Below are positions 1-29,642 of a stretch of 29,642 nucleotides of DNA, piece by piece. Both the position numbers and the translations under genes were made by a program. The DNA is taken from positions 1 to 29,642 of IMG/VR virus record IMGVR_UViG_3300046011_001037; one strand, given 5' to 3'. Under the pieces are notes generated by a model, which saw only the letters and a list, made by a program, of their open reading frames with translations, searched no databases and was not told the DNA's origin. Source of the stretch: a virus. The stretch's first letter is position 1. Each line of letters begins with the position of its first letter.

Positions 1-2
1 AA

Positions 3-614
3 ACGCTGTACTTCAACAGCACAACCGGTGTGATGAATGTCTACACAGGAACCATCTGGGTAGCGGCTTATGTCTCTGGCACAGACTTTCTTGCCAAAGC
101 AAACAATCTATCTGACCTGACGAATGCAGGCACAGCCAGAACAAACCTTGGTGGCACGACAGTCGGTATCGGCGTGTTCACTGCGGCAACAGTAGCAGCA
201 GCACAGCAGGCGATGGATGTTGAGGTAGGCGTTGACGTACAGGCGTATGACGTTGACACCGCCAAGACCGATGTAACGCAGACATTCACTAGGGCGCAGC
301 GTGGTGGAGTCACAGCGCTGACTGATGGCGCTACGATTACACCTGACTTCGCTGTGTCGAATAACTTCAGCGTCACGCTGGGCGGTAACCGTACACTGGC
401 GAATCCAAGTAATCAGACAGCAGGTCAGTCAGGCGCAATCACCATCACCCAAGACGGAACTGGTTCGAGGACGCTGGCCTACGGCAGCAACTGGAAGTTC
501 AGCAATGGCACAGCGCCGACGCTGACGACGACAGCCAGCGCCGTAGACGTTCTGGTTTATTTCGTTGAGAGCAGCAGCCGCATCACTGCTCGCCTTGTGA
601 GCGATGTCAAATGA
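3..614 (+). CDS. Tail fibre protein, C-terminal part (cut by left edge)
   Basis: The frame is open from base 3 to the TGA at 612-614, so this is the 3' end of a longer gene. A GTG at 30 is available but unlikely to be the real start, because the residues before it (LYFNSTTG) fit the same fibre-type sequence. The motif NLSDLTNAGTARTNLG is the recurrent repeat of phage tail fibres and collar/side-tail proteins. The remainder is low in charge, rich in Thr, Gly, Ala and Ser, and predicted beta-rich, as in trimeric fibre shafts. The next fibre gene starts in an ATGA overlap. The role, host attachment, is inferred from the family; the receptor cannot be read from sequence. Confidence 0.85.
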   Translation, partial: TLYFNSTTGVMNVYTGTIWVAAYVSGTDFLAKANNLSDLTNAGTARTNLGGTTVGIGVFTAATVAAAQQAMDVEVGVDVQAYDVDTAKTDVTQTFTRAQRGGVTALTDGATITPDFAVSNNFSVTLGGNRTLANPSNQTAGQSGAITITQDGTGSRTLAYGSNWKFSNGTAPTLTTTASAVDVLVYFVESSSRITARLVSDVK

Positions 615-2941
615 TTGACGCACTGCCATTGCTGCTTGGCCCCGAGGGCTACCAGATCAGCCGTTCCGTACGGCTGCGGTCGAGTGCGTCTGCTTATTTC
701 AGCAGGACACCTGCGAGTGCTGGGAATAGGCGTACATGGACTTGGAGTGGGTGGGTAAAACGAGGAAGTTTGGGTGGCAATCTCACTCTTTTTTCTTGTG
801 GTAGTGGAAGTGCTATTGACACAAATTGGCTAGGATTTTTAACTGGCGATGCACTTGCATACTCAATAAATGATGGCACTTATTTTTTGCAAACAACGCA
901 AGTATTTCGCGACCCATCTGCTTGGTATCACATTATTCTTGCAACAGACACAACTCAAGCAACAGCGTCAAACAGGGCAAAACTTTACGTCAACGGAATT
1001 CAGATAACTGCTTTTGCAACTGCAACATACCCTGTTCAAAATCTCCAGCAAGTAATCAATGCAGCAAATCTTACTGTAATCGGCGCAAAGTACAGAACCG
1101 CTGTTCAGGATTACTTCGATGGATACATTACCGAAGTTAATTTTATAGACGGTCAGCAACTTACGCCTTCGTCATTCGGTGAAACCGATGTGCTGACTGG
1201 CGTATGGAAGCCGAAGAAGTACACAGGCACATACGGCACTAACGGCTTTTATCTGAACTTCTCCGACAACAGCGCGGCTACTGCTGCTGCTATCGGCAAG
1301 GACTATTCAGGCAACGGCAACAACTGGACACCGAACAACATCAGCGTGACTGCTGGTGTGACGTATGACTCCATGCTGGATGTGCCAACGCAGTGGGCTG
1401 ATGGCGGGAATGGGCGGGGGAATTATGCGGTAATGAATCCGGTCAGCAATCTTTCAACCAACTCAAGTCTTTCAAACGGCAACCTGCAAGTTTTGACGGT
1501 TTCGTCTGGCGACTGTTCGATCCCTGCAACTATTGGCATGCAAGGGTCTGGAAAATATTACGCCGAGTTTGTTTGGACAGCCAGCGGGACTAATGCTTTG
1601 CTCGGGATTATCCCAGCCATTTATGCGTCAGGCACTGCGCCCGGATACAACGCAAACTCTGTAAGTTACAGGAGTGATGGACTATTAAGAAACGCTGGCA
1701 GTTCAACAACATCGTGGGGAGCGACTTGGGCGCAGAACGATGTTATGGCGATTGCCTTTGATGCTGGCGCTGGAACTGTCGAGTTCTACAAGAACAATGT
1801 CAAGCAAGGTTCTACGCTTACGGGATTTACTACTGACACCTACTTTTTTGCGGTAGGTGATGACGCTGGAGCTGCATCTGCAACGTGGGTTGCCAACTTC
1901 GGCCAGCGCCCCTTCGCCTACACACCACCAACAGGCTTCAAAGCATTAAACACGCTGAACCTGCCAGCGCCGACTATCCTGAAGGGCAATCAGTACATGA
2001 ATGCCAACATTTGGACAGGTGATGGCTCAAGCAATCGGGCGATTACAGGTGTTGGATTTCAACCTGATTTTACTTGGATAAAAATTAGAAATTTAGCTTT
2101 TTTCCACAGGCTTACAGATAGCATTAGGGGTGCTACAAAAGAGCTTTACTCTAACGCTACGGATGCAGAGTTTACACAAAGCCAAGGGTTGCTATCTTTT
2201 GATTCTGATGGTTTTACAATCGGAACTTCGACAAGCTATAACGGATCAGGAAATACTTATGTAGGATGGAGTTGGAAAGAAGGCGCAACGCAGGGCTTCG
2301 ACATTGTGACTTATACGGGGAATGGCGCAAACAGGACTATTGCACACAACCTTGGTGTTGCGCCAAGCATGATGATTGTAAAAGGCCGAAGCGGCACTGG
2401 CCGCAACTGGGCGGTCTATCACAAGAACCTGACATCTGCTGGCTACGTTATTTATCTAAACCTCACAAATGCTCAAGCGGTAAATGCGTCCGCGTGGAAC
2501 AGCACTGCGCCGACATCTTCTGTTTTCTCTGTTGGAACCGACACCGACGAAAACGCCAACGGAGAGACATTCGTCGCCTACCTATTCAGCGAAGTCGCAG
2601 GTTTCAGCAAAGCGTTCTCGTATACAGGTAACGGCAGTGCTGACGGACCTTTTGTGTTTTTAGGATTCAGGCCGCGTTTCATTATGTTAAAACGTACTGA
2701 TGCCACATCCAACTGGTTGATGATTGACACAGAGAGAAGCACTTACAACCAGACCAATCAGGTTTTGTTGCCGAACAGTTCAGCAGCAGAAGCAACTGGT
2801 GCTGGGTACGGTGCGTATGATTTCCTGTCGAATGGCTTTAAGCCTAGAAACGTAGTTGCAAACGAAACTAACGTAAGCGGCGGGACGTACATCGGATTTG
2901 CGTGGGCCGAAGTGCCATTTAAAAATTCTCTTGCAAGGTGA
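611..2941 (+). CDS. Large tail fibre / receptor-binding protein with LamG-like domain and three C-terminal repeats
   Basis: 776 residues, ATG in an ATGA overlap with the preceding fibre gene. Residues ~20-210 look like a concanavalin/LamG-type jelly roll (TWTWSGWVKRG near the start, then NFIDGQQLTPSSFGETD and the FYLNFSDNS motif). Residues ~285-435 resemble a SPRY-type domain (GKYYAEF, VEFYKNN). Three ~100-residue repeats begin near residues 467, 567 and 670, each opening with (W/Y)TG(D/N)G and followed by F/V-x-P-x-(F/M) and an aromatic-rich stretch ending in (F/Y)xGxxWxE or a variant. This architecture is common in phage fibres annotated as LamG-domain proteins and fits glycan binding at the cell surface. 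Bases ~780-1150 and ~2040-2270 are AT-richer than their flanks, suggesting domain swapping. Confidence 0.8.
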   Translation: MIDALPLLLGPEGYQISRSVRLRSSASAYFSRTPASAGNRRTWTWSGWVKRGSLGGNLTLFSCGSGSAIDTNWLGFLTGDALAYSINDGTYFLQTTQVFRDPSAWYHIILATDTTQATASNRAKLYVNGIQITAFATATYPVQNLQQVINAANLTVIGAKYRTAVQDYFDGYITEVNFIDGQQLTPSSFGETDVLTGVWKPKKYTGTYGTNGFYLNFSDNSAATAAAIGKDYSGNGNNWTPNNISVTAGVTYDSMLDVPTQWADGGNGRGNYAVMNPVSNLSTNSSLSNGNLQVLTVSSGDCSIPATIGMQGSGKYYAEFVWTASGTNALLGIIPAIYASGTAPGYNANSVSYRSDGLLRNAGSSTTSWGATWAQNDVMAIAFDAGAGTVEFYKNNVKQGSTLTGFTTDTYFFAVGDDAGAASATWVANFGQRPFAYTPPTGFKALNTLNLPAPTILKGNQYMNANIWTGDGSSNRAITGVGFQPDFTWIKIRNLAFFHRLTDSIRGATKELYSNATDAEFTQSQGLLSFDSDGFTIGTSTSYNGSGNTYVGWSWKEGATQGFDIVTYTGNGANRTIAHNLGVAPSMMIVKGRSGTGRNWAVYHKNLTSAGYVIYLNLTNAQAVNASAWNSTAPTSSVFSVGTDTDENANGETFVAYLFSEVAGFSKAFSYTGNGSADGPFVFLGFRPRFIMLKRTDATSNWLMIDTERSTYNQTNQVLLPNSSAAEATGAGYGAYDFLSNGFKPRNVVANETNVSGGTYIGFAWAEVPFKNSLAR

Positions 2942-3111
2942 TGACCATGTTCCTTTTAAACGGAGTCGCACTCCCCCTCGACACACCATTCAAGGATGCC
3001 GATGGCAACAGCTACCCAGCCAACTGGCTGCGGCTGACCACGATCCATGAGAAGAATGCTATCGGTATTACCGAAGTGCCTGACCCAGAACCAGAGGTGC
3101 CAAGTGAATGA
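2941..3111 (+). CDS. Short fibre-associated protein (56 aa)
   Basis: ATG at 2941 overlaps the previous TGA by one base (TGATG). The 56-residue product begins MTMFLLNGVALPLD, contains YPANWLRL and ends in an acidic, proline-rich tail (PDPEPEVP). From memory, similar short proteins or domains with a YPANWLR core lie directly downstream of phage tail fibre genes and also occur fused to larger fibre-associated proteins. Function is not established; fibre assembly or a fibre cap is the natural guess from position. The next gene starts with GTG inside its last codons. Confidence 0.7.
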   Translation: MTMFLLNGVALPLDTPFKDADGNSYPANWLRLTTIHEKNAIGITEVPDPEPEVPSE

Positions 3112-3382
3112 TTGGCTGACTAACCTCGGTGTCGGTATCGCTGCTGCTGGCGCTGGTGCATACGGTATGTACCAGAAGATCATGGCCGACAGCCGTAACA
3201 ACAAGGCTGCTGATGCTACTGACGCTGCTTGGCAGCAGGTGATCGCTACCCTGCGCGAGGAAGTCACACGCCTGTCAGAGCGGCTGGCTGCGGTCGAGGA
3301 GCAGAACCGGAAGTGCGAGGAAGCGAATGATGCCCTGCGCGAGGAGCTGATCCAGATGAAGAAGCAACTGCACCTGTTCTGA
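3104..3382 (+). CDS. Small membrane-anchored coiled-coil protein (92 aa)
   Basis: The start chosen is GTG at 3104, giving MNDWLTNLGVGIAAAG; the frame is open further upstream but would run through the preceding gene. Residues ~3-28 form a short Gly/Ala-rich hydrophobic segment suited to the inner membrane. Residues ~45-90 are a strong heptad-type coiled coil (LREEVTRLSERLAAVEEQ). This one-TM plus cytoplasmic or periplasmic coiled-coil layout is frequent in phage lysis regions, in holin-accessory or spanin-like proteins. It sits between the fibre genes and the endolysin. It is unlikely to be the i-spanin, since a better Rz candidate with a nested Rz1 is at 5761-6231. Exact function unknown. 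Confidence 0.75.
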   Translation: MNDWLTNLGVGIAAAGAGAYGMYQKIMADSRNNKAADATDAAWQQVIATLREEVTRLSERLAAVEEQNRKCEEANDALREELIQMKKQLHLF

Positions 3383-3385
3383 TAT

Positions 3386-4078
3386 GTGGACCCGCTAACC
3401 CTACTTGCTGCTGCTAACGCTGCTGTCGCTGCCGTCAAGAAAGGCTGCCAGCTTTACAAGGACATCAAAGGCGCAGCGGGTGAGGTTAAGGATGTACTGG
3501 ATGATCTGAAAAAGCAGTTTGGGAAGATCAAGGACCCGACTCCGGCACAGAAGATTCAGTACAACGAGGAGGTGCAGCGGGTGCAGGCGATCGGCAAGGC
3601 CGATCCAAATGATGTCTTCATCCAGATTGGTAACGATCTGGGTGCGCTGATGGACGAGTACGACAAGATCGGCAAGGTGTTTATTCAGCAGGAGGCCGAG
3701 GCGAAGACGGTGTACACAGGCGATCAGTCTATTGGAAAGCGGGCGCTGGCGAGGGTCATCATCAAGTCACGGCTGGATGCCATGCTGGCAGAGCTGCGGG
3801 AAACGATGGTCTACAAAGCGCCGCCAGAACTTGGCGCACTGTGGACAAAGTACGAGGCAATGTGGAAACAGATTGTCATTGAGCAGGACGAGGCGCACAA
3901 GCGAGAGACAGCACGGTTACAGACTGAGGCGCTAAGAAGGCAGCGGGCTTTGAGGATTAGGAAGGAATACGCATCATGGTTTGGCGCAATCCTTTTCGTC
4001 GTGGCGTGGCTCCTCGCCGTGCTGCTTCTAATTCGGGACAGTCAGACGTATCGTTCGCTATCGTATTATGTGTTTTAG
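3386..4078 (+). CDS. Hypothetical helical protein with C-terminal TM segment (230 aa)
   Basis: The start is GTG at 3386 (MDPLTLLAAANAAVAAVKKG); the nearby ATG at 3384 is in another frame and stops after four codons. The N-terminus is an Ala-rich amphipathic stretch (residues 5-20). Residues 30-190 are highly charged and helical, with a Lys/Arg-rich end. One membrane segment spans ~198-216 (WFGAILFVVAWLLAVLLL), followed by a short polar tail. I do not recognise a named family. Proteins beginning MDP(L/A)TL with an internal hydrophobic patch recur beside phage lysis genes. The last ~100 bases overlap the next gene in another frame. A role in lysis timing or in the envelope is inference from position only. 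Confidence 0.7.
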   Translation: MDPLTLLAAANAAVAAVKKGCQLYKDIKGAAGEVKDVLDDLKKQFGKIKDPTPAQKIQYNEEVQRVQAIGKADPNDVFIQIGNDLGALMDEYDKIGKVFIQQEAEAKTVYTGDQSIGKRALARVIIKSRLDAMLAELRETMVYKAPPELGALWTKYEAMWKQIVIEQDEAHKRETARLQTEALRRQRALRIRKEYASWFGAILFVVAWLLAVLLLIRDSQTYRSLSYYVF

Positions 4079-4227
4079 TTATGGCGCTGACGTTTGTCAT
4101 TGTTATCCCGCTGATGGGGATAATGTACATGGACATGAACAATGCTATGAATGCGGCGGTATATGAGGCCAAGAAGATGCGAGAACTACGCAAGCAGATT
4201 ATCAACGAAATGAGGGAGGACAAATGA
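3976..4227 (+). CDS. Small single-TM protein overlapping its neighbour (83 aa)
   Basis: ATG at 3976 lies inside the preceding gene, giving an unusually long out-of-frame overlap of 103 bases. The product has a basic N-terminus (RNPFRRG..RR), one long membrane segment at ~26-50 (VSFAIVLCVLVMALTF onward) and a charged helical tail with MRELRKQI. An alternative start at 4081 would remove the overlap but would cut the membrane segment in half. The N-terminal positive charge before the TM also supports the longer form. The stop overlaps the endolysin ATG (ATGA), so the two are probably translationally coupled. Holin-accessory or antiholin roles are possible but unproven. Confidence 0.65.
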   Translation: MVWRNPFRRGVAPRRAASNSGQSDVSFAIVLCVLVMALTFVIVIPLMGIMYMDMNNAMNAAVYEAKKMRELRKQIINEMREDK

Positions 4228-4847
4228 TAACTGAAGCCCAACTGAAACAGCTGCTACCACGCAACCCCCATGTTTCTTACTGGCATCACGCGCTCTCGCA
4301 GCTGCTGCCCGACTACGACATCAATACTCCAAAGCGGGTCGCCGCCTTCATTGCCCAATGCGCTCATGAATCTGGTGGCTTTACTGCGCTAAAAGAAAAC
4401 CTGAACTACAAAGCCGCCACCCTCCGCAAGATCTGGCCAAAGTATTTCCCGACCGACGCCATTGCCAACGACTACGCCAGCCGCTTGCACAAGCAGATGC
4501 ACATTGCAAACCGTGCCTATGCCAACCGCATGGGCAACGGCGACGAGGCCAGCGGCGATGGCTGGAAGTTCTGCGGTCGCGGCTTGATCCAGTTGACCGG
4601 CCGCAATAATTACCAGGCGTTTGCCGACTCGCTCGAGATGAGCATTGAGGATGTGCCTGAGTACCTTTCTTGCTTCGAAGGAGCATGTCAGAGTGCGTGC
4701 TGGTTTTGGGAGTCAAACAACCTGAACCGCTTTGCAGACAAGGGTGACATCAAGGGTTTGACCCGTGCGATCAATGGTGGATTCTTGGGGCTTGAGGATA
4801 GGATCAAGCACTACGAGCACGCACTGCATGTCCTGGGAGGCCACTAA
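4224..4847 (+). CDS. Endolysin, glycoside hydrolase family 19 (chitinase-like)
   Basis: 207 residues, the usual length for single-domain phage GH19 lysins. The signature AQCAHESGGF (residues 44-53) carries the general-acid Glu at ~49. The region NYKAATLRKIWPKYF and the later GDGWKFCGRGLIQLTGRNNY (residues ~111-130) are hallmark GH19 lysin segments. The second acidic residue is likely among D107/E108, just before that motif. There is no signal peptide, so export should need a holin; the two-TM protein at 5073 is the best candidate. It cleaves peptidoglycan glycan strands late in infection. The ATG overlaps the upstream stop, and the stop overlaps the next ATG by one base (TAATG). Confidence 0.93.
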   Translation: MITEAQLKQLLPRNPHVSYWHHALSQLLPDYDINTPKRVAAFIAQCAHESGGFTALKENLNYKAATLRKIWPKYFPTDAIANDYASRLHKQMHIANRAYANRMGNGDEASGDGWKFCGRGLIQLTGRNNYQAFADSLEMSIEDVPEYLSCFEGACQSACWFWESNNLNRFADKGDIKGLTRAINGGFLGLEDRIKHYEHALHVLGGH

Positions 4848-5089
4848 TGCGGTGGCTTTTAATCCTGCTGGCGCTGGCTGGGTGCGAACAAAGCTACAGG
4901 TATCCATGCCAAAACCCTGACAATTGGCAAACCAAGGAATGCCAGAAGCCACTGTGCGAAGTTAACCAGGCTTGCCCTGACCATGTATTTGCAGACCAGA
5001 AGCGCATGGAACCATATCTGAAAGACCAGACGCCAGTGACAGAAACCAAAGAGACAGACAAAGGGGGGAAGAATGACTGTGCTAAATAA
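4847..5089 (+). CDS. Small lipoprotein (80 aa)
   Basis: The product opens MRWLLILLALAGC with a lipobox (LAGC, Cys13), so it should be processed by signal peptidase II and lipidated. The mature part has several Cys (C22, C32, C37, C43 by count) and a charged Lys/Glu/Asp/Thr-rich tail. It lies between the endolysin and the holin candidate and overlaps the latter by 17 bases. It could be an outer-membrane partner in lysis or a superinfection-exclusion lipoprotein. It is not needed as the o-spanin, because a classic Rz1 is present further on. The lipobox is seen directly; the role is inferred. Confidence 0.75.
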   Translation: MRWLLILLALAGCEQSYRYPCQNPDNWQTKECQKPLCEVNQACPDHVFADQKRMEPYLKDQTPVTETKETDKGGKNDCAK

Positions 5090-5579
5090 ACTCGCTAGCC
5101 GGCTGATCGATGAAGGCAGGGTGTACTCAACCGACGAGCTGATGGCCAGGCTCAAGGTCTTTATCGGTGTCTGCCTGACGCTGACCCTGATGGGCATCAT
5201 CTTCACGATCCTGTACTCGGTCATCTTTGTGACCCAGCCGCTCAAAGGTATCAGCCCAATCGACCAGAAATTTTTTGAGGTGATTATTCCGGTGGCCTCG
5301 TTCCTCTGTGGCATCTTGTCCGGCATCATGTTGAACGGCACGAATGCTGGCGAGATGGATGCCATGAAGACCACTATGGCTGCCTTCAAGGATACGTCAG
5401 CGCAGGCCGGCAAGCTGCCGACGCCGGCGCCAGACGCCATGCCTGCAGCGCCCATCAAGCGCGAGCCGGTTGCCGATGTTCCTGTGCAGCCGGTGACTAC
5501 CGCAGCCGGTGGCAAGCTCGCCCCGCCGCCGGCGCCGGAACCTGAGATGTCAGAACCCAGCCCATCAGCCCGACCATAA
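5073..5579 (+). CDS. Putative holin, two TM segments
   Basis: 168 residues with two membrane segments, ~29-52 (VFIGVCLTLTLMGIIFTIL) and ~69-87 (VIIPVASFLCGILSGIML). The short cytoplasmic N-terminus is charged. The C-terminal tail (100-168) is long, disordered and Pro/Ala-rich, and probably also cytoplasmic. Position right after the endolysin and before the spanins fits a holin that releases the lysin to the periplasm. The C-terminal tail is longer than in most class II holins, so a signalling or regulatory membrane protein is an alternative. It overlaps the lipoprotein gene by 17 bases in another frame. Confidence 0.6.
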   Translation: MTVLNKLASRLIDEGRVYSTDELMARLKVFIGVCLTLTLMGIIFTILYSVIFVTQPLKGISPIDQKFFEVIIPVASFLCGILSGIMLNGTNAGEMDAMKTTMAAFKDTSAQAGKLPTPAPDAMPAAPIKREPVADVPVQPVTTAAGGKLAPPPAPEPEMSEPSPSARP

Positions 5580-5590
5580 AGGAAATCATC

Positions 5591-5764
5591 ATGAAGAAAC
5601 TGATTGCACTTATTGCGCTTGTCCCTGTGCTTGCCTTTGCCGGCGGCGAAATGAAAGAAGTCTGCCGCATGGAAAAAGATAAGGCAGGCAAAGAAAAGAA
5701 AGTCTGCAAAACCATCAAGGTACATAAGAAGCTGGAAGGCACCAAAGTACCGGAGAAGAAATGA
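5591..5764 (+). CDS. Small secreted lysine-rich protein (57 aa)
   Basis: ATG at 5591 with GGAAATC upstream. Residues 1-17 form a textbook Sec signal peptide (MKKLIALIALVPVLAFA), with cleavage expected near AFA-GG. The ~40-residue mature part is very basic (many Lys) and has two Cys about 14 residues apart (CRM..VCK), which could form a disulfide in the periplasm. The stop overlaps the Rz ATG (ATGA). I do not know the family. A cationic periplasmic peptide within a lysis cassette might help outer-membrane disruption, but that is inference. Confidence 0.75.
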   Translation: MKKLIALIALVPVLAFAGGEMKEVCRMEKDKAGKEKKVCKTIKVHKKLEGTKVPEKK

Positions 5765-6231
5765 ATCCTTGGCTGATCCTTGGTTTTGTCCTGGCGGTGG
5801 CCGCAGCTGGCGGTGCTGGTTTGTACAAGGGCCACGACCTGGGCATGGCCGAGGTGCAGCAGAAATGGGATCGGGAGCGTGCAGCACAGGAAGCAGAGCA
5901 CGCTGCCGCCCAGGCTGCAGCCCGCGAAAAAGAGCAGGCACTGCAGGCAAATGCTGATCAGTTACGAAAGGAGAAAGACCGTGAGATACGCGACCTTAGT
6001 GCTCGCACTGCCGCTCTTACTAACAGCCTGCGCGACAGGGCGGCCCGCCCCACCGCCGAAGCCGGTGCCGTGTCCAGTACCGCCGGCGCTGGATGCGCCC
6101 CCGCCAGCTGTACTGGAGCAGGACTTTCTCGAGAGGATGCGGAATTTCTTGCAAGGGAGGCTGCCCGAGCAGATGAGCTCCGCGCCAGCCTCAAACAGTG
6201 CATCGCCCAATACCAAGCAATAAAGCAATAG
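5761..6231 (+). CDS. Rz: i-spanin (Rz-like)
   Basis: 156 residues: an N-terminal membrane anchor (~3-22, WLILGFVLAVAAAGGAGLY) followed by a long periplasmic coiled coil (~35-95, rich in Ala, Glu, Gln and Arg) and a C-terminal helical region. This is the standard Rz/i-spanin layout. A lipoprotein reading frame (Rz1) lies entirely within it at 5981-6223, which is strong supporting evidence. The pair should bridge inner and outer membranes and fuse them at the last step of lysis. ATG overlaps the preceding stop. The gene ends 54 bases before the stem of a strong terminator. Confidence 0.88.
   Translation: MNPWLILGFVLAVAAAGGAGLYKGHDLGMAEVQQKWDRERAAQEAEHAAAQAAAREKEQALQANADQLRKEKDREIRDLSARTAALTNSLRDRAARPTAEAGAVSSTAGAGCAPASCTGAGLSREDAEFLAREAARADELRASLKQCIAQYQAIKQ
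5981..6223 (+). CDS. Rz1: o-spanin lipoprotein (Rz1-like), nested in Rz in another frame
   Basis: Start GTG at 5981 with AAAGGAGA about 7-8 bases upstream. The product begins MRYATLVLALPLLLTAC, a clean lipoprotein signal with lipobox LTAC (Cys17). It is followed by a proline-rich stretch (RPAPPPKPVPCPVPP) and an amphipathic tail ending in NTKQ. At 80 residues it is within the Rz1 size range, and proline richness is diagnostic. It is wholly embedded in the Rz gene, as in lambda. An ATG at 5951 is possible but would place extra charged residues before the signal peptide. It interacts with Rz across the periplasm. Confidence 0.88.
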   Translation: MRYATLVLALPLLLTACATGRPAPPPKPVPCPVPPALDAPPPAVLEQDFLERMRNFLQGRLPEQMSSAPASNSASPNTKQ

Positions 6232-6236
6232 GTACG

Positions 6237-6310
6237 CTGGCCGGAGCGGGCGACCTCCTTCGCGCCAAACCGTCCGGCCAGTTTCCCCGACTACTCGTCG
6301 GGGTTTTTTT
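6237..6310 (+). terminator. Rho-independent terminator closing the lysis/late operon, with an upstream inverted repeat
   Basis: A perfect 7-bp stem (6285-6291 CCCCGAC with 6297-6303 GTCGGGG, 5-nt loop) is followed by seven T (6304-6310). Just upstream, CTGGCCGGA (6237-6245) and TCCGGCCAG (6273-6281) form a 9-bp inverted repeat around 27 bases. It stops rightward transcription before the convergent recT gene, whose stop codon lies inside the stem. No T-tract serves the opposite direction, so a terminator for the leftward operon is not evident here. Confidence 0.88.
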
Positions 6311-7322
6311 CTAGCGTTGCACCCAGCGCTTTGAGCCGCTTGCTGTAGGCAGCCGTATGCCGCAGCCGGCTAACCGCGTCGATCTGCTCGATGGTTTCAG
6401 CGTTGACGTTTCTCAACTCTTTCAAGATTGTCATTCGCTCCCTGGCGGGGCGCTTGCCGGCACGCGCAGTCTTGTCTGCCATCTCCTCATAGGCATTCGA
6501 CCAGGTTTCAAGATCCGGCCAAACGCTGTTGAGTAATACGGGCATTGGGGCGCCCTCTGGACGCTCGGCCTTGAGATTTGGAACCAGCAAAGGGTATTGG
6601 TCTACCACAACAGATTCGGCAGCCGGTTCTGCAGATTCTGCAGGATCGTTCTGCAGCTCGACATCGATCAGCTCAACCTCGTCGGTGATGGGCTCAGAAT
6701 CAATGGCTGACGGCGCCGGCGGTGCGATGGCATCCAGCGGGTTGGCCGGCCTGGCTGGCGTAACATCACGCTCCCTGGGCTTCGCTTCCTCTGGATAGTC
6801 GGCTGCCTCTTCAGCTGTGATGAGCCCCTTTAGTACATCAGGGAAGGCGTCGCGCAGCGCAAAGCCTCGAGCTCGCATTTGCATCATGCGCTTTGGGTAT
6901 GCCTGCCACGGTCCCTGCTTTCCCCACAGGCCAGCACGCTTGGCATCCTCAACGCTGAATTTGGCAATCACTGGCTTGCGGTTGCGGCGCTTGGCCACGC
7001 AGACGGCGACCGGGTTCGGCGTGCCTTCACCCTCGAAGTATTCTTCGATGTCTTCGCAGACGGGGCTGGCCTGCACCAGGGCCATCATGGCGTCACCGTA
7101 CACGCTAGGCTTGCCGTTGATTACCGCGATGTTCTGCAGCGCCTGCATGGGCGCCAGGCCGAGCTCGTGGCCCCACTGCATGGCGACCAGAATGTCCTGC
7201 GGTTTGCCGCCGTACTGCTTTGGGATCAGGCTGGACGACGCGAGCTCCTCGGCAAACTGGCGAGCTTCAGAAAAGGTGGCGGGCGCAAAGCCTTGCCGGT
7301 TAGTTGTAGTCAGTTGCATCAT
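6291..7322 (-). CDS. recT: RecT-family single-strand annealing protein
   Basis: 343 residues. The RecT core is recognisable in residues ~15-175: LIPKQYGGKPQDI, the signature VAMQWGHELGLAPMQALQNI (47-66), INGKPSVYGDAMMALV, and WQAYPKRMMQMRARGFALRDAF. Beyond residue ~180 the protein is acidic and proline/alanine-rich, likely a variable C-terminal tail that may contact partners. It anneals complementary single strands made by the exonuclease encoded upstream in the same operon (YqaJ-type), forming a phage recombination and end-repair pair. Its start overlaps the 61-residue gene by 23 bases. A second Met directly follows the first and may be the real start. Confidence 0.9.
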   Translation of the reverse strand: MMQLTTTNRQGFAPATFSEARQFAEELASSSLIPKQYGGKPQDILVAMQWGHELGLAPMQALQNIAVINGKPSVYGDAMMALVQASPVCEDIEEYFEGEGTPNPVAVCVAKRRNRKPVIAKFSVEDAKRAGLWGKQGPWQAYPKRMMQMRARGFALRDAFPDVLKGLITAEEAADYPEEAKPRERDVTPARPANPLDAIAPPAPSAIDSEPITDEVELIDVELQNDPAESAEPAAESVVVDQYPLLVPNLKAERPEGAPMPVLLNSVWPDLETWSNAYEEMADKTARAGKRPARERMTILKELRNVNAETIEQIDAVSRLRHTAAYSKRLKALGATLEKNPDE

Positions 7323-7485
7323 TTCCCCCTGGTACGAATGCTTGAATTGTGTAAAGGATCAGCGCGGTAAAGCTCGTGACGATCTCCTCGGCTTGCTCTT
7401 CTGTTGCGGTCGGAACCGCATTAAGCAAGGCGACGACAGCTCGATCATGAGCCTGCTCAATGTTGGTTAGTTCGCGCTCAGTCAT
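7300..7485 (-). CDS. Small acidic helical protein in the recombination operon (61 aa)
   Basis: The ATG at 7485 overlaps the stop of the YqaJ gene (ATGA) and the end overlaps recT, so it is tightly embedded in the operon and very likely translated. The product (MTERELTNIEQAHDRAVVAL...) is mostly alpha-helical and acidic, with a hydrophobic patch (SFTALILYTIQAFV). No family recognised. Its place between exonuclease and annealase suggests an accessory role in recombination, but nothing in the sequence proves that. Confidence 0.7.
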   Translation of the reverse strand: MTERELTNIEQAHDRAVVALLNAVPTATEEQAEEIVTSFTALILYTIQAFVPGGNDATDYN

Positions 7486-8438
7486 GACAGATCCTTGATC
7501 GATAGAGTTGACTGCCGGATACTGTATGCATCTTTGGCAGGCGTGACCCGCTGGGGTGCCGCTTTGTAATGGCGCATGGGCCAGCGGATCTCCCAGCTGC
7601 CGGCCTTTGCCTTGGCCGCGTCACCCATCATTGCCTTGAGCTCAGTCTCTGCCTCAGCTCGTTTGTTTTCTGCCTCTTCAATGTCTGCCTTGGCCGCGAT
7701 GATTTGACGCACCAACTGGTCTGCCCGCTCCGGCAGGTGCGCGGTGCGCGACTCGTCGGCTGCCGGGTACATGCGGTCGGCATCCTTGCTGGTGGCCGGC
7801 GCATAGAAGTCGATCTCGCCTGTGGCTTTGAACTTCTCAAGCCGGTGCTGGAACTCGAGCACGGCCGCCTTGATGGTGGCCAGTGTCTGTGCGTGCGGCG
7901 CGAACAGGAAGATCCGCAAGGTAGTTCCTTGGTACAACACGGCCAGCGCTCCCCACTTGGCCTGCATAATGTCCATCTGTGCCTGCAGCTGGACAGGGCC
8001 ACGGTACAGGGCCGGCTGATCCTCAGGTGCGGTGGCTGTTAGTTTGGCCTCGAGCACGCCCATGCCGGCCAGCTCGATCTTGTCCGAGCCAATGACATAG
8101 ATGCCTGCATCTGTATCGGTGCTGATGATCTGCCCGGCGCCATCGGCGCAACCATCCAGGCTGCAGGCGAGCGGCAGGGTGTCGTGATAGAACGCTTTCG
8201 GGAACTCAGTCTTCAGATCCTGCAGCTGCAGACGCTTGGCCGTTTCGCGCAGGATAGTTTCCTCGAGTCTGTCGCCCCAGGCCATTGCTTCGTTTTGAGC
8301 GAATGCCTGGTCTTCGCCTTTGATGGCCGCGATGCTGGCCTGTAGCTCATCATTGGGCGTCTGGTAGCGGGACAGACCAAGCAGCGCAGGCAACCGGCTG
8401 GCCGACATCATTGTCATTGGGGTTAGTTTTCCTGACAT
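7482..8438 (-). CDS. YqaJ-family viral recombinase / exonuclease
   Basis: 318 residues. The N-terminus has the typical substrate-fold motif SASRLPALLGLSRY (12-25). Catalytic elements of the lambda-exonuclease-like PD-(D/E)XK fold are visible: E60 region (WGDRLEE), SLDG with D95, VLEAK with E130 and K132, and QLQAQMDIM (150-158). A C-terminal helical/coiled region (230-275) follows. It should resect double-stranded DNA ends 5'-3' to provide single strands to RecT, like lambda Exo/Bet. The start is backed by GGAGGAAAC just before the ATG. It overlaps the upstream gene by 16 bases and the downstream gene by 4. Confidence 0.9.
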   Translation of the reverse strand: MSGKLTPMTMMSASRLPALLGLSRYQTPNDELQASIAAIKGEDQAFAQNEAMAWGDRLEETILRETAKRLQLQDLKTEFPKAFYHDTLPLACSLDGCADGAGQIISTDTDAGIYVIGSDKIELAGMGVLEAKLTATAPEDQPALYRGPVQLQAQMDIMQAKWGALAVLYQGTTLRIFLFAPHAQTLATIKAAVLEFQHRLEKFKATGEIDFYAPATSKDADRMYPAADESRTAHLPERADQLVRQIIAAKADIEEAENKRAEAETELKAMMGDAAKAKAGSWEIRWPMRHYKAAPQRVTPAKDAYSIRQSTLSIKDLS

Positions 8439-8725
8439 GTTTCCTCCGTAAGTTTGTAGACGCGCACCACGCGAGCATGAGCGGCCTTGTGGGTGGCTTC
8501 GGTATACCCGATTGCCGTGAATTTTTTTGACCTGAAAACGGCGCCGAGCACTGATGGATGCACGCCATCTGGCAGGTTGATGGCACGGCGAACCTCGTTG
8601 ATGGACACCTGACCGTGCTGCCTGGCGATGTCTGCGGCGATGGTGCGGCAGTGCTCAAGGAAGTCGGCGTCGCGCATTTCAAACAGCGCGAGCTGGGCGT
8701 CGCGCAGCATCTGGCCGGTCATCAT
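8423..8725 (-). CDS. Conserved-looking phage protein in recombination operon (100 aa)
   Basis: The ATG at 8725 is chosen because it overlaps the stop of the preceding 26-residue gene and has GGGGGTG just upstream. A longer frame to 8809 exists but would overlap that gene fully with unlikely His-rich sequence. The product starts MMTGQMLRDAQLALFE and has the pattern INEVRRAINLPDGVHPSVLG (42-61), then GAVFRSKKFTAIGYTEA and HARVVRVYKL. This resembles a small winged-helix-like fold found in several phage replication/recombination modules, which may bind DNA. Family membership is from memory of pattern only. It overlaps the YqaJ start by 16 bases. Confidence 0.7.
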   Translation of the reverse strand: MMTGQMLRDAQLALFEMRDADFLEHCRTIAADIARQHGQVSINEVRRAINLPDGVHPSVLGAVFRSKKFTAIGYTEATHKAAHARVVRVYKLTEETCQEN

Positions 8726-8802
8726 ATGACACCCCCGGCAAAGAGGATGATAACCATGATGATCATGGCGGTGATCGCGCCCAGGAAAAAATCGTCGCTC
8801 AT
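8722..8802 (-). CDS. 26-residue single-TM miniprotein
   Basis: A 26-codon frame linked by ATGA overlaps on both sides: its ATG overlaps the recombinase stop and its TGA overlaps the ATG of the 100-residue gene. GAGGTG lies 5-6 bases before the start. The product, MSDDFFLGAITAMIIMVIIL then FAGGVI, is an acidic N-terminus followed by one full hydrophobic helix. This is the pattern of a functional small membrane protein rather than a random frame. Its function is unknown. Confidence 0.65.
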   Translation of the reverse strand: MSDDFFLGAITAMIIMVIILFAGGVI

Positions 8803-9446
8803 GCTGCACCTCGCTGCATCAGGTTGGCGACCTGGCTGGCGCCCCACTTCTGGCCGCCGCGGGCAGTCTGAATGCCGCGGGCGGTCAAAGCGGCTGCAAT
8901 GGCACGCAGGCTAGTGCAACCGCTGCGCTCGATGTCGGCGATGATGGGCAGGATGCGCTGGGCAAACTGATCTGCGCTGGCCTGGATGCTGGCGATGCCG
9001 GCAGCGGAGCCTGCTGCTGGGTTTGGGCTGCCGAGCTTGACGCCGCGTGCCTTGGCTGCCTGCAGCGCTGCCTTGGTACGGCGGCTGATCTCTTCACGCT
9101 CATGCTGGGCAACCACTGCGCGGATGCCAAACTCGAGGGTGCCGGCATGCGGCATGTCTGCGGCCACGATTTGCACGCCGGAGTCACGCAGGGTCAGCAG
9201 GAAGGCAGCCTGGCGGGATAGGCGGTCGATCTTGGCGATCAGGAGAGCTGCGCCGGTGGCTTTGCACATAGCGATGGCGGCCTGCAGCTGCGGGCGGTCA
9301 TCATTCTTGCCTGATTCGATCTCGGTGAAACTGTGGATGATGCCGTCGGCGTACTGTTTGACGGCTGTTTGCTGAGCTTCGAGGCCAAGACCTGATTGAC
9401 CCTGGCGCTCGGTGGAAACGCGGTAGTAGGCTACATACTTGCTCAT
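8799..9446 (-). CDS. Serine site-specific recombinase (resolvase/invertase type)
   Basis: 215 residues from the ATG at 9446, which has AGGAG seven bases upstream; the frame extends to 9515 without a better start. The catalytic domain spans ~1-135: YYRVSTERQ with nucleophile Ser11 and Arg9, SGKNDDRPQLQAAI (45-58), IDRLSR (73-78, Arg75 and Arg78), and EREEISRRTKAALQAAKARG (116-135), the E-helix. A C-terminal helix-turn-helix of about 60 residues ends the protein. Length matches small resolvases and invertases, not the large phage serine integrases. It could act in multimer resolution, DNA inversion or integration. It is first gene of the leftward operon. Confidence 0.88.
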   Translation of the reverse strand: MSKYVAYYRVSTERQGQSGLGLEAQQTAVKQYADGIIHSFTEIESGKNDDRPQLQAAIAMCKATGAALLIAKIDRLSRQAAFLLTLRDSGVQIVAADMPHAGTLEFGIRAVVAQHEREEISRRTKAALQAAKARGVKLGSPNPAAGSAAGIASIQASADQFAQRILPIIADIERSGCTSLRAIAAALTARGIQTARGGQKWGASQVANLMQRGAA

Positions 9447-9475
9447 GTTTACGCTCCTGTATCTCGGTGGCGATG

Positions 9476-9491
9476 CGGTCGGAAGTGACCG
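9476..9491. promoter_or_regulatory. Operator or leader hairpin candidate: CGGTC-6-GACCG
   Basis: Arms CGGTC (9476-9480) and GACCG (9487-9491) with a 6-base spacer lie in the expected 5' leader of the leftward transcript, 30 bases before the recombinase ATG. It could be a second operator or an RNA hairpin near the ribosome binding site. Confidence 0.3.
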
Positions 9492-9508
9492 TAAACAGAT
9501 CCTCGCAT

Positions 9509-9523
9509 ATATCACCGCGATAT
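9509..9523. promoter_or_regulatory. Operator candidate: ATATC-5-GATAT palindrome
   Basis: Arms ATATC (9509-9513) and GATAT (9519-9523) flank ACCGC. It abuts the TTGACA of the leftward promoter and lies in its spacer, so a protein bound here would block transcription of the recombination operon. The ligand is unknown; the RHH protein encoded next door is the first candidate. Confidence 0.4.
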
Positions 9524-9528
9524 GTCAA
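9523..9528 (-). promoter_or_regulatory. -35 element (TTGACA) of the leftward promoter
   Basis: On the minus strand a perfect TTGACA lies about 80 bases before the recombinase ATG. The matching -10 is weak: GAGGAT at an 18-base spacing is the best candidate. The spacer contains the palindrome at 9509-9523. A perfect -35 with a poor -10 often means an activator or tight control. Confidence 0.4.
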
Positions 9529-9550
9529 CAACCCAAACCAATAATTCTGT

Positions 9551-9566
9551 GTGGTATTTTTACCAC
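9551..9566. promoter_or_regulatory. Operator candidate: GTGGTA-4-TACCAC palindrome
   Basis: A perfect 6-bp inverted repeat around TTTT, 58 bases before the RHH gene start. Its 16-base size fits two adjacent RHH dimers or one helix-turn-helix dimer. Autoregulation of the RHH/Mom operon is a reasonable inference. I could not identify a convincing rightward -10/-35 pair around it. Confidence 0.4.
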
Positions 9567-9623
9567 TACCGGCGCAGGGAAATTGCGTGCTATCTTCTGG
9601 ATATATTCACAAGGAGGTGTCTG

Positions 9624-9809
9624 ATGGAGCAGGAATACAAGCAAATGCTTGTGCGCTTTCGCGCTGAAACCAAGGATCTGCTGGATGCTGCGGCTAGGGA
9701 TCAGCGCAGATCACGCACCAGCATCATTGAGGAGCTGGTCATTGAGTCACTGAGGTCGAAGTACAGCTCGACAGAGAACAGGCTCAACAAACTCTTGGGT
9801 GCTGGATGA
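9624..9809 (+). CDS. Ribbon-helix-helix (Arc/MetJ-type) DNA-binding regulator
   Basis: 61 residues, ATG at 9624 preceded by a near-perfect AAGGAGGTG. Residues ~7-13 (QMLVRFR) form the DNA-contacting beta strand, ~15-27 the first helix (AETKDLLDAAARD) and ~31-45 the second helix (RTSIIEELVIESLRS). A short helical tail follows. This matches the Arc-like RHH fold, which binds operators as paired dimers. Its stop overlaps the ATG of the Mom-like gene (ATGA), so the two are co-translated and it most likely regulates that operon and perhaps the divergent recombination operon. Confidence 0.8.
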   Translation: MEQEYKQMLVRFRAETKDLLDAAARDQRRSRTSIIEELVIESLRSKYSSTENRLNKLLGAG

Positions 9810-10501
9810 GTTGGCTTGTTTTAAGAATAGATCCAGCCATGACTTATGAGTGGCTCAAGCGGCTGCACTATGCGCGTCGAGTGCCACAAATCAATTATGC
9901 CTTTGGGCTTTACATCGACGGTGACCTTAAAGGGGTCGTGACGTATGGCACGCCATCCTCGTCTCCTCTGAGAACGGGGGTTGCTGGTGTTACAAATTCC
10001 CATTTGGTAATTGAATTAAATCGACTTTGTTTTGATGAGCCCGTTAAAAATGGCGGGAGTTATTTGGTATCCAATAGTTTGCGGTTGCTACCAAGCCCCG
10101 CAATTGTCGTTAGTTATGCCGACACCTCGCAAGGGCATGTCGGCTATGTTTATCAGGCTTGCAATTTTCTTTATACCGGCCTGTCAGCAAAACGCACTGA
10201 TTGGAAGGTGCGAGGCATGGAGCATTTGCACGGTCAGACTGTTGCCGACATCAGTAAGTCTGCAGCTGGGCAGAGTCGAGGCAGTCGGGCTCAGTTTATG
10301 CGCGAGAAGTTTGGCGACGATTTTTATCTTGAGGATCGCCCTAGAAAACATCGTTACATTTACATCGTTGGCAACAAGCACCAACGCAAGCAATTGCATG
10401 GCAGCTTGCGTTACGAAGTTGTGCCTTATCCAAAAGGCGATTCGCAGCGCTACAGCATTTTGCATAAACCAGCCAAGCAGGCACTTTTGGAGTTGACATG
10501 A
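9806..10501 (+). CDS. mom: Mom-like DNA adenine modification enzyme (GNAT-type)
   Basis: 231 residues. The pattern matches the Mu Mom family: WLKRLHYARRVP (17-27), FGLYIDGDLKGVVTYG (33-48), LVIELNRLC (67-75), a Ser/Leu helix (SYLVSNSLRLL), VVSYADTSQGHVGYVYQACN (101-120), and near the end KHRYIYIVGNKHQRKQL (181-197) then PYPKGD. Mu Mom is an acetyltransferase-superfamily enzyme that converts adenine in DNA to a methylcarbamoyl (acetamido) form, shielding phage DNA from many restriction enzymes. Family assignment is by recognition of these motifs, not by search. Base composition is somewhat AT-richer than neighbours. It is translationally coupled to the RHH gene and overlaps the nuclease ATG. 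Confidence 0.8.
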   Translation: MSWLVLRIDPAMTYEWLKRLHYARRVPQINYAFGLYIDGDLKGVVTYGTPSSSPLRTGVAGVTNSHLVIELNRLCFDEPVKNGGSYLVSNSLRLLPSPAIVVSYADTSQGHVGYVYQACNFLYTGLSAKRTDWKVRGMEHLHGQTVADISKSAAGQSRGSRAQFMREKFGDDFYLEDRPRKHRYIYIVGNKHQRKQLHGSLRYEVVPYPKGDSQRYSILHKPAKQALLELT

Positions 10502-10920
10502 ACGGTCGAGGTAAGCGGGACAAGGGCTCTGCGGGTGAGCGGGAGGTGGCCAAGATCCTGACCGACAACTTGGGTTTTGTGGTCAAGCGCAACCTGGGAC
10601 AGGCCAGGGATGGCGCTGACGACATCACGATTGAGAAGTTTAGGATCGAGGTTAAGCGCAAGGAAGCTCTGGCCATCGACAAGTGGAGCGCCCAGGTGGA
10701 AGCCTGCGCCAAGGCCGGCGAGGTGCCGGTGGTAGTCTACAGACGCAGCGGCCAGCCCTGGCGGGTTTGCCTGCTGCTAGATGATTTTATTCCGATGATG
10801 CGTGATCAACTGGGAGGTGTTAGCAATGCAGAAACTGAAACTAGCGCTGCCGCAACAGCAGGCGAGCAAGACAAAAGACCGCAAGCAGAAGGACCCAACA
10901 GCCAGTGTCTGGAACAATGA
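10498..10920 (+). CDS. PD-(D/E)XK nuclease, probable Holliday-junction-resolvase type
   Basis: 140 residues. The fold is indicated by KGSAGEREVAKIL with Glu14, GADDI with Asp41/Asp42, and IEVKRKE with Glu51 and Lys53, followed by VPVVVYRRSGQPWRV. These are the ordered catalytic elements of Hjc-like or restriction-endonuclease-fold enzymes. Phages of this type often carry such a gene where others have RusA. The C-terminal ~35 residues are low complexity and overlap the next gene by 95 bases. It may resolve replication/recombination branches before packaging. Coupling to the Mom-like gene by ATGA also allows a role in attacking unmodified DNA (speculative). Confidence 0.75.
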   Translation: MNGRGKRDKGSAGEREVAKILTDNLGFVVKRNLGQARDGADDITIEKFRIEVKRKEALAIDKWSAQVEACAKAGEVPVVVYRRSGQPWRVCLLLDDFIPMMRDQLGGVSNAETETSAAATAGEQDKRPQAEGPNSQCLEQ

Positions 10921-11023
10921 CTGGAAGTACATTCCGGCCAGCGACACGGATCTAGCCAAGCGCTTTCGCCGGGTGCGGCGCGAGCAGCAGCTCGAGCAGG
11001 CGAAGATGCGGCGGGTGAAATGA
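10826..11023 (+). CDS. Small basic protein (65 aa)
   Basis: The ATG at 10826 is chosen for its strong GGGAGGTG seven bases upstream; the frame opens at 10802 but that start has no good site. The product is rich in Lys, Gln and Arg (MQKLKLALPQQQASKTKDRK), has a WNNDWKYIPA core and ends in an Arg-rich helix. It overlaps the nuclease gene by 95 bases in another frame. Function unknown; the charge suggests nucleic-acid contact. Confidence 0.65.
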   Translation: MQKLKLALPQQQASKTKDRKQKDPTASVWNNDWKYIPASDTDLAKRFRRVRREQQLEQAKMRRVK

Positions 11024-11139
11024 TTCGGCGTATCCGCAGGTTTGCACTTTGCTACCGGCTCTGGCGCAGCTCTGGTCTGACCATCATGGCGGCCATCAGA
11101 GCAACCAGGCGATACCACAGGCGATTCCTTGGCCTGTGA
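11020..11139 (+). CDS. Arg-rich miniprotein (39 aa)
   Basis: The ATG overlaps the preceding stop (ATGA). The 39-residue product is strongly basic (12 Arg by count) with a hydrophobic centre (SSGLTIMAAI), giving an amphipathic or membrane-associated helix flanked by Arg clusters. The following zinc-binding protein starts inside it. Small size lowers certainty, but coupling on both sides supports translation. Confidence 0.5.
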   Translation: MIRRIRRFALCYRLWRSSGLTIMAAIRATRRYHRRFLGL

Positions 11140-11398
11140 GCACTGCCCTATCTGTGACCGAGAGCACTGGAAGCCGCGCACGGTGGAGCTCAACGGCCAG
11201 CTGGTTTGTACCCACGGCGAGGCATGGCGGCATGAGTGCGAGGTTAGATGGGCTCTGAAGCTGCCAGACAAGGCCAGGAAGCCCCGTATCAGCAAGCTGG
11301 ACTACCTGAACGGGATTGAGAAAGAGCGCGGCTCAGAGGCCCGTTTCAAGCTGCGTCAAGACATGTTGAGGAGATACAAAAATGGAAAAGATAGGTGA
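11129..11398 (+). CDS. Small zinc-finger-like phage protein (89 aa)
   Basis: The start is uncertain: TTG at 11129 is the first usable codon and has only a weak site. The N-terminus holds C-x2-C-x2-C (CEHCPIC), DREHWKPRTV, and then CTHGEAWRHEC, so two Cys/His clusters about 25 residues apart could bind one zinc. The C-terminal half is basic and helical (LNGIEKERGSEARFKLR). Proteins with a CPICDR...CTH...W..EC pattern recur in phage early regions; role unknown. It overlaps the upstream 39-residue gene and the downstream TM gene. Confidence 0.65.
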   Translation: MACEHCPICDREHWKPRTVELNGQLVCTHGEAWRHECEVRWALKLPDKARKPRISKLDYLNGIEKERGSEARFKLRQDMLRRYKNGKDR

Positions 11399-11582
11399 AT
11401 GGTTCGCGGTGGCTTTCTATGTCGTGGTCGGCCTGATTGGCATCTTCATGATGTACCAGGTTATGCGGATGCCGATGCCGCATCCCAGGGACAACAGGCT
11501 GTGCGCGGTGGCCGAGATCAGCCCTGACATTACGCCAGCAGAGCGCGAGCGCTGCCGGCAAGCACGCGGTCACAAACTATAA
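11382..11582 (+). CDS. Small single-TM protein (66 aa)
   Basis: ATG at 11382 with GAGGAGA eight bases upstream. Residues ~7-27 form one membrane segment (WFAVAFYVVVGLIGIFMMYQ), followed by a polar region with MPMPHPRDNRLC and a final TPAERERCRQARG helix with a second Cys. It may be periplasmic or cytoplasmic beyond the TM. It overlaps the zinc-finger-like gene by 17 bases. Family unknown. Confidence 0.7.
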   Translation: MEKIGEWFAVAFYVVVGLIGIFMMYQVMRMPMPHPRDNRLCAVAEISPDITPAERERCRQARGHKL

Positions 11583-11599
11583 CTACAAGGAGAAAACAA

Positions 11600-11815
11600 A
11601 TGGAAGTTCCAAATAAGAAACACTTGTTGCTGGATACGATCATCAAGCAATACAAGTTAAAGACCGACGCGGAGCTCGCTCGGTTCCTGGAGTTGAAGGC
11701 CAGCCAGATCTCAAAGATCCGGCACGGGCATCTGGCCTGTGGCGCCGAGACAATCCTGCGGGTGCATGACATTACCGGCTGGGAGATCAAGGCTATCAAG
11801 GGGTTGTTGCCATGA
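11600..11815 (+). CDS. Cro/CI-like helix-turn-helix regulator
   Basis: 71 residues, ATG with AAGGAGAAAACAA immediately upstream. Residues ~20-45 (KTDAELARFLELKASQISKI) form a helix-turn-helix of the XRE/Cro type, with RHGHL following the recognition helix. The rest is a short helical dimerisation region ending EIKAIKGLLP. It lies inside the early rightward operon rather than at its head, so it may repress early transcription later in infection. Its stop overlaps the next start (ATGA). Confidence 0.8.
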   Translation: MEVPNKKHLLLDTIIKQYKLKTDAELARFLELKASQISKIRHGHLACGAETILRVHDITGWEIKAIKGLLP

Positions 11816-12168
11816 CCATCACACTAACCCGCGAGGAAGCGCAGCAGGTGCTTGATGTTATTGAAAGAAACATTGTCGGTGTGCCTCGTTATAGAGCAAC
11901 CGAACTGCTCCGCGCCCGACTCGCGCAGCCTGAACCGGAGCCGGTGGCTGACAAGTACCTGATGGAAGTTGAATGCACAAAGTGCGGTGCAAAGCAGGAT
12001 GGCGTTTTAACCGTCACCGCGCCACAACAACGCAACTGGCAGGGGCTGACGGATGAGGAAATGTTTAACTGTTTAGCACAAACTGACGGCGAAGCAAAAC
12101 GATTGCCGTTAGGTTTTAAATGGTTTGCTGAAGCCATCGAAGCCAAGCTAAAGGAGAAGAATGCGTGA
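11812..12168 (+). CDS. Hypothetical early protein with Cys pair (118 aa)
   Basis: Starts MTITLTREEAQQVLDVIERN, a helical N-terminus, with a Pro/Glu linker and a single CTKCG motif (residues ~55-59), then GLTDEEMFNCLAQ and a terminal helix FKWFAEAIEAKLKEK. Similar TLTREEAQQVLDAL openings recur in small phage proteins of replication regions. The lone Cys pair could be half of a zinc site completed by dimerisation. Function unknown. Confidence 0.7.
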   Translation: MTITLTREEAQQVLDVIERNIVGVPRYRATELLRARLAQPEPEPVADKYLMEVECTKCGAKQDGVLTVTAPQQRNWQGLTDEEMFNCLAQTDGEAKRLPLGFKWFAEAIEAKLKEKNA

Positions 12169-12344
12169 GCGAGCCACAACTGAGCCCGAAGGCTAGAGCT
12201 GCGGTGCAGGAAGCCTACAACGCCCTGGTTAAGTGGCAGACCATCTGCTTACAGAAGAACCGGTCGGCCAAGGAGTTGACGATTCCGACCAATGCTATTT
12301 TCACGTTGATCAAGCTCATGGAAGTTGAGGGGCTCGAGCAGTGA
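12165..12344 (+). CDS. Small helical protein before the replication initiator (59 aa)
   Basis: GTG at 12165 with AAGGAG nine bases upstream; it overlaps the previous stop (GTGA). The product, MSEPQLSPKARAAVQEAYNA then LVKWQTICLQ, is almost wholly helical, with one Cys. The stop overlaps the GTG start of the initiator gene, so it is probably co-translated with it. No family recognised. Confidence 0.65.
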   Translation: MSEPQLSPKARAAVQEAYNALVKWQTICLQKNRSAKELTIPTNAIFTLIKLMEVEGLEQ

Positions 12345-13303
12345 TTCCACAGCCTGGCAATGTGATTGAGTTCAAGCTACCGAAGAAGCCTAGGGTCAAG
12401 GAGAAGGAGCCGCTGCCAGACCAGCGTAAGGTGGCTGTATTGCCCATCAGAGCGCTCACAGACCAGCGGGTATCGGACAAGATGTTCAGGGTTTTGGCAC
12501 TGGTCTGCAGCTATGCCAACAGAGCTGGGATCACTTGGGTTAGCCAGGCAAGGCTGGCCAAAGATGCTGGAGTTACCCGGCAAGCGGTTGGCCGCCAGCT
12601 GGTAAAGCTGAGAGCTCTAGGCTACATCGAGACAGTCAGCAAGGCATGGAAGGGCGTCAAGCCGGACACCGTGAGAGTTGTATTTGATCCCAACATTGAT
12701 GCTGAAACGGCAATAGCAGTGACCAGCAGAATCGAAGACACAAGGCCACCAGAGATGAAACAAAAGCAACAGGAGGAGATCGACAACACCATCGATCCAG
12801 AAGGACTAAGACGCATCCACGACATGATCAGAGGCGTCGTCAAACCGATGAATCAACCACCAAAGGAATACACCATGCCCAAGTCAGGAGACACCGTAAC
12901 TGTTGCCAAGATGAAAGCAGAACTAGCCGCACATAAGGCAAAGAAGGCTCGCACATATGCAACACAAGAGGTTGCCAATGAGAGCCCACAATCTGCTCAA
13001 AAAAGAGGCACTCATAGGCAACATGATAGGCAACACAATGAGGTTGCACTAAACACCGAAATAACACTAAGTAAGGAATATATAAAGGTTTTAGATAAAT
13101 ATAAGATTAAAGGTTTAAATAAAGAGGAAATACTTAGGTTAACTTCTGTGCAACACTTAACGCATGAACAACTAGATGCTGATATTGCAATGTTGTTGAA
13201 CTTGTATCACGCTGAAGGGTTGCCAATTCCACAACCTGGCATGCTGATTGACTCCATCATGCAGCTACACAAGGATGCTGGAGCAACAGGCGATGCCATT
13301 TAA
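12341..13303 (+). CDS. Replication initiator, winged-helix (O-like)
   Basis: 320 residues, GTG start overlapping the preceding stop. Residues ~33-105 form a winged helix-turn-helix: LTDQRVSDKMFRVLALVCSY, WVSQARLAKDAGVTRQAVGR (recognition helix ~79-93) and LVKLRALGYIETV. Residues ~125-235 are a long polar linker with RQHDRQHNE, encoded by iteron-like repeats. The C-terminal ~85 residues are AT-rich in code and helical, plausibly the contact for a helicase loader. This layout (DNA-binding head, origin within the gene, protein-contact tail) parallels lambda O. No phage DNA polymerase or helicase is in the window, so host enzymes are probably recruited. Confidence 0.75.
   Translation: MIPQPGNVIEFKLPKKPRVKEKEPLPDQRKVAVLPIRALTDQRVSDKMFRVLALVCSYANRAGITWVSQARLAKDAGVTRQAVGRQLVKLRALGYIETVSKAWKGVKPDTVRVVFDPNIDAETAIAVTSRIEDTRPPEMKQKQQEEIDNTIDPEGLRRIHDMIRGVVKPMNQPPKEYTMPKSGDTVTVAKMKAELAAHKAKKARTYATQEVANESPQSAQKRGTHRQHDRQHNEVALNTEITLSKEYIKVLDKYKIKGLNKEEILRLTSVQHLTHEQLDADIAMLLNLYHAEGLPIPQPGMLIDSIMQLHKDAGATGDAI
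12968..13227. other. Candidate replication origin: iteron-like repeats and AT-rich tract inside the initiator gene
   Basis: ATAGGCAACA occurs twice at a 12-base period (13014-13023, 13026-13035). GGTTGCCAAT occurs at 12970-12979 and again at 13218-13227, and GTTGC at 13043-13047 pairs with GCAAC at 13030-13034. All share the core GTTGCC/GGCAAC. Directly after the tandem pair, 13051-13140 is only about 23% GC by hand count, a natural unwinding element. Repeats next to an AT-rich tract inside an initiator gene is the lambda-type origin design. Confidence 0.6.
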
Positions 13304-13384
13304 ATGCGATTTAAGGTACCGCCAAGGCGTTATCGATGGCAGGGTAATAGGCAGACATGGGTCAAGGCAGATCGTGGCTTGTAG
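13304..13384 (+). CDS. Short basic frame after the initiator (26 aa), possibly a broken N-terminus
   Basis: ATG at 13304 directly follows the initiator TAA. The product starts MRFKVPPRRYRWQGNRQTW, a plausible protein-like basic segment, and then meets TAG at 13382. The overlapping frame at 13357 continues with a convincing helix, so this may be the N-terminal part of a gene now split by a frame change, or just a tiny gene. Confidence 0.35.
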   Translation: MRFKVPPRRYRWQGNRQTWVKADRGL

Positions 13385-13683
13385 CGCCTCTATTCGCATC
13401 TGTCCAAATCGCAATCGAACGTATGGGTTTTGGACACCGGGGTCGCTGGAGGTGTCCGCAAAAGGCAGGGGGGGTTATCGACGTGTCCACATTTGATCGC
13501 AAGCTGGCGCAACTGCCCAGGGAAACGATTGCGTTGTCACTATGGCATGTATGTTGTCAGAAAGGCACCCCTTTCCCCCCGCCCCCAGCCGTAGCGTGGC
13601 GGGCACTCCCCACAATTTTTCCCCCCTATTTTGTCTCAGGGGTTTTTGTTACTTTTTTACAAGGGGTATATGATGGCGTATGA
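13357..13683 (+). CDS. Uncertain hypothetical protein (108 aa)
   Basis: The first ATG is at 13357. Residues ~8-30 (LVAPLFASVQIAIERMGFG) and ~42-70 (VSTFDRKLAQLPRETIALSL then WHVCCQKG) look like real helical protein. The last ~35 residues are Pro- and Phe-rich, encoded by C-runs and T-runs that look non-coding and include a terminator-like hairpin. The gene may be genuine only in its first two thirds, or may be a remnant. No family recognised. It lies between the initiator and the gene with the SSB-like tail. Confidence 0.4.
   Translation: MGQGRSWLVAPLFASVQIAIERMGFGHRGRWRCPQKAGGVIDVSTFDRKLAQLPRETIALSLWHVCCQKGTPFPPPPAVAWRALPTIFPPYFVSGVFVTFLQGVYDGV
13623..13647 (+). terminator. Weak Rho-independent terminator candidate
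   Basis: CCCCT (13623-13627) pairs with AGGGG (13638-13642) across a 10-base loop, then five T follow. The stem is short, so partial termination at best. Position between early genes and the packaging block makes it a sensible attenuation point. Confidence 0.35.
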
Positions 13684-13945
13684 AATGAGGCCTGGTAGTG
13701 GATCGCTGTTCAAGAATGACAAGAAGACAACGGACAAGCATCCGAGCATGAAGGGTAAGGTAATGTTGCCTGATGGCACCACAAGGTGGATGAGTGCGTG
13801 GACCAAGAAGACTGTTGCGGGTGAGACTTGGATCTCATTGCAGATTGGTGACTTGGTGGATGGTGGCGCACACAGCCAGGCCAAGAGCAATGGCTACCAG
13901 CCCCAGCCGCAGCCTGCCAACCCTGACGACGATATTCCGTTCTGA
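13670..13945 (+). CDS. Small protein with SSB-like acidic tail (91 aa)
   Basis: ATG at 13670 (a second ATG follows at once) with AAGGGG five bases before. The body is a compact beta-rich unit (MKGKVMLPDGTTRWMSAWTK then ETWISLQIGDLV), followed by a Gln/Pro linker and the terminus NPDDDIPF. E. coli SSB also ends in DDDIPF, the tip that binds many repair and replication proteins. The full SSB fold signature is not evident and the protein is much shorter. It could be a minimal OB-fold single-strand binder or a decoy that engages SSB partners. Its stop overlaps terS by one base. Confidence 0.7.
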   Translation: MMAYEMRPGSGSLFKNDKKTTDKHPSMKGKVMLPDGTTRWMSAWTKKTVAGETWISLQIGDLVDGGAHSQAKSNGYQPQPQPANPDDDIPF

Positions 13946-14361
13946 TGGCCGGCCCTAAGCAATCGCGGGTGATCCCGCCGGTGACAAGCTGGGGTGGTAC
14001 TCGCTCGATTCAGCGCCGGCTGGAGCGCTCAAATACCTTGATCCAGAATCGGGAGGCGGTCAGCTATGCTTTGTTGTGCATGGCCAACACCAAGATTACG
14101 GACATCATGACCTGGGACGAGGATGGCCAGGTCAAGGTCAAGGCGGCCCATCAGATCCCTGAGCATGCTCTGCAATCGATTAAGAAGATCAGTGTCAGGA
14201 CTGACAAGGATGGCAACAGCTATCTTGATATTGAGCTCTATGACAAGGTTGGCGTGCTGCGGTTGCTGGCCAAGGCTTCCGGCCTGCTGGATAACCCTGA
14301 CGAGAACGACAAACCGTCTGTGATTGATGTCAACGTGGTAGCGCCATCAACGGGGGAGTAA
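13945..14361 (+). CDS. terS: Terminase small subunit
   Basis: 138 residues. The sequence has the pattern of small subunits in T7-type environmental phages: SIQRRLERSNTLIQNREAVS near the N-terminus, NTKITDIMTWDEDGQVKVK, then IPEHALQSIKKISVRTDKDG and LDIELYDKVGVLRLLAKASG. It recognises phage DNA and recruits the large subunit. One secreted-protein gene (14361-14696) separates it from the large subunit, which is unusual because the pair is normally adjacent. ATG overlaps the preceding stop by one base. Confidence 0.85.
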   Translation: MAGPKQSRVIPPVTSWGGTRSIQRRLERSNTLIQNREAVSYALLCMANTKITDIMTWDEDGQVKVKAAHQIPEHALQSIKKISVRTDKDGNSYLDIELYDKVGVLRLLAKASGLLDNPDENDKPSVIDVNVVAPSTGE

Positions 14362-14696
14362 TGAAAAGAATCTTTCTCCTGCTGTGTTTAGTCGCCGGGT
14401 TTGCCAATGCGTCTGAGCTGGTCTGGTCAGATGCGGCTGGTGTTGAGTATGTGCTAACCCAAAAAAGAAGCCCGTTTTATTGCATTGGTTCGCATGAGAT
14501 GTACACCATTGACCAGCATGGCAATAGTCGATCCGGCTGCTGGATAAGGCGACTTGACTTTGTATATGTATATTTTAACGACACCAAAGAGATTGAAGAT
14601 CCACTTGTGTTCAATTTAGATAAGTTTGAGCGCCGGGTCATCAGCGCAGGTCAGCCGCCACAATCGCCAAGCAAAACGATTAGTTTGCCAAAATGA
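14361..14696 (+). CDS. Secreted protein inserted between terminase genes (111 aa)
   Basis: ATG overlaps the terS stop (TAATG). Residues 1-18 are a Sec signal peptide (MKRIFLLLCLVAGFANASE, cleavage likely after NA-S). The mature part has Cys in FYCIGSHEM and SGCWIRRLD that could form a disulfide, a short aromatic beta stretch (FVYVYF) and a Pro/Ser-rich tail. The gene is AT-richer than its neighbours. A periplasmic product has no role in packaging, so this looks like an inserted accessory gene, perhaps for superinfection exclusion or envelope defence (inference). Confidence 0.7.
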   Translation: MKRIFLLLCLVAGFANASELVWSDAAGVEYVLTQKRSPFYCIGSHEMYTIDQHGNSRSGCWIRRLDFVYVYFNDTKEIEDPLVFNLDKFERRVISAGQPPQSPSKTISLPK

Positions 14697-14711
14697 CTTT
14701 ATGGAGGAAAC

Positions 14712-16265
14712 GTGTCAAAAACAAAAGAGCAGTCAAGCAAGACGGTATCGAGCGAGGGTCTGAGGTTCGACTTCTCGCAGAGCCCGGTGATTTACGATTT
14801 CTTCAAGAGCAACGCCTTTGTGCAGGGGATCATGGGGCCGGTGGGCTCGGGCAAGAGCTACGGTTGTGCGGCCAAGATCTTCACCAAGGCCATCCAGCAG
14901 AAGCCATCCCCCATCGACAACATCCGATACACCCGCTGGGCGGTGGTCAGAAACAGCTACCCAATGCTGAAGACGACGACGATTAAGACCTGGCTGGATC
15001 TCTTCCCTGAATCTACCTTCGGGCCGATGCTCTATACCCCGCCAATTACCCACCATATCCGACTGCCTGCCCGCGGTGAAGCCGCAGGCATCGACATGGA
15101 AGTTATCTTTCTGGCGCTGGATCAGCCCAAGGATGTGCGAAAGCTGCTCTCGCTGGAGTTAACAGGTGCCTGGGTCAATGAAGCCCGTGAGCTGCCCAAG
15201 GCGGTGATCGACGGCCTAACCCACCGGGTTGGCCGGTATCCCACCAAGCGCGACGGTGGCGCTACCTGGCACGGCATCTGGATGGATACCAACCCGATGG
15301 ACGACGATCACTGGTGGCACAAGATGGCCGAGAAGGAAAAGATGACCGGGCAGTACGCCTGGAAGTTTTGGAAGCAGCCAGGCGGTATCCTGGAGGTCGA
15401 TCCCGCTGATCTGCCGGACAACCCCGAGGCCAACGATCACATATTCTCTGCCGGTAAGTGGTGGTGCGTGAATCCTAAAGCTGAGAACGTCAACAACCTG
15501 CCGGGTGGCTACTACCAGCAGATGCTCTTGGGCAAGAACTTGGATTGGATCAAGTGCTATGCCGGCGGCCAATACACCTATGTTCAGGAAGGTAGACCCG
15601 TCTGGCCTGAGTACAACGATTCACTGATGTCGGGTGACACCGATGTATCGCCTGATGTCCCAATCCAGCTGGGGCTGGACTTCGGATTGACGCCGGCGGC
15701 CACTATCGGCCAGCGCCTGCCCAACGGTCGCTGGGTCATTCATCATGAGATCGTCACCTTCGACATGGGCCTCGAGCGCTTTGGCATGCAGCTGCTGGCT
15801 GAACTCAACGCCAGGTTCCCCAACCATCAGGTCATGATTTGGGGTGACCCTGCCGGCATGCAGCGCGATGGCATCTACGAGGTCACCGCATTTGACTATC
15901 TGAGAACGCTCGGCCTGCGAGCACAGCCAACCGCCAGCAATGATTTCAAGGTACGCCGGGAAGCGGCCGCAGCGCCCATGCAGAGGCTGATCGACGGCAA
16001 GCCTGGGTTGATCATCAACCGCAACTGCAAGCTGCTCAGAAAAGCTCTAGCAGGCGGCTATCACTTCAAGCGCGTGGCAGTCGGCGCAGGGCAGGAGCGG
16101 TTCAGAGATGCGCCTAATAAGAACGAGCACTCACACATTGGTGACTCATTCGGCTACCTAATGCTCGGTGGCGGCGAATATAACCGCATGACCAGAAGCC
16201 ACCAGCTCGGCGGCAGAGCGCCCGGCATGAGCCTGGCAAAGATGGACTTTGATATTTTTGCGTGA
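14712..16265 (+). CDS. terL: Terminase large subunit
   Basis: 517 residues, GTG start with GGAGG five bases upstream. Walker A is GPVGSGKS (42-49). The motor region continues with NEARELPKAVIDGL and WMDTNPMDDDHWWHK. The RNase H-like nuclease has LGLDFGLTPA with Asp near residue 323, WGDPAG with Asp near 379, and HSHIGDSFGYLM with Asp near 478, giving the three expected acids. It powers DNA packaging through the connector and cuts concatemers. Length is normal for podovirus large terminases. Confidence 0.95.
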   Translation: MSKTKEQSSKTVSSEGLRFDFSQSPVIYDFFKSNAFVQGIMGPVGSGKSYGCAAKIFTKAIQQKPSPIDNIRYTRWAVVRNSYPMLKTTTIKTWLDLFPESTFGPMLYTPPITHHIRLPARGEAAGIDMEVIFLALDQPKDVRKLLSLELTGAWVNEARELPKAVIDGLTHRVGRYPTKRDGGATWHGIWMDTNPMDDDHWWHKMAEKEKMTGQYAWKFWKQPGGILEVDPADLPDNPEANDHIFSAGKWWCVNPKAENVNNLPGGYYQQMLLGKNLDWIKCYAGGQYTYVQEGRPVWPEYNDSLMSGDTDVSPDVPIQLGLDFGLTPAATIGQRLPNGRWVIHHEIVTFDMGLERFGMQLLAELNARFPNHQVMIWGDPAGMQRDGIYEVTAFDYLRTLGLRAQPTASNDFKVRREAAAAPMQRLIDGKPGLIINRNCKLLRKALAGGYHFKRVAVGAGQERFRDAPNKNEHSHIGDSFGYLMLGGGEYNRMTRSHQLGGRAPGMSLAKMDFDIFA

Positions 16266-16291
16266 ATTATATCTGTGTTATATGTTTGCTA

Positions 16292-16319
16292 TTGCAGGCT
16301 GTTGGAAATCAAATAGAAT
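16292..16319 (+). promoter_or_regulatory. Promoter candidate upstream of the cupin gene
   Basis: TTGCAG (16292-16297) and TAGAAT (16314-16319) with a 16-base spacer lie in the only 60-base gap after terL, six bases before the cupin ATG. The spacing to the start is short, so transcription would begin within or just before the gene; support is modest. Confidence 0.25.
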
Positions 16320-16325
16320 TAAAGT

Positions 16326-16640
16326 ATGAGCGCTAATTTTGATTTTGGCATTGTTCACCACTTTTCTGATGGTGTATATGCTAGACAAATGGAATTGCTA
16401 AAAGATCAATTCGCGATAACGCACGCGCATGAATATGATCATTTGAGCATTCTTGCAAGCGGTCGTGTAACAGTAGAGATTGACGGAATCGACGAGGAGT
16501 TTATTGCTCCTGCCTGCATCAATATAGTTGCTGGCAAACATCACAAAATTATTGCACTTGAAGATTCAGTTTGGTTTTGTGTCCATGCAACAGATGAGAC
16601 AGATCCAAACAAATTGGATCAAGTTTTGATAGGGGGGTAG
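16326..16640 (+). CDS. Cupin-domain protein (104 aa)
   Basis: A single small beta-barrel cupin: HAHEYDHLSILASGRVTVEI (33-52) supplies metal-ligand-type His residues, followed by FIAPACINIVAGKHHKIIAL and WFCVHATDET. Such small cupins occur after terL in many environmental podophages. The enzymatic substrate is unknown; a virion or sugar-related role is possible. The gene and its 60-base leader are AT-rich compared with terL, and the ribosome site is poor (AATTAAAGT), which suggests separate acquisition and its own control. Confidence 0.8.
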   Translation: MSANFDFGIVHHFSDGVYARQMELLKDQFAITHAHEYDHLSILASGRVTVEIDGIDEEFIAPACINIVAGKHHKIIALEDSVWFCVHATDETDPNKLDQVLIGG

Positions 16641-16641
16641 T

Positions 16642-17088
16642 ATGCCGTGGATTGCATTTGCTGTTTTGGCTGGCAGCGCTTATCAAGCCAACGAGGCAAG
16701 GCGAGCTCGAGAGAATGCTGAACGTCAGCAGGCGCAGGCTTTGCAACAGCAGGCGGCCGACGCTGCTGCAATGCGTAATGAGCTATCTCGGCAGACCGCT
16801 GAGTATGCCAAGCAAGGCGCATCACTCGAGCAGCAGGCGCAGACAGCGCGTCAGCAGTTTGAATCCCAGCGATTGCAATACCAAGAAAATCGCCTGGCGA
16901 TGGAGCAAAAGGCCAAGGAAGTGCAGGCAGCAGCCGACGAAGAGCGCCGCAAGGCCGCCGCATCTGAGGCATCTGCACTGCGGGCCAGAACCCGTGGCGG
17001 CCGCCGTGCGTTGCTGTCTCAAGAGCGTCTGACGCCTGAACTTGGTATCGCCGCAGCTGAACTCTCACCCGGCATGAGGATGCAATAA
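16642..17088 (+). CDS. Coiled-coil structural-type protein (148 aa)
   Basis: Starts with a short hydrophobic stretch (PWIAFAVLAGSAY, 2-14), then an almost continuous Gln/Ala/Glu/Arg coiled coil (15-118), and ends with a distinct tail: RTRGGRRALLSQERL and a glycine/methionine end. It lies in the virion block before the connector. The tail resembles short C-terminal motifs on small podovirus internal proteins. I take it as a probable virion-associated or assembly protein, with no named family. Its stop overlaps the next ATG by one base. Confidence 0.65.
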   Translation: MPWIAFAVLAGSAYQANEARRARENAERQQAQALQQQAADAAAMRNELSRQTAEYAKQGASLEQQAQTARQQFESQRLQYQENRLAMEQKAKEVQAAADEERRKAAASEASALRARTRGGRRALLSQERLTPELGIAAAELSPGMRMQ

Positions 17089-17711
17089 TGGCCAAGGCAC
17101 CGCGCTTTCGCAGAATGACGGACATCGACCGTCTGGCGCAACAATATAGCCGCAGCATCAATGAGCTGACCGGCCAATACGAGACATCATTTAGCGAATA
17201 TCAAAAGCAAGTTGCCCAGCAGCTGGCGCCGTTTGAGGAGGCATCGACCAGATATAAAACGGAAATTCTTCCGGCCTATGAGCAACAAGCACAAAATTAT
17301 AGAAAAAGATTAGCAGATTATCAAAAGTCACTTGGGGAAATTGGCAAAAATCCTTTTGAGGAACAAAAAATACTCGGCTCATTTAAACCTTATGGGAAAA
17401 CTTATGAGTGGGGCTATGTTATTAATAACCAATGGTATAGCGCAAAAAATCTTCCAGAGGGATATGTTGAAGAGAGCCCAACAGGAGATTTTGCTTTAAA
17501 AAAGAAAAGCATTCCAAAATTTACCGAAAAAGCCCCGGTTGCCCCAACCGCACCAACAGCGCCAGAGGTTGCCGCATTTGATGCGTCGCAATTTGAGCAG
17601 CGCCGTGGCCAGCTGCAGGAAGAGTATGGCCGCGAAGTCGGAGAGCGCCGCGCCGGTAGGCTGGCCGCTGTCTCTCGCCGCAGTCGCAGACCAATGCTAC
17701 AGGGAGCTTAA
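17088..17711 (+). CDS. Coiled-coil protein with an AT-rich central insertion (207 aa)
   Basis: The N-terminal ~85 residues are coiled coil (RLAQQYSRSINELTGQYETS and on). Residues ~85-145 form a distinct aromatic domain (FKPYGKTYEWGYVINNQWYS), followed by a Pro/Ala/Thr linker and an Arg-rich tail ending RRSRRPMLQGA. Bases 17281-17520 are about 34% GC by hand count, against about 62% in the next 60 coding bases, so the central domain looks inserted. The Arg-rich end recalls the upstream gene's tail. Role probably structural; family unknown. Confidence 0.65.
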   Translation: MAKAPRFRRMTDIDRLAQQYSRSINELTGQYETSFSEYQKQVAQQLAPFEEASTRYKTEILPAYEQQAQNYRKRLADYQKSLGEIGKNPFEEQKILGSFKPYGKTYEWGYVINNQWYSAKNLPEGYVEESPTGDFALKKKSIPKFTEKAPVAPTAPTAPEVAAFDASQFEQRRGQLQEEYGREVGERRAGRLAAVSRRSRRPMLQGA

Positions 17712-17713
17712 TC

Positions 17714-17887
17714 ATGCCAGGTCATTACGGAACAAAAGACAAGATGAAGGACAAGGTGTCCAAGGTTATGCGCGAGTACAAGGCCGGCAAGCTGAAGTCA
17801 TCTAGCGGCGACAAGGTCAAGTCACGCGACCAGGCGGTTGCCATTGCTTTATCTGAAGCCGGTATGAGCAAGGAAAAGAAAAAATGA
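17714..17887 (+). CDS. Small Lys-rich DUF6496-type protein (57 aa)
   Basis: ATG at 17714 with AGGGAG ten bases upstream. The product has the pattern KVMREYKAGKLKSSSGDKVK then SRDQAVAIALSEAG, typical of a widespread small family in phages and bacteria annotated DUF6496. It is very basic. The stop overlaps the next ATG (ATGA). Function is not known; histone-like DNA contact is a guess from charge. Confidence 0.75.
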   Translation: MPGHYGTKDKMKDKVSKVMREYKAGKLKSSSGDKVKSRDQAVAIALSEAGMSKEKKK

Positions 17888-18042
17888 AAGAGGTATGGGA
17901 TAAGCCGCGCCCCAAAGACCTGGGCAAGCCAAAGGAACTATCGTCAGCTGAGAAGCGCATGGCGATGCGTAGAGCCAAGGCCGCAGGCAGACCCTATCCT
18001 AATTTGATCGACAACATGGCAGCAGCACGGGGGAACAAATGA
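17884..18042 (+). CDS. Small basic conserved phage protein (52 aa)
   Basis: ATG overlaps the preceding stop and the stop overlaps the next ATG. The product begins MKEVWDKPRPKDLGKPKELS and ends with RAKAAGRPYPNLIDNMAAAR. From memory, proteins with this KPRPKxLGKPxxLS and GRPYPNLIDN pattern are frequent in tailed phages just before the portal. Function unknown. Confidence 0.75.
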   Translation: MKEVWDKPRPKDLGKPKELSSAEKRMAMRRAKAAGRPYPNLIDNMAAARGNK

Positions 18043-18224
18043 AAGTAGAAGTGTCCATCGAGAAAGAGTACGAAGAAGAGGGAGATACGGTTGAGCTGTC
18101 CAAGCTCCCGCCAGCACTTCGCAAGAAGATTGAAAAGTACATGGCAGCCAAAAAGCCAGGCAAGCCAATGCGCGGCCTGAAGGAAATGATGGACGAGGCC
18201 GAGCTTGAGGAAGAGGAAGACTAA
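18039..18224 (+). CDS. Small highly charged protein (61 aa)
   Basis: The product is MKVEVSIEKEYEEEGDTVEL with a Lys-rich middle (LRKKIEKYMAAKKPGKP) and a strongly acidic end (EAELEEEED). The alternation of acidic, basic and acidic blocks suggests a partly disordered adaptor. It is coupled on both sides by overlaps. No family recognised. Confidence 0.65.
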   Translation: MKVEVSIEKEYEEEGDTVELSKLPPALRKKIEKYMAAKKPGKPMRGLKEMMDEAELEEEED

Positions 18225-18544
18225 TGTTGCGCGACCCAGAGGGTGGGCTGACCGAGGCTGGCCGGCGCAAGTTTGAGCGGTCTGGCGAGAGCAAGAACCT
18301 CCAGCCTGGCGTCAAAGACAGCAACCCTGTGGGTGAGCGAGCGCGACGCAAGGGATCTTTCCTGACTCGGTTTTATACCAATCCGAGCGGCCCGCTGGTT
18401 GACGATGATGGCGATCCTACCCGGCTGGCCTTGGCCGCCAACGCATGGGGTGAGCCTGTGCCACGCACTGCGGGCGCCGCAGCCAGGTTGGCCGCCAAGG
18501 GTCGCAACCTGCTGGAAAAGTACAAGTTAAACAAGGACGACTGA
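18224..18544 (+). CDS. DUF6321-type phage protein (106 aa)
   Basis: The sequence GGLTEAGRRKFERSGESKNL then QPGVKD, RRKGSFLTRFY, PLVDDDGDPTRLALAANAWG and RLAAKGRNLLEKYK match the DUF6321 pattern seen in many phages upstream of the portal. It is basic and of normal length. Its biochemical role is unknown. It sits one base before the connector ATG region and is co-transcribed with it. Confidence 0.8.
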   Translation: MLRDPEGGLTEAGRRKFERSGESKNLQPGVKDSNPVGERARRKGSFLTRFYTNPSGPLVDDDGDPTRLALAANAWGEPVPRTAGAAARLAAKGRNLLEKYKLNKDD

Positions 18545-18545
18545 C

Positions 18546-20153
18546 ATGGAATACCAGAAACCCGTCGGAGGCATGAGGCTCAAGCCGGATGAGATCATGA
18601 AGCGGCAGGAACTCGCCCAGCGCAAGAAGGACGAATTTCAGCAGCTCTATCAAGATGCCTACGAGTTTGCCCTGCCACAGCGCCAGCTCTATGGCGTATG
18701 GGAGGGTTCGGCAACCGGCAGCAAAAAGATGCAGCGGGTTTTTGACTCTACCGCCATCAACTCCACTCAGCGGTTTGCCAACCGGCTGCAGTCTGTTGTT
18801 TTCCCACCACAGCGCAAATGGGCAAGGCTGGAACCTGGTCCGTCAATTCCGGCTGACCGCAAGCAGCAGCTGCAGGCAGTGCTGGATGTCTACGGCGAGC
18901 AGATGTTTGCTGTGCTCAAACAATCAAACTTTGACATTGCGATTGGTGAATTCCTGCTGGATCTGGCGGTCGGCACGGCCTGCATGATGGTGCAGCCGGG
19001 TGACGACGTATCGCCGATTAACTTTATCCCTGTGCCGATGTTCCTTGTTTCCTACGAGGAAGGCGCGAATGGTCAGGTCGATAATGTCTACCGTCGCATG
19101 CGAATGAAGGGCGAGAGCATTCAGCGCCAGTGGCCAGACGCCAAGATACCTGATCAGTTAAAGCGCCAGATTGAGCAGAAGCCCACAGACGACATTGAGC
19201 TGCTGGAAGCCACAATCTTTGACCAGAAGCGCGGCGATTATTGCTATCACGTTATCTGGAAGCAAGGCAAAGATGAGCTGGTCTATCGCCGTCGCAGCAC
19301 TTCGCCCTGGGTAATCTCACGTTACATGAAGGTTGCCGGCGAGATCTATGGTCGCGGCCCGCTGATGACTGCCTTGCCAGACATTAAGACGCTGAACAAG
19401 GTTAAGGAACTGCTGCTAAAGAATGCTAGCCTGGCTGTTGCCGGCGTCTATACGGCTGCAGACGATGGCGTTTTGAATCCCAACACCGTCAAGCTGGTGC
19501 CGGGTGCAATTATCCCTGTGGCTCGCAATGGCGGTCCACAAGGACCAGCCCTGCTGCCGCTGCCCCGCTCCGGTGACTTTAACGTCAGCCAGCTGGTGAT
19601 CAACGATCTGGCCGCCAACATCAAGCGCATTCTGCTGGACGAGTCGCTGCCGCCGGACAATATGTCTGCTCGTTCGGCCACCGAGATTGTTGAGCGCATG
19701 AAGGAACTTGCTCAAAATTTAGGCAGCGCCTTTGGCCGTCTGATCAACGAAACCATGATCCCGCTGGTGGCCAAGATCCTTGAGGTGATGGACGAGCGCG
19801 GGCTGATCGACATGCCGCTGCGGGTCAATGGGCTCGAGGCCAAAGTGGTTCCGGTGGCTCCGCTGGCGATGGCTCAGAATATGGAAGAGGTCAACGCAAT
19901 CATCCAGTACACCCAGCTAATGCAGGCATTTGGCACAGATGGGGCGCTGTCGATTAAAACGGATATGGTTGTCGATTACATTGGCGACAAGCTGGGCGTG
20001 CCTGCTGCGGTTCGCAATACGGCAGCCGAGCGTGCGGTGCTGATGGAGACAATGCAGCAGCAACAGCAAGAGGCGGCACTAGCGCAGGCTATGGCTATGC
20101 AAGCGCAGGCCGGCGGCCCGCCGGGATTGCCAGCACCTGAAGGGATGGTCTAA
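18546..20153 (+). CDS. Head-tail connector (portal) protein, T7 gp8-like
   Basis: 535 residues, essentially the length of T7 gp8. The N-terminal pattern KKDEFQQLYQDAYEFALPQR, the region STAINSTQRFANRLQSVVFP and PPQRKWARLEPG, and the later DNMSARSATEIVERMKELAQ are characteristic of the podovirus head-tail connector family. It forms the dodecameric ring at the capsid vertex through which DNA is packaged and to which tail tube A attaches. The C-terminus is Gln/Ala/Met-rich and likely faces the head interior. The stop overlaps the next ATG. Confidence 0.95.
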   Translation: MEYQKPVGGMRLKPDEIMKRQELAQRKKDEFQQLYQDAYEFALPQRQLYGVWEGSATGSKKMQRVFDSTAINSTQRFANRLQSVVFPPQRKWARLEPGPSIPADRKQQLQAVLDVYGEQMFAVLKQSNFDIAIGEFLLDLAVGTACMMVQPGDDVSPINFIPVPMFLVSYEEGANGQVDNVYRRMRMKGESIQRQWPDAKIPDQLKRQIEQKPTDDIELLEATIFDQKRGDYCYHVIWKQGKDELVYRRRSTSPWVISRYMKVAGEIYGRGPLMTALPDIKTLNKVKELLLKNASLAVAGVYTAADDGVLNPNTVKLVPGAIIPVARNGGPQGPALLPLPRSGDFNVSQLVINDLAANIKRILLDESLPPDNMSARSATEIVERMKELAQNLGSAFGRLINETMIPLVAKILEVMDERGLIDMPLRVNGLEAKVVPVAPLAMAQNMEEVNAIIQYTQLMQAFGTDGALSIKTDMVVDYIGDKLGVPAAVRNTAAERAVLMETMQQQQQEAALAQAMAMQAQAGGPPGLPAPEGMV

Positions 20154-20479
20154 TGGATTACGGGATGAGGCCGGACAAGACGGCAAAAGGCAAAGGATAC
20201 TTTGGCGAGATCAAGCGACCAGACGGCAATGTTATGACTGAGATTACCGTGGGTGTCGGGCTTGATGGGAAACAGGTAGACATACCGCTGATCGTGCCGA
20301 CGCTCAACAAAAGCGAGTTGAATTACCTGATGCGAAACAATCCAAAATCAAACACGTTCATGGAAAAGATGCCACCATCTATCATGGACAAAGCTGTTGA
20401 TCATGCCGTGATGCGTATGAAAGAAGGAAAATCTCCCTACGCCGGCCCCGATGAAATTATGCAAATTCCAACCAAATGA
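20153..20479 (+). CDS. Hypothetical protein following the portal (108 aa)
   Basis: The core KGYFGEIKRPDGNVMTEITV then GLDGKQVDIPLIVPTLNKSE is a beta-hairpin-rich motif I recognise as recurrent, either as a stand-alone small protein beside portals or as a domain of large phage polyvalent proteins. The C-terminal part is a helix with FMEKMPPSIMDKAVDHAV. It may be carried in the virion. Function not established. It overlaps both neighbours by a few bases. Confidence 0.65.
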   Translation: MDYGMRPDKTAKGKGYFGEIKRPDGNVMTEITVGVGLDGKQVDIPLIVPTLNKSELNYLMRNNPKSNTFMEKMPPSIMDKAVDHAVMRMKEGKSPYAGPDEIMQIPTK

Positions 20480-20733
20480 GCTGGGACGAGCTTGATGCAA
20501 TCCTCTCCGACGTTCGCCCGGTAGAGCAGCAGCGGGAGGATCTCTCGCGGCTGTGCCTGCGGGTGTTTGGCTCAGAGGATGGCCAGAAGCTGCTGCAGTG
20601 GCTGCGGCAAATGTATGTGGATGTCCCCGTCGCCGTGCCGGGTACGGATCCCTCACACGCTTTCTTTGCCGAAGGGCAACGAACTGTCGTGCGGGATATT
20701 GAAGCACGGATACAACAAGCGAGGAATTTATGA
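20476..20733 (+). CDS. Bbp19-like small phage protein (85 aa)
   Basis: The pattern LCLRVFGSEDGQKLLQWLRQ (27-46), then MYVDVPVAVPGTDPS and FFAEGQRTVVRDIEARI, resembles the Bbp19 family named from Bordetella phage BPP-1, whose members lie between portal and scaffold genes. It is a small helical protein, probably an assembly or DNA-associated factor; its function is not known. It is coupled to the scaffold gene by ATGA. Confidence 0.75.
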   Translation: MSWDELDAILSDVRPVEQQREDLSRLCLRVFGSEDGQKLLQWLRQMYVDVPVAVPGTDPSHAFFAEGQRTVVRDIEARIQQARNL

Positions 20734-21512
20734 TTGAAACGGCAACTGCCGAGCCCGGCAACTCCGGCCTACTCGACAGCGTCACAGTCGAAGACTCAAA
20801 TCAACCAGATCAAAACAGCCAGGCTGTTCAGATCGACCACAAGCAAAGGGACGCATCAGCACCAGAGCCAGAAGATCCACTCGAGCGGCCAGACTACTGG
20901 CCAGAGAACTTCTGGAACAAAGACACCAACGAGCCGGATCTTGAGGGTATCGCCAAATCCTGGCGGGATCTTCGCGGCAAGATCAGCAAGGGCGCTCACA
21001 ATGCCCCGGCAAATGGTCAGTACGATCTGTCGTCGTTTGGCGAACAGGCCAACGACAATCCGATTGCCACTACCCTATCCGGCTGGGCGAAGGACAACGG
21101 CCTGTCGCAAGCGCAGTTTGACGATCTGGCAACCAAGCTGCAAACGCAGGCTCAGGAAATTATGTCCGGCGAAATGATTGACCCGGCTGCCGAGCTCAAG
21201 CAACTTGGGCCAAATGCCAACGCGGTAGTCAACGGCATGGTCGATTGGGCTCGCGGTTTGGTAAACAAGGGCGTCTGGTCAAAAGATGACTTCGAGGAAT
21301 TTAAGATTATGGGCGGCACGGCCCGTGGCTTGACTGCCTTGATGAAGATCCGCGAAGCATACGAAGGGCGGGTGCCAATTGAGTCAGCGCCAGTTGAGGG
21401 AGCTCCATCCAAAGACGAGCTTTACGCAATGGTGGGTGATCCCAAGTACCACACAGACCCTGCCTACCGGCAGAAGGTCGAGAGAATGTTTAGGACATAT
21501 GTCCCTGACTAA
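20730..21512 (+). CDS. Capsid assembly scaffolding protein
   Basis: 260 residues, directly upstream of the major capsid gene. The N-terminal ~60 residues are acidic and disordered (Glu, Asp, Gln, Pro), followed by YWPENFWNKDTNEPDLEGIA, a motif typical of T7-type scaffolds. A helical middle and a short charged end (PAYRQKVERMFRTY) that could bind capsid protein complete it. It should line the procapsid and leave before DNA entry. A terminator lies seven bases after the gene. Confidence 0.85.
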   Translation: MIETATAEPGNSGLLDSVTVEDSNQPDQNSQAVQIDHKQRDASAPEPEDPLERPDYWPENFWNKDTNEPDLEGIAKSWRDLRGKISKGAHNAPANGQYDLSSFGEQANDNPIATTLSGWAKDNGLSQAQFDDLATKLQTQAQEIMSGEMIDPAAELKQLGPNANAVVNGMVDWARGLVNKGVWSKDDFEEFKIMGGTARGLTALMKIREAYEGRVPIESAPVEGAPSKDELYAMVGDPKYHTDPAYRQKVERMFRTYVPD

Positions 21513-21518
21513 TCTCAA

Positions 21519-21544
21519 GACCCGGCCATGCGCCGGGTTTTTTT
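21519..21544 (+). terminator. Rho-independent terminator between scaffold and capsid genes
   Basis: ACCCGGC (21519-21525) pairs with GCCGGGT (21531-21537) around a 5-base loop, followed by a run of eight T (21537-21544). It separates the packaging/portal transcript from the capsid gene, allowing separate expression levels. Confidence 0.88.
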
Positions 21545-21545
21545 C

Positions 21546-21573
21546 TTGCCTTTTTTGGAAAAGTCAATACAAT
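21546..21573 (+). promoter_or_regulatory. Promoter candidate for the capsid transcript
   Basis: TTGCCT (21546-21551) and TACAAT (21568-21573) with a 16-base spacer directly follow the terminator, about 140 bases before the capsid ATG. The location, just after a terminator and before the most abundant virion protein, supports it more than the motif scores do. Confidence 0.45.
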
Positions 21574-21715
21574 CTCGGCAAGGCCCACCGGGTAACCGAC
21601 CCTGACTTGTGGCGAGATGCCACCGATTGGCTGCCGTAAGCGGCAAGCACAGGCCCGCATCAGCGGCTCACCGACGCGCAAAACCACTGACTAATCAACC
21701 GAATGAGGTAATCAA
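21574..21715 (+). other. Leader of the capsid gene
   Basis: About 140 bases without a convincing gene. It contains a small hairpin, TGCCG (21631-21635) with CGGCA (21640-21644) around TAAG, and a GAGGT ribosome site ten to six bases before the ATG. A long structured leader on a highly expressed capsid mRNA may aid stability or control; nothing more is visible. Confidence 0.4.
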
Positions 21716-22570
21716 ATGGCCGTTTCTCTCTCGAACGCCTTTGTCACGCTCTTCGATGCTGAAGTCAAACAGGCTTACCAGGGCAAGGCAATGCTGGTTG
21801 GTGCTGTGCGTCAGCGTCGTGGTGTCGAAGGTTCTACTGTACGTTTCCCCCGTGTCGGTCGCGGCGTGGCTTCTGCCCGCGTAACTCAGACTGATGTAAC
21901 CCCGATGAATGTCGGATTCTCCAATGTGACTTGCACGCTGTCCGATTGGAATGCCGCTGAGTACAGCGACATCTTCTCGCAGCAGAAAGTCAACTTTGAC
22001 GAGCGCTCAGAGCTTGTGCAAGTCGTTGGCGCTGCAATCGGCCGCCGCCAGGATCAGCTGATCCTCGACGCGCTGAACGCTGCAACCAGCACTGGCACCG
22101 TGGCAAACTCAATTGGTGGCTCAAACACCAACATGAATATCGCCAAGCTGCGCGAGGCTGCAAAGATCCTGAATGCCAAGAACGTGCCTTCCGATGGCCG
22201 TCATATCATCATTCACGCCAACTCGTTGGCCTCGATGCTTGAGCAGACTTCTGTCACCAGCTCGGACTTCAACACCGTTAAGGCGCTGGTTCAGGGTGAA
22301 ATCTCCACATACATGGGCTTTACTTTCCATGTTTTGGGTGACCGCACTGAAGGCGGCCTGCCAATCGATGGCTCCTCGGATCGCACTCTGTACGCATTCC
22401 ACAAGGACGCTATCGGCTACGCAGAGGGTATCGCTCCTCGCACCGAGATCAATTACGTCCCCGAGAAGACCAGCTGGCTGGTTAACGCTTTGTTCTCGGC
22501 TGGCTCGATTGCTATCGATTCCGAGGGTATCGTCAAAATCACCGCCCGCGACACTGCGGCTGCGGCTTAA
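21716..22570 (+). CDS. Major capsid protein
   Basis: 284 residues, in the normal range for podovirus capsid proteins of the HK97 fold. It begins MAVSLSNAFVTLFDAEVKQA, then VRQRRGVEGSTVRFPRVGRG, NVGFSNVTCTLSDWNAAEYS, and has the typical DGRHIIIHANSLASMLEQ and KDAIGYAEGIAPRTEINYVP segments. No separate N-terminal scaffold or cleavage domain is visible, consistent with the separate scaffold gene. GC and codon use are even and the gene has its own probable promoter. It is followed after 12 bases by an accessory head gene. Confidence 0.93.
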   Translation: MAVSLSNAFVTLFDAEVKQAYQGKAMLVGAVRQRRGVEGSTVRFPRVGRGVASARVTQTDVTPMNVGFSNVTCTLSDWNAAEYSDIFSQQKVNFDERSELVQVVGAAIGRRQDQLILDALNAATSTGTVANSIGGSNTNMNIAKLREAAKILNAKNVPSDGRHIIIHANSLASMLEQTSVTSSDFNTVKALVQGEISTYMGFTFHVLGDRTEGGLPIDGSSDRTLYAFHKDAIGYAEGIAPRTEINYVPEKTSWLVNALFSAGSIAIDSEGIVKITARDTAAAA

Positions 22571-22582
22571 TAGGAGGCTCTC

Positions 22583-22861
22583 ATGGCTTACGATGCAGCA
22601 GGCTTTACGGCCTACAGTGCTTCCAAGCGAGGCAACGCTCCGTCGATGTACGGCTACAAAACAGCCGATGCTATCGCGGATGTCAACACCAGCGGTTATT
22701 TTAACTCGCTGGCCAACACGCTTGAAGTTGGCGATGTTATCCACTGTGTGACTTCGACCGGCACGACCGCCGTTGTCACTCTGGTGTATGTCGTTTCCAA
22801 TGCTTCTGGCGTTGTGGATGTAACTGACGGCACCACGCTGTCAGCTACTGACGGCGACTAA
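22583..22861 (+). CDS. Capsid accessory (decoration/cement) protein candidate (92 aa)
   Basis: ATG with TAGGAGG eight bases upstream, 12 bases after the capsid stop. The product MAYDAAGFTAYSASKRGNAP then SMYGYKTADAIADVNTSGYF and VGDVIHCVTSTGTTAVVTLV is a small beta-rich protein. Genes in this position often encode head decoration proteins, and a cement protein is known in the related BPP-1 particle. The assignment is by position and composition. A stable hairpin follows, ending the capsid transcript. Confidence 0.75.
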   Translation: MAYDAAGFTAYSASKRGNAPSMYGYKTADAIADVNTSGYFNSLANTLEVGDVIHCVTSTGTTAVVTLVYVVSNASGVVDVTDGTTLSATDGD

Positions 22862-22880
22862 GTAGTCACCATGTAGTGTC

Positions 22881-22912
22881 AAGGGCTGGTCTTTTCGGAG
22901 ATCAGCCCTTTC
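22881..22912 (+). terminator. Hairpin after capsid genes (partial terminator)
   Basis: An 11-bp stem (22881-22891 with 22900-22910, one G-T wobble) around an 8-base loop, followed by only a short TTTCTC tail. It probably reduces rather than stops readthrough from the capsid genes to the tail genes. Confidence 0.65.
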
Positions 22913-22931
22913 TCACATTAAGAGGTTGCAA

Positions 22932-23546
22932 ATGGCAGCAGGCGATACTGGAGTTTCAATTTGCTCTGACGCGCTGATTATGTTGGGCGCGAAGGCAATC
23001 ACGTCTTTCAACGATGGGACAGACGAAAGCTCAGTCTGCGACCGCCTGTATCCAGACATTCGGGATTCGACCCTGATGATGTATCCGTGGTCATTCTCAA
23101 TGAAGAAGATTGCTCTGGCTCGCTTGGTGACGACGCCTACTAGCTTTTGGAAATACGAATACTTGCTGCCGGGCGACCGCCTCGGCAACCCACACTCAGT
23201 GCGTGACAGCGCCGCCATTGGCAACTTTATCAGCGCCGAATGGGAGATTCAGGGCGACAAACTGCTGACCAATCTGGAGGCGGTTTACATTGACTATCAG
23301 TACCAGACGCCTGAGTTTGCAATGCCGCAATACTTTGTGCAGCTGCTGAAATACATGGTTGCCTGGCACATTGCAGAGCCTATTACCGAGCAGGGCGAGA
23401 AGACTTCCCGCTGGCGGCAGGTCGCCGTTGGGGAGCCCAGCGAAAATGGTCGTGGTGGGTTTTTCCGGCAGGCCGCAGTTATTGATGGAAAGAATCAGCC
23501 GGTTCGCGTGATCGAGGATTACACACTTGTTGCTGTGAGGAACTGA
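22932..23546 (+). CDS. Tail tubular protein A (adaptor, T7 gp11-like)
   Basis: 204 residues from the ATG at 22932 with AGAGG nine bases upstream. The family pattern is clear: ICSDALIMLGAKAITSFNDG, CDRLYPDIRDSTLMMYPWSF, the RLGNPHSVRD region, YIDYQYQTPEFAMPQYFVQL and KYMVAWHIAEPITEQGEK. It forms the ring joining connector and nozzle. Length agrees with T7 gp11 (about 200). The stop overlaps the tail tube B ATG by one base. Confidence 0.93.
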   Translation: MAAGDTGVSICSDALIMLGAKAITSFNDGTDESSVCDRLYPDIRDSTLMMYPWSFSMKKIALARLVTTPTSFWKYEYLLPGDRLGNPHSVRDSAAIGNFISAEWEIQGDKLLTNLEAVYIDYQYQTPEFAMPQYFVQLLKYMVAWHIAEPITEQGEKTSRWRQVAVGEPSENGRGGFFRQAAVIDGKNQPVRVIEDYTLVAVRN

Positions 23547-25756
23547 TGCGCTTTGTTGACTTCCAGACCAACTTCAGCACCGGCGAGCTCGACCCGCTGT
23601 TGCGTGCGCGGGTTGATCTGCAGCAGTATGCCAATGCGCTGGCCAAGGCAACCAATGTCCTGATCCAGCCGCAGGGTGGTCTGCGCCGTCGCCCAGGCAC
23701 AAAGCATATTCTTGAGCTGCCAAACACCAGCACGGCATCTGCCGGCAATGGCGTGCGTTTGATTCCGTTTCAGTTTTCCGTGGATGACAGCTACATGCTG
23801 TGCTTTACGCACAATCGCATGTACATCATCAAGAACGGTGTAGTGCAGGCCAACATCAATGGCAGCGGAAACAACTATCTGACAACGACAATCGGCTCCA
23901 GCATTGTCGATGATATGTGCTGGACACAGTCGGCTGACACTCTGATTGTCGTGCATCCTGACCTGCAGCCAGTGCAGATCCAGCGCACCAGCGATACAGT
24001 CTGGACGGCTACCGCCATCACATTTGACGCGATTCCGAAATACGCATTTAACATTGACTTTCATACTAATAACGGATCGACGCTGACTCCGTCTGCCGTT
24101 TCCGGCAACATCACGCTAACGGCCTCTACAACGCACCATGACAGCGGCGCAGCTCAAGCTGGCACCAGCACCACCATCACACTTAAATCGACAGCCAGCG
24201 CTACGGATGACGTCTACAACGGTATGTATGTGACGATTACAAGCGGCACAGGTTCTGGCCAGATCCGTTTGATTGAGGATTATGTTGGCAGCACCAAGGT
24301 AGCAACAGTTGCAACGGCGTGGACTACTGCGCCAGACTCAACCAGCAATTACCAAGTAACCACCTGGACAACCGAATCGGTCAATCAGTATGTCAATGCC
24401 AGCCCACAGGGTCGCGCTAGGATTGTGAGATATATATCGGCCACGGTGGTTGAGGCTGTAACTGAGTATCCTTTCTTTAACACGACAGCAATCGACGCTG
24501 GCCGCTGGGAGCTTGAGCACAACTACGAGGATGTCTGGTCTGCAAGTAGAGGCTGGCCGAGGTCGGTAAGTTTTCACGAAGGCCGGCTCTACTTTGGCGG
24601 CAGCAAGTCGCGGCCATCAACTATTTGGGGCAGCAAGATTGGATTGTTTTTTGAGTTTGTCCCGAATGAATCATTGGATGACGATGCGGTGGAAGCCACG
24701 CTGGACACCAACGAGCTCAACGTCATTACCGACATTATCAGCTCGCGTGACTTTCAGGTGTTTACAACTGGCGGTGAATTTGTCGTGCCGCAGCAGGGAA
24801 CCGAGCCGATCACGCCGCTGACATTTACTTTCAAGAACGTCAGCCGCAACGGCATCAAGCCTGGCACCCGCGTGCAATCCGTGGAGTCTGGCTCTGTGTT
24901 TATCCAGCGCCAGGGCAAGTCGCTCAATGAGTTTGTGTTTACTGATGTTCAGCAAACCTATGTGACACAGCGTATCTCATTGCTGTCTGGCCACCTGCTA
25001 AAAGGCCCGCAGAGGATCGCATTGCGCCGTGCGGCGAGCACCGAGGAAGCCGACCTGCTGTTGATGACCAACACGGATGACGGCAGCATGGCGGTATTCT
25101 CAATGATGAGAAGCCAGCAGATAACGTCGCCATCCGAGTACACCACCGACGGCCAGTTCGTTGACGTCGGCGTGGATGTCACGCAAATTTACTGTGTAAC
25201 CAAGCGTGTATTTAATAGTGTAACCAGATACTTTATTGAGCGCTTCCAGGATGATCTGTATACCGACTGCGCGTTTGTTGGCAGTGCTGCTGCCAGCGCA
25301 TCTGGTTTGCCACATATAGGCAAATCGTTGAACGTCATTACTGATGGCGTGCCGCAATCTAATGAGACTGTCAGCGGTGGTGGATCGGTGACATTTGACC
25401 GGGCATCGATCACCAACTATGAGGTTGGCCTGCCTATTACTGTCTACGTCAAAACCATGCCTGTTGAGATTAAGTTGCAGACCGGCAGCCGGGTGTCGTT
25501 TAAGAAACGGATTGTTGAGATCGCGGCGGTGCTGGAAGAAACGCAGAACCTTGTAATCAACAATCAGCCGGTAGCATTTAGGTTGCTGGATAATCCTTTG
25601 CTGGACGATCCAGAGCCGATCTTTACTGGCATCAAGCGGGTCAATGGCGTGCTGGGATACAGCCGGGAGCAGGCCATTGAGGTATCGCAAAACCTGCCGC
25701 TCAAGATGAATTTGCTCGGCCTCGATTACCGCGTGGCTGTTCATTCGGGGACATAA
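23546..25756 (+). CDS. Tail tubular protein B (nozzle, T7 gp12-like)
   Basis: 736 residues (T7 gp12 is about 800). The N-terminus MRFVDFQTNFSTGELDPLLR then ARVDLQQYANALAKATNVLI and PQGGLRRRPGTKHI is diagnostic. Later features include WSASRGWPRSVSFHEGRLYF and GGSKSRPSTIWGSK, and a C-terminal region with KRVNGVLGYSREQAIEV. It builds the nozzle of the short tail, to which the fibres attach. No frame problems seen. Confidence 0.95.
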   Translation: MRFVDFQTNFSTGELDPLLRARVDLQQYANALAKATNVLIQPQGGLRRRPGTKHILELPNTSTASAGNGVRLIPFQFSVDDSYMLCFTHNRMYIIKNGVVQANINGSGNNYLTTTIGSSIVDDMCWTQSADTLIVVHPDLQPVQIQRTSDTVWTATAITFDAIPKYAFNIDFHTNNGSTLTPSAVSGNITLTASTTHHDSGAAQAGTSTTITLKSTASATDDVYNGMYVTITSGTGSGQIRLIEDYVGSTKVATVATAWTTAPDSTSNYQVTTWTTESVNQYVNASPQGRARIVRYISATVVEAVTEYPFFNTTAIDAGRWELEHNYEDVWSASRGWPRSVSFHEGRLYFGGSKSRPSTIWGSKIGLFFEFVPNESLDDDAVEATLDTNELNVITDIISSRDFQVFTTGGEFVVPQQGTEPITPLTFTFKNVSRNGIKPGTRVQSVESGSVFIQRQGKSLNEFVFTDVQQTYVTQRISLLSGHLLKGPQRIALRRAASTEEADLLLMTNTDDGSMAVFSMMRSQQITSPSEYTTDGQFVDVGVDVTQIYCVTKRVFNSVTRYFIERFQDDLYTDCAFVGSAAASASGLPHIGKSLNVITDGVPQSNETVSGGGSVTFDRASITNYEVGLPITVYVKTMPVEIKLQTGSRVSFKKRIVEIAAVLEETQNLVINNQPVAFRLLDNPLLDDPEPIFTGIKRVNGVLGYSREQAIEVSQNLPLKMNLLGLDYRVAVHSGT

Positions 25757-25759
25757 AAA

Positions 25760-26449
25760 ATGGCTGATGACATTACGTCAAGTTACTACCAAACAGCTGC
25801 TGCATCTGCAGCTGCGGCAGCTCCGTCGAATGCTGCAGCTGCAGCCAGCGGTTTGAGTGGCGGCATGATTGTTGCCGGAGCTGGGCTGATTGCATCTTAC
25901 GGTGCGGCACAGGCACAGCAGGCCGCTGCTATCCAGCAGCAAACCGGATATCTTCTGCAGGCACGCGACAATCTTGCGGTTGCTGAGGTTCGCGCAGAAA
26001 TGTCGCAGCAATATGCTGCGGTTCAATCTGGCAGGATTTTAAAAAAAGCAGAGATTGAAGCGCGGAATTATCAGATTGCTGGCAACCAGTTATTGAAAAA
26101 TTTGCGGTCTGTAAATGCCACAGCTAGAGCCAGAGCGGCCGCCAGTGGCGTCGCATTTGGCGAGGGAAGCACCGCAGCGGTTCAACTTGAGAATGTTCGG
26201 AATACAATGTTTGATGTTGGGATTACTGATCTGAATGCTTTAACTGCCAGGGTGCTTGGTTTTGAGGACGCGGCTGCAATGCTGCAGTCAACCGAATATC
26301 AAAACTTCTTGAATGTATTTGCGGCACAGCGCCAAGCTGGGCAATATACTCAGGCAGGCGCGGCGGCTCGACAGCAAGGTGGATTACTTGCTTCGGCGAC
26401 ATTGACTCGCGGTGCAATTGATTTTGCACAAACTGCATACAGAGGCTAA
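25760..26449 (+). CDS. Internal virion protein, gp14-like
   Basis: 229 residues, directly after tail tube B. An Ala-rich N-terminus leads into a hydrophobic segment (~34-50, GGMIVAGAGLIASYGAA), then a long helix with RARAAASGVAFGEGSTAAVQ (~120-140), a motif found in gp14-type internal proteins and other podovirus homologues. In T7 this class is ejected first and inserts in the outer membrane to open a channel. The role follows from order and motif. Confidence 0.82.
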   Translation: MADDITSSYYQTAAASAAAAAPSNAAAAASGLSGGMIVAGAGLIASYGAAQAQQAAAIQQQTGYLLQARDNLAVAEVRAEMSQQYAAVQSGRILKKAEIEARNYQIAGNQLLKNLRSVNATARARAAASGVAFGEGSTAAVQLENVRNTMFDVGITDLNALTARVLGFEDAAAMLQSTEYQNFLNVFAAQRQAGQYTQAGAAARQQGGLLASATLTRGAIDFAQTAYRG

Positions 26450-26452
26450 ACA

Positions 26453-28234
26453 ATGGCGACAAGGATTGAATCTCGAGGAATTCAAATATCGGCACCGGGT
26501 GGCGCCCCAATGGAGCGCGTTGTCCCGCAGCAAGTTGATTACATGGTTGCCGCCAGAGAAGAGGCACGCGGCCCAGCCTTAATGGCTGACATCCTTGACC
26601 GCATGTCGCAAAGCGTATTTGGCATGGCACGCGAAATGGCACAACAAGAGGCATTTCAATTTGCGGCCAGCAACCCAATTACCGATAGGCAGTTGCAGCT
26701 GGCCAAAGAAGGTATGCCATCGGCAATCCCTGGGGTTGGCAAACTTTCAAGTCAAGTCACTGTATTTGGCAAGGCGCTGCAGAAAGCACGCACCCTTGAG
26801 CTGTCCGGTCATTTTGAAGTTGAAGGCCGAAATGAACTCACAAGATTATTAGTTGACATACAAAACGGCAAGGCTAAATCACAAGACGTTGCCGCCAAAA
26901 TCACAACTTTGACAGATGGATATGCCAAATCATTGGCGCAGATTGATGGCGAAGCTGCTATTAAGTTTCGCGCAACAATGGCCACGCATGGCAATACAGT
27001 TTTAAATGCTGCATACGAAGCAGAGCAAAAACGGCAGAAGGCACAAAGATCGGCGAAGTTTGATCTTGATTTTGACAACAGTATGCAATTGCTTGAGGCG
27101 ACTGTATCTCAAGGATTTTGGGTTGATGAAAAAGGTCAACAAAGATCTATTGATGATCTCGCCGGGATTATTCAATCTAATATTGCAAATCAATCATTGT
27201 TGATTGGCGATGCTCAAATTCAAAAAGAATACAGCGAAAAATTCCGCGTTGGTTTGCGTACAGCAAAAATAAATGCTGTGACCAAGCATTTAACAACCGA
27301 TGAGTTTATGGCTAACCCATTGGCAACTTTGCAAAAAATAAAGCGCGGCGATGTTGGAAAAATGAGCGCTGTTCTGCAGGAAATGAATATAAATGATTTT
27401 GATGCTGTTGCGAAAGTTACGGCTAATTACATGCTTGCAGTTACTGAGCGAGAAACCATAGCATCTCGCGCACGGGAGGCCGCAAAGTTAACAGCGCAAG
27501 GTGAAGCAATTGATTTGCTTGAGCAAATATTTCCACTTAAGCCAAACAATCCAAAGCGCAAAGAGCTAATTACAAAGCTACTTGCTTTGCCTCCTGGTTC
27601 AACTCCAATTGGAACTTTGGACAGTTTACTTTCTCCAGAAAAACCGACAGGCACTGGCGAAGGAAACTCTCTTACAAATTACAACACGCTTGGTTTAATT
27701 TATTCTGGCGTAATTAAAACAAAAGAGGATTTAGATAAGATTCCCGGTTTGTCAATTAAGGATCGGACTGCTCTTTTAAAGCTGTTATATAAAGATGACA
27801 AAACAAACGATTCAAAATTAGATAGTGCTGTAAACAAACTTGCTGAACTTCCGGAAACTAGCAATGGTGGTTTTGTGCTTGATCCAAAAAGCGAGGCATT
27901 TAAAAAACGTCAAAAATTAAAACTGCGTGCAGCGGAAATAGAAAATGATGCAGCTCAAAAAGGTAAGCCAATCACGACGCCAGAGATTATTCAACAACTG
28001 GAAAAAGAAGAGTTAGACAAAAAAAATAAAAGCGATGCGAAGCAGGCAAGGGACGCCCTTGATTATTTTGTAACAGACAAATCTGGCCGTGCAAAGCCAG
28101 ACCGCGATTGGATTACTGGCCCTATTAACCGGCAGACATTGCCAGCTCTGCGACAAAAGGCTGGCACCGATCCGAAAAAGCTGCGCCAGATCCAAGAGAT
28201 TGAGCGCCTGCTAAAAGCATCCGAGGGAACGTAA
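26453..28234 (+). CDS. Internal virion protein, gp15-like (593 aa)
   Basis: 593 residues, helical throughout, starting MATRIESRGIQISAPGGAPM then ERVVPQQVDYMVAAREEARG, FGMAREMAQQEAFQFAASNP and ITDRQLQLAKEGMPSAI. Such an N-terminus and length, between a gp14-like and a very large gp16-like gene, fit the inner-core/ejection protein class. The middle and C-terminal half (about 26850-28050) is markedly AT-rich (for example 27721-27780 is 35% GC by count, 28081-28140 is 55%), so part of this gene may have a separate history. A charged Lys-rich stretch precedes the end. Confidence 0.78.
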   Translation: MATRIESRGIQISAPGGAPMERVVPQQVDYMVAAREEARGPALMADILDRMSQSVFGMAREMAQQEAFQFAASNPITDRQLQLAKEGMPSAIPGVGKLSSQVTVFGKALQKARTLELSGHFEVEGRNELTRLLVDIQNGKAKSQDVAAKITTLTDGYAKSLAQIDGEAAIKFRATMATHGNTVLNAAYEAEQKRQKAQRSAKFDLDFDNSMQLLEATVSQGFWVDEKGQQRSIDDLAGIIQSNIANQSLLIGDAQIQKEYSEKFRVGLRTAKINAVTKHLTTDEFMANPLATLQKIKRGDVGKMSAVLQEMNINDFDAVAKVTANYMLAVTERETIASRAREAAKLTAQGEAIDLLEQIFPLKPNNPKRKELITKLLALPPGSTPIGTLDSLLSPEKPTGTGEGNSLTNYNTLGLIYSGVIKTKEDLDKIPGLSIKDRTALLKLLYKDDKTNDSKLDSAVNKLAELPETSNGGFVLDPKSEAFKKRQKLKLRAAEIENDAAQKGKPITTPEIIQQLEKEELDKKNKSDAKQARDALDYFVTDKSGRAKPDRDWITGPINRQTLPALRQKAGTDPKKLRQIQEIERLLKASEGT

Positions 28235-28235
28235 C

Positions 28236-29642
28236 ATGGCATACAGCCCAATTGAGCAGCGATATATCGACATGATGGTGGAAGGCTACTTCCCCACTAT
28301 ACAACCAGAGCCGGAGCCGATGGCAGAGGGGCCGTCGCTAGAAGGTATGCAGCTGGCCGCTGGTCCAAGCCAGACGCGCACCGACGCGCCTCAGGGATAC
28401 GGGCAGAGGCAGGGCGCGGTAACACTTCCGATCCAGCAGCAGCAGCGTGAGCTGTATTCAACGGGTGAGGCAACAGCGGTTGACCCCACAACGAGGGAGC
28501 GCCTTGCCGGGTTTTTGACAGACAGCCTAGTAAACCTTGGCGCAGACAGATATAAAACCAGGGAGAGGGTGGATTCGTTTATTGGCGGCACAAGCAGTCG
28601 CCTGCCTTTAAATTTGGGTCTGGCTGACTTTGTCCCGTTTCTCGGTACTTTCCTGCAAACCGAAGAAGCCGCCGCTTTGCTGGGCAAATCAAAAGAGGCG
28701 GCAGAGCGCGGAGACATAAAAACCGCAGCGATTGAAGGCGTCGGCGGTGCGCTGGGTTTGGTGCCTGGCGCAATCGGCACGGTTAAGTACGGCAAGAAAG
28801 CTGTACAAGAATTGGGCCCAACCGTCGGCAAGATGGCCGAGGATTATCTTCGCAAAACCGGCGGTTTGATGGATGTCGGCCCAGGAAAGTTTGATCCAAA
28901 AACCGAATTGCCAAAAGCGATTGAAACTGTTGCTGCTAATCCAGATTCAAAGATTTATTTGCCGCAAGCTCAACGCGCACCATCTGTTGCGCTTCGCTTG
29001 GCTGGGGTTGATCTTCAGGGAACTGGCGACAAAGGAACAATTACCGTTAATGATGTTGGCGTAATCTTAGAAAAATCACAACTTGCATTAAATAAGAACA
29101 AACCGCTAGATCCAACAAAACCCAAAGACTTGGCAAAGATGGTTGATTCAGCTACCGCTGAAGCTGAGTATCAAATGTCTCAGCCAATCAGTGGCGCCAC
29201 TTGGTATGAGGATGACGTTCACCAGGCATTTATGCTGGGCTCAAAGATTGTTCCAGAACTTGCAACTGATGAGCCGCTTCGCGTAATGACAACAGCGTTT
29301 GCCGCTTCCACCAGCTACAACAAACGAGCTGGCGAAAACTGGCCTGTTGCCTTACGCATTACCGAGCACTTAATGAAGACCGGGCAGATGGCGTCACGCA
29401 ATCCAGATAATGGAAAGCTATGGGGCGGGACAACCGGGCCAATCATGGAGCAGCAATTAAAGCTGCATGATTACATGATTAAAAGAATGGGCATGGATAA
29501 GTATGCCGAATGGCTGCTGACTCCGCATACGGTAAAAGAAATTGCTGACATGAAAGCTGCTTCTGGTCTTTACAAAACCCCCGGCATCCCAGGCAAAGCC
29601 ACCGACATGAAAATGGGTGCTTTTATTATGGGCGAAAAAGGT
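28236..29642 (+). CDS. Large internal virion / polyvalent protein, N-terminal 469 residues (cut by right edge)
   Basis: The frame from ATG at 28236 is open to the window end with no stop. The N-terminus (MAYSPIEQRYIDMMVEGYFP) is followed by a Pro/Glu/Gln-rich disordered part (~22-85), then a hydrophobic helical zone (~125-195, LPLNLGLADFVPFLGTFLQ and GALGLVPGAIGTV) suited to membrane interaction during ejection. Residues ~245-410 form a separate helical domain (GATWYEDDVHQAFMLGSKIV, FAASTSYNKRAGENWPVALR) like those in phage polyvalent proteins. Position and size fit the gp16 class, ejected with the genome. The rest lies outside the window. Confidence 0.75.
   Translation, partial: MAYSPIEQRYIDMMVEGYFPTIQPEPEPMAEGPSLEGMQLAAGPSQTRTDAPQGYGQRQGAVTLPIQQQQRELYSTGEATAVDPTTRERLAGFLTDSLVNLGADRYKTRERVDSFIGGTSSRLPLNLGLADFVPFLGTFLQTEEAAALLGKSKEAAERGDIKTAAIEGVGGALGLVPGAIGTVKYGKKAVQELGPTVGKMAEDYLRKTGGLMDVGPGKFDPKTELPKAIETVAANPDSKIYLPQAQRAPSVALRLAGVDLQGTGDKGTITVNDVGVILEKSQLALNKNKPLDPTKPKDLAKMVDSATAEAEYQMSQPISGATWYEDDVHQAFMLGSKIVPELATDEPLRVMTTAFAASTSYNKRAGENWPVALRITEHLMKTGQMASRNPDNGKLWGGTTGPIMEQQLKLHDYMIKRMGMDKYAEWLLTPHTVKEIADMKAASGLYKTPGIPGKATDMKMGAFIMGEKG

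Follow-up and report, generated by a model that had tools for sequence, protein, structure and literature searches.

Phages escape restriction through chemical alteration of their own DNA. In phage Mu, translation of mom is activated by the zinc-finger protein Com (PMC6483171). The locus analyzed here lies in a stretch of 29,642 nucleotides of viral DNA (IMG/VR record IMGVR_UViG_3300046011_001037), referred to below as the window. It shares with Mu com-mom a Mom-family enzyme encoded behind a small regulatory gene, overlapping frames and an adjoining gene of the DNA-invertase type (Gin in Mu). However, an RHH gene, which also heads operons without mom, takes the place of com, the invertase gene is divergent, and a nuclease gene follows mom.

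Two further systems are close to this arrangement. In cryoconite phages (Bellas 2020, PMC7468147), methylases are the most frequent annotated genes of the variable islands, at 11% of all annotated genes there. As in these phages, near-identical cores are found with interchanging genes, methylases being the commonest; whereas the cryoconite phages carry many islands per genome, the viruses studied here have one fixed junction that favours DNA modification, with Mom among the swapped types. The antiviral hotspots of P2 and P4 (Rousset 2022, PMC9122126) are likewise small, high-turnover loci between two conserved phage genes, but they carry defence systems of 1-5 kb, while here single genes of the counter-restriction type sit inside an overlapping operon. 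Exchangeable methylase genes in the variable regions of phages (PMC7468147) and hotspots flanked by conserved phage genes (PMC9122126) are thus already known; in the literature searched, we found no description of a single operon junction used largely for DNA modification with Mom as an option.

We consider it likely that the operon goes back to an ancestral pair of an RHH autorepressor and an Hjc-like nuclease, whose 4-nt overlap serves as a slot for modification genes, in the window for mom. Relatives appear to swap DNA disguises at this one fixed spot.

The operon and its Mom-family protein

The features of the locus are listed in Table 1. As the initial annotation had described, three ORFs are coupled through ATGA, with 4-nt overlaps at 9806-9809 and 10498-10501. 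Since each of them has many conserved homologues, we regard them as real genes. A strong Shine-Dalgarno sequence (aaggaggt) precedes the RHH start codon at 9624; mom has no clear one of its own and is probably translated by coupling to the upstream gene.

Table 1. Positions of the operon, its slot and adjoining features in the window.
Feature	Position	Strand	Description
Serine recombinase, DNA-invertase type	8799..9446	-	divergent; phrog_125, E 1.5e-33; upstream anchor of the conserved block
Inverted repeat GTGGTATTTTTACCAC, candidate RHH operator	9551..9566	.	perfect; GTGGTA-TTTT-TACCAC; operon promoter region
RHH gene	9624..9809	+	61 aa; Arc/CopG-like; first gene of the operon
Mom-family gene (slot cargo)	9806..10501	+	231 aa
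Exchange slot (RHH/nuclease junction)	9806..10501	.	52 relative clusters: 29 empty, 23 filled
PD-(D/E)XK-type nuclease gene, Hjc-like	10498..10920	+	140 aa
Small conserved ORF	10826..11023	+	65 aa; homologues at the equivalent position in most relatives

The inverted repeat GTGGTATTTTTACCAC occurs once in the window, where shuffled sequences are expected to contain none. Among 311 loci it was found only upstream of the RHH clade of the window (33 locus entries), where it accompanies all the cargo types of that clade. This distribution fits a predicted operator at which the RHH protein would control the whole operon. A simple scan gave no sigma-70 promoter, and neither PADLOC nor a megablast search of window positions 9000-20000 against phage records yielded a match.

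The neighbourhood of the operon includes RecT, a RecE-like exonuclease and an O-like initiator. In its position beside the mom operon, the serine recombinase gene recalls the Gin-com-mom order of Mu, although it is oriented divergently and accompanies all states of the slot. Downstream, the conserved block runs on through the small ORF, which overlaps the C-terminal extension of the nuclease gene by 95 nt and has no family match among the Pfam and PHROG profiles. In the window's clade this extension is long; other clades have a shorter one or none.

The initial annotation had taken the second protein to be Mom-like, and a profile search placed it firmly in the Mom family (PF25680, E 1.3e-38; 133 bits against a cut-off of 27.1; profile positions 2-202 of 202). 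It also matches phrog_1384 (E 6.7e-48) and aligns to the solved methylcarbamoylase Mom (PDB 8bv8, E 4.6e-11), so that it is a clear member by sequence, although it is only ~28% identical to Mu-like Mom. Residues H21, Y22, R73, D106 and Y116 correspond to H48, Y49, R101, D139 and Y149 of Mu Mom, which we take to be residues of the active-site region. In a comparison of 25 Moms, the equivalents of Mu H48, Y49, R101, S114 and Y149 were invariant and that of D139 nearly so. Judged from its sequence, the protein is expected to modify adenines of the phage DNA and thereby to block host restriction.

Mom is not native to the RHH-nuclease operon. Its closest counterparts among the other Moms (54-64% identity) are encoded in operons that contain replication genes and nucleases of other kinds; the window-type nuclease is absent there, and no window-type RHH gene stands immediately upstream. 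The GC3 of mom is 0.48, compared to 0.64-0.73 for the RHH, nuclease, invertase and RecE genes; since the O-like gene of the window is also low (0.51), composition is weak evidence for a foreign origin. On unrelated backbones (L041, L311, L014, L019, L024 and L030), Moms are often found near nucleases of other families, namely annotated VRR-nuc and NinG/Rap proteins and, by eye, RusA-like and RuvC-like ones.

Contents of the slot and confinement of modifiers

Searches with the RHH protein and the nuclease as queries returned 148 loci containing both, corresponding to 93 distinct sequences, which form 52 clusters at 95%. Starting from either query, the two were nearly always found together, and the RHH gene adjoins the nuclease gene in the 148 loci. 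In the 29 clusters with an empty slot, they share the 4-nt overlap directly and no insert separates them, and the inserts of the 23 filled clusters mostly keep 4-nt overlaps. DNA-modification families account for 17 of these 23 and comprise six modifier kinds, including two distant Mom types: C5-cytosine methylases of two kinds (7 + 1 clusters), the phrog_757 methylase (2), an N4/N6 methylase (1), the window-type Mom (1) and a distant short Mom (5; PF25680, 1.2e-10), which is a Mom by profile comparison. The single cluster of the second C5 kind, L250, was counted as such because another frame encodes a C5-methylase, though its longest ORF matched phrog_1008. In more distant loci of the EBPR type, an N4/N6-type methylase gene directly precedes the nuclease gene.

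The remaining occupants are a GNAT acetyltransferase (4 clusters), an HNH gene, which thus uses the slot too (1), and a 130-aa protein with no PHROG match (1; L255:3646-4035). We consider the GNAT and L255 proteins putative DNA modifiers, the latter being a candidate new modifier or anti-restriction protein. Profile comparison gave no detectable Mom match for the GNAT occupant. A gene 60% identical to it (L014:3692-4225) lies near the Mom of another virus and possibly encodes a DNA-modifying or Mom-partner enzyme.

To what extent modifiers are confined to the junction is seen in 30 records of 16-45 kb, which may be incomplete and 19 of which have an empty slot. C5-methylase matches (PF00145) were obtained in five of the 30, always at the slot, Mom (PF25680) was found in the window alone, and methylases of the N4/N6 (PF01555) and D12 (PF02086) families in none; phrog_757 gave just cross-hits on C5 genes. 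As filled records had been chosen for being filled, the empty-slot records are the fair control, and in all 19 the searched modifier families were missing elsewhere as well, which falls short of proof for any one virus because the loci are metagenomic contigs, many of them short. In the relatives compared, the flanking genes (RecE-like, invertase, downstream ORFs) are syntenic regardless of slot content. At other variable junctions of these viruses, we found small ORFs of unknown function or an HNH-like gene, and no modifier of the tested families.

These observations bear on the view that the slot is a neutral, tolerated insertion site whose bias merely mirrors the abundance of methylases in the mobile gene pool of phages. 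Methylases do lead the annotated genes of cryoconite variable islands at 11% (PMC7468147), and an HNH gene and an unknown gene also enter the slot. Yet 17 of 23 filled clusters, with six modifier kinds including two Moms, are far above that figure, and the remaining variable junctions in these viruses lack modifiers of the tested families. We therefore regard a neutral site as unlikely. A single junction that holds Mom, C5, N4/N6 or other methylases, GNAT or nothing constitutes a natural series of similar viruses, in which one may ask which modification beats which host. It may also serve as bait for new DNA-modifying enzymes, for which the GNAT and L255 occupants are direct candidates.

The nuclease and the RHH protein

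The assignment of the third protein to the PD-(D/E)XK type was correct: it matches PF24608 (PDDEXK_15, E 2.7e-11) and phrog_244 (E 1.6e-21), and E14, D42, E51 and K53 are invariant across 17 divergent members. Phrog_244 is labelled RusA-like, yet these residues are of the PD-(D/E)XK type. The best PDB match of the family profile is the archaeal Holliday junction resolvase Hjc (1gef), at a marginal E of 0.005, and the record of the Siara homologue notes HHpred 1OB8. Fold prediction from a homogeneous alignment gave a model of low quality (pLDDT 51), for which Foldseek returned noise.

According to the initial annotation, the nuclease might attack unmodified host or rival DNA while Mom marks that of the phage. 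The RHH protein would then be the controller of a unit that resembles restriction-modification. The gene order is indeed that of controller, modifier and nuclease (C-M-R), several modifier kinds occupy the same place, and in EBPR podovirus 1 and L296, too, a methylase gene directly precedes the nuclease gene. In a Type II system, the nuclease would always accompany a cognate modifier; here, 29 of 52 clusters have the nuclease without any modifier in the slot, and the longer empty-slot records show none elsewhere. The homologues in JenP2, Siara and S0112 have no adjacent modifier, and PADLOC recognized no such system. Moreover, a 93% identical nuclease is encoded beside a C5-methylase (L044) and an 81% identical one beside an empty slot (L047), and the first 300 nt of the nuclease gene are identical between L104, which carries a short Mom with a shortened ORF, and L116, which is empty. 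As nearly the same nuclease pairs with a C5-methylase, Mom or nothing, it has no fixed tie to Mom and cannot rely on any single modification. This speaks against a restriction-like weapon whose partner is Mom, and a unit of this kind seems very unlikely to us.

The more cautious suggestion, a nuclease that does no more than resolve junctions, is the better reading. We favour a Holliday-junction-resolvase-like enzyme with a predicted role in junction resolution because of its presence in modifier-free loci, its indifference to the kind of modifier and its similarity to Hjc, and also because of its RecT/RecE-like/O-like neighbourhood, the position of the JenP2 copy beside replication genes, and RusA being absent from the 30 longer records.

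For the first protein, the evidence is weak but consistent with the RHH-like identity originally proposed. The RHH_1 match (E 0.0036) is below the cut-off, the model has two helices and nearly all its Foldseek matches are RHH proteins (Arc, MazE, TacA, AmrZ), each with E > 1, and the family profile leads to CopG and Arc (E 0.14-0.39). RHH proteins are common as antitoxins, and the weak matches include some, so that the RHH-nuclease pair with its 4-nt gene overlap could be read as a toxin-antitoxin pair whose slot collects unrelated passengers. This is highly improbable, as the nuclease matches no toxin or toxin-antitoxin family, its homologues in other phages occur without RHH, some of them behind HTH-like ORFs, and the cargo is strongly biased to DNA modification.

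Still less probable, in our view, is that the RHH protein replaces Com as a Mom-specific regulator that times modification late in infection. It directly precedes and overlaps mom, whose start lacks a clear Shine-Dalgarno sequence, and Com (PF10122) is absent from the window record, the RHH gene being there instead. However, this RHH protein also stands first in operons whose slot is empty or holds a C5-methylase or a phrog_757 methylase, the candidate operator is conserved regardless of cargo, and the nearest Moms have no window-type RHH upstream. Since the RHH-nuclease pair is constant while the slot contents vary, we do not regard the RHH protein as a Com substitute. Nor is non-Com control of a Mom unusual, as had been supposed: among 40 Mom-bearing records, Com was found in two, both Mu-like, so that the 38 without it represent the rule. 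The functional story of the initial annotation is therefore mostly wrong.

Turnover and a model of exchange

On the nuclease tree, the slot states require at least 24 changes compared to a minimum of nine, and their labels are no more clustered than shuffled ones; at least 11 changes between empty and filled are forced by strong branches. The tree, built from 300 nt of 91 sequences, has 37 weak branches; recombination within the nuclease gene could inflate the count of changes.

We propose that the RHH-nuclease pair belongs to the early replication and recombination region of a group of small tailed phages that have been seen mostly in metagenomes, with the RHH protein presumably autoregulating the whole operon at GTGGTATTTTTACCAC. 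DNA-modification genes come and go at the overlap of the two genes. As the cargo keeps or recreates the overlaps, it would use the RHH promoter and translational coupling, and the nuclease would still be expressed. The cargo would then modify the phage DNA and block host restriction, while the nuclease at the end of the operon may resolve junctions. Swaps might take place by homologous recombination in the flanking genes, for which one hint is an edge at position 10542 in the comparison with L003. That the pair itself is a cassette-exchange machinery for a homing-like spread of modification cassettes between phages, driven by the nuclease or by recombination that it promotes at the conserved 5' end of the nuclease gene, appears decidedly unlikely.

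Between positions 3806 and 10541, L003 and the window do not differ; from 10542 onward, a short way into the nuclease gene, identity drops to ~80%. This break lies near the contig end and could be a recombination edge, or else a strain switch at the contig end or an assembly artefact; the two nuclease alleles differ in 31 synonymous and 18 non-synonymous codons. In L104, the short Mom gene (2469-2986) is truncated, its slot being 35 nt shorter than those of its relatives, and may represent a cargo in the course of being lost.
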